Source: an uncultured Lentisphaeraceae bacterium
GTDB taxonomy: Bacteria; Verrucomicrobiota; Kiritimatiellia; RFP12; DVOR01
Length of the DNA: 64,000 nt
Direction of reading: 5' to 3'
Assembly: GCA_949289005.1 (NCBI GenBank)
Contig: CASEMQ010000001.1
Coordinates: 1 to 64,000 of the forward strand
Part shown: positions 1 through 64,000 of the stretch, one piece after another
Layout of the letters: each line of letters begins with the position of its first letter
How positions within the stretch are numbered: the stretch's first letter is position 1
Notes under the pieces: generated by a model
What the model saw: only the letters and a program-made list of their open reading frames with translations
What the model was told of the DNA's origin: nothing
Database searches by the model: none
Translations under genes and position numbers: made by a program

Positions 1-1
1 C

Positions 2-1150
2 GAGCTGGCCTTCGTGCGGGCGCAGGAGGCCGCGGCGCGCGAACTGTTGGGCGAGGACCCGGCGCGCGCCTATCAGGCCGCGTTGGACCTGGGGGCGCTG
101 ACGGCGCGCCTGCACGCGCGGACGCTCGCGGCGCCGATGGGGGAGATCCGGGCCGTGTGGGACCATTCGGGGCGCGGCCTCTGGCCGGGCGACTGGGAGC
201 GGACGGCCACCCTGCTGGCGCGCGCGGGGGTGACGGATCTCTTCGTGAACGTGGCGGGCGGCGCCTTCGCGCTCTATCCCTCGCAGGTGTTGCCGCGCAA
301 GGGCGAGGCCGACGAGCTGGCGGCGGCCTTGGCGGCGGGGCGGCGGCACGGCCTGCGCGTCCACGCCTGGGTGCTGGCCTTCTCCTGCGAACGCGCGGCC
401 GCGCCGACGACGATCGAGGACTTCCGCAAGCGCGGCTGGCTCCTGCAAACGGCCTCCGGCGAGGCACAGCCCTGGCTGGACCCCACCCACCCCGCGGTGC
501 GCCGGCGCCTCGCCGAAAGCGTGGCGGAAATCGCGCGCCGCTATCGGCCCGACGGCATCCACCTGGACTTCATCCGCTTCCCCGGCCTGCCGCAGAGCCT
601 GGGCCCGGCCACGCGCAGACGCTTCGAGGCCGCGCGCGGCAAGGCCGCCGGCTGGCCCGCATGCGTGGCCGACGCCTCGGGCGCGCGCCGGGCGGACTTC
701 CTGCGGTGGCGGGCTGCCGAGGTCACGCGCGCCGTGCAGGACATCCGCGCCCGCCTCCGCGCCGACGCGCCCGACATCACCCTCTCGGCCGCCGTCTACG
801 GCAAATATCCCGCCTGCATCGACAGCGTGGGCCAAGACTGGCTCTCCTGGCTGCGCACCGACCTGCTCGACCTGGCCTGCCCCATGAACTACACCGAGGA
901 CCCCGCGCGCCTGGCCGATTGGCTGGGCACGCAGACGGCCGACCCCCGCCTGGCCGCGCGCATCGTCGCCGGCATCGGCGTCACCGCCGCGGAAAGCCGC
1001 CTCTCGCCGCGCCAAACCCTCGAGCAAATCGAGACCGTCCGCCGCGCCGGCTGCGCGGGCTTCGCGCTCTTCGACCTGGACGAGACGCTGCGCACGGACA
1101 TCCTCCCCCTCCTCAACGCCGCCTCCGGCACAAACGGAGCCACGCCATGA
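2..1150 (+). CDS. Glycoside-hydrolase-like protein (GHL10/DUF187 type), 5' end missing
   Basis: The reading frame is open through the left edge of the window, so the true start lies outside; the first possible start inside is a GTG at 14. The visible 380 or so residues look like a TIM-barrel of the glycosyl-hydrolase-like 10 family. The phrase GIHLDFIRFP in the middle and PMNYTED near the C-terminus are the signature strands of that family, which acts on or binds extracellular or cell-wall glycans. A preceding stretch of about 45 residues belongs to an unseen N-terminal part. The stop overlaps the next start by four bases (ATGA), so the two genes are co-translated. The substrate cannot be told from sequence. 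Confidence 0.75.
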   Translation, partial: ELAFVRAQEAAARELLGEDPARAYQAALDLGALTARLHARTLAAPMGEIRAVWDHSGRGLWPGDWERTATLLARAGVTDLFVNVAGGAFALYPSQVLPRKGEADELAAALAAGRRHGLRVHAWVLAFSCERAAAPTTIEDFRKRGWLLQTASGEAQPWLDPTHPAVRRRLAESVAEIARRYRPDGIHLDFIRFPGLPQSLGPATRRRFEAARGKAAGWPACVADASGARRADFLRWRAAEVTRAVQDIRARLRADAPDITLSAAVYGKYPACIDSVGQDWLSWLRTDLLDLACPMNYTEDPARLADWLGTQTADPRLAARIVAGIGVTAAESRLSPRQTLEQIETVRRAGCAGFALFDLDETLRTDILPLLNAASGTNGATP

Positions 1151-1590
1151 ACACCCCGTCCATCCACCCCGCCCTTCAAGCCGCCTTCCCCGTCGCCCAA
1201 GCCTGGATCGCCGCCAACGCACCGGCCGCCATCCCCACCATGACCGGCGCCTCCTGCCTCTGGGAGTTCGTCCACCCCGCGCTGGGGCACGCCTCGCTGG
1301 AAATCGCCCACGTCTCGGAGCCGCCCTTCCGCGGCGCCTGCCTCACGCTCAGCGTCGCGCTGGGCCTGCCGGAGCCCAAAACGGCCGAGGACTTCCGGTC
1401 GCTCCTCAACGTCGCCGCCTTCCTCCCGCCCGGCGTCTGCCTGTGCGACATCGGCACCTCGACGCGCCACACCGAGCCGGGCCTCCTCATCCGCCTCGAC
1501 CTCGCCACGCCCCCCACCGCCGCGACCATCGACGCCCTCGTCGCCCGCCTCGTCGAAGCCAAGCACTTCCTGGAAGACGACGAAGCCTGA
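1147..1590 (+). CDS. Small protein of unknown function, coupled to the gene upstream
   Basis: Encodes 147 residues beginning MNTPSIHPAL. I do not recognise the family. It has no signal peptide and no membrane segment; it is mildly acidic and looks like a compact alpha/beta fold (alternating hydrophobic strands, C-terminal helix ending in FLEDDEA). The start is fixed by the ATGA overlap with the stop of the hydrolase-like gene, so the two are probably one transcript. The size and pattern loosely recall small chaperone-like folds, but that is not evidence of function. Confidence 0.6.
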   Translation: MNTPSIHPALQAAFPVAQAWIAANAPAAIPTMTGASCLWEFVHPALGHASLEIAHVSEPPFRGACLTLSVALGLPEPKTAEDFRSLLNVAAFLPPGVCLCDIGTSTRHTEPGLLIRLDLATPPTAATIDALVARLVEAKHFLEDDEA

Positions 1591-1698
1591 CGCGCAGCCG
1601 CGCGGTGCGCACGGCAAGACGCAGCCGACCCGGCGCGGGACTTTTGGCCTTGCGCCGCTTTTGCCGTGACGTTAGACTGGTGGCGAAAGGTTTTGGAC

Positions 1699-3804
1699 AT
1701 GAAGCGTCTTTGTTTTTGCGTTTGTCTGGTTGCGGTGGCGGCGTGCTCGGCCGTGGCGGGGGGCGTGGCCGCCGCGCCCTCCGCCGAGGACTACGCGCGC
1801 TCCGCCAAGGTGCAGGAGCGCTGGAAACAGGTCTACGAAGGCCCCGTGCGCCCGAATTGGCTCGCCGACGGCCTGGGCTTTTGGTACGAAACGCAGACGC
1901 GCGCGGGCAAACGCTTCCGCCTGGTGCGCGCGGCCGACGGGCAACGCTGGGAGGCGACCTCCAAGGAGGCCTTGGCCGAGGCCGCCTTCCGCGACGCGCC
2001 CGCCCTGGCCCGGGCCCTCACCGAAAAACCCGAAAAGCGCCAAGACAAGCCGCGCCGCGACAACCTCCTCTCGCCCGATGGCACGCTCCGCATCACCGTG
2101 CGCGACGGCAACCTCTGGCTGGGGGAGACGCGCAAAGACGCCCCGCCCGCCACGCAGCTCACCTTCGACGGCGCCCCCGGCGCCCCCTACGAGTGGGAAT
2201 CCGCGCGCTGGTCGCCCGACGGGCGCCGCGTCGCGGTCAATCGCCTCCGCTTCGCCCAGGAGCCCACCATCACCCTGCGCACCTCCGCCCCCAACGACGC
2301 CATCTTCCCCACCGCCCGCACGGTGGCCTACGCCCGCGCGGGGGACGACGTGGCCGTGCGCCTGCCCGCGCTCATCGACATCCCCAACCGCCGCGCCATC
2401 CCCCTGGACAACACCGGCCTGGAAAAACAATGGTTCATGGCCGCGCCCCGTTGGCGCCCCGACTCCAAAGCCTTCACCCTCGAATGGACCGAGCGCGGCT
2501 TCGGCGCCGTCACGCTCTGGGAAATCGATGCCGACGGCGTGCGCCGCGCCCGCCTCGAGGAGCGCCCCGGCACCTTCGTCAACCACAAGACACGCCAACT
2601 GCGCCACCTCGCCGACGGCCTCTCCACCCTCTGGGTCACCGAACGCACCGGCTGGCGGCAGCTCTGGCGCTTCTACGCCGACGGCCGCGCCATCCCCCTC
2701 ACGCAGGGCGCCTTCGTCGTCCACGACATCCTCCGCGTGGACGAATCCGCCGGCAAGGTCTGGTTCACCGCCGCCGGCATCGACCCCGCCGAATGCCCCT
2801 ACCAGCGCCACCTCTGCGTGGCCGAGCTCGACGGCTCGGGCTGGCGCGACCTCACCCCCGGCGACGCCCACCACGACATCGCCCTCTCCCCCGACGGCGC
2901 CGTCTTCGTCGACAACGCCTCCCGCGCCGACCGCCCCGCCGTCTCCACCCTCCGCCGCGCCGCCGACGGCGCCATCGTCGCCGAACTCCAGCGCCAGGAC
3001 ATCGCCGACCTCCCCGCCTCCGGCTGGACCATGCCCATCGTCTTCAACGCCAAGGGCCGCGACGGCAAAACCGACATCTGGGGCGTCCTCCGCCTCCCCC
3101 CGCGCTTCGACCCCGGCAAACGCTATCCCGTCCTCGAGCAAATCTACGCCGGCCCCCACGGCAACCGCTTCCCCGCCGCCTTCCTCCCCGTCGACTACTT
3201 CTCCGACATCTTCACCGAACTCGGCTTCGTCGTCGTCCGCATCGACGGCATGGGCACCGCCGGCCGCTCCAAGGCCTTCCACGACGTCTGCTACAAAAAC
3301 CTCCGCGACGCCGGCTTCCCCGACCGCATCCTCTGGCTGAAAGCCGCCGCCGCACGCTACCCTTGGCTCGACATCGGCCGCATGGGCATCTTCGGTTGGT
3401 CCGCCGGCGGGCAAAACGCGCTCGCCGCCCTCCTCTGGCACAACGACTTCTACAAAGCCGCCATCGCCCTCTGCGGCTGCCACGACAACCGCCTCGACAA
3501 ACTCTGGTGGAACGAGCAATTCATGGGATGGCCCGTCGATGCCTCCTATGCCGAGAACTCCAACGTCGTCAACGCCCACCGCCTCAAAGGCGACCTCTTC
3601 CTCATCTGCGGCGAGGACGACGACAACGTCGACCCCGCCACCACCCTCCAAGTCGCCCACGCGCTCATCCGCGCCAACAAAAACTTCGAGCAGCTCTTCC
3701 TCCCCAACACCGGCCACAGCATCGCCGGCCCCTTCGTCGAACGCAAAATGAAAGACTTCTTCGTCCGCTCCCTCCTCCACGCCGCCCCGCCCCCCTGGGA
3801 CTGA
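1699..3804 (+). CDS. Exported S9-family (prolyl oligopeptidase/DPP IV type) serine peptidase
   Basis: A 701-residue protein. The ATG at 1699 is preferred over an earlier in-frame start because it has an AAAGG ribosome site eight bases upstream and opens a signal peptide; the VAVAAC stretch could be a lipobox. Residues of about 60-440 match the DPP IV N-terminal beta-propeller (several W-S-P-D-G-type blades). The C-terminal 250 residues are the alpha/beta-hydrolase domain with GWSAGG around the nucleophile (about Ser568), an acidic stretch GEDDDNVDP supplying the Asp, and GHS for the catalytic His (about His673). All triad residues are present, so it should be active on short peptides in the periplasm. 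It ends 15 bases from the convergent glycan operon. Confidence 0.9.
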   Translation: MKRLCFCVCLVAVAACSAVAGGVAAAPSAEDYARSAKVQERWKQVYEGPVRPNWLADGLGFWYETQTRAGKRFRLVRAADGQRWEATSKEALAEAAFRDAPALARALTEKPEKRQDKPRRDNLLSPDGTLRITVRDGNLWLGETRKDAPPATQLTFDGAPGAPYEWESARWSPDGRRVAVNRLRFAQEPTITLRTSAPNDAIFPTARTVAYARAGDDVAVRLPALIDIPNRRAIPLDNTGLEKQWFMAAPRWRPDSKAFTLEWTERGFGAVTLWEIDADGVRRARLEERPGTFVNHKTRQLRHLADGLSTLWVTERTGWRQLWRFYADGRAIPLTQGAFVVHDILRVDESAGKVWFTAAGIDPAECPYQRHLCVAELDGSGWRDLTPGDAHHDIALSPDGAVFVDNASRADRPAVSTLRRAADGAIVAELQRQDIADLPASGWTMPIVFNAKGRDGKTDIWGVLRLPPRFDPGKRYPVLEQIYAGPHGNRFPAAFLPVDYFSDIFTELGFVVVRIDGMGTAGRSKAFHDVCYKNLRDAGFPDRILWLKAAAARYPWLDIGRMGIFGWSAGGQNALAALLWHNDFYKAAIALCGCHDNRLDKLWWNEQFMGWPVDASYAENSNVVNAHRLKGDLFLICGEDDDNVDPATTLQVAHALIRANKNFEQLFLPNTGHSIAGPFVERKMKDFFVRSLLHAAPPPWD

Positions 3805-3819
3805 CCGCCCCACGACGCC

Positions 3820-4785
3820 TCAACCGCCCCGCCGCGCAAACGCATAGAAGACCAACGCCAGGAAGGTGATGGGGATGGCCAGCAGCGCCGAGGCCAAAAA
3901 AGCCAAGAAAGGCGCCACGCCCAACACGTTGTGCAGAAGCGCGACGAGCACGTTTTGGATGAGAAAGTTGGGGACATAGGCGATGACGTAGCGGCCATAA
4001 CCCGCAAGCGTTGGGCGGGCACGAAAGGTAAGCGCGGCATTGAGAAGGTACGAAAGCGCGTGACTAAGCGCATAGCCCGCCACGAAGGCCAGGTTCGCCT
4101 GGAGAAACAGCGCGAAAGCCCAAGAGAAGCCAACGCCGGTGGCCACGTTCATGCCGCCGCAAAAGAGGAACCGCAAGAAGCGCACGCTCAGGAAGTGTGC
4201 CGCCACGCGCCGCGCGCCACACGCCCCCTCCGACCAAGGGACCAGCGCCCCGCGACGCAGCAGGAACGGGCGGGCGGCCAGCGCGGCCAATGGCGCATCG
4301 GTGAGCGAGTCCGAGACGAAACGGTCTATCGGCGTATCGGCGAAGCGCTCGCGGAAACGGCGCGCCTTCTCCTCCTCCCGACAGTTGCGCCCAAAAATCC
4401 GCCCCGTGCGCGCGTCCGCCTCCGTGGCCAAGACCGTCGCCGAGGCGGGCAGCCACGGGCACGCCCGCACAAGGAAACCGGGCGAGGCGGAAATCACGCA
4501 ATCGTCGTCCCGGCGCAAGGGCGGATACCACGCGGCGGGGCCCTTGGCGCCCCCCGCCCAGAAGGCGCGGACCTCGGCCTCGACATCCGGCACGGCGCGC
4601 AGGAAGGCGAAGAAGCGCGACTTGAAGTTCGTCCGCCCGCATATCCCGGCCAGCCAGAGCCCGAAAAAGAACAATTGCCCCGGCAGGAACCGCCACGTGG
4701 CGGGATGGCAACGCAGACACCACCGCCAAAAGTCGAGCGAGACATCGCCGGGATAAAGCGTGCGGTCGAAATCGTAAACATTCAT
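3820..4785 (-). CDS. HAD-superfamily phosphatase fused to a GtrA-type membrane domain
   Basis: A 321-residue two-domain protein. Residues 1-185 are a HAD phosphatase: the nucleophile motif is DFDRTL at residues 5-10 (DxDxT form) and a late acidic motif reads SDSLTD. Residues of about 190-320 hold four hydrophobic segments of the GtrA family, which flips polyprenyl-linked sugars across the inner membrane. The start overlaps the stop of the UbiA-type gene (ATGA), so the two are translationally coupled. Inference: the HAD half dephosphorylates the polyprenyl-phospho-ribose 5-phosphate made by the UbiA enzyme, and the GtrA half flips the product. A general lipid-linked-sugar phosphatase is the alternative. 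Confidence 0.85.
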   Translation of the reverse strand: MNVYDFDRTLYPGDVSLDFWRWCLRCHPATWRFLPGQLFFFGLWLAGICGRTNFKSRFFAFLRAVPDVEAEVRAFWAGGAKGPAAWYPPLRRDDDCVISASPGFLVRACPWLPASATVLATEADARTGRIFGRNCREEEKARRFRERFADTPIDRFVSDSLTDAPLAALAARPFLLRRGALVPWSEGACGARRVAAHFLSVRFLRFLFCGGMNVATGVGFSWAFALFLQANLAFVAGYALSHALSYLLNAALTFRARPTLAGYGRYVIAYVPNFLIQNVLVALLHNVLGVAPFLAFLASALLAIPITFLALVFYAFARRGG

Positions 4786-5648
4786 GCGCCGAATCCCGGG
4801 AGATAAAGCAAGGCCAACAAGACCGCGCCATAAGCCGCGCACAGAACCAACGCGAAAGGATCGTGCAGCAACACCTCCACCGGGTCGCCATCGGCATCCG
4901 CGTCCGCCGCCAGGCCATAACGCATGAGGATGAGCAAGACCAAAGGCACCGTCCAAATCAGCCCCGCGCAGGGCTGGTTCGCCGCCCACAACGCATAGAA
5001 CGTCAGCGCCAATCCCATGCAGATGGCCATCTGTTGCTCCAGAAAGCCAACCTTGTAGAACCGCAACACCCGGCGCGTGCGCCCCCCGCCCAAGCGCCGC
5101 AACTCGTTGCGGCGCTTGCCCAACCCAAGATAAAACGCCCCCGCCAGAACCGTCAGATACAACCAGTGCGACACCGCCACGCCCGTCGCCGCCGCACCGA
5201 ACATCACACGGATGAGAAACCCGGAAGACAGCAACGCCACATCCAGCACCGGCCGGTTCTTCAATCCCAGGCTGTAAAGCGCGTTCACGCCCACATACGC
5301 GCCCAACCACGCCAAGGCCATCCCCGGCGCGCGCACGGCCAAAACCGACGCCCCCGCCGCCACGCACAGCCCCACCGCCAAAGCCAACGCAACGCCCCGC
5401 GACACCTCGCCCGAAGCCACCGGCCGAAACCGCTTCGTGGGATGCAAGCGGTCGCGCCGCGCGTCCATGCAATCATTGAGTGCGTAAACCGCCGAGGCCA
5501 CGCACGTGAACGCCACAAACGCCACCGCCGCCTCCCCCCACCGCGCAGGGTCGAAAAGCCGCCCATTGAAAAACAACGGGCACAGCACCAACACATTCTT
5601 CACGCAATGGTGTGGCCGCAACAGCCGGACAACCGCCTTGAGCCTCAT
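4782..5648 (-). CDS. UbiA-family polyprenyl-phosphate phosphoribosyltransferase-like enzyme
   Basis: A 288-residue polytopic inner-membrane enzyme. The start at 5648 has a strong GAGGAGG site about eight bases upstream; an in-frame start at 5702 lacks one. The first aspartate-rich motif reads NDCMDARRDRLHP followed by TKRFRPVASG, the pattern of decaprenyl-phosphate phosphoribosyltransferase within the UbiA superfamily. The later stretch LDVALLSSGFLIR and GLGKRRNEL also match that subgroup. Its expected reaction is transfer of 5-phosphoribose from PRPP onto a polyprenyl phosphate, giving a furanose donor for glycan assembly. Coupling to the HAD-GtrA gene supports this. Confidence 0.88.
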   Translation of the reverse strand: MRLKAVVRLLRPHHCVKNVLVLCPLFFNGRLFDPARWGEAAVAFVAFTCVASAVYALNDCMDARRDRLHPTKRFRPVASGEVSRGVALALAVGLCVAAGASVLAVRAPGMALAWLGAYVGVNALYSLGLKNRPVLDVALLSSGFLIRVMFGAAATGVAVSHWLYLTVLAGAFYLGLGKRRNELRRLGGGRTRRVLRFYKVGFLEQQMAICMGLALTFYALWAANQPCAGLIWTVPLVLLILMRYGLAADADADGDPVEVLLHDPFALVLCAAYGAVLLALLYLPGFGA

Positions 5649-5658
5649 CGCAACCTCC

Positions 5659-7359
5659 TCACCTCGGCCACATCCCGGAAAGATACGCCACCATCGAGAC
5701 AAACGCCCGCACCGTCATCCACCCCGTCACGCACGCAAAGCCAAGAAAAACCCACGGCGTCGCCCGCCCCAAGCGCAACCGCCCGAGCGCCCACGCCACC
5801 CCGCCCGCGAGCGGCGCGAGGAACGCCCACGCGAAATGCGTGACGTAGAGGCTCTGCTCATTCTGCGCCGTCCCCATCCCCCACACGCCCAACACGAGAA
5901 ACGAAAAGCCGACCCAGCAGAGACACAACCGCATAAAAGGCTTCCACCACTGCACCAGGCAACACGCCACCGTCAACGCCAACACCGCCGCACCGGTCGC
6001 CACCATCGCACCCGAAGGCGGCGCGGCCACCCACCACGCCTCCCCATCGTCCATCACCCGCCCGAACGCCTCCGGCGGCCGCACCGTCATCCCCACGAAC
6101 GCCAACCAATGCCAAACACGCTCCCCAACCGTCAGCGCCGCCCCGGAGAAACGGTCATTGTATTCCCCGGCCACCCGGAAAACGTCCAGCGCCGCGTTCA
6201 ACTTCCCAAAGACCGCCAACGCCGCGCCAAAACACGCCCCCAGCGCGACCAAATGAACAAACCACCGCCTCGCCCCAAGCCGCACGCGCGTCAGCGCCGA
6301 CAAAGCCACGGCCAGCCCGCTCGTCGCCAAACTCCCCACCGCGCAAACAAACGCCACGGCCTGCAACACCCCCCGCCGCCGAAACGTCGGCCCAAGCACA
6401 CCCAACGCCACCATCAGCCACATGAAGCCAAACGCATACGAATCCGCCCCCAACACCACAATCGAAAGCCCGAACGAAGCCCCCACCCACGCGATAAACC
6501 CCGCACGCGCCACCGCCGACCCCAACCCCGCCAGCCGCCCCAACGCCAACAGCCCCACCCCCGCCGCCAACGCCTGCGCACACGTCACCGCCACATACGG
6601 CGCCCACGGCACAATCCCCGAAATCGCGTACCCCACAAACAACGCCGCCCCCACCCACGGCCCGGCCGCCACCGCAAACAACGCATGGCCTATGTGCGTC
6701 CGCACCTCGGACAAACAAAGAAAAGATGTTCCGGAAGTAAGTCGAGACGGTATATCAATATCCATATTCAAGATTATGTCCAGGTCGTGAAATGCCGGCC
6801 AAATCGCGGGGATTACCTTCCATGCAAACAAGAACGACCCTATTCCGGATATCGCCAAAGCCGTGAATACCTCCACGCGCGAAAATGCGTGTAGACAGCC
6901 CCGAAAAGATCTGCCCGCCCAACCGAAGAAAAAAGCCAACAGGCAAAACAAAACAGGCAATGAAAGAAGCGTTGCGGTTATCAAGGTTAGCGGGAGGCAG
7001 GCCTTCACCCCTCCTGGCGCCATCTCGAACAATCGTTGCACCATGCCACCATTTCCCGAGCAAAACACCAGTTTCCCCAATGTTCCTTCGACTGTTCCGG
7101 CCGCCGTTAGCAATGCGACAAACTGGAGTCGCTTCGGTTGTTCACGCGCCTTTCGCCAAATGGGAGGAAGCGCCACCGCGAGTGGGAAGGCGGCAAGGAT
7201 TGCCACGCTCACCGCAACGATAAGCGTCACGGAAAACCCCACGCCCGGGATTCCGGCAACCAAGTAGGCTCCCCAGCAAACGGGGAACCATAGATTCTGC
7301 CACGAGGGACGAATCCGCCCGATTTGTTTCCCGAAAGCGCTATCCCAAAAAGTAAGCAT
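5659..7359 (-). CDS. Large polytopic membrane protein of the glycan operon
   Basis: A 566-residue protein with about twelve to fourteen hydrophobic segments and a long soluble loop around residues 180-215 (FHDLDIILNMDIDIPSRL). Overall shape resembles GT-C glycosyltransferases or O-antigen-unit membrane proteins, but I see no decisive catalytic motif, so the function is left open. It lies 12 bases after the GT8 gene and 11 bases before the UbiA-type gene, hence is in the same transcript. Weak ribosome site. Base composition in its N-terminal third (about 6700-7350) is less GC-rich than its neighbours. Confidence 0.8.
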   Translation of the reverse strand: MLTFWDSAFGKQIGRIRPSWQNLWFPVCWGAYLVAGIPGVGFSVTLIVAVSVAILAAFPLAVALPPIWRKAREQPKRLQFVALLTAAGTVEGTLGKLVFCSGNGGMVQRLFEMAPGGVKACLPLTLITATLLSLPVLFCLLAFFFGWAGRSFRGCLHAFSRVEVFTALAISGIGSFLFAWKVIPAIWPAFHDLDIILNMDIDIPSRLTSGTSFLCLSEVRTHIGHALFAVAAGPWVGAALFVGYAISGIVPWAPYVAVTCAQALAAGVGLLALGRLAGLGSAVARAGFIAWVGASFGLSIVVLGADSYAFGFMWLMVALGVLGPTFRRRGVLQAVAFVCAVGSLATSGLAVALSALTRVRLGARRWFVHLVALGACFGAALAVFGKLNAALDVFRVAGEYNDRFSGAALTVGERVWHWLAFVGMTVRPPEAFGRVMDDGEAWWVAAPPSGAMVATGAAVLALTVACCLVQWWKPFMRLCLCWVGFSFLVLGVWGMGTAQNEQSLYVTHFAWAFLAPLAGGVAWALGRLRLGRATPWVFLGFACVTGWMTVRAFVSMVAYLSGMWPR

Positions 7360-7371
7360 GGCGCGATCCGC

Positions 7372-8387
7372 TCATTCTTCTGTTTTCGCATTCGCCATTC
7401 GCCACAGGCTATCTGCCAAAAGCCATCGATTGTTGCGTGTGGCGAAGCGGGCGCGGAGATTGGGGAAACGGCGGCGGATGGGTGGCAGGAGGGCAAGGAT
7501 CGGCGCGAGACAGGCTACACACCGGCAGAGGAGACGCCCGGCCAACCATTTGCCGCACGAAATCCTCGTGCTTTCACGGCGGGGAATGCCGAGCAACGCC
7601 GCGCAACACCGCACCCAGACGCATGCGGCATCGGAATAACCGACATACCATCGAAAACGCAACGCCCATGGCAGCTCCCCGGCATAGTGGATGCACCCAG
7701 GGCGCTCCAAGGCAAGCGCCGCGCCGCTGAAGACGCCCCACGCATCGGGAAGCACGCCCACGTGCCCAGCACACAGGACGTTGAGTGCGTCTTGGTCGGG
7801 GAAGGGCGCGTCGGGATGCGTACGCAGGAGGCCATCAACGCCTCGGGGAAAAAGTTAAGGCTCCGCCGGGCGATGGCTTGCACGCGCATCCACTCCAGAT
7901 TGAGCAACAGAAAGCCTGCGCACACATAATGCGACCAATCTTGCACAAGACCATGCCGTGCGAACCATTCCGGTTGCATCGTCAGACTCGTTGTGTGCCC
8001 TTGCATGGCGCACGTGCCATCGAAAATCGCTTCCAGCTTGAAGGGATCGTCGGTAAAAAGCGTGTCGCCATCGGCATAGACACACCATGCGACGTCCGGC
8101 AGCAAATCCGGCAGGCAGAGCCGCGCATAAGTCGCCAAGCTGCCGTGCCATTCCGCGAACGAACGGAAAAGGGCGAGGTCAATCGTATGGCGGACAACAC
8201 GCGTTCGCCCTTCGCCGTAAAGGCTGTTGCCGAACGTTTCCCACTTGTCATCGGGAATGCCACAATCAAGAACGTGAATGACCAAATCCTGCGGACGGCT
8301 GGCTTGGGCGATGGCACTGCTTGCCGCGACCCGGAGCGGGAAGAGGTAATTTGCGTCGGCGGCGTAGACAAGGTGAAGGTTGTTCAT
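7372..8387 (-). pseudogene. Family 8 glycosyltransferase, frame broken once
   Basis: Opens as a normal GT8 protein: MNNLHLVYAADANYLFPLRV (nucleotide-sugar site) and YADGDTLF (the DxD metal site) near residue 100. After about residue 178 the original frame gives a low-complexity tail ending at 7515. The -1 related frame continues sensibly (HPDAPFPDQDALNVLCAGH, typical of the GT8 core) to a stop at 7372. Adding one base in the run at 7845-7853 (four G then five A on the plus strand) joins the two into about 338 residues. Either a true disruption or a homopolymer miscall. Gaps to both neighbours are 7 and 12 bases, so it belongs to the glycan operon. Confidence 0.75.
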
Positions 8388-8394
8388 GGTTCTG

Positions 8395-9330
8395 TCACTC
8401 CGGTTTGGCCATCAAGCCAAGATTGACAAGTGCACGATGACAAGCAACGAAAACTTTGGCGGCGCCATCCGGGAACCACCGATAGCCTAGATGTGACAAA
8501 CCGACATACCACCATCCATGGCCATTCCCAACAAATGTCGCAAAGCGAACGTGCAAGAAGTGCGCGCGGTGTTTTTCACGTAACCATCCCCAATAGGCAC
8601 CTAACAAAATCTCAAACAGATAGCCAGGTTCCCGCGCGTGCGTATGCGACGCATCCGGTGCGCTTTCCCATTCTTGGACAAACTGTTGTGCGATTGGGAA
8701 AAGCGTGGCACACATTTCGGCGAACATTTTTGCGCGAACCACAAACGTTTCATAGCAGTAGATTTTGCTTGGTGAATGAAAGGCTTTCTCCAAATACACC
8801 CCGAAATCCGGCGCTCGCGACAAGGCGATGTCGATCATGCGTTGAATCCACTCCGCGGACGCTCGATGGGCATCCACCAGCGTCTGCGCGACCCCTCCCG
8901 CATTGAGAAATGGCTCCCGCAGGGGCAAAATGCCATCGACGGAGGAAACCTCCAGGCAACGTGCGGCATCACGTGCACGCACAGGCAAACGGTGCAGGCG
9001 GTTTATCAACGATGGTTTGAGATGGCAACCGCGCAAACGACTTCGGAAAGAACCTTCGCGTTCTTGCTCCGGTGAAAACAGCAAAAAGCGGCGGTAATGA
9101 CAAAGGCCGATGTAGTCGGCGCCTCGTCGTGCCTCGGGGTGTTGCCAAAGCCACCAGAGGGCGGTGGCTTCGTTGAGGTGGGGGTTGAGGTCAGCGATGT
9201 TGGCGCCGTCACAGTCGTGCAGAATGCCAGGTTGGCGATTGGCGCCCACGCCGATGGTGGCCAAGTCAAGCGGGTTGCGCAAACCGTCCGGGCGATGGTC
9301 GACGCAGAAGATGCGCACAATCGGCGGCAT
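8395..9330 (-). CDS. DUF4422 family putative glycosyltransferase
   Basis: A 311-residue cytoplasmic protein. The start at 9330 (MPPIVRIFCVDHRPDG) has an AAGGAAA site and lies two bases from the upstream stop. The signature YIGLCHYRRFL followed by conserved aromatic stretches near the C-terminus (NGHGWWYVGLSHLGYRWF) identify the DUF4422 family, which is found in capsule and O-antigen clusters and is generally regarded as a glycosyltransferase. It is followed after seven bases by the GT8 gene. No membrane segments. The acceptor and donor are unknown. Confidence 0.88.
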   Translation of the reverse strand: MPPIVRIFCVDHRPDGLRNPLDLATIGVGANRQPGILHDCDGANIADLNPHLNEATALWWLWQHPEARRGADYIGLCHYRRFLLFSPEQEREGSFRSRLRGCHLKPSLINRLHRLPVRARDAARCLEVSSVDGILPLREPFLNAGGVAQTLVDAHRASAEWIQRMIDIALSRAPDFGVYLEKAFHSPSKIYCYETFVVRAKMFAEMCATLFPIAQQFVQEWESAPDASHTHAREPGYLFEILLGAYWGWLREKHRAHFLHVRFATFVGNGHGWWYVGLSHLGYRWFPDGAAKVFVACHRALVNLGLMAKPE

Positions 9331-9332
9331 AA

Positions 9333-9863
9333 TCAGGTTTCCTTTCGGATGACGCGGTTTTTGACGATGCGGGCAGGGTTGCCGGCGACGACGGCGAGGG
9401 GCGGGACGGGGCGGGTGACGACCGCGCCGAGGCCGGCGACGGCGCCGTCGCCAAGGGTGACGCCCGGGAGGAGGGCGGCGCGGGCGGCGACCCAGCAGCC
9501 GTTGCCGACGACGATGGGGGCGGTCTTGAGCGCCATGACGGGGCTGGCGAGGTCGTGCGTGGCGGTGCAGAGGTAGGCGTGTTGGGAGACGACGGTGTTG
9601 TCGCCGAGGGCGATGGGGGCCTTGCAGTAGAGTTCCACGCCGGGGCCGATGCAGGAGAGGTTGCCCACGCGCAGGTTCCAAGGGGCGTAGACGCGCACGG
9701 AGCGGTAGACAAGGCTTTGACCGACGTGCGCGCCGAAGGCGCGCAGGAGCAGGCGCCGCCCGCCGGCGGGGAGGAGGGGGAAGAGCGTGGCGTTGAGGAG
9801 ACGCCAGAGCGCCAGGCGCAGGCGGCGGGGCTTGGCCTCGCGATACCGGCCGAGGTCAATCAT
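9333..9863 (-). CDS. WcaF-like left-handed beta-helix acetyltransferase
   Basis: A 176-residue protein starting MIDLGRYREAK. Residues of about 55-165 carry hexapeptide repeats (for example VGNLSCIGPGVELYC, IALGDNTVVSQHAYLC, GDGAVAGLGAVVTRPVPPLAVVAGNPA) forming a left-handed parallel beta-helix. The HD pair in TATHDL and the final GNPARIV turn are typical of colanic-acid type O-acetyltransferases of the WcaF/MaaT group, acting with acetyl-CoA on a glycan sugar. The start overlaps the end of the GT4 gene by eight bases. Confidence 0.9.
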   Translation of the reverse strand: MIDLGRYREAKPRRLRLALWRLLNATLFPLLPAGGRRLLLRAFGAHVGQSLVYRSVRVYAPWNLRVGNLSCIGPGVELYCKAPIALGDNTVVSQHAYLCTATHDLASPVMALKTAPIVVGNGCWVAARAALLPGVTLGDGAVAGLGAVVTRPVPPLAVVAGNPARIVKNRVIRKET

Positions 9864-10974
9864 GGCACACCTCGCGGAAGAGCGCTTCCCAACGGTCGAC
9901 GATGGCCTCCACCGCGTAGGCGGCGGCCGATTCGCGCGCCGTCTCGGCCAGGCCTTCCAAGACGGCAGGGCGGGCCATGAGGTCGCCGACGGTTTGCGCG
10001 AAGGCGTCGGCATCGAAGGGCGGGGCGACGACGATGCCGTTGGTGCCGCGGAGGATGTCGTAGGCCGCCGGGTAGGTGCCGAGGGCGACGGGGACGCAGC
10101 CGGCGGACTGCGCCTCGACCAAAACAAGGCCAAAGCCCTCGAAGTCGGAAGTAAGCAGCAGGAGTTTGGATTGCGCGTAGAAGGGCGCGGGGTCGCAAAA
10201 GCCGTGGAAGGCGACGCGCGGCAGGCCGGCGGCTCGCGCCTCGAGCATGGCGCGGTCGGGGCCGTCGCCCACGATGTCCAGCCGCCAGCCCGGGAAGCGC
10301 GGCGCGAGGCGCCGCCAGACGTCGAGCACGCGCGCGACGCGCTTTTGCGTCTCCTCCAGGCGCCCCACGTAGAGCACGGCGTCCGTCTTTTCCCCCGGCG
10401 CGCAGGCCAGGGTGAGCGGGTTGCCGATGGTGCGCAGTCCGGGTGCGTCGCGCAGCCCCGTGACGCGCCGGAAGATGGGCTCGAAACGCTTGGAGAGCAC
10501 CACGAAGGCATCGCTCCGCCGATAGGTCAGCCGCAGGCTCAGCCCCGAGAGCCGCGCCCAGAGCCACCGCTTGAGCCCACGCGCCGCGGCGATGCGCCCG
10601 TTGTTGTCCGGGATGTTGTGGAGCACGGAGACCAGCCGCACGCCGAGCCCCCGCCCCGCGCGCCGCAGCAGCCCCGCCACCCCGCACGGCAACGCCCACT
10701 GGTTGACCACCACGCGCACGCCCCGCGCCGCCATCAACGCCCGCAGCGCCTTCTCGTTCGCCACGCCCCGCACGGGGAAGGCGAGCGCCTTCACCATGAT
10801 ATCCGGCCCCAGGCCCCCCAGAAGCGCCCGATTGTCGAAGCGGAAGGCCACAATCGTCACGCGCCAGCCCCGCGCCGCGAGCGCGTTCGCCAACACCGCC
10901 GTCACACGCTCCACGCCCCCGACGTCCCAGACACCGAGCGCAAAGAGCACACTCCGCTCATCCTCTCCGGCCAT
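9856..10974 (-). CDS. GT4-family glycosyltransferase, first gene of the glycan operon
   Basis: A 372-residue GT-B fold retaining glycosyltransferase. The N-terminal half has the GVWDVGGVERVTAVLANALA acceptor-side loop; the C-terminal half has LYVGRLEETQKR, LDIVGDGPDR, and the E-x7-E motif in SDFEGFGLVLVEAQSAG that holds the nucleotide-sugar. The start at 10974 (MAGEDERS) follows an AAAGGAAG site; an open extension to 11199 reads as low-quality sequence and is not used. Being first, it reads from the intergenic region at 10975-11507, where the operon promoter must lie. Confidence 0.92.
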   Translation of the reverse strand: MAGEDERSVLFALGVWDVGGVERVTAVLANALAARGWRVTIVAFRFDNRALLGGLGPDIMVKALAFPVRGVANEKALRALMAARGVRVVVNQWALPCGVAGLLRRAGRGLGVRLVSVLHNIPDNNGRIAAARGLKRWLWARLSGLSLRLTYRRSDAFVVLSKRFEPIFRRVTGLRDAPGLRTIGNPLTLACAPGEKTDAVLYVGRLEETQKRVARVLDVWRRLAPRFPGWRLDIVGDGPDRAMLEARAAGLPRVAFHGFCDPAPFYAQSKLLLLTSDFEGFGLVLVEAQSAGCVPVALGTYPAAYDILRGTNGIVVAPPFDADAFAQTVGDLMARPAVLEGLAETARESAAAYAVEAIVDRWEALFREVCHD

Positions 10975-11332
10975 AATAAAGCACGCTTCCTTTACCGCTT
11001 TCCACTGAGGCCTTCGGAAGCCCACATCGATCACGTGCAAAGAAAGCGCGCCATGACGGCGCACCTTGCAAAACACGTTGCCCGATGTTGAAAGTTCCGA
11101 AGTTTCAGTGGAGCAACCTGTTTGCGCAAAGCGCAAGAATTGGCGAGGACTCTCCCCTCGCGTGCCCATAGGATAACAAAAAACGCGCGCCCCGTTCACG
11201 CCCGGGCGTGCCCGGGGAAACTTTGCCCGGGCACCGGGGCATGTCGCGGATCCGGGGCAGGCTGCCGCCCGCAGGGCGGCCGAGGGAGAAGTTTTCGGTA
11301 AGCGGGGCGTTTTGGGACACGGCGTCTCCCAC

Positions 11333-11377
11333 CCCGGGATGCGCCGTGTCTCGGGGGGAGATACGGCGCATCCCGGG
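11333..11377. repeat. Perfect 15-bp inverted repeat (hairpin)
   Basis: The arms CCCGGGATGCGCCGT (11333-11347) and ACGGCGCATCCCGGG (11363-11377) are exact reverse complements around a 15-base loop. No T-run follows on either strand, so it is not a standard intrinsic terminator. The right arm is part of the repeat shared with the dnaN-proximal region. Confidence 0.85.
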
Positions 11378-11404
11378 AAATGACCCCGCGTATAGATTGA
11401 AAAG
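11345..11404 (+). repeat. Dispersed intergenic repeat, copy A
   Basis: About 60 bases nearly identical to 59804-59862. The shared core includes TACGGCGCATCCCGGGAAAT, then GACCCC, two variable bases and GTATAGATTGAAA. Both copies are followed within 60-100 bases by TTTTCAACAGG strings. Confidence 0.8.
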
Positions 11405-11507
11405 GCGGATTCGGGGCGCCTCCGGGTCCGCCCGCTTTCGACAAGTTTTCAACAGGTTTGCGAAAGTTATCGACAGGCCTGGCGAAGGGCGCGGGGAGGG
11501 ACGGCGG

Positions 11508-13799
11508 TCAGCGGAGGATGAGGCGGAAGCCGTGACGTTCGTCGCGGATGAGGGATTGTTCTTCCCAGAGGGTGAGGGTGGCGGCGGCCGAGTCGGCCTC
11601 GCCGTCGTGGAGGATGGCCCGGACCCACAGGCGGGAGGCGCCGGCGGGGAGGAGGTCGAGCAGGTTGCCGTAGCCGCAGTAGGGGTCGTCGGGGGTGTGG
11701 GTGCGCGACTGGAGCAGGCGGGTCTCGGTGAAGCGGGCCCAAGGGTCGTAAAGCATGGGCAGGGCGGTCATCCCGGCGAGGACGGGCGTGGCGACGGGGG
11801 CGGCGGCGAGGTCGTCGACGGGCTGGCGGACAATGGCGTTCTGGACGGGGGCGAGGCTGTTGACGGGGGTGCCGTCGCGCAGCAGGGTGAGCGTGTAGGC
11901 GGGGGTGAAGTTGAGGGCGGGGCCGCCGTAGAGGTAAACGCCCGCGCGCATTTCCAGGGGTTGGTAGCGGGTGTGGGCGATGACGACCTCGCCGCGGGCG
12001 GGGACGGTGATGGGATAGACCCAATCGCCCGTCCCGTCGTCCGTCAGGTGGAAGTCCCACGCGCTGGTTTTGGCGGATTCGATGTTGGTGGCGAGGAGGG
12101 TGTAGCGATTGCCGTCGAGGGAAATGGGCGCGTCGGTGGTGTTGGTGAGGGCGATGGCTTTGCCGGTGCCGACGGAGGCATCGGTGAGACAGACGCGCGT
12201 GAGGTAGAGCCCGGGGGGCGTGGCTTGCGGCAGGGCCACCTCGGCGAGGAAGGAGACGGTGGCCGTGTAGCCGGCCTCCGCCGCGCCTTCGGGCCACCGG
12301 AAGTAAACCTGCTCGAAACGCGTGTCGGCCGAGAGGCCGAGCGTGGGGAGCGCCTCGAGCGTGACGGCGATGGCGTCGGCGTTGGAGGTGACGCGCCGGC
12401 CGTCGTTCAGCTCGCATTGGGCGCCGAGGGTGACGATGACCGTGCGGCCGGGCGGGAGTCCCGTCACCGCGTAGTCGCGGCGCTGGGCATCCGTGGGCAG
12501 CGCCACGTCGCAGTAGACGTTGCCCACGCGCGGCAGTTGGGCGCGCACCCACGCGGGCGGCCCCTTGCCCTCGGCACGAAGTTCCAAGGCGACGCGTTCG
12601 GCGGCGGGCAGGTCGAAGCCGAGATGCATCCCGCCGATATTGACCAAGGGCTTCCAATCGGCCTCGCCATCCAGGCGCACCGAGAGCGTGCCTTCCCACG
12701 CCGGGTCGGTCTCCAGGAAGCAGGTCGCGCACGCCATCCCGGCGGCGGCCGCGGAAAGGTCCCACACCTCGCCGGCGACCCAGCGGGTCTCGGCCTCTTG
12801 CAGCCAGACGGGCGCGGCAAGCGCCTCGCCCGTGGTGCCGTAAAGTTCGTCGATCACGCGGATGGTGTAGGCCACGGGCGTGAGGCCGGTGGCGGACATC
12901 TCCCAGGTGAGGCGAAAGCCGGTGCGCGTGACGTCGCGCACCGTCACGTCGCGCGGCGGCGCATAGGGCGTGATGTGCAGCGGGCACGCCCACGTCTTCA
13001 CCGTGCCCGCGGCGTCCTCCACCTCCACCGTCACGGACGTGTCGCCGTCGAGATAGGGCGCCGTGAAGGCGACCGCCGCCATCAAATCGTCGCCCGCGGC
13101 CGCGCGGAGCGTCCGCTCCTGCCCCTCGAAGCGCCACGTCACCCGGGCGTATTCCCCCGCGCCGCCCTCAAGCGTCGCCAGCGCGCACAGAAAGGTCTCC
13201 CCCGCCAACACATCCTTCGGCACCGAGAACGTCGCCGCGAGTTCGGGCGCCTCCGCATCCCAAACCACCCGCGCCACCTCGAAGATGACCCCGCAATCCG
13301 CCCCACTCGACAAGGCAAGGCAATCGGCCTCCACCGCCGGGTCGAGACGGAAGGCCACGGTGACGGAAGCATCCACCGCGGCGGGCGTCTCGAACGTCTG
13401 CGTCTGCGCCGGCCCATCGTCCGCCAAGCGAAGCGAGAGCGACGCCTCTTTGCCAAGGTTGCTTTTCGACTGCGTGCCGCATCGCACCTCCACGTAAGCA
13501 ATGCGCTCGGGCGCGGGGAAATCCTTGCGCAAGGTGCTGCCGCCATTCTTGCGCAGCCCCACGCCCCCGGCCCGCGCCATGCAATAGCCCGTGCCATCGA
13601 TGCCATACCACCCGTCGCGCGCATCCCGCTTCGGGTCGCTCGCGCTGCCGAGTTTGATGCCGTTGCCCGTGTTGGGGACAATCTCCCCGCCCGAAATCTT
13701 TTCCGGGGTCAGCAGAAAATCCGCGGAGTCCCCCGCGGCGCACAGTGCCAAGGCCCACCCGAGCGCACCGATTGCCGCGACCACCCAATGTCTCGTCAT
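11508..13799 (-). CDS. Secreted multidomain protein with FN3-like and lamin-tail-like domains
   Basis: A 763-residue protein with a signal peptide (about residues 1-22, cleaved near CAAGDS). I do not recognise the whole. Residues of about 285-330 (PPRDVTVRDVTRTGFRLTWE) are fibronectin type III; residues of about 540-640 (GLYLTRVCLTDASVGTGKAI, then ALTNTTDAPISLDGNRYTLL) look like a lamin-tail domain. Other parts are predicted beta-sandwich. It starts three bases after rdgB, with the ribosome site (AAGGG) inside the end of rdgB, so it rides on the gltX-rdgB transcript. Its last residues, GFRLILR, resemble those of the giant protein. Probably a surface or periplasmic adhesion/binding protein. 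Confidence 0.8.
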   Translation of the reverse strand: MTRHWVVAAIGALGWALALCAAGDSADFLLTPEKISGGEIVPNTGNGIKLGSASDPKRDARDGWYGIDGTGYCMARAGGVGLRKNGGSTLRKDFPAPERIAYVEVRCGTQSKSNLGKEASLSLRLADDGPAQTQTFETPAAVDASVTVAFRLDPAVEADCLALSSGADCGVIFEVARVVWDAEAPELAATFSVPKDVLAGETFLCALATLEGGAGEYARVTWRFEGQERTLRAAAGDDLMAAVAFTAPYLDGDTSVTVEVEDAAGTVKTWACPLHITPYAPPRDVTVRDVTRTGFRLTWEMSATGLTPVAYTIRVIDELYGTTGEALAAPVWLQEAETRWVAGEVWDLSAAAAGMACATCFLETDPAWEGTLSVRLDGEADWKPLVNIGGMHLGFDLPAAERVALELRAEGKGPPAWVRAQLPRVGNVYCDVALPTDAQRRDYAVTGLPPGRTVIVTLGAQCELNDGRRVTSNADAIAVTLEALPTLGLSADTRFEQVYFRWPEGAAEAGYTATVSFLAEVALPQATPPGLYLTRVCLTDASVGTGKAIALTNTTDAPISLDGNRYTLLATNIESAKTSAWDFHLTDDGTGDWVYPITVPARGEVVIAHTRYQPLEMRAGVYLYGGPALNFTPAYTLTLLRDGTPVNSLAPVQNAIVRQPVDDLAAAPVATPVLAGMTALPMLYDPWARFTETRLLQSRTHTPDDPYCGYGNLLDLLPAGASRLWVRAILHDGEADSAAATLTLWEEQSLIRDERHGFRLILR

Positions 13800-13802
13800 G
13801 CG

Positions 13803-14411
13803 TCAGCCCTTGTTCGCGTTGTCCTCCTCCCCAAGCGCCCACTCCGCCCGCGCCTTGGCGAAGGCCCGCGCGCGATGCGACAGGCGCGCCTTCGTCTCCG
13901 CCGGCAACTCCCCAAAGGTCTTCGCCTCCCCCTCCGGCACGAACAGCGGGTCATAGCCAAAGCCCCCCGCCCCGCGCGCCGCCTCCACGATCCGCCCCCG
14001 GCACTCCCCGCGCAACGTCCGCGTCGCCTCCCCCGGCACCGCCAACGCCAACGCGCACACAAACCGCGCCCCGCGCCCCGCCGCGGGCACCCCCGCCAGC
14101 TCGCGCAGCAACTTCGCGTTGTTCGCCGCCGTGTCCCCATGCGCCCCCGCGTAACGCGCGCTGCGCACCCCCGGCGCCCCGCCAAGCGCCTCCACCTCCA
14201 GCCCCGAATCGTCCGCCAACGTCGGCAGCCCCGTGGCATCGCGCCACGCCTCGGCCTTGATGGCCGCGTTGGCCTCAAAGGTCGCGCCCGTCTCCTCCGG
14301 GTCCGGCACGCCCGGCCACCCCTCCGTGCCCACGATCTCCACCCCCGGGAGCAAGCCCCGGATCTCGTCCAGCTTGTGCGCGTTGCGCGTGGCGATGAGG
14401 AGCCGCCTCAC
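13803..14411 (-). CDS. rdgB: dITP/XTP pyrophosphatase (HAM1/RdgB family)
   Basis: A 202-residue protein hydrolysing non-canonical purine nucleoside triphosphates to keep inosine and xanthosine out of DNA. Recognised by the substrate-loop motif TRNAHKLDEI at the N-terminus, LADDSGLEVEALGG, and GFGYDPLF. The GTG at 14411 is the start: it gives the normal family N-terminus (VRRLLIATRN) and overlaps the gltX stop as GTGA. Longer in-frame starts inside gltX add only low-complexity sequence. Confidence 0.95.
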   Translation of the reverse strand: MRRLLIATRNAHKLDEIRGLLPGVEIVGTEGWPGVPDPEETGATFEANAAIKAEAWRDATGLPTLADDSGLEVEALGGAPGVRSARYAGAHGDTAANNAKLLRELAGVPAAGRGARFVCALALAVPGEATRTLRGECRGRIVEAARGAGGFGYDPLFVPEGEAKTFGELPAETKARLSHRARAFAKARAEWALGEEDNANKG

Positions 14412-15733
14412 AGCGCCCCCTCGCGCAATTTGGCCGCCACCGCGCGCAACCGCCCCACCGCGCGCCCCTGCCCCAACAGCCACAACATCTCAAAAAGCCC
14501 CGGCCCCTCCATCCGCCCCGACACCGCCACCCGGATGGGATGCACCAGCGCCCCGAGCCCCACGCCACGCGCCTCCGCCAAGCCGCGCACCGCCCCCTCC
14601 GCCGCCGCCGCCGTGAAGTCCGGCAACGCCTCCAGCGCCCCCGCCGCCGCCTCCAACGTCTCCGCCGCGCCCTCCGCGTGAAGCCGCTTCGCCACCGCCT
14701 TCCCGTCGAACGGATAATCCTCCGCGAAAAACCACCGGCAATTCCCCGGCACGTCCCCGTACGTCTTCGTGCGCGGCTGGATCTCGTCGAGCAACGCCCC
14801 CCGATGCCCGTTCAACGGCTCCGTCGGCAACCCCGCCGCGCGCAACCGCGCGTCAAACGCCGCCTCGAACTCACCCCGCGGCTCGCGCGCGATGTACTCG
14901 CCATTCATCCACGTCAGCTTCTTGATGTCAAACCGCGCCGGGCTCGCCTTGCACTTGGCAAAGTCAAACGCCTCCACCATCTCCGCGCGCGACATCACCT
15001 CACGGTCGTCCCCCGGCGCCCACCCCAGCAACGCCAGATAATTGAACAATGCATCCGGCACAAACCCCAGCTCGCGAAACTCCCCCACAAACGCCGAGCC
15101 GTCACGCTTGGAATAAGGCTTGCCCCCGTTGTTCACGATCATCGGCAAATGCGCATACCGCGGCACCGGCGCCCCGATCGCCCGGAACAGCATGATATGC
15201 TTGAACGTGTTCTCCACATGATCGTCCCCCCGGATGATATGCGTCACCCCCTGCGTGACGTCATCCAGCACATTCGCCAAATGGAACACCGGCGACCCAT
15301 CCGACCGCACAATCACGAAATCCTGCGTGTCCTTCGCCTGCTTCTTCATGTGCCCCTTCACCAAATCGTCAAACTCGATGACCCCCTCCCTCGGCATCCG
15401 GAAAATCACGCACTCCCCCTGCCCACCCTTGTTCTCACGATACGCCAACCCCCGGCGCAACAAATCCTCCGCCACCTCCAAATGATGCGCCCGCTGGCTC
15501 GTCTGATAAAGGATCTCCCCGTCCCAATCCAGCCGCAGCCACCTCATGCAATCCAACAACGCCCGAATCGCCTCCGGCGTCGACCGCTCCAGATCCGTGT
15601 CCTCCACGCGCAACAAAAACGCCCCGCCCACGTGCCGCGCGAACAGCCAATTGAAAATCGCCGCACGAATGTTCCCAATATGCACCTTGCCCGTCGGCGA
15701 CGGCGCAAACCGAACGCGAATCCGCTCTGCCAT
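14408..15733 (-). CDS. gltX: Glutamyl-tRNA synthetase
   Basis: A 441-residue class I aminoacyl-tRNA synthetase that charges tRNA-Glu. The HIGH-type signature is PSPTGKVHIG at residues 10-19, and the KMSKS-type loop reads KPYSKRDGS near residue 207. RVEDTDLERS and IIRGDDHVENT are family hallmarks. Start 15733 has a GAGGAAGG site. The C-terminal anticodon-binding part is a little shorter than in the E. coli enzyme (about 470 residues). Head of the gltX-rdgB-secreted-protein operon, with its own extended -10 promoter. Confidence 0.97.
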   Translation of the reverse strand: MAERIRVRFAPSPTGKVHIGNIRAAIFNWLFARHVGGAFLLRVEDTDLERSTPEAIRALLDCMRWLRLDWDGEILYQTSQRAHHLEVAEDLLRRGLAYRENKGGQGECVIFRMPREGVIEFDDLVKGHMKKQAKDTQDFVIVRSDGSPVFHLANVLDDVTQGVTHIIRGDDHVENTFKHIMLFRAIGAPVPRYAHLPMIVNNGGKPYSKRDGSAFVGEFRELGFVPDALFNYLALLGWAPGDDREVMSRAEMVEAFDFAKCKASPARFDIKKLTWMNGEYIAREPRGEFEAAFDARLRAAGLPTEPLNGHRGALLDEIQPRTKTYGDVPGNCRWFFAEDYPFDGKAVAKRLHAEGAAETLEAAAGALEALPDFTAAAAEGAVRGLAEARGVGLGALVHPIRVAVSGRMEGPGLFEMLWLLGQGRAVGRLRAVAAKLREGAL

Positions 15734-15760
15734 TGCTAACCTTCCTCTCGTTGTCCCCAT

Positions 15761-15769
15761 ACTATACCA
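15761..15769 (-). promoter_or_regulatory. Extended -10 promoter element of gltX
   Basis: The minus strand reads TGGTATAGT here, an extended -10 (TGG plus TATAGT), about 27 bases before the ATG. No good -35 hexamer lies 16-18 bases upstream, as is common for extended -10 promoters. Similar elements precede tolB, dnaN and the methyltransferase gene. Confidence 0.5.
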
Positions 15770-15872
15770 CAAATCCCCCACCCCACGCCGCAGCAAAATT
15801 CCCTCCCCCGGCACGCCCAAGGAAAAGGCCCGCCCCCGAGCGTCCCGGACCTCCCCACGGACGCCACAAGCC

Positions 15873-16511
15873 CTACCAAAGCAGATGCACCAACTCGTCC
15901 AACAACGCCTGCTTCTGATCACGATTAAGGTTCGTGTAGACAGAATAAACCAATCCATCCCTGTCCTTGACGCGCCACACAAACTTGGCAGGAACCTTAC
16001 ACCCCCGCGATACCCAAAGAATCCGCGCCCGCTTGTTGCCAAACAGCCCCTGTTTCTCGCAAAGGTCGCAAACCCTGCGCAACCCGATATGCGTCAAAAG
16101 ATTGCACATCTGCTCATTTTGCGACTTGCCAACCCCCGCCAGCTTCCCCAACCACAAATTAGCCGGCGCCTTCTCGCACGCCACGACCGCCCCTGGGAGC
16201 ACATGGATGGCTCCGACCTCCCATTTCCCATCCTCTTCCGGGGGCTGTGGCAAGGAGGACGTCGCAGCCGGTTCCGACAGCGGCGGCTTCTCATTCCCCT
16301 CATTTCCCAACAAAACGCTACATTCACGTGCCACCGCCCCCAACGTAACGGAAAGATTGCTCAACCGCCGATGTCGATCCTCCACACGATGCAACTCCAA
16401 CGAGCCCGACTTCCCATGAGCCTTCAACTTAGCCATACATACAGACAGTTCGCCCAGCTCGTCTTTGATTTGCCGCAGCAGCTCCTCAAAAAAGGTCTCA
16501 CAGTCCAACAT
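15873..16511 (-). CDS. Unknown protein, last gene of helicase operon
   Basis: A 212-residue protein I cannot assign. Residues 1-70 form a predicted helical segment (MLDCETFFEELLRQIKDELG); residues 75-95 are an acidic proline-rich linker; residues of about 97-212 form a compact domain containing CDLCEKQG (one CxxC) and ending in DELVHLLW. No membrane segment. An AAGGAG site stands about eight bases before the ATG, and the start overlaps the DUF4391-like gene by 14 bases, so it belongs to the same operon. It is less GC-rich than gltX, which fits an acquired unit. Confidence 0.75.
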   Translation of the reverse strand: MLDCETFFEELLRQIKDELGELSVCMAKLKAHGKSGSLELHRVEDRHRRLSNLSVTLGAVARECSVLLGNEGNEKPPLSEPAATSSLPQPPEEDGKWEVGAIHVLPGAVVACEKAPANLWLGKLAGVGKSQNEQMCNLLTHIGLRRVCDLCEKQGLFGNKRARILWVSRGCKVPAKFVWRVKDRDGLVYSVYTNLNRDQKQALLDELVHLLW

Positions 16512-17238
16512 TGTCTGTCTCCTTGTCCAAGTTTACGTTCGCGTTGCCGTTGGCCATTTCCTTCCGTAATTCGGCCTTGGCAACGACAAGATGACGCAAT
16601 TCCGCCTCAATCTCACGCCGCGCGGCATCCGCATGGACGTAACCGAGTTGCGCATTCAGCGCGGCACGGCGTTCGCGTATTTCATCAAGGCGTTCTTCGC
16701 GGTGAAGGGCGGAAAAAGCGGCATGGGCCCATCCGAGCGCGGTCGTGGCGGCAAGACCGGTGTCCGTCCAAAAGACGGGAAGCGTGGAGACGATGCCATT
16801 GTGCGCGGTGAGGGCACCCACCGTTACCTTGGGGCCATCCTTTTCGGGGAGGATGAGCGCGGGGCGGATCTCGGTGCAATACCCCATCGGATGAATGAAA
16901 GCGACCGCCACGGGGTTAAGTCGCAGGGCATGACCCAACCAAGTTGCCACGCGGCGGATTTGCGCCGTATCCTTCAATGGGGCATCCCACGCTACCTCCA
17001 CCACCTCCACGCCGCGAACCTTCCCATCTGCCGCATAGCGGGCATGAAGCGTCTCATCCAATCGCGTTTGGCAAACGACGCGTCGGATGGAGGCACTATC
17101 CGTCTTGTCGAGTGCGGATGCGCCACGCCGCTCGGCCGCCTCGGCGAGCGCTTTCTTGGGCAACCACACCGGCGCGGGTGCCTTGTCCACCACGCTCAGC
17201 CAGGCAATATGCAAAGGTTTCGTGCCCATCGGGTTCAT
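16498..17238 (-). CDS. DUF4391-like protein of the helicase operon
   Basis: A 246-residue soluble protein. The N-terminal PVWLPKKALAEAA, the central VEVVEVAWDAPLKD followed by a PVAVAFIHPMGY strand, and the C-terminal charged coiled coil (EERLDEIRERRAALNAQLGY and onward) give the layout of DUF4391 proteins, which accompany SNF2-type helicases and DNA methyltransferases in restriction or defence loci. The assignment is by pattern only. The ATG at 17238 overlaps the upstream stop (ATGA); an ATG at 17229 has better spacing from GGAAGG and may be the real start. Confidence 0.65.
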   Translation of the reverse strand: MNPMGTKPLHIAWLSVVDKAPAPVWLPKKALAEAAERRGASALDKTDSASIRRVVCQTRLDETLHARYAADGKVRGVEVVEVAWDAPLKDTAQIRRVATWLGHALRLNPVAVAFIHPMGYCTEIRPALILPEKDGPKVTVGALTAHNGIVSTLPVFWTDTGLAATTALGWAHAAFSALHREERLDEIRERRAALNAQLGYVHADAARREIEAELRHLVVAKAELRKEMANGNANVNLDKETDNVGL

Positions 17239-17906
17239 CCTTCCGACAAATCCGGCAACCCGGAGAAAAGTCCACCGTCATCCACTCCGTCCGATGCGAG
17301 CGCCTCGTCGTCTTTCGACATCTGGGGCAATGGGCAGACGGACGTGCCAGGCGCAGGCGTAACCTGCGGTTCGTCCAAGTGCACCCAGGGTAAGAACAGC
17401 CGGGTGGCGTCCCCCTGTGCCTCAATCAATCGGTCAAAGTCTATGGAGACATCTTCCTTGTTTTGGGCGACAAATGCCAAAATAGTCTTCTGGCAATTGC
17501 CGTTGTGCTCGATCATTTCCTTATAGAGGCGATTGCGCAGATGTTCGATAGCATTCAGCAAATAAAGTTCACGGGCCAGGATGGCATCGTCGTCCGACCG
17601 TTTTTCACGGCAACGTTGCACAAATGTTCTTTTGTCCCTCCACGCTTTGGGGAGCCCCCAACTTTGCGCCTCTTTGAGAAGTTCGCCGGTTAGGGTGAAG
17701 GAACCGATATTGGGAAGCGCGTCATATTCCGCCCGAAATCGGGATTCCCGTGGCAAAACATTCTCGTAGGGCAGATAGTCAACACCGTTGAGAGCTTGTT
17801 TGCACCAATGCTCGCATCCGGACGACTTGCGGCGCAGGAGATACAGATAATCCTCTACGTGCCAAATGGGCAAGCCCCGTGACTTATCCTGATCGTGTTC
17901 GCACAT
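17235..17906 (-). CDS. Unknown protein of the helicase operon
   Basis: A 223-residue soluble protein beginning MCEHDQDKSRGLPIWHVEDY. I do not recognise a family. The middle (about residues 85-150) is helical and charged (KRTFVQRCREKRSDDDAILA, ELYLLNAIEHLRNRLYKEMI); the C-terminus is acidic and disordered-looking. Nine bases after the helicase stop and overlapping the DUF4391-like start, so clearly co-transcribed. Its conserved company, not its own sequence, suggests a role in the helicase system. Confidence 0.75.
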   Translation of the reverse strand: MCEHDQDKSRGLPIWHVEDYLYLLRRKSSGCEHWCKQALNGVDYLPYENVLPRESRFRAEYDALPNIGSFTLTGELLKEAQSWGLPKAWRDKRTFVQRCREKRSDDDAILARELYLLNAIEHLRNRLYKEMIEHNGNCQKTILAFVAQNKEDVSIDFDRLIEAQGDATRLFLPWVHLDEPQVTPAPGTSVCPLPQMSKDDEALASDGVDDGGLFSGLPDLSEG

Positions 17907-17915
17907 GGCATTCTC

Positions 17916-20900
17916 TTACTCAGACTTGTTTTGGGGAAGAATGAGGGCGAAGGTAAGGAGGGTGAGGGCGGCGAGGTCATCGGTGAGGCCGGTATGGAAG
18001 TCAAAGGGAATGTCGCCGAGGAGAAGGCGGACACGATTGGTTTCGCGGACGATGCGCAAGAGTGCGAGCGCGCCCCTAAGAGGATTGGTGAAGGCGGTTG
18101 CGGGACGTTTGACGAGCCAGGCATCAAGTTTGAGAACGGTTTCGTCGCGGTCTCGGCAAAGGGCTCGGAGCAGGGCAAGGGCACGTTCGGGCGGCAACGG
18201 CACAAGTACACCCGGAGCGGCCCCGTCGTCCGCGGGGGTGAAATCTGCGGCCGGGGCGGTGAGGGGGCACCCCTCGGCGTCGACGGCCAAGAGGAAACAA
18301 TCGCCAAGGGGATTCGTCGCGCGTTCGGCGGCATCCATCCCGGCGCGGCGCAAGAGGAAGAGGACACCGCCCTTTGATGGTAGCGGGGGGAGGGGCTCGC
18401 CGACGAAAGCGTCGGTGAGTTCGCCCGGGGTAACGGCGCAGAGGCCAAGGGGCGCGGCGGCGCAACGTTTGGCGTTGTTCCCGACTTGGAGCCAGGCATC
18501 AAGGTCGCCAAGGAAGTCATCGAAAACCACGTTGCGCCCACCGCCAACGAACGTATCAAGGTCGAGACGGCCTCGCTGGATGGACAAAAGCTGTTGCTGA
18601 CGGTAGGCAAGGTCTTGCTGTGTTTCGGTGGAAAGCGTTCCCGCACCCGCGGCGGCGGTGGCGGCAACGGCGTTTTTCATGCGCACACGCCGCTCCAAGC
18701 CAATATAGCCATCCAGTTGCGCGCACGGCCAAAAGAGAAGCGCGCGAACGTGGGCATTGGGCGAGCCGATACGATCGACACGACCAATCCGTTGCACCAG
18801 GCGCAGGGGATTCCAGTGAATGTCGTAGTTCACGACGAAGTCGCAATCCTGCAGGTTCTGGCCCTCGGAGAGGCAATCCGTGGCGACAACCCAGTCGATG
18901 GGCTCAAGCCGTACGCGTTCCGCCTCGGGCACCTCTTGGCCACCGGGCGCAAAACGCCGCAACACCGCGCTCATGGACGCACCCGTGGCACGGCCATCCC
19001 GCCAGACACGACAATCGGAACCCGTGACGCAAGCGATGGCGCGATTGGGGAAGCGTCGCGCCAAGGCCTCGGCCACGTAGTCGGCAGTGTCGGCAAAAGC
19101 AGTGAAAATGAGCGCCTTCGCGTTGCCGGGATTGATTGGCCGACGGCACTTGGTCTCCAGCGCGGCACCAAGCGCCTGCAACTTGGCGTCGCGCACGGAC
19201 GTGACGGCTTGGGCACGGGCAAGCAACTTCTCGGCAATGTCCAGATCCGCCTTCAGAGCCCTGCGCAAAGCCTTCACGTCAAACCATTCCCGTGCGACGA
19301 GCGTGACCTCCTTGGCAAGGCGTTCGGAGACCTCACCCTCCTCCTCGCCCAAGGCATCGCCATCGGGCACGCCGGCGGCGGTGCGTGCCAAGGCGTCCGC
19401 GTTTTCCGCGCCCAAGAGATCCCTCGCCGTGGAAAGCGGCACACGCACACGCCCCAAATCCAAATCCCGCAATTGTGCGCGCGTACGGGCAATCAACACC
19501 TCCTCCAACGTCTTGCGGAAGGAGGCAATGGAACTCTCCAAGCGCTTGAGCAAATTGATGCGCATGAGTGCGGCAAGCGAACGCTGGCGATGCTCAGCGT
19601 TGAATGCGCCTTTATTGACCCATTCGACGCCGGGGCGCAAAAATGCCTCGTCAGTGGGCGTGTAGGAGGCCAAAGTAAGGTCAAGCAGGCGCTCGCTGAG
19701 CATATCCACGTCAAGGTCGCCATTCGCCGTGTCGAGCCCTGGCCGGGCCTCCGCAAAGTCGCACTGCGGCATACGTAAGGCTTCGGCGATGGAAGCGTAG
19801 AATTGACGAATGCCGGCGCGGCTGCGGGCGATGGTGGTGCGCGTGAGCAACTTGAAGTAACCCTCGCCCAAAAGCCCGGCCATCGTGGCGGCGGAGAAGG
19901 TCGCAGGGTCGTCCGCGTGCGCCTTCACATAGTCCCGCACGCGCCTCTGGGCCGCGTTGATGGGCGCCACGACGGCGCGGCGAAAATCGCGGCTCGGCAC
20001 GTTCGGATCCTCCCGCCGGATCAACGCCAACTGCCCCGTGAGGTCGGCAAGCCTGTTGCTGACAGGCGTGGCCGTAAGCAAAAGCAAATGCGTGGAAGAA
20101 CGTGCCTTCAGATGATTGAGAAGAAAAGAATAACGCTTGCCGCCAGGATTGCGGAAGTTATGGCTCTCATCGATTACAATGAGACTGAAGCCCCTCGGCC
20201 AGAAACGCTCAGCCTCGACCTCCCCATGCCCTGTGTCAAATCGTTTCCGCCCCAGGTCGGTGTGATTGAGCACGTGATAGTAAAAATCCGGCCGCCCGTT
20301 CACGTCTGTGAAAGCGTTGGCTTCGTCCCGCAAAAAACGCATCCAATTGGAACGGAGTTTTTTTGGGCAAAGCACCAAAATGCGCCCCCTCCCCATGCGC
20401 TCGTAGGCCTTGACGACGGCCAGCGCCGTGTAGGTCTTGCCCAGGCCCACGCTGTCGGCCAAAATGCATCCGCCATCCGTTTTGAGTTTACGAAGGATGG
20501 CCATCGCGCCATGCCGCTGAAAAGGATAGAGCGACTTCCAAATCGGGGTTTCGCCCAAACTTACGTCCCCGGAAAACGCACTGCGCCACTCGGGGAGGCG
20601 GTCGCGGAAGAGATGCCAGAGGGTGAGATAGTAGAGGAAGCGCGGGGCGACGGGGCGGTAGGCGTCAAGCCGGTCGCGCAGGGCTTGCTTGCAGTCCTGC
20701 CCCTGCGCCCAAAGGCGCTCGAAGACGGCGACGAGCGCGTCGCGGCTGGCGGCGTCGGGCGCGAAGAGCCCGGCCTCGGCCATCGGGCGGGTGGGGTCAA
20801 GGCACTCGCGCGTCAGCTCCGGGTTGCCCACCACGAGCGCGCCGCCCACCCAAGCCATCCCGGGGAGCGAGGCATCCGCCCGCACCGTGCGCACTTCGAT

Positions 20901-21263
20901 GGTCTCCGCGCCCAACCAACGCCGCACGCGTTGCGCCTCCGCCCCCTGCGCCAGCTGATTGTCCAGCACCAGCTCCGCGGGCGTGGTGTCCAGGAGCGTG
21001 TAGCGCAACGGCCCGGGCGCCCCCTTGGGCAACGCCCGCACCGGCAACAAAACCCGCACCCGCGCCGGCCTCGGGAAGCGCTCCCGCAGGAGCCCCAGGC
21101 CGCCCAACGTCAGCCGCGGCACCAAGAAGGCCACATCGTCGGGCGGCACGGCATCCGCCGCGCCGCCGAGCCAATGCGCAAACGTGCGCGGCGACGCGCC
21201 GTCAATCCACGACGAGGCATTGCCCCCCCCCCGTAGCCGAGGCGGGGACGGCGACGCCTGCAC
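17916..21263 (-). CDS. SNF2-type DEAD/DEAH helicase with PLD-like N-terminal region
   Basis: About 1,115 residues. Residues of about 45-185 look like a phospholipase-D-like region in which the HxK motif is not seen. The helicase core follows: Walker A DSVGLGKTYTA (about residue 270), Walker B VIDESHNFRN, motif III LTATP, and in the second lobe DCLSEGQNLQDCD and the arginine-finger motif QRIGRVDRIGS. This is a SNF2/HepA-type DNA-dependent ATPase. The in-frame start used is a GTG at 21263 without a ribosome site. A better ATG at 21288 is out of frame by one base; adding one G to the ten-G run at 21223-21232 joins it. First gene of a four-gene operon that I infer to be a defence system. Confidence 0.85.
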   Translation of the reverse strand: MQASPSPPRLRGGGNASSWIDGASPRTFAHWLGGAADAVPPDDVAFLVPRLTLGGLGLLRERFPRPARVRVLLPVRALPKGAPGPLRYTLLDTTPAELVLDNQLAQGAEAQRVRRWLGAETIEVRTVRADASLPGMAWVGGALVVGNPELTRECLDPTRPMAEAGLFAPDAASRDALVAVFERLWAQGQDCKQALRDRLDAYRPVAPRFLYYLTLWHLFRDRLPEWRSAFSGDVSLGETPIWKSLYPFQRHGAMAILRKLKTDGGCILADSVGLGKTYTALAVVKAYERMGRGRILVLCPKKLRSNWMRFLRDEANAFTDVNGRPDFYYHVLNHTDLGRKRFDTGHGEVEAERFWPRGFSLIVIDESHNFRNPGGKRYSFLLNHLKARSSTHLLLLTATPVSNRLADLTGQLALIRREDPNVPSRDFRRAVVAPINAAQRRVRDYVKAHADDPATFSAATMAGLLGEGYFKLLTRTTIARSRAGIRQFYASIAEALRMPQCDFAEARPGLDTANGDLDVDMLSERLLDLTLASYTPTDEAFLRPGVEWVNKGAFNAEHRQRSLAALMRINLLKRLESSIASFRKTLEEVLIARTRAQLRDLDLGRVRVPLSTARDLLGAENADALARTAAGVPDGDALGEEEGEVSERLAKEVTLVAREWFDVKALRRALKADLDIAEKLLARAQAVTSVRDAKLQALGAALETKCRRPINPGNAKALIFTAFADTADYVAEALARRFPNRAIACVTGSDCRVWRDGRATGASMSAVLRRFAPGGQEVPEAERVRLEPIDWVVATDCLSEGQNLQDCDFVVNYDIHWNPLRLVQRIGRVDRIGSPNAHVRALLFWPCAQLDGYIGLERRVRMKNAVAATAAAGAGTLSTETQQDLAYRQQQLLSIQRGRLDLDTFVGGGRNVVFDDFLGDLDAWLQVGNNAKRCAAAPLGLCAVTPGELTDAFVGEPLPPLPSKGGVLFLLRRAGMDAAERATNPLGDCFLLAVDAEGCPLTAPAADFTPADDGAAPGVLVPLPPERALALLRALCRDRDETVLKLDAWLVKRPATAFTNPLRGALALLRIVRETNRVRLLLGDIPFDFHTGLTDDLAALTLLTFALILPQNKSE
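21223..21232 (-). repeat. Ten-base G tract inside the start of the helicase gene
   Basis: Ten consecutive C on the plus strand (G on the coding strand), about 55 bases after the ATG at 21288. With eleven G the ATG frame runs straight into the helicase; with ten it does not. A candidate slippage site, or a miscounted homopolymer. Confidence 0.7.
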
Positions 21264-21294
21264 CCACGTTTTGCCGCATTCCGTTCATCGTGGC

Positions 21295-21306
21295 GTTATA
21301 CTACCA
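21295..21306 (-). promoter_or_regulatory. Possible extended -10 promoter of the helicase operon
   Basis: The minus strand reads TGGTAGTATAAC, containing TGG-TAGTAT and the overlapping TATAAC. The ATG at 21288 lies six to nine bases further on, so a transcript would have little or no leader. No ribosome site precedes the ATG, consistent with leaderless translation. Confidence 0.4.
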
Positions 21307-21545
21307 TATCCTTCACGGCCGTTCAAGCAGCCAGGGCCGCGACTGTCGCCCCGAAAGGTCGTCCCGTTCACCGGGCGCCGTTCCCTGTTTTCGCGCGAGT
21401 GGCCCTTCCCAAGCCCTTGCGCGCCTGTTCCCCAGACACGCCGGCCGCCAATCCGCGGTTCCCGGACGGCGTTTCCCGGGCACTGCCGATCCCATACCGT
21501 TCGCCGGGCATGGCGCGCTTGTGAACCTTTGCGCCCGTCCTTGCG

Positions 21546-21577
21546 AAAAGCGGCGGGGCGCCGAGGCGCCCCGCCGC
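21546..21577 (-). terminator. Intrinsic terminator of the giant gene
   Basis: Thirteen-base-pair GC stem (GCGGCGGGGCGCC at 21550-21562, complement at 21565-21577) followed on the minus strand by TTTT, 20 bases past the giant gene's stop. The rest of 21307-21545 has no gene and no other clear signal except TTTCCCGGGCAC at 21472. Confidence 0.8.
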
Positions 21578-21597
21578 TCGGTCGGAGAGGGGTGGGT

Positions 21598-24500
21598 TTA
21601 CTTGAGGATCATCCAGAAGCGGGAGTCGGAGCGGTAGAGGTAGAGGCCGTCGGTCTTCTGGCGGAGGGTGAAGGAGCCCTCGACGGGGTTGCCCTCGGGG
21701 TCGACGACGGTGACGGTGCCGTTGATCTTGCCGCCGCCGGCGAGACCTTCCCAGCCGATGATCTTGACGTTGGAGGCGGTGGCGTCGGGCTCGATCTCGA
21801 CGGTGACGTCGATCATGACCTCCTCGGCGTCGCCGGTGACCATGGGCAGGCTGAGGGTCTTGGTCTCGACGCAGGAGACCCACGGGGCGCCCTGGAGGTC
21901 CTTGCGCACGAGCACGCGGAGTTTGGTGGCGGGCTCGAGGCGGAGGGTGTCGGCCACGGTGAGGGTGGTGGGGATTGTCTCCTCGCGGTAGGTGCCGTTG
22001 GCCTGCTCGCGGCGGCCGTAGGCGGCGGCGGAGAGCGTGGCGCCGGCGGGGATGCGGATGGTGCGGCCTTCGGCGCCGAGGGTGCCGGAGCCGGCCAGCT
22101 CGCCGCCGTCGGTGTCCACCGCGATGTCGCCGGACCAGATGCCGTTGACCTCCACGCGGGTGTTCCGGCCGACGGTGAGGGCGCCGAGGTGGGCGTCGGT
22201 GGAGGCGCCGGAGTAGACGAAGCGCGGCTTGGCGGCGGCATCGTCGGGGGTGGCGCTGAGGACGGTGAGGCCGGCGCGGATCTCGCGGCCCTCAGGGGAG
22301 AGGGCGCCCATGAAGGAGCCGGCGAAGGTGCGCGAGGCCTCGTCCAAGGCCGGGTCGAGGGTGAGGGTGACGACGCGGTTCGTGGCCCAGACGGGGTTGG
22401 CGAAGGTGTCGATGGCGGGCTCGACGCCGATGATGCCGCCGTGCGCGGCGTCGGCCGAGAGGCCGGCGAGGGCGAAGACGGAGCCGCCGTCGGTGTTGTT
22501 GCCCAGCCAGAGGGCCTCGGTCTCGGTGGCGCCCTGCTCCAACGCCAGGGTGGCGGAGGCGTGGAGGATGCCGGGGTCGAGGATCAGGTGGCCCTGGGCG
22601 GAGTCATAGCGCACATGGGCGACGCCGAGGGGCGCGCCGTCGGCGGTGGCCAGGCGCGGGGCGCGGCTGGTCTCGGAGGAGGTCTCGCCCTGCCAGAGGA
22701 AGGTGCCCGCGGGCGTCTCGCCGGGATTGACGTCGAGGGAGACCGCGCCGCCGGCGGAGAGCGCGCCGGAGTAGCCCAGGATGGTGCCCTCGGCGAGGGT
22801 GATCTCGGGGAGGACGGCGTAGTGCTCGTCGGCGGCGAGGTAGGCGGTGCCGTTCTCGACGCGGAGGGCCTTGATGGCGTCAAGCGCGGCGCCGAGGGTG
22901 AGGGTACCGGTGCCGGACTGGGCGATGACGCCGGTGCCGTCGCCTTCCAGACGGCCCAGGAGGTTGCGGTTGGCCGAGCCGGTGAAGCGCAGGGTGGCGT
23001 CGCCGGCGAGGGTGACAGGCACGGTGAAGTTGCCGGAGTCCGCGCGCAGGGTGGCGCCGATGACGGTCTCGCCGCCGAGCAGGCGGATGACGCCCTCCGC
23101 GCCGAAGGAGAGGATGCGCGAGACGGTGAGCGTGGCGTCGCCGGTCTTCAGGAAGTCGCCGCGGATGCTGAGGGCGTTGGAGCCGCCGCCCGAGGCGGTG
23201 AGCGTGTAGTCGTGGCTCAGCTCGGTGTCGCCGTCGGCGGGGAGGGCGTTGTCGCAGCGGAAGGCCGAGAGGGTCTGCCCGGCGAGCGTCCAGTCGATCG
23301 TGCGGGCCTCGGCGGGGATTTCGAGGCTGGCGTCGATCGGGTCGCGGTCCTGGAGGACGACGGCGGGGGTGCCCTCCTCGGGCCAAGGCTCGCGGGCGGT
23401 GCCGCCGTTGGCGACCCAGGCGGTGTTGGCCCAGTTGCCGGCGCCGGTGTCGGCGTCGGTGCCGGCCCAGGTGTAGAAGTTGCCGTTGCCGAAGGCGCGC
23501 AGGACGACGGAGTCGCCCGCGTCGTGGAGCGTCCAGCCGCGCTGGGAGAGGGCGACGAGCTTCTCGCCGGCCAGGGTGAAGGTGCCGGAGCCGAGACGGA
23601 CGCCGGAGGCGAAGGTGACGAGCTGGTAGCTGGAGTTGCCGGCGGCGGCGAGGGCGTCGAGATCCACCTTGTCGAGGTTGATGCGGACGGTGCCTTCCAC
23701 GGTGGTGTTGCTGTTGAAGGTGAGGGTGCCGATCTGGCCGCCGTTGCCCAGGGCGATGACGGCGCCATCCTCGAGGCGGGTCACGCCGCGCATGCCCACG
23801 ATGCTGCCGCCGACGTCGAGCGTGGCGCCCTCGCGGAGGGTGAAGGTGCCGTTGCCGAAGTCGTGCGTGCCGGTGGAGGTGACGTTGAAGGCCAGGGTGG
23901 CGCCGGGCATCACCGTCCAGTCGGGGATGGTGGCGCCGTCGTTGAGGTCGGTCGCCGCGATGGCGCCGGTGATGGAGACGGTGCCCTCGGTGAGGGTGAA
24001 GGGCAGGTTGAGGCCGTATTCGCCCGCGATCTGCAGGGTGCCCGCGCCCAGCTTCTCCAGGCCGCCTGCGGTGACGTTGCCGGGCGTCTGGGTGAAGCCG
24101 AGGAAGGCGAGGGTGGTGTTGGCCGGCACGTCAAAGGAGGTGTAGCCGTCCACGTAGGCTTGGTTGGTGCCGAAGGTGACCATCTGCGGCTCGTCGGGGT
24201 TGTCGCCCGAGCGGACAACCTGGATGGCGCCGCGGACGCGGGCGTTCTGCGAGGTGGCGACCACGGCGGCGTTGCCGGCCGCCTCGGTGGCGGCGGAGAG
24301 GCGCCAGACCCAGTTGGTGGCCCAGCCGATGGCGTTGGTGGTGCTCAGCTCCAGGCGGCCGCCCAGGCCCACCTCGGCCACGCGCCGGGTGGCGGGGTCG
24401 TAGGAGGATTCGGGGATCGCGCCGGCGAGGGTCAGCGTCGCGCCGTCGGAGACGCGGTAGGAGAGGCCGCTGTCGGCGGTGCCCTCGAGGCGGACGTTGG

Positions 24501-27500
24501 GCTTGGAGGCGCCGAAGAGCGATTCGCCGGAGGCGTTCGTGGCGGCGGCCGCGGAGGCGCCGGTCACCGCCAGGGTGCCCGATCCGGTGAAGTCGCCCGT
24601 CAAGGTCTGCGCCAAGGGCTGCCAGGTCTGCGTTGCGTTCAGGCCGGCGAGCCAATTGACCTCGGCCTCGGTGGCGGTGAGGTCGAAGGTGACGGTGGCC
24701 CCCTCGGCGATTTCCATGTCCACGGGCACGCTGTTGCGCTCGGTGCCGGCGATGGGCGTGCCCATGACGAGGGCGCGGCGGAAGACAAGGCCGCCCTGGG
24801 CGATGGTGGCCGTGCAGGAGCCATCCATCGCGCCGAAGGCGAGCGGCGTCTCGAAGACGGTGTCGCCGCGGCCGAGTTTCCAGAGCGAGACGCCGACGGA
24901 GGGCATATTCAGGCCGTCGTGCGAGGGCATGGCCAGGCCGGAGGTCGCGTTGGTCACGGTGGTGACGGGCGCGCCCTGGACGAGCGTGGCCGTGCGGTCG
25001 CGCTCGGAGGCGAGGATGAGCGCGTAGATGTTCCAGAGGCGGCCCTCGGAGGTGCGGTTGCCCTTGTCCACCGTGATCGCGGCGTCACGGGCGGAGGCGG
25101 CGATGCGGGCGGTGGGGGCGTTGGTCGAGGCCGCGCTCTCCACGTAGGGGAAGGCCACGGGCTCGCCGGCCATGCGCCAGAGCTCGCTCGACCAGAGGCC
25201 CGTCTCGTCCGTCCAGACGTAGTTGGCCTCGGAGGGCACCAGCCAGAGGTTCAGTTGGTCGGCGTCGCCGCTGCCCGTCGCCTCGGCCTCGGTGCAGAGG
25301 CGCACGAGCGCGTCGAGCGCCACGGCCTCGGGGCAGACGATGTTGGGCGAGCCGGAGACGGTGCCGGTGAAGTTCGTCAGGCGGCGCGCCGTCGGCAAGG
25401 ACGTGGGCAGGTTCTGCAGGCGCACGTTGAGGGTGGAGCCGAGGGTGACCGTGCCGTTGACCTCGAGGAGCTGGCTGTCGTCGAGGTTCACCTCGAGGAT
25501 GGCGCCGTCGGCCAAGGTCAGGCCGCCCTGGATGCGGAGACGGCCGATGGTGTTGGAGGCCGGGCCCTTGAAGACGGCCGGGAGGTTGGCATACCACGGG
25601 TGCTCGCGGTCGATGCCCGCCCAGTCCTCGGGCAGGCCGGAGGCCAGGGTGGCGCCTGCGTCGATGCGGACGGTGGAATTGTTGTAGATGGCGCCCTCGC
25701 CGTCGAGCCGCGCGCCGGAGTAGATCTGGATGGTGCGGTCGCCGCCCTGCTGGACCTCCTCCTTCGTGCCAAGGTTGAAGCGGAGCGTGCCCTCGCGGAT
25801 GCGGATGTCCGAGGCCCACCAGCTCGATCCGTTGTGGCTGGCGCCGTTGGCGATGGAGCGGGTCTGCACCCAGATGCCGCCCCCCTGCTTGATGATGTTG
25901 CGGTTGGCGTTGCTCTGGCCGCCCTGGATAGGCAGGTCGCTGTAGAAGGCCGCGCCGTTGGCCACCTCGATGTACGAGCCGGTGCCGTAGCCATAGTCGT
26001 CGACGGCGGCGATGAACAGCGAGTTGTTCTGCGTGTCGGCGGGGTCGGGATAGGCGGCCAGGTTGCCGCTCTCGACCGTCAGCTTGCCATCCCAGAGGCT
26101 CAGCGCCTCGCGGTTCCAGGCGTTCGTGTCGTTGCCGCCGAAGACCAAGGAGGAATTGCCGCGCGTCGTGAAGCCGGCGATGTGCATATGCGCGCCACCG
26201 TCGTTGTACAGCCGCCCGTTGTCGAGGAGGAAGTTCGGCATCTGGGCGCGGTTCTGCGTGAAGATGTTGCTGTAGGAGCCGAGCTCGATGGTGCCGCCGT
26301 CCACGGCCTCGAAGACGAAGTCGGAGGCGTTGTGGCGCTCGTTGGCGCCGGAGGCGCAGCGGACGTAGACGGTGCCGCCCTTCTCGGCGCGGACGCTCAT
26401 GCCCGAGCGCAGGGTGTCGCTGCCGGCCGCGTCGAAGTAGAGCGTGCCCTCGTCGCAGCGGGCCAGGACGCCGCCGGAGGCACCGGTGGTGCCGAGCTGG
26501 TTCCACTGCACGGTGAGCGCGCCGGAGCCGGTCTTGCCGAAGATGCCGTCGCCGGCGATGCTCGCGGGGAAGGTGTAATTGCCGTCGGTGCCCGTGGAGA
26601 GCCAGAGGGTACCCTCGTCGATCTGCACGTTGTTCTGCAGGGTGCGGCCGACGATGAGGTCGCCGCCGCGGGTCTTCCGGAGCGTCGCGGTGCGCGCGGC
26701 GGTCTCGCCGGCGTTCCACTTGGCGTCGTCATAGACCCAGCGCCAGTCGTTCCGGGTGGTGCCGGTGTCGCTCTCGGGCAGGGTCCAGGTGATGCCGGGG
26801 GCCAGGAGCACGTTGGGCGGCGTGGCGAAGATGTCCTCGCTGAAGTTCAGCGTCGCGCCGGAATCCATGCCCGTGAGGTCGATGGCGGCGGCGGAGAGCG
26901 CGCCGGCCAAGCCGTCGAAGGTCATCGAGGCGCTGCCGGTGAGGCGGAGGTAGGGCGCCACGGCGGGGCCGTCCATGCCCAGGCGCGAGGTGGCGGGGAT
27001 GAGCGCGTAGCGCGGCGCGGCGGCGGTGGCGTCCTCCCAGGCCACGGTCTCGGTGCCGGCGTCGGAGACGCGCTGCCAGCCGGCGGCGTCGCCCCAGTCG
27101 CCCGCGCCGACGCGGCGGAGGTAGGTGGCGTCGCCCACGGTCTCGACGATCTGGAGCGCGGCGAGGCCGACGTTGGCGGGGTTCGCGTTGCCGCCGTCGC
27201 AGGGGGCGATCTGCAGGGTGCCGCCCTCGGCGCCGGAGAGGCGGAGGTGGAGGACGTTGAGGCCGTCCGCGAAGCCGTCGGCGGCGCCGCCCTCGCCGGC
27301 CCATTCGTCGCCGGAGGCGCCGGGCGCGCCCCAGCCGTCCTTGACGGTGTAGGTGTGCCACGGCTCGCCGTCGACCTTGACGCGCACGGCGGGATAGGTC
27401 ACCGCGCCGTCGGCGTTGCCGGCAAAGAGGAGGTAGAGGTCGTAGCGGGCGAAGGGCACCTCGTCCACCTTGACGAACCAGCCGGAGGAGGTCTGGCTGT

Positions 27501-30500
27501 CGTCCAGGTTGCCGGCGCCGAGCAGGTCGTCCGGCAGGTCGGTGGCCGAGCCGGCGAGGAAGGCGGCGGCCAGGTTGATCTGGGCCTCGCCGCGGCGGGA
27601 GCCCACCTGGGTGGCGCCGACGGAGAGGAAGGTGACGGGCGCGGTGATGACGCGGCCCTCGTCGTCGGTGCCCACGCCGGCCACCGTCGCGTCGATCTGG
27701 TAGAGGCCGTAGGAGCCGGACTGGCCGAGCAGCTGGGTGTCGCCGCCGACGCCGGCGAGCGCGTTGTTCCAGTAGACGCCCGCGAAGGGCACCGCGCCGC
27801 ACGGGTCGGAATCGGCGTCGATCCACGAGGGGTCGCCCGAGCCCTTGCCGGTGAAGGAGACGTTGAGGGCAGGGTTGGAGGCGGTGGCGTAGACGATGAC
27901 CGCGTTGTCGCGGATCTCGAAGGCGTAGCCGGCCGGGACGTCGGCCGAGACGAGTGCGGTGCCGGCCGAGAGGCCCTCGGGCGCCGCGAGCGTCAGCGTG
28001 GGCACCCAAGCGAAGCTGAGCGCCTGGTCGTCGGCGGGCATCGTCTGGCCCGTGAGGTCATAATGGTAGGTCACGGCCACGGAGCGCGTCTCCAGCGTGC
28101 GCGTGCCGGTCTCCGGGTCCTCCACCCACACGGCGAAGCGCACGGAGGTGAAGGAGGTCTCGCGGTCGAGCACCAGCACGAACTGCGGGGGCACGTTGGT
28201 GGTGTCGGCGTATTCGTCGGGGAGGATGAAGAGCGCCGCCGCGCCGCCGCCGGTCGGCCAATCGCACGGGGTCTTGTCCGGGTCGCCCTCCACGTACCAG
28301 GCGCCGGTGGAATGCCAGGCCACGCGGTAGGTGGTCATCGGGTTCTCCGGGTCGCTCGTGAAGTCGAGCTCGCGCACGTAGTTGGTGACGGAGAGAAGGT
28401 AGAGGCCGTCGCCGCGCACCTCGAGGCCATAGCCGGCCGAGACGAGCGCCTCGTCGAGCGTGAAGGTGGCGGAGCCGGCGCCCTGGACGCCGTCCCACGC
28501 CATCACCTTGACCGGCTCGCGGCCGGCCGCCGAGGGCACCTCGCCCAACGGCTTGACGGTGTAGACGCCGCCGCTCGCGAAGAGCGTGCGGTCGGCGCGC
28601 AGCTGGCGCGTGCCCGTCGGGTCCAGCACCAGGCCGGCGCCGGCCTCGAGGGTGAGGAGCGACATGGAGAGGCCGGCCTCGATGGCGGCGCCCGCGCGCA
28701 CGGTCACCGTGGTGTCGCCGGAGCTCAGCAGGCAATCGCCGCCGAGCGTGCCCTCGCGGATGTCGAGGGTGAAGCCGTTGGGCATCTCGTCGAGCGCCAG
28801 CTCCAAGCGGCCGGGGCCGGTCTTCGTGAAGCCCGCGGTGCCGCCGGCCAGCATCGGCACGGCGATGCGGAGCGTGGAGTTGCTGCCCACGTTGAGGATG
28901 GGATCCTCGAAGGTCGCGTCGCTGCGCTGCCAGCGGCGGAAGAAGGTGGAGGGGTCGCCCTCGATGGTGGCGACAATGCCCTCGGTGAGGAGGCCATAGG
29001 TCTCGGAGGGGATCGGTTCGCCATCCGGGTCCTCCGGGTTCTGCACCAGGGACATGTCGGTCTTCGGGTCGTTCGGGTCGCCGGGGTCGCCCACACCGGC
29101 CACCGTGATGGTGGTGCCCACGCCCAGGAAGAGGCCGCGCAGGTCGGCATTGGTCTTGGAGGGCGCGGACTCGAGACCGTCAAGGATGCGGATGGTCGCG
29201 CCGTCGCCGTTCATGCGGAAGCCATAGGGCGCGTACTGCTGGCCGTTGGAGTTGCTCGCGTAGGCATATTCCACCGCGCAGTCCTTGCCGATGACGATGG
29301 GCTGGTTGCGCACCAGGCTCGTCTGAAGCGCGTTGCTCCAGCCGCCCGGGACGCCGCGGCAGCCGCTGAAGCGGAGCGTGCCGCCGTTCGTCAGCGTGAA
29401 GGACATCCCGCCCTCGACGAAGTTCGAGTCCGAGTTGGTGCGGAAGAGCGCCTGCTCGTCGGCATCCGCGCCGTAGGCGCGAATCATGGAGAACTCCATC
29501 GTGCCGCCGTCCTTCACCGCGAAGGCGCCGGTGAAGGAGTCGTTCCAGTTGGTGCCGTTGAGGGTGCCGCCGAAGCGGAGCGTGCCGCCGCCGATGACGT
29601 TGCCATCCGCGTCCGTCTGGCCGGAGACCGTGATGGTGCCCGTGCCGCTCAGGTGCGTGCCGAAGGCGGAGACGAACTGCGTCTCGCCGGTGTGCAGCAG
29701 CCAGGTCAGGTCGCCGTCGCTGTCGGTGTGCCAGACGCCCTGCGTGGCGACGTTGCTGCCGCCGATGGTGGTGTTCGAGGGGTTGAGCAGGTAGGCCGTG
29801 CGCCCGCCATCCTCGAGCCGCCCGAAGAGGCGGAGCGTGCCGTGGGGCGCCGTGACGCCCTGGGTGCCGTTGCCGGCGGCGATGGGCACGTCCATCGTCG
29901 AGCCGCTGGCGATGACGTAGCGGCTGTTCGCGTCGGGCTCGATGTTCGTGTAGTCCAGGCGGCCGCCGTTCGCGCCCGTCGTGAAGGTGTAGCGGTCGCC
30001 GATGGCGACGGCAATCGAGCCGGGCGTGAGGATGCCGTCCACCGTCACGGTAATCTCGTCGGTGGTGCCGGGGTCGGGGAAGGTCACGGCCGCGCCGTCG
30101 CGGTAGGCCTTGCCGTCGCGCCACGGGCCGGCCAGGCCGTTGGCCCACGTGCCGGAGAGGACGTTCGTGGCGTCCCACGTCACGGCTTCGACCGGGAGCG
30201 GCTCCGCGCCGTCCACGCCGAAGGTCACCGAGCCCAGCGCCGCGTTGATCGACACGGCCTCGGGCGCGAACTCCTGGCCGTTCAGGAAGAAGCGGACGCC
30301 GTCCTTGCCGTCGGGGAAGGCGATCGTCCCGGCGATGCGCGCGGCGTAAGGCAGCGTCGGCGTGCCGTTCACCGTCGCGCGGCAACTCGACCCGGAGCGG
30401 AAGATTACCGTGCCCGACACCGCGTCGCCCGTGTCCTCTTCCTCGCCGCCGTCGTCGATCTCCGTCACCTCGCGGGCGACGATCTGGAGCGCGGCGACGG

Positions 30501-33500
30501 ACCCACGCGAGCCGAAGGAGGGATAGGCGCCCGTGAAATTGGCCGCGAGGCTGAGCTGGAGCGTGGGTTCGGTGCGGTCGCGAAGCACCATCACGTTCAC
30601 GCCCTCGGCCACCGAGGTGAGGCCGGCCACCGCATCGCCCCAGGCGTTCGACCTGTCCGAGGAGTCCACGGTGATTTGGTTGCCGTTGCCGTCGTAGGCG
30701 TAATAGGTCGCCGCGGCCGAGTCGTCCGTGCCCGCGCGCACGCCAAGCGGCGTGAACTTGTTGAGCGGCGTACCCTGCGTGAGGCCCGGCGCGTCGGTGG
30801 CTTGGTAGACATAGACGTCGTAGCCGGCGTCGGCCACCGCCTGCGGCACCGTCAGCGTGATCGTGCGCCCGAAGTCGACGTTCTGCTGGTCGTCCAGATA
30901 ACTCTTGAGGAAGACGGACTCGTTCGCGTCGTAGTTCCACGTGCTGGCGTTCCAGGCGACGGTGACGCCGAAGTCCTTGGCCTCGGGCGAGGCGCCGGAG
31001 ACGCCGACGGTCGCCTCGTCGTAGAAGGTGGGCGTGATTGTGCCGGTGCCGCCGGTGGTGTTGTTCCAGTACTTGCCGAGCGCGGGCACCAACCCCACCA
31101 GATCCGCCTCGCCAACCTGATACTTCTCAGCCTGGGCGTTGAAGTTGACGGAGGCGACGTAGGGCGTCTCGACGGTGGCGCGGGCCGTCGCCGCACGGGT
31201 CGCCACGCGGGAGACGGCGGGGGCGGCCACGCGGGAGGCCGACCGGGCGGCTTGACCGTCGGTCGTCGCGAGGGCGACGAGGTAGGTCGGGCCCTCGGCG
31301 TTCGCGGGAAGCGCCGCCTGCCCGGTCTCGTCGGCGATGACCGACCACGTGTCGTCGCCCTCATAGCGCACCTCAAGCGTCCAGGCGCTCGGCGAGCGCG
31401 GCGCGTAATCACTGCCCCAGAAGGTGTAGGCGTCGAAGCGGATGGGCGCGCCCAGCGTGATGGTGGCGATCATGGGGAAGGCCGCGCCGCCACGCGTGCT
31501 GACGCAATACCACTTGTTGCCGTTGACCGCGCCGCTGGGATAGGTAACGCGCTCGCCGGTCTGGGGGTTCACGGGCGCAAGCGTGCCGGAGGAGCCCGTG
31601 ACGCCGTCGATGAGGGCGTTGACGCGCTCGTTGGCGACAAGATTATTCGTGCCCTCCGCCTCGGCATTCCAGTCGGCGTCGGAATAGTTGGCGGAGATGG
31701 TGGTGCCGAGGGGCCAGGCGACCTGCGTGTCGCCCTCGTAGAGGCAGAGTTCCTGGATGGCCATGCCGTTGTTGGAGTCGCCGCAGTTGGCCGAAACGGA
31801 GAGGCGGATGGCCTCGACCGCGCGCCGGTTCTCGGCGGTCTCGCCGCCCGCGTGGGAGGAGGTGAAGAGCTCGGCCAGGGAGCGGTTGGCCTTGGCGATG
31901 GCCGAAACGTCGCTCGCGGCGAGCGCGCGGTTCCAGAAGGCGAGCTCGTCAAGCCCCTCGTCCTCGCGGAGGTTACGGGAGCCGCCATCGAAGCAGGGGG
32001 CGAACTCGCGGTACCACTGGCCGTCGACGGTGGCGATGTCGTAGTCGGCGGCGGGGAGGGTGGCGGTGGCGGCGGCGACGCCGTCCACGTAGAGGGTGAC
32101 GGTCTGCCCCGCGCGCGTCCAGGCGACGTGGTGCCAATCGGGCTCGGCGGTGAAGGTGCCCTCGGCAGCCGTGACGATGCACTCGTCCGCCTCCGCGCCG
32201 CCGGTGTTGCGGATGGCGAGGCGGAGACCGCCGGTGGAGTTGACCACCTGGAGCGCCCAGCCCTTCAGATGGGAGGCCGCGTCATTCTTGTAGTTGATGC
32301 CGTGGACGAGGAGGCTGTGCCAATCCAGGCAGTCAGTGGCGTTGCCGTTCTCGATGGGGTTGGTGCTGTTGCGGACCCAGACGGAGCAGGTGAAGTCGCC
32401 CGTGCCGGGGGAGAAACGCGTTTGGTCATCGACGCTGAACCCGCCGCCCACACCGAGGCCGTTGCCAAAGACACCCGCGCCGACGACATAGCCGCCCGCG
32501 CCCGAAAGGGCGACGCCGTCGTCGCCGTCGGTAGCGGAAAGGTCGGTGTCGAAGGACCAATACTGCCGGAGGCCCTGGCGGAGGGCTTCGCCGTCCCAGA
32601 CCTCGGTGGTTTCCTGGGCGGCGGTGCCGCGGAAGTTGCGGGCCTCGAAGGCGGCGCCGTCGAGGACGGTGACGGTGGCGTCGCCGATGCCGGAGGCGTT
32701 GGCGACGGCGAGGGTGCCCTCGGTGACGCGAACCTGGCCGTCGCCGGCGTTGGCGGCGTTGAGGAGGAGGGTGGAGAGCGGGCCGGGGGAGATCCAGGTG
32801 GGGTTGCCCGAGCCGCCGGCGAAGGTGACGGGGATGTTGAGGGAGGCGTCGGCGCCGGTGATGGCCTCGCCCAGGACGATGCGGCCGCCCTCGAAGGTGG
32901 TGGTGACGGCGCCGGTGCCGGCCACGGAGAGCCCCTCTTCCATCAGCTCGAGGGTGCCGCGGTCGCGGAAGGTGAGGTCGAGCGTCGCGCCGGAGGCGTG
33001 GGTGCGCAGGCCGTTGAGGCCGAGGGCGAGGGTGGCCTCGCCGGAGATGTCGGCGGTGACGGTGGAGTCCTGGCGCCAGGAGGAGATCATGGTGGCCTCG
33101 AGGCGGCCGCCGGAGACGGCGAGGGTGCCCACGGAGCCGATGGCGGCGTTGTTGTTGAAGAGCAACATGCCGCCCTCGTTGGCGTTGGTGGCGAGGAACT
33201 GCGCCAAGCCGCCGGTCTGGGTGTAGGACCACCGGCCGTCGGTGGAGTTCAGATGGTAGCGCTGGGCGAAGGTGAGGGTGTCGCCGTCCTCGACGAGGAG
33301 ATTGGCGGTGTTGTTCACGGTGGCGTTGGGGCCGGTGCCGTGCTTGAAGGCCAGCGTCATGCCGTCCAGGTCGGCGGTGGCGATGGTGACGGGGTAGTCG
33401 CGGCGGAGGGTGCCGGTGGAGGCGGTGTCGATGGTCAGGCTGGCGGTGCCGTTGTTGTCGAGGTTGGTGACAACGCCGGAGTTCTCGCCGAGCGCGAGGG

Positions 33501-36500
33501 TCGCGCCCTCGGCGATGACGTAGGTCTGGCCGTTATTGTCGAAGGGCCCCTCGAAGCGGCTGAGGCCGAGCGCGGGCGAGTAGGCCACGCCGGCGCAGGG
33601 GAAGTCGACGGTGAGGTCGCGCAGGTAGGCGGCGTTGAGGGCGTTGATGGCCGCGCCGCCGTTGTTGGCGACACGGAGGGTGAGGGAGCCCTCGCCGCGG
33701 GCGGTGATGCGGTCGGCCTCGAAGTTGGCGGGGAGGGTGAGGATGGCCTCGGCGCCGGCGGGCACGGTGAGGGTGAGGGAGCTGTCGGGGTTGCTGGCCC
33801 AGGCGGCCTCGGCGCCGGTCTCGTCGGTGAGGGTGAGGTCGGCGAGGGCGACCGCGCTCGTGCCCTCGGGGAGGGTGGCGGCGTAGTCCTTGCCCTCGGG
33901 GATGTCGGCGGCCTCGGTGGCCTCGATGACCTGGATGGCCGCGAGGCCGGAGTAGGTGCGGCCGTAGGCGAAGGGCGGCAGCGCGATCTCGGCGGTGGGG
34001 GCGGTGAGGACGTCGGTCACCAGGGCGTTGGTGCCCAGGAGAATGGGCTCGGCCACGGTGGTGCGGTCGGTGGAGCCCCAGGCGTCGTCGGCGGGGATGT
34101 CGATGGTGAGGTTGCCGTTGCTGTCGCGGCCCTGGTAGCCCTGGACGTCGCGGCGGACGTAGCCCTCGCGGTCGATGCCGTAGGGCACGCCGTTGACGGT
34201 GACGGGCGCGTAGGCGGCGCCTTCCAGGTCGCCGGAGAAGATGAAGGCCAGGCGATAGGCCGCGAAGGGCACGTTCACCACGCGGAGGGTCTGCTCGCCG
34301 GAGTCGTCGAGCCAGACGCGGAGCATGGGCACGGGGGCCGCGTCGTCGCGGTTGGTGAGCGAGGCGTAGGTGACCACCTGGGTGGGCTGGGTGCCGTCGA
34401 GCGAGGTGGCCTGCTCGCCGGCGGCGCCGCCCACGTCGGCCAGGCGCAGGTCGGCGCTGACGAAGGAGCCCTGCAGGTCGTTCCACGCGGCCAAGGGCAC
34501 GGCGTAGACGCCGGGGTTGGCGGGCGGCGCGACGAGGGGCACGGCGCGCTCGGTGAAGTTGACCGAGACGCTGCGGGCGCGGCGGTCGGAGCGCGCCACC
34601 AGATAAATGCCGTCGGCCGTGCTCTCGACGGTGACGGTGAAGCCGGCGGGCGGCTCGTAGTCGCCCAGGAGCGCGGTCATGCGAAGCGCGGCGTTGCTCT
34701 TGGCCACGCCGGCGCTGACGAGGCAGACGGCGGCGGGCACGTCCTTCACGGCGCCGCGCACGAAGGCGGGCATGGCCTCGGCCCAAGCCGAGAGGTCGAA
34801 GACGAGCTCGGCGCTGACGGTGCAGCTGAGGCCGCGCAGGAGGGTGTGCGGCTCGGTGCCGTCGGCCACGATGACGGTGCGCTGCCCGGCGAAGGACATG
34901 TGCGGCAGGGCCACGCCGCCCTCGCCGACGAGGAGCCGCGCGTCGTTGACCATGCCGGTGAAGGCGTGGTAGGGCCAGGCGTCCACGGCGGACTGGGTGA
35001 GGCGGTAGCCCTCGGGGGCGACGCCGGTGAGGGAGACGTTGAGCTGGCGCTGCACCTCGGCGCCCTCGAGCGCGGCGTAGAGGCCGGAGCCGGCGGGGCC
35101 GGCGGCGTAGCGCACGGTGTAGTCGGTGATGGCGCCGTTGGTGTTGTTGGTGATGCCCATGCCGCGGACCACGGGCTCGGCGCCCGTGACGTAGGTGCCC
35201 AGGAAGAGGGGCGTCAGCGGGAGGACGCGCGAGGCCTCGGCGCGGTCGGGGTCGAGCACCAGGTTGAAGATGACGTTGGAGACGTCGGGCACGCGGGCGG
35301 TGCCGGACATGGCCAGGTAGCCGCCCTCGCTGACGCGCTCGGCCAGCGGGATGCGCACCTCGGTCTCGACGGTGGCGCCGAAGTCGTCCATCGTCAGGAA
35401 GCCGCCGTCCAGCGAGACGTCGCCGCCCATGAGGGAGAGGCGCGGGGTGGCGACGGTGGTGGCCACCTCGAGGGTGCCGCCCTCGACGTCCAGCGCCGGG
35501 AGGGTGCCGGCGTCGCGGTCGGCCAGGCGCAGGGTGCCGCCGCGCAGGATGAGGCGCTCGGTGCCCTCGGGGATGAAGGCATCGTCGGCCAAGGTGAGCG
35601 TGCGGCCCGCGTCGCTGTCGAAGACGGGGTTGCCGGAGATGGCGGTGACCGCGGTGGCGGTGTCGGCATCGAGGGCGAGATCCTCGAGGACGCCCAGCGC
35701 GCCGCCGGTGAAGGTGAGGCTCATGGAGGAGGCGCCGTTGGGGGCGAGGAAGCCGTTGTCGCCCAGGAGCAGGCGGCCGCCGCCGAGGACGATGTCGGCC
35801 GGGTCGGAGCCGTGGACGACCATGCCCTTGACGCGGAGCTCGGCCTCGCCGTTGAGGGTCAGGGTGTGCGAATAGCCGGCGTTGCCGTTGTGGGCGAGCA
35901 CCAGGTTTGCCCGCTCGGCGATGAGGCGGGCGTTGTCGCACAGGGTGGTGGCGGTGGCGATGTTCCAGTTGGCGAACTGCAGGGTGTTGTTGTTGGGCGT
36001 GGCGCCGGTGTGGTTGTTCACCGCGCCGGTGACGGTCACGCTGGCGTTGTCTTCGAGGATGAAGTCAATCGAGCCGCTGGGGGTGTTGGAGTTGCCCAAG
36101 GCGATGCGGCTGAGGCTGGCCTGCGCGCCGTCGCGGAAGCGGAGAACGCCGTTGCCGAAGCAGAGGCCGTCGTTGTTCCCGTCGCCCACACAGACGAGGC
36201 GGACATCGCCGCCGAAGATGACGTTCACGGCGGGGGTGTTCGCGCCGGTGGCATCGACGTCGAGCGTGGCGACACCGCCGGTGAAGAGGATGGTGCCGGC
36301 GTTGCCGCTCAGGATGAGCGCGCCCGTGAAGCCGGCGGCGTACTCCGTCTCGTAGGTGGCGGTCGGCGCGGCGGTCGCGGGGATCTTCTCCGTGCCCACG
36401 GCGTAGTCATAGCGCACGCGGCGCGGCAGGTTGGAGACGTTCCCGGGCAACGTCTCGGCCTCGGAGGCCAAGGCGAAGGTGGCGTCGTTGAGGAAGGTCC

Positions 36501-39500
36501 AGGTGCCGACCGTGAGGCCCTCGCGCGCCTCCGCGGGCCACGTGAGGGCGTTGCCCTGGCCGTAGATCTTGAGGGTGCCCACCTGGTAGGGGTCCTCGTT
36601 CTCGCCCAACGTGCAGAGAAGCCGCGCGTCGGCGTCCAGGCTCAGCTCGGCCACGGAGCCGGCGTCGGGCTTCTCGTCGGTCTCCTCGCCGTTGAGCGTC
36701 CACCGGATGTCGGCCCACTCGACGTCGCCGGCGACGGAGGCGCGAAAGACGCGCGCGGCATCCAGCGCGGGGGCGGCATCCTGGACGAGCTGGACGGCCG
36801 CGACGGTGCCGCGCGCGAGGTCTTCGCCCAAGGCGACGGTACCGTCCAAGAGGGGCGCCCACCAGTTGAGCTCGAAGTCGCCGGAGAGGCCGGGGACGAC
36901 CATCATGTTCACGCCTTCCGTGAGCGCGTCGCCGGCCTGGTTGCGGCCCCACCAATAGGCTTCGTCGACGGGGTTGGCGTCGAACTGGCCGGTGTAGGCG
37001 CCGCCCCACGTGTCGGTGATGTCGACGAGGGCGTTGTTCGCGTCGTAGGTGTAGATGCGGCCATTGACGCGCTTGGGCAGCCAGGCAGGGCAGTCGGTGG
37101 AGTTCTGGTTGGTCCCCACGTAGATGACGGCGGTATAGGCGCCCCAGCTCTCGGGAATCTTGACCTTGAGGGAGGGGTTGGCACCGGTGGAGTTGCCCAG
37201 CGGGCGGTCGTTGGCGAAGGTCGCGAGAAGGGCGCGGGCGGTGTTGGAGCCCTTGCCGTACGTGTTCCAAATGGAGAGGGTGATGCCGTCCTCGACGAGG
37301 GTGGTCGAGGCGCCGGCGGCTGCCTTCTGGGCAATGGGGACGATTTGGAGATCCCAGACGCGGGTCTTGCCGTTATCGCCGGTCTCCAAGGTCGGGTATT
37401 CGTTCCAATATTCCCACCACGTCTGGTAAGGGTCGGGGCCGGAGGCGCCGGAGGTGAGACGACCCTCGTTTTGGGTGCCATTGCCGTCACCGTCGGTGAA
37501 GTCCCAGAAGTTGATGGCGGCGATGCCGACTTCGTCGGGATAGATTTCGGCGGGGAGGGTGATGGTGGCGGTGGCGTCGGTCTCGGTCTGCGTCACCGTG
37601 GCGTTGGCGCCGTGCGGGAGCGGCGCCATCCAGACGCGGATGCGGTCGCCGTCCATCCGCGCCGTGATGAGGTTCGCCGTGATGCCGCCCAAGGGGATGG
37701 CGCGGTAATCGTCGTCCGTCAGCCAGGAGCCGTCGAAGTTCAGCCGCAGCGTGCCCTCGCCCAGGATGCGAATCTGCGAGAGGGTGATGTCGGTCTTGGA
37801 GACGTTGAGCGACACGTCGCCGGGCACCGAGAGGAGCACCAGGGCGTTGGCCGCCGGCTCGTCGGCGCGCTCGCCGGTGGCGGCGTTGGTCCAGGCATCC
37901 TCCTGCACCCAGTTCTCGCCGTCGCCCAGGATGGTGCGGGTGTAGACGGCCAGCTCGCCCACGCGGAAGATCTGGAAGCCGCCGATGCCGCCCATGACGG
38001 CCACGCCGCTGGGCATCTTCCAATCCAGCCCGGGGCCGGCGTCGGGGTCGTCGCTGTCGGAGAACTCGAGGATGAGCGAGCCGTCCGCGCCCACGGAGGC
38101 GGGCGCCTTGATGACGGACGTGCCCTCGCGCTGGCCGTTGGCCACGGTGTTGTAGTTCGACTGGCCCCAGCCGGCGGCCGGGACGTCCTCGGAGGCGACG
38201 AGCTCGCCGTTCACGTAGGTGTAGTAGAGCGAGGAGATGGAGGAGATGACCTTGAGCGGGGAGTTCGCGCGGTTGGTCGTGCTCGAGCCGTAGAGGAGCA
38301 CCTCGTACTGGCCGGCGGGCAGGCCGCTGAAGGTCATGCGCGCCGGGCCGTTGGTGTAGCCCTTCATCATCGTGTCGCCGTAGCTCGAGCGGTACCACGC
38401 GCCGCCCTGGGTGCGGAAGTGCATGGAGACGCCGCTCAGCGTCGTGCCGTCGCCCTTCTTCGGGTCGGTCACCGTGTAATCGGTGACGGTATTGGAGGCC
38501 GAGCCCATCTGGTTCCAGGCGGTGCCGGGGATCTGGTAGCCCTCCATGCCGAAGAGCGTGGAGCTGCCGGTGATGCTGTCCCAGCCGGTGTCGAAGGAGA
38601 GGCTCCAGTAGTCCTCGGAAGAGGCGGCGTTGGCCGTCAGGTAGATGCCGTCGTCGCGCGCCTCGGGCGTGAGCGCGAAGCCCTCGGGCGGGTTGGCGGT
38701 GAGAATGTTGCCACGCCACTCGCCGTCGAGCACCTTCGCGCCGGACTGGTTGCCGAGCGCCTGGCCCACGGTGTCCGCGCCGATGGCGCGCAGGTCGAGC
38801 GTCAGGTTGTTGGAGACCGCGAAGTCGCCCACCGTCGCCGGCATCGTCGCCACCGCGCCGTCCTGCGGCACGGTGTAGGTGAGGTTCGCGCCGTCGAGGC
38901 GGACGAAGCGCGCGGCGAAGGCGTGGTCGGCGAGCGCCTGGAGAATGCTCTCGTAGGTGGCCGGGGCGTTGAGGGTAGCCGCCGCGCTGTGCGTGCCGTC
39001 ATTGACCCACGCCGCGCCCTGGCCCAGGATGTCCGCCCAGTCCTCGGCGGCGGGGTCGAAGAGCGCGGCCGCCGTGTCGCCGCCGTGCCAATGCCACTTG
39101 CCCGTCACGCGGGCCATCGCCATCGCCGGCTGGTTGTCGCGCAACGCGGCGCCCCAAATGGCCAAGTCGTCGATCTGGGCGCCCTGGCCGTTCCAGTTCG
39201 ACAAGCCATTGCCGGGATTGCCGCCACGCCATTGCCCCACCTGCAACGCGGCCATGCGCGCGGAGAAGTCGCCCGTCGCCGTGCCCTTCAGCGCGTTGTC
39301 CACGTAAGCCTTGACGGTGCCGGCGGTGTGGGTGATCAGGACGTAGTGCCAGGCGTCGTCGCCGCCGGGCCCCAAGTCAAAGGTCAGCACCTCGGCCTTG
39401 CCGCCTTCGTCCGCGGCGATACGCCGCCAAAGGGTGAGCGTGTCGGCCTCCGCCCCGGTGGCAAGGGTGAGCGCGCCGAGCGTCGAAGATTCGCCGGTGG

Positions 39501-42500
39501 CGTCGGTCGCGCCAAGGAGGATGACGTTGCGGCCGCAGGCCGCGCCGATGTTCACGTAGGCGCCGAGCGACCAGTCGTCGCTCTCGCTGAAGGCCCAGAC
39601 CGTGCCCGCGCCGTTGGACCACGGCACGCCGGAGGTGATGGCCTGGCCATTCTCGACGTTCTCGACGGTATAGGTGGGCGAACCGCTGGTGAGCGTCGCC
39701 GTGCTCAGCGTGGCATCCGCGGCCAACGCGATCGACCCATCAAAGGCGAAGTGGATGCGCGGCGCGGGGAGGGTCGAGACGTCGCCGACGATGGCGCCGG
39801 CGTTGTTCAGGGTGATGGTGCTGCCGTTGGAGAGGTAGCTGCCCTCGGGCGCGGGCTCGCCCTGCGTGGTGTAGACCGTGAACGCGGCCGCCGGGTCGGC
39901 GCCCAGCACGGTGAAGGTGTAAGGGAAGGGCAGGCGGTCGGCCAAATCGCCGCTCAGGACCAGGCGGTAGTTGCCGGCGGGGATGAAGCCCGCAGGGAAC
40001 CACTTCTCCAGGTCTTCGAGCGTCCGGTAGCGCACCTCGCCGCCCTCTTGGAGGGTGAAGCGGCGGACGGTCGCGTCTTCCTGCGCCACGGCCGCCGGGC
40101 GCGCGGCCTCGGCGGTGCCGGCGGTCTCCAGGTCCACCGCGCCCGAGGCCATCTCGGCATAGCCCGCCGTCAGCGCGCCCGAGCCGGTCTGCGTGAGCGT
40201 GCCGCCCGTCAGCGTCAGCGTCTCGGCGCGCAACGCATGGTCAACAGTCCACGCCAGCGTGCCGGCCTGCAGATCCAGATCCGCGGCGACGCCATCCGGG
40301 AAGCCCGACAGCGTCTGCGAATAGGTTCCCGTCTTGGTGACGGCCACGCGCGTGGCCTCCCCGGCGACGATCGTCCCCGGGAAGGTCGCCTGCGCGACGC
40401 CCGCGAAGGTCAGCCCCGTCAAGGCGCCCAGGTCGAAGGTGCCCGTGCCCGTGAGCGCGCCGAGCGAGAGGACGGTGCCCGTGGGCGCGACGGCCGCGCC
40501 GGAGGCGATCTCCACGCGGGTCTGCGACAAATCGGCCCCTTCGCCCGGCGCGAGCGTGCCGGCCGAGACAAGCAGCTGCCGCGCGCCGACCGCCGCGCCC
40601 TCGATCGCGAGCGCGCCCGCGCCAACCTTCGTGAGGTTGCCCGTGCCCGAGACGGCGCCCGTCAACGCGAAGTCGGCAAGCGCCTCGATCGTGGAATCTG
40701 CCGAGACGGCGATCGCGCCGGAATAGGTGGGCACGCCGGTAACGTGGATTTGGACGGCGGCCAGGCCGCCGCGGCCGGAGCTGTTGGGGAAGCGGATGCG
40801 AAGGGAGCGGTCGGCGCGGTCGCGGAGCACCATGACGTTGGTGCCCTCGGCGACGGTGGAGCGGCCGTCGACGCTGCTGCCCCACCCCGCCGTGCTGCCG
40901 GCGGTGAGCACGCCATCCACGTAGGTATAGGCCACCTCCGTGCCGTCGTCACCCATCACGCGGCGGGCGGAGAAGCTGCCGTTGGAGTCGGTGGAGGAGT
41001 AGAGATAGACGTCGTAGCCCATGCCGGCCACCACCCCGGGGATGTCCATGTTCAGCGTGTAGTCGCCGGTGTCGTCCAGGTAGCCCTTGAGGTAGGAAGT
41101 GGCGTTGGCGGTGTTCTGCCACGTGTTGGCGGTGGACCAACGCAGGGTGCCGGGCTCGGCCTCGAGGAGCGGCGTGGCGCCCGAGACGGTGAGCCGGTCG
41201 GCGGCGTAGAAGGTGAAGGCGGCGGTCTCGCGGTTGGTGGCCTCGTTGCCGCTCTTGCCCCAATAGGCGCCGAGCATCGGCACCAGGCCGGCGGCCTCGG
41301 CATCGCCGGGGGTGCCGGAGTTGGAGCGGAAGTTGTAGGAGGCCGCGGCGCCGTGCAGGGAATTGTCGCTGTTGCGGAGGGTGCCGCCGGCGAGCTCGAG
41401 GGCGTTGGCGCAGGGACAACCGTTGAGGTCGAAGACGCCGCCCGCGGGAACGACGATCGTGGCGGTGCCCAGGTCGGCGGCCAGGTCGAGGGCGAGCGTG
41501 CCGGCCACGTTCACCGTGCCGGCGAAGTCGGGGCTCGCGCCGGAGAAGGTGACGGATTGCCCGGCGGGCACCTCGAGCGTGCCGGCGCCGGCGAGCGCGA
41601 CGGCGTGCCCCGCGCCTTCGGCGCCCAGGAGGCGGAGGGTGGCGCCCGAGGCGATTTCGATCGCGGAGCCCTTGGCGAGGGCAATCGTGCCGGGGTTGAG
41701 GGCGACGGCGCCCGAGGCGACGGTGGCCGAGGAGACGTTCAGCGCGTTGGCGCCGGCAAGCGTCAGCGTGTAGGCGCCGGTGTCGAAGGTGAGTGCGCCG
41801 AGCGTGGGCACGGGCGCGTCGAGCGTCAGCGTGGCGTCGGCCTCGGCGGTCAGCTCCACGGTGGCGACCTCGGGCAGCTCGGTCATCAGCGCGGTGCGCG
41901 TGCCGTCCGCCGTGGTGAGGGTGAGTTCGGAGGCGGCGGTGTCCCCGGTGAGCGTGCCGACCCAAGTCTCCCCGCCATAGATGTCGAGGCGGCCGACAAT
42001 CTGCACGGCGGCGATGGAGGCGCGGGATTGAAGGGTGTCGTCGCGCGTGGGCTGGATTTTGCAGGTGGCGCCGGTGACGCCGGGGATGCGGATGACGTTC
42101 ACGCCCAGTTGCACGGTGTCGCTCTGCGGGTCGCCCCACGGCGTGTGCGTGGCGGCGACGGCGGGCTCGGAGCCGTTCATCGTGTAGTGCGTGGACGCGT
42201 CGTCGTTGAGGATGACCGAGCCGTTGAGGTCCCACGCGTTGGCGGTCATGTAGACGTAGACGTCGTAGGAGGCGTAGGGGATGTCCGTGACGGTGACGTA
42301 GGGCGTGGAGGTGTCGCCGTTCGTGTTGTCGAGCAGGGCGTCGCACAGGAGGTCGTCGGCCGTGTCGGGGCGGGCGTTGCCATCGGTGTCGCGGCCGGCG
42401 ACGGTGACCGTGACAGGGCGGCCCTGGGTGTCGGTGAGCGCGCCCGACCAGTTGATGTTCGTGGTGGAGAACTTCAGGCGGTTCCAGAGGCTGCCCTGGA

Positions 42501-45500
42501 AGGGCACATAGCCATAGGTTCCCGAGTCGGTCAAGTCATGGTCGCGGTAAATCTTGACGTTGACGGCGGCGGCCGGCACGCGCTCGACGATCTGGACGGC
42601 GTGGATGCAGGCGCGGCCGTTGCCGGAGCCGCGCACGCCGGCGATTTTGAGGGTGGCGCCGGATTGATTGGGGATGCGCAGCACCGTCTGGCCGAGGGTG
42701 GCGTTTTGGTTCAACGCGGCGTTGCCCCAGTAGGTGTTGGACTCGGCGGTGGCGGCGACTTGCGCGCCCTCGGGCATGTACCAATAGGCGGAGGTGTCGT
42801 CGTTGAGGACGACCGAGCCGTTGTCGGCCCAGGAGCCGCCGGCCATGTAGACGTAGACGTCGTAGGTGTCGTAGGGGATGTTCCGGATGGTCAGCGTGGG
42901 GCCGGAGCCCACGGTGGAGGGGTCGGTGAGGCAACCGTTCAAGACGGGTACCGACCCATCACCGCTGCCCCAGTTGCCGTAGGAGCGGCCGGTGGCGTCG
43001 AGGGTGATGCCCTCGGCGCCGGCGGAATCCTTGAGTGCCAGGCCGGAGACGTTCACGGCGGCCTCGGAGGCGCCGGAGACGGTGTTCCATTGATTGCCCT
43101 TGTAGGGGACGACGCCGTAGTAGGTGCCCCATTCCATGGCGGCCATGCCGTCGGTGGCGATGTCGATGTTGATGGCGTTGCCGTCGGTGAGGGAGGTGCC
43201 GGCGGCGTCCTCCTGGAGGACGAAGGAGATGGCGGGGAGGGCGGAGGTGTTGGTGGCGGCGTAGAAGCCGATGGCGCCGCCGTCGCCGGCGTAGGTCTGG
43301 TAGCGGACGGTCACATGGGAGGCGGTGCTGAAGGCGGAGCCGATCTCGGGGATGGTGTCGGCGGGGACAAAGTGGCCCTGGTACTGCTCGGAGAGGGAGA
43401 CCTTGGTGCCGGCGGGGAAGGTGTAGACGGTGGAGCAGGCGGCGGCGCTGGGCAACGGCGCGGAGGGGTCGGAGACGGCGGCGACGTTGCCGGCGGCATC
43501 GACGAGGACGAGGCGGACGGCGTTGACGTTGTTCGCGCTGCCGGTTCCAAAGTACCAATTGACGGCGGCGGAGCGGAGGATTGCCTCGCCGGGCATGAGG
43601 CCGGGCTTGCCGGGGCCCTCGTGGCGGAGGTTGCCGAAGTTGACGTTGAAGTGGCTCCAGCTGCCCGCGTCGTACTTCGAGGAGCCGTCGGGGCCGAAGG
43701 CCGTCCACTTGCTCTCGGCGTCGGCGGCGGGGCCGGGGGGCACGCCGATGGGGTTCTCGGCGAGCCAGGCGATCTCCTCGGCGGTGAGGGAGCGGGCGAA
43801 GAGGCCGAACTCGTCGAGGTCTGCGTCCTCGTAGTTGCTCGTGCAGACGGAGTTGACGGTGCCGGTGCCGGTGACCGCGCCGGGGATGGAGTTGAAGCCG
43901 CGGCCGATGAGGAGGTGGGTCAGCTGCCCCTCGGAGGGCACGCCCGTGTTGGTGAAGAAGCAGCGCTTGACGCCGTTGAGGTAGAAATCGATGCCCGGCT
44001 GGAAGGAGCCGTCGCCCTTCGCGTCGGGATTGTAGACCAGCGCGATGTGCACCCACTCGCCCTGGGAGACGGTCAACCACCCGGCGCCGTCCTCCCAGCT
44101 GGGGGAGTTGGGATAGAGGCTAAGCTGATAGGTCCCGCCCGCGCGGCCGAGGCGATAGAATTGCCCGCCGAAGACGAAGCCCATGATCGCGCGGGAATCG
44201 CTGCCCGAATCATCGTTGAGGCGCATGAAGAAGGAGAGGGTGAAGCCGGTGTCGGTGCCGCAACCGAGGCCGGTGGGGTTGTAGAGGTAGAGGCCGTCGG
44301 AGTTGGTGGAGCCGCTCAGACCCCCAACGCCGTGGCCGCACTTGAGGGCGTTGTCGCCGAAGCGGCCCTCGCCGGCGGCGACGAAGCGCTTGTAGCCCGA
44401 GCCGAGGTCGGAGGCGATGGCCATGGCGCGGCCGCCGACGCCGACATCGATGGGCGCGACGTCGCGGGGCTCGGCGGAGTCAATCTCGTCGAAGTGGAAG
44501 GCGTGGAGCAGGCCGGAGCCGGCGTTCTCGGCGTCGGGATCCTGGACGATCTGAAAGCCCTGCAACTGGCTGTTGTAGTCCCCTCCGGTGGTCTCGAAGG
44601 AGAGGGAGGTGGCGGTGAGGCCGGGGATGACCATGACGCCGATGCCCTCCTGGCCAACGACGCCGGCCTGGCCGTAGGTGCCCCAGTCGTCCGAGCCGAC
44701 GGCAAGCGCGCCGTTCTTATAAGTATAGGATGTGGTGGTGCCATCGACCGTGACCTTCACGGGGCCGATGGCGTCGCCCTTCCCCCAACCGAGATCCTTG
44801 TTGAGGTAGAGGACGAGGGCGTAGGTGCCGTAAGGGATGCCGTCGAGGGCGACGCGGGCGTTGCACTGGGTGTAGGGCGTCTTGGGATCGAAGGGCGGGA
44901 GGGCGGCGTTGTTGTTCGCGTTGTTGTCGATGTTGTAACTGCCGGAGACGCGGGTGAGGGCCATGCTCATGCCCTCGACCACCGCGCCGTCGCGGTCGAT
45001 GACCGAGCCGCCCGCGAGGGTCTGCGTGTGGGAGGTGAGGGCGTTCCAGTTGGCGCCCCGGAAGGCATAGCCGGCCATGCCGTAGAGGGCGGCGTCCTGA
45101 AGCTCGGCGCCGCTCTTCTGGAAGGCGAAGCCGACGGAGCCAACGCCGGCGGCGAGTGGCTCGTTCCAGGTGGCGGATTGCTCGACGAGCTGGACGCCGC
45201 GGAACATCGTGCGGGCGGAGGCGTTGTTCCCGCCGTTGTTCTTCCAGGAGATGTTGAAGGAGAAGTTGCCGTTGGCGTCGGGGGTCAGGTTGGGGATGAC
45301 CATGACGCCGCTGCCCACCTCGTTGCTCCAGGCGATGGAGGGGTCGCCCCAAAGACCCTCCTTGGTGGTCTGGTCGCCCTCGGTCTCGACGATGCTCAGC
45401 TTGCCGTCGGCGTAGGTGTACTTGATGTTGCGCTTGACAGGGGTGCCGCCGCCGGTGCCGACCTTCCAGGTCTGGTTGACGACAATGGGGTCGTGCCCGT

Positions 45501-48090
45501 CGGCATGGGCGGTGTAGATGCCGCGGCCGAGGTAGAGGACGGCGGTGAACTTGGCGTAGGGGACGCCGGTGACGGTGAACTCGTCAAAGTCCTCCGAGCC
45601 GATCTCGCCACGGGTGTCGTTTTTGCTCTTGAGGGCGACCATCGTCTCGGTGCCCTCCTGGAGGAGGCAGTAGCCGCGGGCCATGACGCCGTCGCTGTCG
45701 GTGTAATCGGGGTCGGTCTCGATGGAGACGGCCTGGAGGGCGCCGTGATTGGCGGCGACGGCAAAAGTCATGCCCTCGACGGGGTCGCCGGCGTTGTCGT
45801 GGACGGAATCAAGGGTGTAGGCGTCAGAGCCGGAGAGGCCGAGGTTGTTCCAGCCGTCGCCGGGGACTTGGTAGGGGGCGACGCCGTAGAGGCCGTTGCC
45901 GGAGATGTCGGCCGCGCCGGACTGCCCGCAGGCGCCCAACACGAAGTTCACGCTCCGCCCGGTCAGCGAGCCGGCCTGCGAAACGTCGTCCTCGTAGGCC
46001 ACGTCGGCATCGCCCGCGAAGTCGCGCCAAGGATAGAGATTCACCGAGGACGAATTGGTGCCGGTGTCGGAGTTGCTGCCGAAGTAGGCCGTGGACGCGC
46101 CCAACCCGCCGAAACACTGCGTGTCGAAGAGCGTCCACGCGGCGCCGTCGTTGGAGACCTCGACGGTCCACTGGATGGGGTTGCGCGGGCCGTGGTCGGC
46201 CAATTGCACGCGGTAGCCGTCGAAGGCGACCTCCTTGCCCAAGTCAAGGGTAAAGGTGACGGCGGCGTTCGCGGCGCCCCACGCCTTCTCCTTGGCGCCG
46301 ACGGTGCAGAACTCGCCATCCACGATGTTGGCCCACGCGGTGCCGGATGTGATCGAGGAGCCTGAGACGGCGATGCCCGTGCCGGGGAGTGCGGACATGC
46401 CGTCCAAAAGCGGCTCGACTTGCCCAAGCGCCACGCCGTCGGTGGGGGCAAAGTCCGAGGAGAAACGCAGGTAGCGCCACGACCGCGCGCGCTTCCCCGA
46501 GGGCGCCTCCCAATCGGGACGCGGCTTGATGGCGAGCGTGGCGTAGGTCTGCGGCACGTCGTAGGGATCCGCGTATTCCCGGCGGTCCCAGACGGTCCAG
46601 TTTTGGTTGTCGTCCGAGATTTCCATGCGCCAGGCCAGCGGGTGGCAGTCGCGCGTGTGGCTGAGCGCCATCAGGTAACCATCGATGGTCTGCTCGGAGC
46701 CCAAGTCGCAGGCGATGACCAAAGGCGCGTCCTTTTCGTCCATCTCGGTGTCGGAAATCCAGAGCCACGTGCCATAGTCGGCGTCCGTCATGTCATCAAG
46801 GGCATCGTTGCCCTCGTGTCCGGAGGTGATGGAGAGGGTGCCCGGGACGGCGGAACTGCCGTTGAGAAAGTGCAGCTCGGCGATGGCCACGCCGTAGTTG
46901 CCGGCGCCGTGCGTGGGGTTGTTGTTGACCTCCCCGTTCTGCCACTTGGTGACGATCAGCCGCGCGTAGCGGGCCGTGATCTTGCGCGAGGCCTCGATCC
47001 CCGTCTCGCGGGAGACGACGGCGTAGGCGGCGGGGACGTTCGCGGAGGTGCCGTAGTCCACGCGGTCGATGACCGTCCAATTCACGTTGTCGTCGGAGAT
47101 CTCGGCCACCCAGGCCACGGGGTTGCGATAGTTCACGTCGGCCATGTAGAGGCGGTAACCGGTCACTTCCTTGCTGTCGCCAAAGTCGAAGGTGATGGAG
47201 GGCAACGCGACTGTCCCGCCGGACACGACGTTGAGGATGCGGTCGTTAAGGTACCACTTGTTGCCGTTGTCCACGATGCCGTCGGTCAGCTTGTCCTTCT
47301 TGTTGGACGTGTCCTCGCCGTCGACGGGGACGGTGACGGTGGCGGGGGTGAGCTTCGTGTCGCCGCTGTAGGCCTCCATCTCGGCGATGGCCAGGCCGAA
47401 GCCGGCGGTGGCGCCCGTGTTGATGGTGTCGGCCCGGTTTTGCGTGTGGGTGAAGGTCACGCGCAGGTAGCGCCCGACCGGATAAGGCATGGCCCCTTGG
47501 AACGCGCGCGTGACGACGGCGTAGGCCTCCGGCACGTCCGCGGCGCGGCCATAGTCCTGCCTGTCCACGCGCGTCCAGTCGACCTGGTCGTCGGAGATTT
47601 CCATGCGCCAGGCCACGGGGTGGCGGTAGCGGACGTCGGCGAGGGTGAGGACGTAGCGATCGAGGGTGGCGCCGCCCTCGCCGAGGTCGAAGGTGACGGT
47701 GAGGTTTTCGGAGAGGGTGGAATCGGCCACCCAGAACTTGTCGTCGCCGGCGGTGGTGCCGTTGGTGAGGTGGGCGAGGTTGGTGGAGCTGCCGTCGCCA
47801 TCGGGGTAGTTGGAGGCGACGGCCGCGGGCTTCACCTCCTCGTCGCCGTGGAACAGGCGCATCTCCGCCAACGCCACGCCATATTGGCCGTTGTTGTGGG
47901 TGGTCTCGCAGGTGTCGCTCTTGGTCTGCGTATGCGTCACCGTCAGGCGCAAATAGCGCCCGGTCACCTCCGCCGCCTCGGCACGGTTTGGCGCGGCAAG
48001 TACAAGCCCCGTCAGCGCAAGGAGATAAAGCCCACCCATGACGCCGCCGGATGCCGACGCCCCGAAAAGCTTCCGCAGAATTGTCTTCAT
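21598..48090 (-). CDS. Giant secreted surface protein (about 8,830 residues) with autotransporter-type strand repeats
   Basis: A single uninterrupted frame. The ATG at 48090 has GAGGT seven bases upstream and opens a signal peptide (about residues 1-40, ending RAEAAEV). Four discoidin-like repeats fill residues 43-690 (GRYLRLTVTHTQ, WRMEISDDQVDW) and a fifth lies near 5431-5591. LamG/concanavalin-like domains lie near 1194-1447, 2776-2997 and 5176-5401. At least ten copies of a module of about 200-250 residues, marked by SVNF, a YDVYVY strand and a final AALQIVE, are spread over residues 711-6987. Between and after them are beta-helix stretches with autotransporter-associated repeats (GNLTKVGAGALAIEG, FGKTGSGALTV, LEKLGAGTLQIAG). 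There is no C-terminal beta-barrel, PEP-CTERM or sortase signal; it ends RFWMILK. Probable glycan-binding surface protein; secretion route unknown. Confidence 0.92.
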   Translation of the reverse strand: MKTILRKLFGASASGGVMGGLYLLALTGLVLAAPNRAEAAEVTGRYLRLTVTHTQTKSDTCETTHNNGQYGVALAEMRLFHGDEEVKPAAVASNYPDGDGSSTNLAHLTNGTTAGDDKFWVADSTLSENLTVTFDLGEGGATLDRYVLTLADVRYRHPVAWRMEISDDQVDWTRVDRQDYGRAADVPEAYAVVTRAFQGAMPYPVGRYLRVTFTHTQNRADTINTGATAGFGLAIAEMEAYSGDTKLTPATVTVPVDGEDTSNKKDKLTDGIVDNGNKWYLNDRILNVVSGGTVALPSITFDFGDSKEVTGYRLYMADVNYRNPVAWVAEISDDNVNWTVIDRVDYGTSANVPAAYAVVSRETGIEASRKITARYARLIVTKWQNGEVNNNPTHGAGNYGVAIAELHFLNGSSAVPGTLSITSGHEGNDALDDMTDADYGTWLWISDTEMDEKDAPLVIACDLGSEQTIDGYLMALSHTRDCHPLAWRMEISDDNQNWTVWDRREYADPYDVPQTYATLAIKPRPDWEAPSGKRARSWRYLRFSSDFAPTDGVALGQVEPLLDGMSALPGTGIAVSGSSITSGTAWANIVDGEFCTVGAKEKAWGAANAAVTFTLDLGKEVAFDGYRVQLADHGPRNPIQWTVEVSNDGAAWTLFDTQCFGGLGASTAYFGSNSDTGTNSSSVNLYPWRDFAGDADVAYEDDVSQAGSLTGRSVNFVLGACGQSGAADISGNGLYGVAPYQVPGDGWNNLGLSGSDAYTLDSVHDNAGDPVEGMTFAVAANHGALQAVSIETDPDYTDSDGVMARGYCLLQEGTETMVALKSKNDTRGEIGSEDFDEFTVTGVPYAKFTAVLYLGRGIYTAHADGHDPIVVNQTWKVGTGGGTPVKRNIKYTYADGKLSIVETEGDQTTKEGLWGDPSIAWSNEVGSGVMVIPNLTPDANGNFSFNISWKNNGGNNASARTMFRGVQLVEQSATWNEPLAAGVGSVGFAFQKSGAELQDAALYGMAGYAFRGANWNALTSHTQTLAGGSVIDRDGAVVEGMSMALTRVSGSYNIDNNANNNAALPPFDPKTPYTQCNARVALDGIPYGTYALVLYLNKDLGWGKGDAIGPVKVTVDGTTTSYTYKNGALAVGSDDWGTYGQAGVVGQEGIGVMVIPGLTATSLSFETTGGDYNSQLQGFQIVQDPDAENAGSGLLHAFHFDEIDSAEPRDVAPIDVGVGGRAMAIASDLGSGYKRFVAAGEGRFGDNALKCGHGVGGLSGSTNSDGLYLYNPTGLGCGTDTGFTLSFFMRLNDDSGSDSRAIMGFVFGGQFYRLGRAGGTYQLSLYPNSPSWEDGAGWLTVSQGEWVHIALVYNPDAKGDGSFQPGIDFYLNGVKRCFFTNTGVPSEGQLTHLLIGRGFNSIPGAVTGTGTVNSVCTSNYEDADLDEFGLFARSLTAEEIAWLAENPIGVPPGPAADAESKWTAFGPDGSSKYDAGSWSHFNVNFGNLRHEGPGKPGLMPGEAILRSAAVNWYFGTGSANNVNAVRLVLVDAAGNVAAVSDPSAPLPSAAACSTVYTFPAGTKVSLSEQYQGHFVPADTIPEIGSAFSTASHVTVRYQTYAGDGGAIGFYAATNTSALPAISFVLQEDAAGTSLTDGNAINIDIATDGMAAMEWGTYYGVVPYKGNQWNTVSGASEAAVNVSGLALKDSAGAEGITLDATGRSYGNWGSGDGSVPVLNGCLTDPSTVGSGPTLTIRNIPYDTYDVYVYMAGGSWADNGSVVLNDDTSAYWYMPEGAQVAATAESNTYWGNAALNQNATLGQTVLRIPNQSGATLKIAGVRGSGNGRACIHAVQIVERVPAAAVNVKIYRDHDLTDSGTYGYVPFQGSLWNRLKFSTTNINWSGALTDTQGRPVTVTVAGRDTDGNARPDTADDLLCDALLDNTNGDTSTPYVTVTDIPYASYDVYVYMTANAWDLNGSVILNDDASTHYTMNGSEPAVAATHTPWGDPQSDTVQLGVNVIRIPGVTGATCKIQPTRDDTLQSRASIAAVQIVGRLDIYGGETWVGTLTGDTAASELTLTTADGTRTALMTELPEVATVELTAEADATLTLDAPVPTLGALTFDTGAYTLTLAGANALNVSSATVASGAVALNPGTIALAKGSAIEIASGATLRLLGAEGAGHAVALAGAGTLEVPAGQSVTFSGASPDFAGTVNVAGTLALDLAADLGTATIVVPAGGVFDLNGCPCANALELAGGTLRNSDNSLHGAAASYNFRSNSGTPGDAEAAGLVPMLGAYWGKSGNEATNRETAAFTFYAADRLTVSGATPLLEAEPGTLRWSTANTWQNTANATSYLKGYLDDTGDYTLNMDIPGVVAGMGYDVYLYSSTDSNGSFSARRVMGDDGTEVAYTYVDGVLTAGSTAGWGSSVDGRSTVAEGTNVMVLRDRADRSLRIRFPNSSGRGGLAAVQIHVTGVPTYSGAIAVSADSTIEALADFALTGAVSGTGNLTKVGAGALAIEGAAVGARQLLVSAGTLAPGEGADLSQTRVEIASGAAVAPTGTVLSLGALTGTGTFDLGALTGLTFAGVAQATFPGTIVAGEATRVAVTKTGTYSQTLSGFPDGVAADLDLQAGTLAWTVDHALRAETLTLTGGTLTQTGSGALTAGYAEMASGAVDLETAGTAEAARPAAVAQEDATVRRFTLQEGGEVRYRTLEDLEKWFPAGFIPAGNYRLVLSGDLADRLPFPYTFTVLGADPAAAFTVYTTQGEPAPEGSYLSNGSTITLNNAGAIVGDVSTLPAPRIHFAFDGSIALAADATLSTATLTSGSPTYTVENVENGQAITSGVPWSNGAGTVWAFSESDDWSLGAYVNIGAACGRNVILLGATDATGESSTLGALTLATGAEADTLTLWRRIAADEGGKAEVLTFDLGPGGDDAWHYVLITHTAGTVKAYVDNALKGTATGDFSARMAALQVGQWRGGNPGNGLSNWNGQGAQIDDLAIWGAALRDNQPAMAMARVTGKWHWHGGDTAAALFDPAAEDWADILGQGAAWVNDGTHSAAATLNAPATYESILQALADHAFAARFVRLDGANLTYTVPQDGAVATMPATVGDFAVSNNLTLDLRAIGADTVGQALGNQSGAKVLDGEWRGNILTANPPEGFALTPEARDDGIYLTANAASSEDYWSLSFDTGWDSITGSSTLFGMEGYQIPGTAWNQMGSASNTVTDYTVTDPKKGDGTTLSGVSMHFRTQGGAWYRSSYGDTMMKGYTNGPARMTFSGLPAGQYEVLLYGSSTTNRANSPLKVISSISSLYYTYVNGELVASEDVPAAGWGQSNYNTVANGQREGTSVIKAPASVGADGSLILEFSDSDDPDAGPGLDWKMPSGVAVMGGIGGFQIFRVGELAVYTRTILGDGENWVQEDAWTNAATGERADEPAANALVLLSVPGDVSLNVSKTDITLSQIRILGEGTLRLNFDGSWLTDDDYRAIPLGGITANLITARMDGDRIRVWMAPLPHGANATVTQTETDATATITLPAEIYPDEVGIAAINFWDFTDGDGNGTQNEGRLTSGASGPDPYQTWWEYWNEYPTLETGDNGKTRVWDLQIVPIAQKAAAGASTTLVEDGITLSIWNTYGKGSNTARALLATFANDRPLGNSTGANPSLKVKIPESWGAYTAVIYVGTNQNSTDCPAWLPKRVNGRIYTYDANNALVDITDTWGGAYTGQFDANPVDEAYWWGRNQAGDALTEGVNMMVVPGLSGDFELNWWAPLLDGTVALGEDLARGTVAAVQLVQDAAPALDAARVFRASVAGDVEWADIRWTLNGEETDEKPDAGSVAELSLDADARLLCTLGENEDPYQVGTLKIYGQGNALTWPAEAREGLTVGTWTFLNDATFALASEAETLPGNVSNLPRRVRYDYAVGTEKIPATAAPTATYETEYAAGFTGALILSGNAGTILFTGGVATLDVDATGANTPAVNVIFGGDVRLVCVGDGNNDGLCFGNGVLRFRDGAQASLSRIALGNSNTPSGSIDFILEDNASVTVTGAVNNHTGATPNNNTLQFANWNIATATTLCDNARLIAERANLVLAHNGNAGYSHTLTLNGEAELRVKGMVVHGSDPADIVLGGGRLLLGDNGFLAPNGASSMSLTFTGGALGVLEDLALDADTATAVTAISGNPVFDSDAGRTLTLADDAFIPEGTERLILRGGTLRLADRDAGTLPALDVEGGTLEVATTVATPRLSLMGGDVSLDGGFLTMDDFGATVETEVRIPLAERVSEGGYLAMSGTARVPDVSNVIFNLVLDPDRAEASRVLPLTPLFLGTYVTGAEPVVRGMGITNNTNGAITDYTVRYAAGPAGSGLYAALEGAEVQRQLNVSLTGVAPEGYRLTQSAVDAWPYHAFTGMVNDARLLVGEGGVALPHMSFAGQRTVIVADGTEPHTLLRGLSCTVSAELVFDLSAWAEAMPAFVRGAVKDVPAAVCLVSAGVAKSNAALRMTALLGDYEPPAGFTVTVESTADGIYLVARSDRRARSVSVNFTERAVPLVAPPANPGVYAVPLAAWNDLQGSFVSADLRLADVGGAAGEQATSLDGTQPTQVVTYASLTNRDDAAPVPMLRVWLDDSGEQTLRVVNVPFAAYRLAFIFSGDLEGAAYAPVTVNGVPYGIDREGYVRRDVQGYQGRDSNGNLTIDIPADDAWGSTDRTTVAEPILLGTNALVTDVLTAPTAEIALPPFAYGRTYSGLAAIQVIEATEAADIPEGKDYAATLPEGTSAVALADLTLTDETGAEAAWASNPDSSLTLTVPAGAEAILTLPANFEADRITARGEGSLTLRVANNGGAAINALNAAYLRDLTVDFPCAGVAYSPALGLSRFEGPFDNNGQTYVIAEGATLALGENSGVVTNLDNNGTASLTIDTASTGTLRRDYPVTIATADLDGMTLAFKHGTGPNATVNNTANLLVEDGDTLTFAQRYHLNSTDGRWSYTQTGGLAQFLATNANEGGMLLFNNNAAIGSVGTLAVSGGRLEATMISSWRQDSTVTADISGEATLALGLNGLRTHASGATLDLTFRDRGTLELMEEGLSVAGTGAVTTTFEGGRIVLGEAITGADASLNIPVTFAGGSGNPTWISPGPLSTLLLNAANAGDGQVRVTEGTLAVANASGIGDATVTVLDGAAFEARNFRGTAAQETTEVWDGEALRQGLRQYWSFDTDLSATDGDDGVALSGAGGYVVGAGVFGNGLGVGGGFSVDDQTRFSPGTGDFTCSVWVRNSTNPIENGNATDCLDWHSLLVHGINYKNDAASHLKGWALQVVNSTGGLRLAIRNTGGAEADECIVTAAEGTFTAEPDWHHVAWTRAGQTVTLYVDGVAAATATLPAADYDIATVDGQWYREFAPCFDGGSRNLREDEGLDELAFWNRALAASDVSAIAKANRSLAELFTSSHAGGETAENRRAVEAIRLSVSANCGDSNNGMAIQELCLYEGDTQVAWPLGTTISANYSDADWNAEAEGTNNLVANERVNALIDGVTGSSGTLAPVNPQTGERVTYPSGAVNGNKWYCVSTRGGAAFPMIATITLGAPIRFDAYTFWGSDYAPRSPSAWTLEVRYEGDDTWSVIADETGQAALPANAEGPTYLVALATTDGQAARSASRVAAPAVSRVATRAATARATVETPYVASVNFNAQAEKYQVGEADLVGLVPALGKYWNNTTGGTGTITPTFYDEATVGVSGASPEAKDFGVTVAWNASTWNYDANESVFLKSYLDDQQNVDFGRTITLTVPQAVADAGYDVYVYQATDAPGLTQGTPLNKFTPLGVRAGTDDSAAATYYAYDGNGNQITVDSSDRSNAWGDAVAGLTSVAEGVNVMVLRDRTEPTLQLSLAANFTGAYPSFGSRGSVAALQIVAREVTEIDDGGEEEDTGDAVSGTVIFRSGSSCRATVNGTPTLPYAARIAGTIAFPDGKDGVRFFLNGQEFAPEAVSINAALGSVTFGVDGAEPLPVEAVTWDATNVLSGTWANGLAGPWRDGKAYRDGAAVTFPDPGTTDEITVTVDGILTPGSIAVAIGDRYTFTTGANGGRLDYTNIEPDANSRYVIASGSTMDVPIAAGNGTQGVTAPHGTLRLFGRLEDGGRTAYLLNPSNTTIGGSNVATQGVWHTDSDGDLTWLLHTGETQFVSAFGTHLSGTGTITVSGQTDADGNVIGGGTLRFGGTLNGTNWNDSFTGAFAVKDGGTMEFSMIRAYGADADEQALFRTNSDSNFVEGGMSFTLTNGGTLRFSGCRGVPGGWSNALQTSLVRNQPIVIGKDCAVEYAYASNSNGQQYAPYGFRMNGDGATIRILDGLESAPSKTNADLRGLFLGVGTTITVAGVGDPGDPNDPKTDMSLVQNPEDPDGEPIPSETYGLLTEGIVATIEGDPSTFFRRWQRSDATFEDPILNVGSNSTLRIAVPMLAGGTAGFTKTGPGRLELALDEMPNGFTLDIREGTLGGDCLLSSGDTTVTVRAGAAIEAGLSMSLLTLEAGAGLVLDPTGTRQLRADRTLFASGGVYTVKPLGEVPSAAGREPVKVMAWDGVQGAGSATFTLDEALVSAGYGLEVRGDGLYLLSVTNYVRELDFTSDPENPMTTYRVAWHSTGAWYVEGDPDKTPCDWPTGGGAAALFILPDEYADTTNVPPQFVLVLDRETSFTSVRFAVWVEDPETGTRTLETRSVAVTYHYDLTGQTMPADDQALSFAWVPTLTLAAPEGLSAGTALVSADVPAGYAFEIRDNAVIVYATASNPALNVSFTGKGSGDPSWIDADSDPCGAVPFAGVYWNNALAGVGGDTQLLGQSGSYGLYQIDATVAGVGTDDEGRVITAPVTFLSVGATQVGSRRGEAQINLAAAFLAGSATDLPDDLLGAGNLDDSQTSSGWFVKVDEVPFARYDLYLLFAGNADGAVTYPAVRVKVDGEPWHTYTVKDGWGAPGASGDEWAGEGGAADGFADGLNVLHLRLSGAEGGTLQIAPCDGGNANPANVGLAALQIVETVGDATYLRRVGAGDWGDAAGWQRVSDAGTETVAWEDATAAAPRYALIPATSRLGMDGPAVAPYLRLTGSASMTFDGLAGALSAAAIDLTGMDSGATLNFSEDIFATPPNVLLAPGITWTLPESDTGTTRNDWRWVYDDAKWNAGETAARTATLRKTRGGDLIVGRTLQNNVQIDEGTLWLSTGTDGNYTFPASIAGDGIFGKTGSGALTVQWNQLGTTGASGGVLARCDEGTLYFDAAGSDTLRSGMSVRAEKGGTVYVRCASGANERHNASDFVFEAVDGGTIELGSYSNIFTQNRAQMPNFLLDNGRLYNDGGAHMHIAGFTTRGNSSLVFGGNDTNAWNREALSLWDGKLTVESGNLAAYPDPADTQNNSLFIAAVDDYGYGTGSYIEVANGAAFYSDLPIQGGQSNANRNIIKQGGGIWVQTRSIANGASHNGSSWWASDIRIREGTLRFNLGTKEEVQQGGDRTIQIYSGARLDGEGAIYNNSTVRIDAGATLASGLPEDWAGIDREHPWYANLPAVFKGPASNTIGRLRIQGGLTLADGAILEVNLDDSQLLEVNGTVTLGSTLNVRLQNLPTSLPTARRLTNFTGTVSGSPNIVCPEAVALDALVRLCTEAEATGSGDADQLNLWLVPSEANYVWTDETGLWSSELWRMAGEPVAFPYVESAASTNAPTARIAASARDAAITVDKGNRTSEGRLWNIYALILASERDRTATLVQGAPVTTVTNATSGLAMPSHDGLNMPSVGVSLWKLGRGDTVFETPLAFGAMDGSCTATIAQGGLVFRRALVMGTPIAGTERNSVPVDMEIAEGATVTFDLTATEAEVNWLAGLNATQTWQPLAQTLTGDFTGSGTLAVTGASAAAATNASGESLFGASKPNVRLEGTADSGLSYRVSDGATLTLAGAIPESSYDPATRRVAEVGLGGRLELSTTNAIGWATNWVWRLSAATEAAGNAAVVATSQNARVRGAIQVVRSGDNPDEPQMVTFGTNQAYVDGYTSFDVPANTTLAFLGFTQTPGNVTAGGLEKLGAGTLQIAGEYGLNLPFTLTEGTVSITGAIAATDLNDGATIPDWTVMPGATLAFNVTSTGTHDFGNGTFTLREGATLDVGGSIVGMRGVTRLEDGAVIALGNGGQIGTLTFNSNTTVEGTVRINLDKVDLDALAAAGNSSYQLVTFASGVRLGSGTFTLAGEKLVALSQRGWTLHDAGDSVVLRAFGNGNFYTWAGTDADTGAGNWANTAWVANGGTAREPWPEEGTPAVVLQDRDPIDASLEIPAEARTIDWTLAGQTLSAFRCDNALPADGDTELSHDYTLTASGGGSNALSIRGDFLKTGDATLTVSRILSFGAEGVIRLLGGETVIGATLRADSGNFTVPVTLAGDATLRFTGSANRNLLGRLEGDGTGVIAQSGTGTLTLGAALDAIKALRVENGTAYLAADEHYAVLPEITLAEGTILGYSGALSAGGAVSLDVNPGETPAGTFLWQGETSSETSRAPRLATADGAPLGVAHVRYDSAQGHLILDPGILHASATLALEQGATETEALWLGNNTDGGSVFALAGLSADAAHGGIIGVEPAIDTFANPVWATNRVVTLTLDPALDEASRTFAGSFMGALSPEGREIRAGLTVLSATPDDAAAKPRFVYSGASTDAHLGALTVGRNTRVEVNGIWSGDIAVDTDGGELAGSGTLGAEGRTIRIPAGATLSAAAYGRREQANGTYREETIPTTLTVADTLRLEPATKLRVLVRKDLQGAPWVSCVETKTLSLPMVTGDAEEVMIDVTVEIEPDATASNVKIIGWEGLAGGGKINGTVTVVDPEGNPVEGSFTLRQKTDGLYLYRSDSRFWMILK

Positions 48091-48256
48091 TGCGTACCTC
48101 ATATCACAGTCATACTTTATCAAATCCACCCGTCTCTGCAAACCCTTTTCGCACGCAATCGTGTCCGGGGGAAGTTTATTCAAGGAGCCGCGGATGGCGC
48201 GGTTCCCGAGACGGGAATGTATTTTCCCGGGCACGGTTGCTTTTTCGCGCGGTGGG
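48091..48256. other. Intergenic region upstream of the giant gene
   Basis: Carries the giant gene's promoter (no confident hexamers; the minus strand has TTTGCA and, about 20 bases on, TAAAGT/TATGAC) and the end of the rdgC transcript. A short hairpin (TTCCCG at 48203-48208 with CGGGAA at 48212-48217) lacks a T-run. TTTCCCGGGCAC at 48223-48234 recurs at 21472-21483, beyond the other end of the giant gene. Confidence 0.5.
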
Positions 48257-49459
48257 TCAATGGCCGGAGCGGGCGGCGACCCAGGCGTGGAGGGTGGCGA
48301 GGTCGGCGCGCCAGGCGGCGGGGTCGGCGCGGCGGTCGAGGAACGCCTGGTAGAGGTGGAGGAGGGCGTCGACGTAGAAGGCGGCGCGGTCGAGGCGTTC
48401 GTCGATGGTGAGTTTGCGCTTGGCGTCGGGGTCGGCGTGGGGTGGCATGGCGCCGGGGCGGTTTTGGGAAGGGAGGCCTTGGAGGGCGTCGGGCTCGGCG
48501 CCGGGGGCGGGTGCGGCGGATTGGTTTTTGGGCGGGTCTACCTTGAGGGAGCGGATGGCGAAGGTGGCGGCGTCGAGGGTGGCGGTGAGGACCCAGTCGT
48601 TTTTGGTGAGGGTGAGTTTGGCGCGGCGGAGCAGTTTGCCGTTCCAGAGGGCGGTGCCGAGCTCGGGGGTGTCGAGGGGGGTGCCGTTGCGCAGGAGGGT
48701 CTCGTGGCAGCCGGGGGCGTCCTCGGCGGCGAAGGTGAGGGGGCCCTCGAACATGAGGCCGCAGCGGGTGTCCTGGAAATCGAAGGTGGCGTTTTGGCGT
48801 TCCCAGCGGTGGAAGAGCCAGGTGAGGAACTCGGCGCCGAGGGTGACTTGGGTGGGGGCGGGGCAGTCGGGATTGGGGGTGAGCGGGAGGCGGTCGAGGG
48901 CGTTGGGGTCGATGCCGCGGAGGCGCGAGGCGGCGGTCTCGGGGCAGACGAGGGCGGGCATGACGCCGGCGGTCTCGCGGAAGAAGGGGCAGAGGAGCTG
49001 GAGGGATTTGTCGTTGAGCGCGGTGGCGAGAAGGCGCTGGCGGCGGAGGTCGATGGCACATTCCATCGAGGCGAAGGCGGGCTGGGCGTCGTGGAGGAGG
49101 GCCTCGGTGACGCGCTCGCGGACCTCGGTCTTGGCGGCGCGGGGGAGGATCTCGACGTCGCGGGCGCGGCGCTCGATCTCGAGCTCGGCGAGGATGGAGG
49201 CGCGAAGGTAGCTGGGGGGGACCTGTTTGCGGGCGGTGACGTGGGCGAACCAGAGCCAGTCGCCGCGCCAGCAGTGTTCCTCGGTGAGATCGGTGTCGAG
49301 GGCGTGCAGGGGGCCGGCCCAGCCGTGGATGGGCTGATCGCCGGTGAGGGTCTTGACGGGGGGGAGGGCGCGCGCGGCGAAGCGCGCGATGTCGGTGGGG
49401 TCGAGCGGCCGGGGGAGGGTGAAGGCGTGGAAGGAGAGGGTGCCGGATTCGAAGCCCAT
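48257..49459 (-). CDS. rdgC: RdgC-like recombination-associated protein
   Basis: A 400-residue protein beginning MGFESGTLSFHAFTL. The segment ILPRAAKTEVRERVTEALLH, followed by a strand and a second conserved helix, is the RdgC core, a toroidal DNA-binding protein that limits RecA. It is longer than the E. coli protein (about 303 residues), with an extra acidic-proline linker near residues 315-355 and a helical C-terminus. Seven bases after tatC, so part of the same transcript. Function by family only. Confidence 0.8.
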   Translation of the reverse strand: MGFESGTLSFHAFTLPRPLDPTDIARFAARALPPVKTLTGDQPIHGWAGPLHALDTDLTEEHCWRGDWLWFAHVTARKQVPPSYLRASILAELEIERRARDVEILPRAAKTEVRERVTEALLHDAQPAFASMECAIDLRRQRLLATALNDKSLQLLCPFFRETAGVMPALVCPETAASRLRGIDPNALDRLPLTPNPDCPAPTQVTLGAEFLTWLFHRWERQNATFDFQDTRCGLMFEGPLTFAAEDAPGCHETLLRNGTPLDTPELGTALWNGKLLRRAKLTLTKNDWVLTATLDAATFAIRSLKVDPPKNQSAAPAPGAEPDALQGLPSQNRPGAMPPHADPDAKRKLTIDERLDRAAFYVDALLHLYQAFLDRRADPAAWRADLATLHAWVAARSGH

Positions 49460-49466
49460 GGTTGTG

Positions 49467-50348
49467 TCACTCCGGGTCGTTGGCGAGGCGTTCGCGCAGG
49501 CGCACCAGCCAGACGGTGAGTTCGTAGAGAATGCACATCGGCACGGCCATGACGATCTGCGAGAGCGGGTCGGGCGGCGTCAGGAACATGGCGACGACGA
49601 AGATGAGGATGATGGCCATGCCACGGTGCGCGCGCAGACTCGCGGCGCTGATGATGCCCAGCCAGCCGAGTGCCAGCAGCATGAGCGGAAACTGGAAGGC
49701 CAGGCCGAAGGCGAGCAGAATCTTGAGAACGAAGCCGATGTAGGCGTCGGCGCGGAGGATTTCGGTGGGCACGTTCATCCAGACGTTGAGCGCCATCAGC
49801 GCCTCCAGCGCCAAGCGGAGCGTGAAGCTGAAGCAGAGCCACACGCCGCCAAGGAAGAGGAAGACGCCCGCGCCGAGCGTGAAGAGGATCAGGTTGCGCT
49901 CGTGCCGCTTCAGCCCGGGGAAGACGAAGCGGGCGATGAAGTAGAAGAGCGCCGGGAGCGCCAGGATCGTGCCGCCCCAGAGCATCGTGGTCATGAAGAC
50001 CGAGAAGCCCGTCCCCACCTCCAGCCCCTGCACGGAGACCTTTCCCTCCAGCCCCGCCGAGCGCAACGGCAGCTGGAGCAAGGCGATGACCTTGGGCGCG
50101 AAGGGGGCGATGACCAACATGGCGGCCACCCAGGAGAGGGCGCAGCGCACAATGCAATCGCGCAGGTCGATGAAATGCTCGATGAAGGGGCGCGGCGGGT
50201 CGAGCTCGTCCTCGTGGAGGCGATCCTCGTCCGTCTCGGTGAAGAGCTGCCTGAAGGTTCGCGCGAAGCGGTTGCGCATGGCGGGCTTGGCGGCCGGCGG
50301 GGGCGTGGGGCCGGGCGCATCCTTGGGCGGGCGAGTGCGCTTAGCCAC
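49467..50348 (-). CDS. tatC: Sec-independent protein translocase subunit TatC
   Basis: A 293-residue inner-membrane protein with six hydrophobic segments that binds twin-arginine signal peptides. Recognised by FIEHFIDLRDCIVRCALSW (the conserved N-terminal acidic/arginine motif) and FLTPPDPLSQIVMAVPMCIL near the end. The GTG at 50348 is chosen because AAGGAGG stands about six bases upstream; it overlaps the tatB-like stop by eight bases. The first 35 residues before the first helix are charged and proline-rich, an extension beyond the usual family start. Confidence 0.95.
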   Translation of the reverse strand: MAKRTRPPKDAPGPTPPPAAKPAMRNRFARTFRQLFTETDEDRLHEDELDPPRPFIEHFIDLRDCIVRCALSWVAAMLVIAPFAPKVIALLQLPLRSAGLEGKVSVQGLEVGTGFSVFMTTMLWGGTILALPALFYFIARFVFPGLKRHERNLILFTLGAGVFLFLGGVWLCFSFTLRLALEALMALNVWMNVPTEILRADAYIGFVLKILLAFGLAFQFPLMLLALGWLGIISAASLRAHRGMAIILIFVVAMFLTPPDPLSQIVMAVPMCILYELTVWLVRLRERLANDPE

Positions 50349-50868
50349 GGCGCACCTCCTTGGCGGCGGCGGGCGCCGCCGTGGGCGCGAGGCCGACCAG
50401 GCGCGGGGCCGTGGTCTCGGCGGGCGCGGGGGCGCCTCCCCCACCCTGCCGGGCGGCGGGCGCGGACGGCGCGGGGGCAGGTTCCTTGGCGGCGGGTTGC
50501 GCGGGCGTCGCCTCGGGTTCGGGCGGGTCAGGGAGGATGCCGCCGGGGACTTGCTCGCGCTCCCACATCTCGTCGGTGGTGAAGGCGGGGGGCGCGCCGT
50601 AGGCGCTCTCCACCTCGTCAAGCGTGTCGTTCACCTGCTTGGCCAGTTCCTCGTCGTTGGGCACCAGGCTGTCGAGGTTGCCGGCGGCGGTGTTGAGGTT
50701 GTCCTCCACGGCCTGGTCCATCGACATGATCTGGCGTTTGAACTCATCGCCGGCGCGGCGCACCATGCCCATCCAGCGGCCCAGCTTGCGGGCGGCCTCG
50801 GGGAGTTTGCGCGGCCCAAGCACAATCATGGCCACGACGAGAATGACGAGGGTTTCGGTGAACGACAT
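50341..50868 (-). CDS. tatB: Twin-arginine translocase TatA/TatB-type subunit
   Basis: A 175-residue protein: one N-terminal membrane helix (SFTETLVILVVAMIVLGP), the hinge LGPRKLPEAARKLGRWMG, an amphipathic helix, then a long proline/alanine-rich tail. The length and the LP hinge point to TatB rather than the short TatA, though the two are hard to separate by eye. Start 50868 (MSFTET) is the normal family start. Overlaps tatC. No separate TatA gene is seen in the window. Confidence 0.88.
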   Translation of the reverse strand: MSFTETLVILVVAMIVLGPRKLPEAARKLGRWMGMVRRAGDEFKRQIMSMDQAVEDNLNTAAGNLDSLVPNDEELAKQVNDTLDEVESAYGAPPAFTTDEMWEREQVPGGILPDPPEPEATPAQPAAKEPAPAPSAPAARQGGGGAPAPAETTAPRLVGLAPTAAPAAAKEVRRG

Positions 50869-50946
50869 GGGTTTCTCGGCTCGTGGGCACGCCAAACCCG
50901 CGCCTGGGCGCGTGGGCACCCGGGGCGCGGTCGGCGCGGCCATGCG

Positions 50947-51522
50947 TTATTTGTAGGGGACGAACTCGGCGCGGCGGTTCAGGCGGTAGGCCTCTTCCGT
51001 GTGGGCGGGGTCGGCGGGCTTCTCCTCGCCGAAGGCGCGGGTCTGGATGCGCGCCGGGTCGATGCCGTAGGCCACGATGTAGTCGCGCACGCCGCCGGCG
51101 CGCTGCTCCGAGAGGGAGAGGTTGTACTCATTCGAGCCGCGCTCGTCGCAGTGCCCCTCGATGATCATCACGTGCTGGGGATTGTTCAGCAGATACTGCG
51201 CGGCCGCGTCGGCCTTGGCCAGCTCGTCGGTGGGCAGCGTGTAGCTGTCGAAGGTGAAGAGAAGCGGCTCGAGCCCGGCGTCGCTGATGCGCGTGTAGCG
51301 GTCCTCGAAGTTGCCCGTGCCGGCGGCGGGGTCGGCAAAGGCGCCCACGTTCGGGTCGTTGGGGTCATAGCCGGCCGCGTTGGGGTCGACGGCCACATCG
51401 CCGGCGCCCGCGCCGTAATAATCCGCGTCGGCGCCCGCGCCGGCCTTGCCGGACTTTGTGGCGCAACCGCAGACTGCCACGGCGAACGCCGCCAACGCCA
51501 AGATTGCAAACGACTGTTTCAT
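50947..51522 (-). CDS. pal: Peptidoglycan-associated lipoprotein
   Basis: A 191-residue outer-membrane lipoprotein: signal peptide ending in AVAVCGC, so lipidation is probably at the cysteine near residue 18 or 20, then a Gly/Asp/Ala-rich linker, then an OmpA-like peptidoglycan-binding domain (IEGHCDERGSNEYNLSLSEQ, TRAFGEEKPADPAHTEE). It anchors the outer membrane to peptidoglycan and works with TolB, whose gene ends 16 bases upstream. TolQ, TolR and TolA are not in this window. Confidence 0.95.
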   Translation of the reverse strand: MKQSFAILALAAFAVAVCGCATKSGKAGAGADADYYGAGAGDVAVDPNAAGYDPNDPNVGAFADPAAGTGNFEDRYTRISDAGLEPLLFTFDSYTLPTDELAKADAAAQYLLNNPQHVMIIEGHCDERGSNEYNLSLSEQRAGGVRDYIVAYGIDPARIQTRAFGEEKPADPAHTEEAYRLNRRAEFVPYK

Positions 51523-51538
51523 CTGTCTGTGCTCCTTC

Positions 51539-52756
51539 TTATTTGCTCCACGCCGGGTTCAGCCACTGCGTGCCCGCGCCGGAAAAGGGTTGGTACGGTG
51601 CCGCGCCGCCCTCGGCGGCGTCCAGCACCCAAACGGAACTCTGCCTGCCCTGCGTCCGCGCCGTCACCACATGGCGGCCGTCGGGCGCCCACGAGGGCGA
51701 TTCGTACTGCTCGTTCACCGGGGTCAGGAAGCGGACGGAGTCCTCGCCCTTGGCCGGGTCGATCGTCGCGATGCGATAGGGGCAGCCGCGCTTGGTGGCG
51801 AAGACGATGCCGTTGGGGCCCCAGTCGGGCTGGACGTTCTCGCCGCCGCGCAGGGTCAGGCGGCGCGTCGCCTTCGTCGCCACGTCCACCACATAGAGTT
51901 GCGGCGAGCCGGAGCGGTCGGAGACGTAGCAGATCTGCCGGCCGTCGGGCGACCAGCTGGGGCTGGCCTCCGCCGCCAGCTTCGTCTCCGTCAGGCGCGT
52001 CAGGCGCTTCGTCGCCACGTCCATCACGTAGAGTTCCGGGTTGCCTTGGTGCGAGAGGATGAGCGCCACCTTGCCCGGGTCCGCCGGCGAGGGCACCGCC
52101 CCCGTGCTCAGCCCGCGAAAGGCCGCCAACTGCCGCACCGCGCCCGAGGCCACGTCCGCCACGAACACCGCCGGGTAGCCCAGCCGATAGCTGGTGAAAT
52201 AGATCTCGCGGCCGTTCGCGGCCCAACGCGGCCCGACGATGGGCGCGCCGTCGCGCGTGACGCGCCGCAGGTTGTGCCCATCGTAATCGCACACGTAGAG
52301 ATCCTCGATGGCCGTCCCGTCGCGCCGCACGCCCGTCTTCGCCACCATCGCGAAGCGGCTCTGCGCCATGCCGCGCTCCCCCGTCGTGGCCTGCACGATG
52401 GCGTCGGCCAGCTCGTGCGCGTGCCGGCGCGACTGCTCGGCCGTCGCCGCCCCGCGCGCCCACGCGAAACGCTTCCCGGGCCAATTCACCGTCACGTCCT
52501 GCGCCGTCCCGCCCGCGCCGGAGACCGTGCCTTCCACGCGCACCTGGCCGGAACCCTCCGTGAGCCGATAGCGCCCGCTGCGCAGCAAATCGTTCCGCAG
52601 TGTCCCCACGAACGCCGCCCCGCCCGCGCCGCTCCCCTGCGCCCGCAGCGTCAGCGACTGCCGCGCCACGCCCTCCACGCGCACATCGATGACCGGCCCC
52701 GCCGCCAGGCACATGCCCGCCGCCAACGCAACAACGCCAAACAAAAACCTTCTCAT
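51539..52756 (-). CDS. tolB: Tol-Pal system protein TolB
   Basis: A 405-residue periplasmic protein with a signal peptide (MRRFLFGVVALAAGMCLAAG). Residues 20-150 form the N-terminal alpha/beta domain; residues of about 160-400 are a beta-propeller with repeated SPSWSPDGRQICYVSDRSG-type blades. It binds Pal and helps outer-membrane constriction at division. No ribosome site precedes the ATG at 52756, and an extended -10 ends only six bases before it, so the transcript is probably leaderless. Confidence 0.95.
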   Translation of the reverse strand: MRRFLFGVVALAAGMCLAAGPVIDVRVEGVARQSLTLRAQGSGAGGAAFVGTLRNDLLRSGRYRLTEGSGQVRVEGTVSGAGGTAQDVTVNWPGKRFAWARGAATAEQSRRHAHELADAIVQATTGERGMAQSRFAMVAKTGVRRDGTAIEDLYVCDYDGHNLRRVTRDGAPIVGPRWAANGREIYFTSYRLGYPAVFVADVASGAVRQLAAFRGLSTGAVPSPADPGKVALILSHQGNPELYVMDVATKRLTRLTETKLAAEASPSWSPDGRQICYVSDRSGSPQLYVVDVATKATRRLTLRGGENVQPDWGPNGIVFATKRGCPYRIATIDPAKGEDSVRFLTPVNEQYESPSWAPDGRHVVTARTQGRQSSVWVLDAAEGGAAPYQPFSGAGTQWLNPAWSK

Positions 52757-52762
52757 GCCGCC

Positions 52763-52771
52763 ATTGTACCA
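52763..52771 (-). promoter_or_regulatory. Extended -10 promoter of tolB
   Basis: The minus strand reads TGGTACAAT. The gap to the ATG is six bases, placing the expected transcription start at or next to the A of ATG. No -35 hexamer is evident. Confidence 0.5.
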
Positions 52772-52844
52772 TATCGGCGGCTCGGGCGTTTGGCGGATCG
52801 AAAGTTTGCCCGTCGCGCCGGGCGTTCCGTCCACCGGCCCCGCT

Positions 52845-54641
52845 TCACGGTTTCGGGAAGGCCACGAGGCCGCGGCGGAAGAAGGGCGCGCGGGCACCGG
52901 CCTTGAGGGCGCGGAGGCGGGCGCGCCATTCGGGCGTGCCGAGGGCGGCGGCGCAGGCGGCCGGGTCGGCGGTCCCGGCGACGCAGACGGGCAGAGTGAC
53001 GGTGCGGGAGATGGGGCGGTATTCCACCCAGGGGACGGGCACGTCGTGCCAGCGGCCGTCGCCGCCGAGGACGGAGACGACGTCTTTGTGCGCGTGGCCG
53101 TGGAAGGCGTGCGCGACGACGGTGAGGAGCGCATCCTCGCCGGTTTGGGCGGCCAGGGTGACCTTCAGGATGCAGCGCGTGTCGGCGCCTTTGGGGCGGA
53201 AGCAGGCCTCGTCGAGGGCGTTGACGAGCGATTCGTGCTCGAGGGGGTCGGCCTCGCCGCTGTCGATGACGCCCGCGTAAACGTCGCGGAAGTTGCGGTG
53301 CTGCTGATAGAGGGGAATGCAGAGGAGCGGCGCGAAGGAGAAGTAGAGGCAACGGAAGAAGTCCACGCCATAATCCAGAAAGCGCTTGCGGATGTCGGTG
53401 AGGTCGTAGTGGCGGAAATGTTGCGGGGCGGCGTCGATGTCCAGCGCGTCGAGATGGTCGCTGGCCAGCAGGTTGAGCGTGCCGTGCTTGACGAAGGTGA
53501 AGTCGTCGCCGTAGCCGAACGTCCTGTCCTGCAACAGTTTAAGCGTCTCCTGCTGGGCGAGCGGGGTGTAGAGGAGGCGAAACTGAACCTCGTTGTCGCG
53601 GTCGGTCGCGGCGAAGCAGGCATCGAAGACGCGGTTGTCGAGGATGGTGAACGGGTCGCCCGGGTCGCGGCTCCGGTCCTCCAATCTGTCGATGGCGCGC
53701 TTCAGCTTCAACTTGTCGAGGAAACCATCGGCGTCGGCCAGGTCGTTGGGCACGCGCGAGAAATGGAGGTCGGGCGCGGCCTCGTTGCCGTAGACCAGCT
53801 TTTTGCGGCGCCGGTAGACGGGGATCGGCTTCTCGACGGAGGCGTGGAGCGTCTGCGTGCGCACGACCCAGCGGGTTTGCGGGCGGCCGTTGGGGCCGGT
53901 GACGGTCGTGCGTTCGCGCCAAGTGATCACCCGGGTGCCCTCGTAGCGCTTGGTACCCCATTCCTGCGTCAGCGTGTCCACGATGACCCATGGGTTGCCG
54001 TTGATGGCCCCGCTCTGGCACGCCACCACCGACGTCGCCTCGTCCGGCGCCGGGCGCCACCCGAACCGCTCAGCCAACTGCCGCACCCGCGCCCGCGAGA
54101 CATAGCGGTCGATTGCCAAAATCGGCAACGTCCGCATCACGATTTCCGCCAACGTGTCCCACCGGAAAAGGCGGTTCAGCGGCGCCACCGTCCGCCACGC
54201 AGCCGCCTGCCGCTCCCGAAGCGCCCGCCGCCGCGCCTCGATCACCGCGTCGCATCGGCGCAGACGCGGATTGACCCATCCGAAAATCGCCCCCAACACC
54301 CCCGCCACCCCAAAAAACGCGCACACCCCCACCCCACGCGACACCCCGAAATCCTCCACCATCACCTCCTGCACCACCCAAACCAACGCAATCGCCCCCA
54401 CCCCGATCGCCACCAACGTCAGCGCAAACCGCACCCCCTGCCACCCCCGCGCCCCACGCTCCAGCCGCGCAATCGCCGCCTCCAACCCCCGAACGGCCCG
54501 CACCGAAGCCCGATTCGCCCCCACATCCACCCCCGATTGCCGAAACAACCCCTCAAACACCGCCACCAAATCGTTGGCAAACGCCGCCCGAAATCGCGTG
54601 CGATAATCGTCCACCGGGCTCAACACCTCCTCGTGCCCCAT
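52845..54641 (-). CDS. DUF3137-type membrane protein paired with LemA
   Basis: A 598-residue protein. Residues 20-60 form a helical region; two membrane segments follow near residues 72-125 (LTLVAIGVGAIALVWVVQEV, GVGVCAFFGVAGVLGAIFGW). The long cytoplasmic remainder includes the DUF3137-like part (residues of about 170-470, with ITWRERTTVTGPNGRPQT and a TFVKHGTLNLLASDHLDALD stretch). Proteins of this family often sit beside LemA genes, as here (53 bases apart). Function unknown. Start 54641 (MGHEEVLSPVDDY) is preferred because the extension to 54821 overlaps LemA and is low quality. Confidence 0.75.
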   Translation of the reverse strand: MGHEEVLSPVDDYRTRFRAAFANDLVAVFEGLFRQSGVDVGANRASVRAVRGLEAAIARLERGARGWQGVRFALTLVAIGVGAIALVWVVQEVMVEDFGVSRGVGVCAFFGVAGVLGAIFGWVNPRLRRCDAVIEARRRALRERQAAAWRTVAPLNRLFRWDTLAEIVMRTLPILAIDRYVSRARVRQLAERFGWRPAPDEATSVVACQSGAINGNPWVIVDTLTQEWGTKRYEGTRVITWRERTTVTGPNGRPQTRWVVRTQTLHASVEKPIPVYRRRKKLVYGNEAAPDLHFSRVPNDLADADGFLDKLKLKRAIDRLEDRSRDPGDPFTILDNRVFDACFAATDRDNEVQFRLLYTPLAQQETLKLLQDRTFGYGDDFTFVKHGTLNLLASDHLDALDIDAAPQHFRHYDLTDIRKRFLDYGVDFFRCLYFSFAPLLCIPLYQQHRNFRDVYAGVIDSGEADPLEHESLVNALDEACFRPKGADTRCILKVTLAAQTGEDALLTVVAHAFHGHAHKDVVSVLGGDGRWHDVPVPWVEYRPISRTVTLPVCVAGTADPAACAAALGTPEWRARLRALKAGARAPFFRRGLVAFPKP

Positions 54642-54649
54642 CGCCCACG

Positions 54650-54685
54650 CTCCCTTTGCGTCCTCTGCGCCTTTTGCGGTTCGAA
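54650..54685. repeat. CTTTGCG-type intergenic repeat
   Basis: Reads CTCCCTTTGCGTCCTCTGCG then CCTTTTGCGG on the plus strand, in the short gap between two genes. This tandem-like CTTTGCG/CTCTGCG string resembles a short element seen between genes in many unrelated bacterial genomes. I see only this copy here. Confidence 0.4.
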
Positions 54686-54694
54686 ATCGATGCC

Positions 54695-55440
54695 TCAGAA
54701 AAACGTCCCCTTTGACTGCGCCAACGTCTCGCCCGACACCGAGAACGGAATCTTCGTGGTGAACCCCTGCCGCGCCGCCACGATCTGCTTCACCGGCCAC
54801 CTGTAAACCTCCGTGTTCCAAATCAGCACCTTCTGGTTGTACAAATCCCGCGCCGCCGTGATCTCACGCTGCAAGTAACCATTCTGCCGCATCGCCTCCG
54901 CGATCTGCGCGTGCGCACGCAGCTCCGGATACGCCTCCACCTGCGGGAACAGACGGCCAAACCCCAGCGAAAGCGCCGCGTCGTTCGCGTTCAGGTTCCC
55001 CTCCGCCCCGCGCCCGCCGCCACGATACGCCGCCACCGCCGCCATCACCTCCTTGTCCAAATCGATCGACTGCCGCACCAGCCCCGCCACATTCTTCAGG
55101 ATCTCAAACCGCTGCTCCTGATAATTCCCGATCGTCGACGCGCTCGCCTGAATGCTCTGCGCCAACTGCATGAAATAATTCCGCGCGAAAATCTTCATCA
55201 CCGCATACGCCGCCGCCGGCCCGAACGCCGCCACCCACAGCAACGCAAAGCCCACCCCGGCCAATCCGGCCCCACCAAAAACTGCACCGCCGCCGCCGCC
55301 ACAAACCCCGACGCATACACCGCCGCCTCGAACACCAACGACCCAACCCCAATCGTGATCGGCAGCTGCCGCTCGATCACACGCGCCTCACGCCCCGCCT
55401 CGTTCACCGGCCCGGTCACCTCATCCAACGGATTGCCCAT
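54695..55440 (-). pseudogene. LemA-family protein, frame broken once
   Basis: The start at 55440 (MGNPLDEVTGPVNEAGREAR, with an AAGGTAGG site) and the C-terminal part ending at 54695 (NYFMQLAQSIQASASTIGNY and IDLDKEV) are both clear LemA family: an N-terminal cytoplasmic segment, one or two membrane helices, then a long helical bundle. They are in different frames. Adding one base to the run at 55277-55281 (five A on the plus strand) joins them through a hydrophobic stretch (GLAGVGFALLWVAAFG) to give about 248 residues. Either a frameshift or a homopolymer miscall. Divergent from the restriction-modification operon. Confidence 0.75.
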
Positions 55441-55507
55441 CGCAAACCTACCTTGCTCAAAACACGCCGCGCCGCCGGCAAACACGCCGCCGCCCGACGC
55501 ACACGCA

Positions 55508-55570
55508 CAGTATACCACACCGCCCCACGTCTTTGCGACGTGTTTTGCCACGGCACCGTGTGGTATACTG
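55508..55570. promoter_or_regulatory. Palindromic divergent promoter between LemA and restriction-modification genes
   Basis: A perfect 13-bp inverted repeat, CAGTATACCACAC (55508-55520) and GTGTGGTATACTG (55558-55570), places the same extended -10 (TGGTATACT) on both strands, pointing outward. Between them lies a second inverted repeat, CACGTC (55526-55531) and GACGTG (55537-55542), spaced by five bases: a possible operator. The rightward -10 ends seven bases before the methyltransferase ATG (leaderless); the leftward transcript has a leader of about 65 bases. Confidence 0.6.
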
Positions 55571-55576
55571 TCGCGC

Positions 55577-57640
55577 ATGGGTGCAGGTGCGACACAAACG
55601 GCGCGGTCAAACGCCGATGACGATTGCAAAAAGATGCGGGGCAACGCGTCCCGCGCATGGGAGGCTTCGCCTTTGCCGTTCGCGGAAGACGATTGGCGGC
55701 AGGATGCGAACGACTTGGAGCCGCTCCACATCAACAACCGACGCTACCTGGGAAACAAATACAAGTTGCTGGATGCAATACGGGCGATTGTGCGGGAGCA
55801 TTGCCCAGGGGCGGAATCCTTCGCGGATATTTTCGCGGGGACGGGGGCGGTGGCCTCAGCCTTCACGGATATGCGGCTAACAGTGAACGATTTACTCCAT
55901 TGCAACACGGTTTGCCACGAGGCATGGTTCTCGGGCGAGGCGTGGTCGCGCGACAAGGTGGCGGCACTCGTTCGGCGCTACAACGCCTGGACGCCGACCG
56001 AAGAGAATTACGTGAGCGAAAACTTCGCCGACACCTACTTCTCGCGTTCGGTCTGCCGCAAAATCGGGGCCATCCGCGAGGACATCGAGGTGCGCTTCGC
56101 AACCGGCGAGATCAACCGACGCGAGCGCGCGTTGCTTGTCGCCTCGTTGCTCTACGCGATGGATCGCATCGCGAACACGTGCGGGCACTATGATGCCTTC
56201 CGAAAAACGGCCGATTTCCGGGGCGAGTTGCGCCTGCGTCTGCCTAACCCGCCGCCCGTGCGGCCGGACAACACAATCGTCTCGGAAGATGCCAACACAC
56301 TGGCCAAGCGATTGGTGGCGGACATCGTTTTCATGGACCCACCCTACAATTCGCGACAATACTCCGATGCCTACCACGTCTTGGAAAATATCGCGCGATG
56401 GGAGAAACCCCCGGTAGAGGGCGTGGCGCGCAAGATGGATCGCTCGGCGCTGAAAAGCGATTACTGCACAGGCAAGGCGCCCCAAGCCTTCGCCGAGCTG
56501 GTGCGATCGCTCCGGGCGAAATACCTGATCCTGACCTACAACAACATGGGCGAAAAGGGAAACGTTCGCTCGAACGCGAAGTTGAGCGACGAAGCCATCC
56601 TCGCCGCGCTGCGCCAAAAAGGCGACGTGCAAATCTTCAACATCGCCCACAAAGCCTTCTCCGCCGGCAAATCCTCGCATGCCGACAACGCCGAGCGCAT
56701 CTTCCTCTGCACCTGTCATCACGAGCCTCTTGTGGCCTCGCCGCTGAACTACACCGGCGGAAAGTTCCGCATCCTGCCGCAACTGTCGCCGCATTTCCCC
56801 ACGCGGTGCCGCACATTCGTGGATCTCTTTTGCGGCGGCTTCAACGTGGGGGCAAACATGGTAGCCGAACGCGTGATTGGCCGCGATGCCTGTGTGCCGT
56901 TGATTGACCTCCTGAAAACCCTGCAAACCACGCCCGAGGAAAACTTTGTGCAAATGTTGCGCGAACTGTTGGCGTGGTTCGGCTTTTCCGACAGCGCGAC
57001 GAGGGGTTACGCGGCCTATGGGTGCGATTCGAACACGGGGCTTGGCACGTTCAACCAAACGCCCTATTCACGCTTGCGCACCCACTATGCCACGTTGCAA
57101 GAGGGAACGCCGGACAAGGCAATCGCGCTCTACGCGCTCATCGTCCATGCCTTCAACAACCAAATCCGCTTCAACGCGCAGGGCGCTTTCAACCTGCCGG
57201 TCGGCAAACGCGACTTCAACGCGTGCATGGAGCGCAAATTGCGTGCGTTCATCCGCCGCTTGCACGAACGCGCCTTCACGTTCGAGGCCGGCGACTTCCG
57301 AGGCTTCGACCTATCGCCCCTGGGCATCGGCGACTTCGTCTACGCCGACCCGCCCTACCTGGTGACCACGGCTTCGTACAACGAAAACGGAGGGTGGACA
57401 ACACGCGACGAGACCGATCTCCTGGCGTTGCTGGAGCGGTTGCATGCGCAAGGATGCCGCTTCGCGCTCTCCAACGTGACCGAGGCCAACAACCGGCGCA
57501 ACGATTTGCTTTGCGACTGGCTGACGCGCCATGCCGACACGTTGCGCGTGGTGGAAATCGCACGCGACTACTCCAACGCCAACTACCGCCGCAAAGCCGC
57601 CAACGACGCGCGCGAAGTGCTCATCCTAAACAAGGTTTGA
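55577..57640 (+). CDS. Fused double adenine-N6 DNA methyltransferase (type IIS modification)
   Basis: A 687-residue fusion of two D12-class adenine methyltransferases. The N-terminal unit has RRYLGNKYKLLDAI, SAM motif ADIFAGTGAVASAF and catalytic DPPYNSRQYSDAYH (about residue 253). The C-terminal unit has YTGGKFRILPQL, FVDLFCGGFNVGAN and catalytic YADPPYLVTTASY (about residue 590). Two fused units, one per strand, are the arrangement of FokI-type type IIS systems, where the site is asymmetric. The ATG at 55577 follows the -10 directly; an ATG at 55634 is an alternative. The endonuclease gene follows after 11 bases. Confidence 0.9.
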   Translation: MGAGATQTARSNADDDCKKMRGNASRAWEASPLPFAEDDWRQDANDLEPLHINNRRYLGNKYKLLDAIRAIVREHCPGAESFADIFAGTGAVASAFTDMRLTVNDLLHCNTVCHEAWFSGEAWSRDKVAALVRRYNAWTPTEENYVSENFADTYFSRSVCRKIGAIREDIEVRFATGEINRRERALLVASLLYAMDRIANTCGHYDAFRKTADFRGELRLRLPNPPPVRPDNTIVSEDANTLAKRLVADIVFMDPPYNSRQYSDAYHVLENIARWEKPPVEGVARKMDRSALKSDYCTGKAPQAFAELVRSLRAKYLILTYNNMGEKGNVRSNAKLSDEAILAALRQKGDVQIFNIAHKAFSAGKSSHADNAERIFLCTCHHEPLVASPLNYTGGKFRILPQLSPHFPTRCRTFVDLFCGGFNVGANMVAERVIGRDACVPLIDLLKTLQTTPEENFVQMLRELLAWFGFSDSATRGYAAYGCDSNTGLGTFNQTPYSRLRTHYATLQEGTPDKAIALYALIVHAFNNQIRFNAQGAFNLPVGKRDFNACMERKLRAFIRRLHERAFTFEAGDFRGFDLSPLGIGDFVYADPPYLVTTASYNENGGWTTRDETDLLALLERLHAQGCRFALSNVTEANNRRNDLLCDWLTRHADTLRVVEIARDYSNANYRRKAANDAREVLILNKV

Positions 57641-57651
57641 TTGAGAAAGCC

Positions 57652-59604
57652 ATGGCCTCATATAAAAGTTTTTGTTGGAACATGGGGACGACCAGCCTGC
57701 GGTGGAAGGAAATGGCCTGCGCCATCGAACGGCAACTCTTGCTCTTGAATGCCTTCTGGTCCATGCCGGAAAACCAGGGCAGGGAATGGCAGGCCAACCC
57801 CGCGTTGCAGGAACATTTTTACGGTTACCTGAAGGCGCACGGCTTCCTATCCGGAAACGCAGGAAATCCTGCGAAAGATGCTCGTCAGAAGACATCCGGG
57901 CTTTGCGAACTCGGTTTGATCGATGACAACCGCCGCCTGACGCCCGCCGGCGAGACGCTCCTGAAGGTCGCACAAAGTGGGGACTTCGCGTCGGACGGCA
58001 ACCTGCTGGATCTCTCGCGCGACGCGTGGATTTACTTCCTGCAACTGCTCAAATGCTCAAAGCGCAAAAGCAAAGACTGGTGCGTCCGCCCCTACGTGCT
58101 GTTGTTGCACGTGCTCAACACCGTGGGAGAAGTTTCGTGGGATGTGTTCGCGCGCCTCCTCCCGCTTTGCGTAAACCGCGAAATCACCGCGCGCATCGTC
58201 GCCCGGCTAACCTCCGGGCAAGCGATTGACGTGGCGGAAACGGTCGATGCCATCCTTGCGGATCTGGAAGGATTGCGCGAGGCACGCGAGACATTCGTCA
58301 ATGCGCGCACAATCGACACGCATACCATCTTGCAAGCGGGACTCAATCGTGATGGATCCACATACGATGCGTCTTATCTCGCCGTCTATGAAACGTTATG
58401 GGCGCTCGTTCATGCCCGGGCGAACGACACGCAAGCGATCAAAAGCTTTGACCGCGCTCTCGGCCACTGCAGATTAAAGAACTATTGGCGCGAGTACTTC
58501 TTCGCGGATGGCAAACGGTTGCGACGCGAACGTCCAATCTTCGGAGCACAGGACGAGCGCGTTTTTCGCAATGCCTTTTTCACGCTCTTGCACCGCTTCA
58601 AGGCCTTCGCGTTGTTGGACGATTATGCCGACCTCAACCGCCGCTATTTCGGGTTGAGCGACACGGTGCGGTTCAGCGAGGGAAAGGTGCGCCTGACGCC
58701 GCTTGCGGCCTCCTTCGCCAATGCCATCGCCCCATGGTTGGAAACACATGCCTGGAGCGCCTGCGCCGCATTGCCCCAGACTTGTCCTCTCGAAACCATC
58801 CTGAAAGGCCAATCGATTCCCGGCCAAGACACACTCTTTCGCGCCGCGACGGGGCGTACCCGCGAGGCCATCGAAGCGGAGGGCGGTCTGGAAGCCGTCC
58901 TCCGAAAAACACGCGCCGAAGCCTTCATCGCGCGCATCGACCGTTCCTTCCCACGCGAAGCGGTGATTGAACTCCTGGCCCTGCTCGAAAACCGAGCGAA
59001 CGACGCGGAAGTGCGTCGACGCGTCTCAAAGGAAGCCGATGTGCCGACAATCTTCGAATATCTCTTGGCCATCGCCTGGTATTACGTAAGCGAACGCCGG
59101 GGCGACATCCTGGATTATGTGGGCGTTTCGCTCGATGCGGACTTCCTGCCAAAAACGCATGCCGGCGGAGGGCGGGCGGACATCGTCTGGCAATATGCCG
59201 CGCTTCCGCCCCACTACCCCGCTCACACGCTCTTGCTCGAGGGCACGCTCGCCGAGCGTGACACCCAACGGCGCATGGAAATGGAGCCGGTCTCCCGCCA
59301 TCTTGGCGACTATCTGCTGACCCACCCGGGCGCCACCGCTTATGCACTCTTTGTCGCGACGACGCTTCACCCAAACGTCGTCTCCGATTTCCGCAGCCGA
59401 AAAGATTATCAATACTACAACGCGGATGGGACGCAAAGCATCGTGGGCATGAAAATCATCCCGCTCGACACCGCCATGCTCCGCGCCATCCTCGAGCGCC
59501 ATCTCCCCTACACCACGCTCCATCCGCTCTTCGACGCCCACTTCCATGCCCCGGATGCACCGCCCGCGTGGCTTGCCGCACTCCGCGCCAAACTCTCAGA
59601 CTAA
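57652..59604 (+). CDS. AlwI-family type IIS restriction endonuclease
   Basis: A 650-residue protein. The N-terminal WNMGTTSLRWKE and the C-terminal nuclease signature (GGGRADIVW near residue 507, then LLLEGTLAERD near 530, then RRMEMEPVSRHLGDYL) match the AlwI/MlyI type IIS family, with a PD-(D/E)xK-like core. The middle contains winged-helix-like DNA recognition segments. It should cut at a fixed distance from an asymmetric site; the site cannot be read from sequence. It appears less GC-rich than housekeeping neighbours, as expected for a transferred restriction unit. No controller gene is seen. Confidence 0.85.
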   Translation: MASYKSFCWNMGTTSLRWKEMACAIERQLLLLNAFWSMPENQGREWQANPALQEHFYGYLKAHGFLSGNAGNPAKDARQKTSGLCELGLIDDNRRLTPAGETLLKVAQSGDFASDGNLLDLSRDAWIYFLQLLKCSKRKSKDWCVRPYVLLLHVLNTVGEVSWDVFARLLPLCVNREITARIVARLTSGQAIDVAETVDAILADLEGLREARETFVNARTIDTHTILQAGLNRDGSTYDASYLAVYETLWALVHARANDTQAIKSFDRALGHCRLKNYWREYFFADGKRLRRERPIFGAQDERVFRNAFFTLLHRFKAFALLDDYADLNRRYFGLSDTVRFSEGKVRLTPLAASFANAIAPWLETHAWSACAALPQTCPLETILKGQSIPGQDTLFRAATGRTREAIEAEGGLEAVLRKTRAEAFIARIDRSFPREAVIELLALLENRANDAEVRRRVSKEADVPTIFEYLLAIAWYYVSERRGDILDYVGVSLDADFLPKTHAGGGRADIVWQYAALPPHYPAHTLLLEGTLAERDTQRRMEMEPVSRHLGDYLLTHPGATAYALFVATTLHPNVVSDFRSRKDYQYYNADGTQSIVGMKIIPLDTAMLRAILERHLPYTTLHPLFDAHFHAPDAPPAWLAALRAKLSD

Positions 59605-59750
59605 GCCGTTGTCCCCATCCCGGTTTCCAAAACAACGGCAATCCCGCCGACGGCAACCCACCGATGGTCTGTCGACAATCCCCCCCACACGCGACTCAAA
59701 AAGATGATTTGATTTCCAAGGGACGTTTGGCACGTCTTCCAAAAGGGGCG

Positions 59751-60169
59751 TTATCAACGAGGTTGTTGATAAGTCGCGCGGCGGGACACGGGGGGAGATA
59801 CGGCGTGTCTCGGTGCGAGGTACGGCGCATCCCGGGAAATGACCCCTTGTATAGATTGAAAGGACGCTTCCGGGGGCAATCGTGGGCAGGCGGTTTTCAA
59901 CAGGTTTTCAACAAGTCGCCATTGAAAACCGGGGGTGATGGCGGGTGGGCGAAGGGGACGCGGGGACAATTATCAACGCTTTCGACAGGATTATCAACAC
60001 AGGTTGATAAATCCATCGCCGGATCGGGGCACGCGGTGGCCGGCATGTGGGGTTTTCAACAGCCTTATCAACGGTTGTCGATAATGTCGTCTTGCTTTTA
60101 ACAAGGTTATCGACGGAGTGTCGATAACCTTGTCGAGAGCGGAGAGGGGTTATAAACAACCGTTGATAA
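59751..60169. other. Cluster of DnaA-box-like 9-mers downstream of dnaN
   Basis: At least twelve 9-mers of the types TTATCAACn, TTATCGACn and TTTTCAACA occur on both strands, for example at 59751, 59764, 59894, 59905, 59970, 59991, 60002, 60053, 60065, 60076, 60107, 60119 and 60161. They differ from the E. coli consensus TTATCCACA mainly at position 6. Their density suggests an origin or a DnaA-titrating site. The enclosing gene-free stretch 59605-60271 otherwise holds only the dispersed repeat and a terminator. Confidence 0.65.
59804..59862 (+). repeat. Dispersed intergenic repeat, copy B
   Basis: Nearly identical to 11345-11404 over about 60 bases (seven or so differences), sharing TACGGCGCATCCCGGGAAAT and GTATAGATTGAAA. 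The left arm of the copy-A hairpin is not conserved here. Confidence 0.8.
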
Positions 60170-60209
60170 GGCTGTCGAAAGTTTGGGTGCGGGGCGGGGG
60201 ATGGGGGAC

Positions 60210-60246
60210 AAAAAAGGCGCCCGGGGGTGCTCCGGGCGCCTTTTTT
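60210..60246. terminator. Bidirectional intrinsic terminator after dnaN
   Basis: Nine-base-pair stem GGCGCCCGG (60216-60224) with CCGGGCGCC (60232-60240), flanked by six A on the left and six T on the right. The A-run gives the U-tract for leftward dnaN transcription; the T-run would serve rightward transcripts from the restriction operon. Confidence 0.85.
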
Positions 60247-60271
60247 GGGGTTCCTTGCGTTGCCTGGGTGC

Positions 60272-61387
60272 TTAGACGGTGGCCAGGCGCATGGGCATGA
60301 TGACGTAGAGGAAGGGAATGCCGTTGCATTTGATGACGGAGGGCGCGTGGCCTTCGGTGAGCTCGAAGGTGACTTCGTCGGCGTCAAGATTGCGGAGGCA
60401 GTCGAGGAGGAAGTCGGGGTTGTAGGCGGCGCTGATGGGGCGCCCGGCGTATTTGATGGGGAGGACGTCGCTGGCATCGCCGATCTCGGCATTGCTGGAG
60501 CTGAGGGAGAGGGCGCCTTCGGCGAAGGAGAGGCGGACGGAGTTGGCCTTTTCGTTGGACATAATGTCCACGCGCTGGATGGAGGCGATGAGTTCCTCGC
60601 GGTTGACGGAGACGCGTTCGTCGCAGGCGGTGGGGATGACGGCCTGGTATTTGGCGAAGACGCCGTCGATCAGCTTGCTGTAGAGGCGGAAGGTGCCGCA
60701 GTCGAAGACGATTTGGCCTTTTTGGCCGTAGATGCGCATGGGGCCTTCGCCGTTGAGGAGGCGGGCGAGCTCGCCGCGGGCCTTTGCGGGGAGGAGGAGG
60801 TCGCAGGCGCTCTCGGGCGGGAAGTCGAGCTCTTGCTCCACGAGGGCGAGGCGGCGGCCGTCGGTGGCGACCATGGTGAGCTTGCCGTCGGCGAATTGGA
60901 GGAGGACGCCGGTGAGGACGCGGCGGGTCTCGTCCTTGCCCGCGGCGTAGGCGGTCTTGCGGAGCATTTCGCGGAAGACGGCACGGTCGATGGTGAAGCA
61001 GTGGGCCGTCTCGTCGGGCTCTTTGATGGTGGGGAAGGCCTGGGCGTCAAGGCCGATGAGGCGGTATTTCGCGGCGGGGGTGATCACGCGCGCGACGTTG
61101 TCGGCGTCGATGTCAAACTGGATCTCGCCCTCGGGCGCGGTGCGGAGCAGCTCTACCAGGCGGCGGACGGGGAGCGTGGTGCGCCCGGGCTCGTCCACCT
61201 TCACGTCGGCGGCAAGGTTCGCGCAGACGGTCACGTCCAGGTCGGTGGCCGTGAGCGCGAGGATGCCATCCTCGCGCGCCTCGATCAACGCGTTCGCGAC
61301 AATCTGCAGCGAGGGCTTGCCGGGCACCACGCTCTGCACGTTGGACAGCAAATCAAGAAAGCGGCTACGGATGACGGTAAACTTCAT
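60272..61387 (-). CDS. dnaN: DNA polymerase III beta sliding clamp
   Basis: A 371-residue processivity clamp of normal length with three clamp domains. It starts MKFTVIRSRFLDLLSNVQSV, contains ATDLDVTVCANL, TDGRRLALVEQEL and LLPAKARGELARLL, and ends in the canonical PFLYVIMPMRL tail. The ATG at 61387 has GAGGAG upstream. It lies downstream of dnaA on the same strand but separated by about 950 bases, with its own extended -10 promoter. Confidence 0.98.
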   Translation of the reverse strand: MKFTVIRSRFLDLLSNVQSVVPGKPSLQIVANALIEAREDGILALTATDLDVTVCANLAADVKVDEPGRTTLPVRRLVELLRTAPEGEIQFDIDADNVARVITPAAKYRLIGLDAQAFPTIKEPDETAHCFTIDRAVFREMLRKTAYAAGKDETRRVLTGVLLQFADGKLTMVATDGRRLALVEQELDFPPESACDLLLPAKARGELARLLNGEGPMRIYGQKGQIVFDCGTFRLYSKLIDGVFAKYQAVIPTACDERVSVNREELIASIQRVDIMSNEKANSVRLSFAEGALSLSSSNAEIGDASDVLPIKYAGRPISAAYNPDFLLDCLRNLDADEVTFELTEGHAPSVIKCNGIPFLYVIMPMRLATV

Positions 61388-61409
61388 TGCAAACTCCTCA
61401 TGTGCCCAC

Positions 61410-61418
61410 ATTGTAACA
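61410..61418 (-). promoter_or_regulatory. Extended -10 promoter of dnaN
   Basis: The minus strand reads TGTTACAAT, an extended -10 (TGT plus TACAAT), about 22 bases before the dnaN ATG. No -35 is evident. Confidence 0.5.
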
Positions 61419-61643
61419 AACTTTCCCCCACCCCGCCGAGCAAAATCCCGCACGGCTTTTTCTTTGACAAGATAAGAAAAGAATGAAATGTCGATGATGT
61501 AGAATTGTCGAAAGTGTGGAAAACGTGCGGCTTGGTTTGATGCTTCAAGGGCTTAGGGCGATTTTTCCTGTCAATGGCCTGTCGATGGATTGTTCATAGA
61601 GCGGCGGGATTTTGGGGCGGCGGCCTGTGGGCGGGTGGCGGCC

Positions 61644-61940
61644 TGTTGAAAAGTGGCGGGTTATGGACAGGTCGTTGGTGGCTTTCAACAACTTTTTCAA
61701 CAGGGTCCGAGTGCGGCGGGGGTTGTTGAAAACCGGCTGGCGAAAAAGTCCGGGGCAGTGGTCGAAAGATGTTGAAAAGTGGGTTATGTTCGCGCACAAT
61801 TCATTTCGGGTCTTATCGTTATTTTTACGCAACGGCTTGGCGCGCGGTGCATAACTGTTTGTCGTCTCGGTGGTTTTCTTGATGGTTCGCGGGGGTGTCG
61901 CGCATGGGTTGTAATCACGTTTTCAACAGGGTTATCAACA
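61644..61940. other. DnaA-box-like cluster between dnaN and dnaA
   Basis: Seven 9-mers of the same kinds: TGTTGAAAA at 61644, 61724 and 61770, TTTTCAACA at 61694 and 61920, TTATCAACA at 61932, and weaker relatives. They lie in the 725-base gene-free stretch 61388-62112, which I find otherwise empty apart from the dnaN promoter and a terminator at its right end. Confidence 0.5.
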
Positions 61941-62028
61941 GGTTGTTGGCAAGGTCGTGTTTGGGGCGCCCCACCCCACCCCGGCGGCGGGTGACGGCGC
62001 GGGGACAAGGCGGGGCAAGGCCACGGGC

Positions 62029-62062
62029 AAAAAAAAAGGCGCACGCCGCGTGAGGGTGCGCC
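62029..62062 (-). terminator. Intrinsic terminator after the 50-residue membrane protein gene
   Basis: The stem GGCGCAC (62038-62044) pairs with GTGCGCC (62056-62062). On the minus strand it is followed by nine T. It ends the leftward transcript of dnaA and the small gene. Confidence 0.75.
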
Positions 62063-62086
62063 CGGGTTGCCCGCGTGGGATTGCGG
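62039..62086 (+). repeat. Direct repeat flanking small membrane gene, left copy
   Basis: About 48 bases (GCGCACGCCGCGTGAGGGTG onward to GTGGGATTGCGG) repeated at 62279-62328 with a few changes and two extra bases. The left copy carries the T-run terminator; the right does not. Confidence 0.8.
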
Positions 62087-62112
62087 TTTTTGTTTGGGGT
62101 GTTTGTGTTGCG

Positions 62113-62265
62113 TCAGAAGAAGATGGTTCTGATCAATCCTTCGATGATAAGGATGACAAGTATGAGGAAGAGGATGGTCGTGATGGTCGCGCCAATCATG
62201 ATGCGCTTGTCAGGTTTCTTCGGTTGGTCGTCCACGGTTTGATGTTCCTTCCCGGTCTTGTCCAT
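62113..62265 (-). CDS. 50-residue single-pass membrane protein downstream of dnaA
   Basis: A small gene of 50 residues starting MDKTGKEHQTVDDQPKKPDK and ending with one hydrophobic helix (IGATITTILFLILVILIIEG) then LIRTIFF. A GAGGAAG site stands four bases before the ATG, a codon pattern free of stops and a plausible N-in or N-out single-pass topology support a real gene. It lies about 70 bases after dnaA, and is enclosed by two direct repeats. Function unknown. Confidence 0.7.
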   Translation of the reverse strand: MDKTGKEHQTVDDQPKKPDKRIMIGATITTILFLILVILIIEGLIRTIFF

Positions 62266-62278
62266 GACGCTTCCTCGG

Positions 62279-62328
62279 GCGCATGCCGCGTGGGGGTGCG
62301 CCCGGGTCGTCGCCCGCGTGGGATTGCG
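62279..62328 (+). repeat. Direct repeat flanking small membrane gene, right copy
   Basis: Matches 62039-62086. It begins eight bases after the dnaA stop (reading leftward the order is dnaA stop, repeat, small gene, repeat). Can fold into a GGGCGCA/TGCGCCC hairpin, but there is no T-run. Confidence 0.8.
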
Positions 62329-62336
62329 GGGTCCGT

Positions 62337-63737
62337 TCAGTTGAGGTCGCCGATGGTGCGCCCAAGGCGCTCGACGATGGCTTTGAGGGCGAGGGAGGTT
62401 TCCGGGTCGCCGTCTTTGTAGAGGGTTTGTACGGTGGCGGAGGAGTAGAGGACGGTGGCGTGGTTACGCTTGAAGGCGCGCCCGATGTCGGTGGTGGAGG
62501 CCGTGGTGAGCTTGCGGCAGAGGAAGACGGCCAGCTGACGGGGCGCGGCAATCTTCTTCTCGCGACTCTTGCCGACGAGCTCGTCGAGGTTGATGTTGAA
62601 TTGGTCGCAGACTGCTTGCTGAATGTCGGCGCAGGTGAGGCGGAGCATGGCCTCCTCTTGCTGGATGTAGTTGCGGAGGATGGTCTTTTCCAGGATTTCG
62701 ACGGTGACGGCGCTCTCGGCGTTGCCAGGGAACATGCGCGCGTAGTTGATGGTGGTGGCAAGGGCACCCTCGAGCGCACGGACGCTGCTGCTGACGCGCT
62801 GCGCGATGAACTCAATCACGGGTTTGCTGAGGGTGACATCCGGATAGGCGCGCAACTTCAGCAAGAGGATGTTCAGGCGCGTCTCGTAGGCGGGGATGTC
62901 CACGTCGGCGGTGATGCCGCTCTGGAAGCGGGAGACCAAGCGGTCCACCAAGTCTGGGATCTCGGTGGGGGCACGGTCGCTCGTCATCACAATCTGGTGG
63001 CGGGCGTCCTTGAGCGCGTTGAAGATGTTGAAAAACTCGGTTTGGAGGCCCTGTTTGCCGGCCATGTACTGGATGTCGTCCACCAACAGGATGTCGGGCG
63101 TGCGATACTTCTCGCGGAAGGATTCCTTGATGTTGTCTGAGGATTGGTTGGGGCCGGTGGACCATTGGCGCATGTACTCGTTCATCAGCTGTTCGCTGGT
63201 GGTGTACAGCACGCGCAGATTGGGGTTGACCTCGCGGGCCATGTTGCCGATGGCATGGAGCAGGTGCGTCTTGCCCACGCCCGTGGGGCCATACATAAAG
63301 AGCGGATTGGTGTGGCTGGCCTCGTTGCCGGGGTTTTGCGCCACGTATTTGGCCATCACAAGCGGGAACTGATTGCCGGGCCCCTCCACAAAGTTCGCGA
63401 AGGTCAGGTTCGGCAACAGCCCGCCGTCGTCATCCTCCCCACCCCGCCGAACGCGCGGCGCCTTCGTCTCCTCGGGCGGCGTGGGCTTGATGTAACGCAC
63501 GTGCGAAACCGCCCCCTTGCCAAACTTCGCCAAGGCCGCCGAGACAAACGCCTCGAACGGCTCCAACTGCGCCGCGTCCTTGTCCTCCGGAAGCGCCACC
63601 TCCAACGCATCGTCCTGAAGCGCCAACCCCTCCGTGCCGCCAAAATAACGAAGCACCGTCACCTCGGTCAAAATCGCCTTCAACTCTTCCAAGATCTCAC
63701 GCCATAACGCCGCCGCCTTGGTCTCTTCCTTCGCCAT
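62337..63737 (-). CDS. dnaA: Chromosomal replication initiator DnaA
   Basis: A 466-residue initiator. Residues 1-90 are domain I (helicase-loading/DnaA-DnaA contacts), 90-115 an acidic linker, then the AAA+ core with Walker A YGPTGVGKTHLL (about 147-158) and Walker B ILLVDDIQYM (about 216). The C-terminal DNA-binding domain carries the family signature AFKRNHATVLYSSATV (about residue 425). Start 63737 has GAGAGGA upstream. The promoter overlaps a DnaA-box-like 9-mer. Confidence 0.98.
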   Translation of the reverse strand: MAKEETKAAALWREILEELKAILTEVTVLRYFGGTEGLALQDDALEVALPEDKDAAQLEPFEAFVSAALAKFGKGAVSHVRYIKPTPPEETKAPRVRRGGEDDDGGLLPNLTFANFVEGPGNQFPLVMAKYVAQNPGNEASHTNPLFMYGPTGVGKTHLLHAIGNMAREVNPNLRVLYTTSEQLMNEYMRQWSTGPNQSSDNIKESFREKYRTPDILLVDDIQYMAGKQGLQTEFFNIFNALKDARHQIVMTSDRAPTEIPDLVDRLVSRFQSGITADVDIPAYETRLNILLLKLRAYPDVTLSKPVIEFIAQRVSSSVRALEGALATTINYARMFPGNAESAVTVEILEKTILRNYIQQEEAMLRLTCADIQQAVCDQFNINLDELVGKSREKKIAAPRQLAVFLCRKLTTASTTDIGRAFKRNHATVLYSSATVQTLYKDGDPETSLALKAIVERLGRTIGDLN

Positions 63738-63768
63738 GTCAACAATCCTCTCGAAAACCTTGAAAACC

Positions 63769-63953
63769 TGTTGAAAACCCCACCATTATTACACCTTGCC
63801 GACAACTTTTCAACAACTCTTTTTACACAATCGATTGACGGTTTTTCAACAAGTGAGCCTGTGGCAAAAGCAAGTTCTGGAGCGGGTTTTGGCGGGTTAT
63901 TGACGGGTTATTGACAGGTTGTCGATAAGTGTTGTCGGCAAACTTGTTGATAA
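63769..63953. other. Candidate oriC: DnaA-box-like 9-mers upstream of dnaA
   Basis: TGTTGAAAA at 63769, TTTTCAACA at 63807 and 63843, TGTCGATAA at 63920 and TGTTGATAA at 63945, plus a tandem GGGTTATTGAC pair near 63895-63916. The stretch also has the least GC-rich sequence nearby (63781-63850). Together with dnaA on one side and parS on the other this is a likely origin, competing with the cluster at 59751-60169. Confidence 0.6.
63785..63813 (-). promoter_or_regulatory. dnaA promoter overlapping a DnaA-box-like site
   Basis: On the minus strand a -35 TTGAAA (63808-63813) and an extended -10 TGT-AATAAT (63785-63793) are separated by 17 bases, about 48 bases before the ATG. The -35 lies within the TTTTCAACA 9-mer at 63807-63815, so DnaA binding could repress its own gene. 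Confidence 0.6.
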
Positions 63954-63959
63954 CTTGTG

Positions 63960-63975
63960 TGTTCCACGTGGAACA
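63960..63975. promoter_or_regulatory. parS: parS centromere-like site (ParB binding)
   Basis: TGTTCCACGTGGAACA is a perfect 16-bp palindrome matching the bacterial parS consensus (TGTTnCACGTGnAACA). It is expected close to the origin. No parA or parB gene is in the window; they may lie beyond the right edge or elsewhere. Confidence 0.85.
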
Positions 63976-64000
63976 GTGCCGATAACTCGCGAATGTGCCG

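Follow-up and report, generated by a model that had tools for sequence, protein, structure and literature searches.

The genes at positions 15873–21288 of the window (the whole 64,000-nucleotide stretch of DNA from an uncultured Lentisphaeraceae bacterium that was analyzed here) likely represent an accessory module of a type III restriction–modification (R-M) operon of the SNF2/DUF4391 type, one that has been orphaned and can probably be switched by phase variation. In type III enzymes, the Mod and Res proteins provide recognition, methylation, and cleavage. The locus is real and defence-related; it represents a variation on an operon type already known, and not a complete new defence system. 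An orphan-looking locus is thereby tied to a very widespread, functionally unexplained type III helper module (SNF2 plus DUF4391).

Gene Content and Surroundings of the Cassette

The four open reading frames of the original prediction were all recovered, with lengths of 1115, 223, 246, and 212 aa (Table 1). A gap of 9 nt separates the SNF2 and 223-aa genes, whereas overlaps of 4 nt (223-aa/DUF4391) and 14 nt (DUF4391/212-aa) join the others. The SNF2, 223-aa, and DUF4391 genes were found together again in four other genomes, all of the same genus, so that chance grouping is excluded; neighborhood conservation, proposed earlier as a check on the four-gene set, does not extend to the 212-aa gene. 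The site upstream of the gltX-like gene varies among genomes of the genus, and no clean empty site was found at the gltX-adjacent position, where the genomes read carry different genes.

Table 1. Coordinates of the cassette genes and associated features in the window.
Feature	Position	Strand	Remarks
gltX-like gene	14408-15733	-	Conserved flank
212-aa orphan ORF	15873-16511	-	Occupies the place of mod-res; outside the conserved cassette
Divergent DUF4391 protein gene	16498-17238	-	246 aa
223-aa protein gene	17235-17906	-	Mostly helical, disordered tail
SNF2-type helicase gene	17916-21263	-	1115 aa from GTG start
10-G run (coding strand)	21223-21232	-	About 18 codons past ATG 21288; candidate phase-variation tract
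ATG, probable helicase start in ON phase	21286-21288	-	By analogy with relatives' ATG upstream of the tract (in frame in L017)

Two other features of the window were recorded. Directly upstream of the cassette, positions 21598–48090 (- strand) hold a giant open reading frame for a secreted-type protein of approximately 8830 aa. At 55634–59604 (+ strand) lies a type II R-M pair that consists of a fused methyltransferase of 668 aa (PADLOC, 1.6e-189) and a restriction enzyme of 640 aa (PADLOC, 1.2e-28).

The largest gene of the cassette encodes an SNF2-type helicase, as predicted, with Pfam matches to SNF2-rel_dom (5e-17), Helicase_C (2e-12), and also ResIII, and with intact ATPase motifs I (DSVGLGKT), II (DESH), III (TATP), V, and VI (QRIGRVDR). 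Its best PADLOC match, C3a139 “HKD+Snf2” (E 4e-54), covers residues 179–895, that is, the helicase part only. The PLD-like N-terminus that had also been predicted is present, though in a degenerate form with PGMAW where HKD-intact homologues have HGKLY, and without HxK. Decay of the helicase was rejected because its open reading frame is intact and constrained (dN ~0.36 versus dS 1.0–1.5); this constraint is an average that includes the period preceding the probable loss of mod and res, and it is compatible with both a relic and a new use.

None of the three smaller proteins gave anything significant in Pfam, PADLOC, or NCBIfam scans. Among 388 genomes of the phylum, five contain the 223-aa family, each time with SNF2 and DUF4391 on either side; it is restricted to the genus and to the SNF2–DUF4391 cassette, which bears out the earlier suggestion that this protein is specific to the locus. 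Its structure model is helical (pLDDT 61.5) and had no match with E <0.001 in the PDB.

The DUF4391-like identity proposed for the 246-aa protein found support in profile–profile comparison and none from the Pfam DUF4391 HMM, which gave no match to it. A profile built from this protein and its genus relatives matched a DUF4391-protein profile, which includes a protein matching PF14335 at 1e-61, with 89.7% probability (E 1.9e-6) over 206 columns. A gene of this type therefore lies downstream of the helicase gene in the operon, adjoining it save for the 223-aa gene. A search of the DUF4391 profile against the PDB returned nothing below E 0.2.

Complete Operons in Related Genomes

Four genomes of the same genus (G001, G003, G005, and G006) encode SNF2, the small protein, DUF4391, Mod, and Res as one operon, and in a second copy in G006 the small gene is missing, and SNF2 and DUF4391 are followed by Mod and Res. 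Type III Mod and Res are thus the next genes in all five loci of these relatives. They were identified as PADLOC MTase_III (1e-191) and REase_III (2.5e-238), with Pfam matches to N6_N4_Mtase, ResIII, and RE_endonuc, and their motifs DPPY, TGTGKT, and PD..ETK are intact.

Similar arrangements were found in a sample of 80 loci with SNF2 homologues from many phyla, in which Mod and Res were scored within the fetched DNA. Mod and/or Res lie beside the SNF2 homologue in 61 of these loci, and in those of the 61 that were aligned, a DUF4391-type gene sits between SNF2 and Mod/Res. The order helicase-related gene, DUF4391, (cargo), Mod, and type III Res or DEAD/DEAH helicase is annotated in Escherichia coli H6, NCTC9022, and 0H26 and on two plasmids, one from E. 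coli and one from Acinetobacter. The usual operon is therefore SNF2–DUF4391–Mod–Res, a type III R-M arrangement of many phyla including E. coli. A helicase-like ATPase has been described 5′ of type III mod in more than 500 genomes, where its role is unexplained and it is not needed for methylation or cleavage (PMC8259958); this ATPase is likely of the same family as the SNF2 protein of the window. The assignment of the helicase and the DUF4391 protein to a defence operon type thus held, while the proposal of an undescribed four-gene defence unit did not, since the usual operon is known and the 212-aa gene is absent from it elsewhere.

Nuclease Motif of the Helicase and Presence of Mod and Res

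Absence of HxK was scored by residue pattern in an alignment of the SNF2 homologues. An intact HKD (HGKLYH..GSSNFT) was identified in 11 of the 80 homologues, and Mod and Res are absent from the fetched DNA at all 11 loci (downstream sequence >4 kb in eight and ~2.4–2.7 kb in three). HxK is absent from the other 69, 61 of which have Mod and/or Res; among the eight HxK-less loci without Mod/Res, six extend <1.2 kb downstream, and the other two (L071 and L046) are orphan-like. The former, from Actinobaculum sp. oral taxon 183, contains an SNF2–DUF4391 pair with Mod and Res absent within 7.7 kb downstream. Wherever Mod or Res adjoin in this sample of loci, the helicase lacks the nuclease motif in its N-terminus.

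Phylogenetic analysis placed the sampled HKD-intact homologues (n = 6) in one separate group and the SNF2 protein of the window within the clade of its genus (support 100/100). Because it has PGMAW in place of HxK, the helicase of the window belongs with the Mod/Res-associated, nuclease-dead kind.

Absence of mod and res From the Window

Searches of the 64-kb window gave no match beyond noise for Mod and a single noise-level match for Res (E 0.03), inside the helicase gene. The Res proteins of the relatives had no match in the whole 2.36-Mb assembly of the window's genome (a draft, 94% complete), and the DNA beside the 212-aa gene showed no remnant of either mod or res. The cassette of the window thus has no beta-class N6/N4 methyltransferase, and neither window nor assembly yielded a match to the cassette's Res, with its SF2 helicase and PD-(D/E)XK domains. 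The earlier statement that no methyltransferase or nuclease is present is correct for this locus. Their absence here looks like a loss and not a defining feature: loss in the window lineage is favored by parsimony because the genus clade that includes the window copy has Mod and Res in its five other copies, although the assignment to a branch rests on parsimony, with a weakly supported sister (80/35) inside that clade. The draft state of the genome also counts against the orphan status of the module.

The 212-aa protein has a distant relative in one other genome of 59 (G015; 31% identity), at an unrelated locus near a phage-like polyvalent protein and without a helicase; searches of viral contigs, plasmids, and phages returned no match to it. 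Its structure model (pLDDT 47.7) is too poor for use. The suggestion that it is a dedicated partner was not confirmed, as it occurs with the cassette genes in no other genome.

We consider it quite unlikely that the four genes form a complete defence system, with a helicase that needs neither methylase nor nuclease and with the 212-aa and 223-aa proteins as its dedicated partners. The tight spacing with overlaps, the intact ATPase motifs, the purifying selection on SNF2, and the type II R-M pair that the window also contains would all agree with such a system, but the 212-aa gene accompanies the others nowhere else, four relatives of the genus have Mod and Res in its place, and scans of Pfam, PADLOC, and NCBIfam found no nuclease or toxin domain in any of the three small proteins. 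An orphaned module accounts less readily for two observations: the trio is intact and conserved, and may have a use without Mod and Res, and the 212-aa gene overlaps the DUF4391 gene as if coupled to it.

The trio might instead work in trans with another type III-like Mod/Res pair. The genome contains three other long N6/N4 methyltransferase genes (contigs C40, C44, and C47), each beside a helicase/Res-like gene. These methyltransferases, however, are 25–31% identical to the Mod of the cassette and have partners of their own, and we know of no case of an SNF2–DUF4391 pair acting in trans, which makes this explanation very unlikely.

A Poly-G Tract Early in the Helicase Gene

The helicase gene had been predicted to begin at 21288, but the reading frame of this ATG, which runs into the 10-G tract, stops after 28 codons. 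With 10 G, ATG 21288 is out of frame and GTG 21263 is in the helicase frame. All six copies of the genus have a G tract at this position, with 10 G in the window, 8 in L015, 10 in L016, 9 in L017, and 11 in both L018 and L019; each length is one consensus per genome. The tract puts the upstream ATG out of frame in five of the six copies, the exception being L017 (from G005), in which SNF2 and res carry one in-frame TAG each although the tract is in frame. The peptides encoded before the tract differ between copies (MNGMRQ..., MNANQ..., and MSDGHLQNLIT), whereas the frame after it is kept (WIDGA.PRT..). Changes in the segment after the tract fall mainly at third codon positions of the helicase frame (e.g., 13/12/34), indicating that this segment is translated.

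The locus therefore combines a conserved repeat tract with differing length and a change of frame. Because five out-of-frame copies in six are not unusual for random lengths, the argument for phase variation comes from the conserved position of the tract. On this sequence evidence, the helicase is probably expressed in a phase-variable manner through slippage in the G tract. This suggests that a Kiritimatiellota genus would switch the helper helicase, not the methylase, by poly-G slippage; our literature search found no paper joining Kiritimatiellota with phase variation.

It is unlikely that the G run is no switch, the helicase being always expressed from GTG 21263 or the tract length being an assembly error. 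With 10 G in the tract, this GTG could indeed serve as the start of the helicase, and runs of at least 8 G exist elsewhere in the genome. Nevertheless, the position of the tract is the same in all copies despite the differing start peptides that flank it, and in the relatives the only start upstream of the tract that opens into the helicase frame is the ATG of L017. Moreover, 215 kb of DNA from the genus contains one other run of at least 8 G, and this lies within the start of another restriction gene: an 11-G run in the window's genome (C47:30557-30567; L109:10558-10568) within the coding sequence of a ResIII-type gene, toward its 5′ end. This gene adjoins a type III methyltransferase, and the run is out of frame with the ATG of the ResIII-type gene.

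Two further observations concern poly-G sequences of the genus. The cassette copies L018 and L019, both from G006, have diverged, and their helicase start regions, including the 11-G tract, are nearly identical, which suggests recombination between copies. A pattern with poly-G in the -35/-10 spacer (TTGAC-N-G8+-N-TATNNT) had 57 matches among those listed, in 17 genomes of the genus, and its reversed control had none. In G015 (loci L211–L225), 11 of 15 inspected spacer sites precede, by 1–62 nt, genes whose small secreted products end in a PEP-CTERM signal (VPEPTALALLALGVAGLALRRRAA); the PEP-CTERM proteins behind these poly-G promoters are candidate phase-variable surface proteins.

Proposed Mechanism

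In complete copies of the operon, Mod would methylate host DNA and, together with Res, would recognize and cut unmethylated DNA. For the SNF2 protein, the most likely role is that of a nuclease-dead, ATP-driven double-stranded DNA translocase that assists Mod and Res, with DUF4391 as a putative adaptor. Both proteins, here together with the 223-aa protein, probably help Mod–Res to pass or strip bound proteins, or license cleavage. Slippage of the G tract just past the start codon would shift the upstream ATG into or out of frame. In the lineage of the window, mod and res appear to have been lost, as opposed to being ancestrally absent, and an unrelated 212-aa gene has come to stand in their place. 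With this loss, the unit of the window would have no recognized domain by which to methylate or cut DNA, and it may be a relic that has persisted for a while, or else a module with a new use. Quite improbable, in our judgment, is a phase-switched, methylation-independent unit for defence or DNA remodeling, which would combine the nuclease-dead SNF2 protein, DUF4391, and the genus-specific partner without Mod and Res, and in which the 212-aa protein would be a new effector.

Comparison With Known Systems

The SNF2 core of the helicase resembles that of DISARM DrmD, with an NCBIfam score of 146.6 bits against a curated cut-off of 610 bits; DISARM was rejected on this score and because no other DISARM gene was seen around the helicase. 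BREX was likewise rejected, BrxH giving only a weaker match to the helicase core. The PADLOC type C3a139 is similar in the helicase part, but the match omits the HKD part, and this type needs the intact HxK that PGMAW replaces here.

The closest resemblance is to type III R-M systems that have an additional helicase-like ATPase 5′ of mod (PMC8259958) and to the E. coli operons, which similarly encode an SNF2/SF2 helicase without a nuclease motif and have DUF4391 beside it, in the same order upstream of mod, with cargo genes possible inside. Unlike these operons, the cassette of the window lacks mod and res, includes the genus-specific 223-aa gene, and carries a G tract in the initial part of the helicase gene. 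A repeat tract in the initial part of the gene is also found in phase-variable type III mod genes (phasevarions; PMC3874151; PMC2667262). The tract of phasevarions is in mod, whereas that of the window is in the accessory helicase gene; in both, it lies in the start of a gene of the type III R-M kind.
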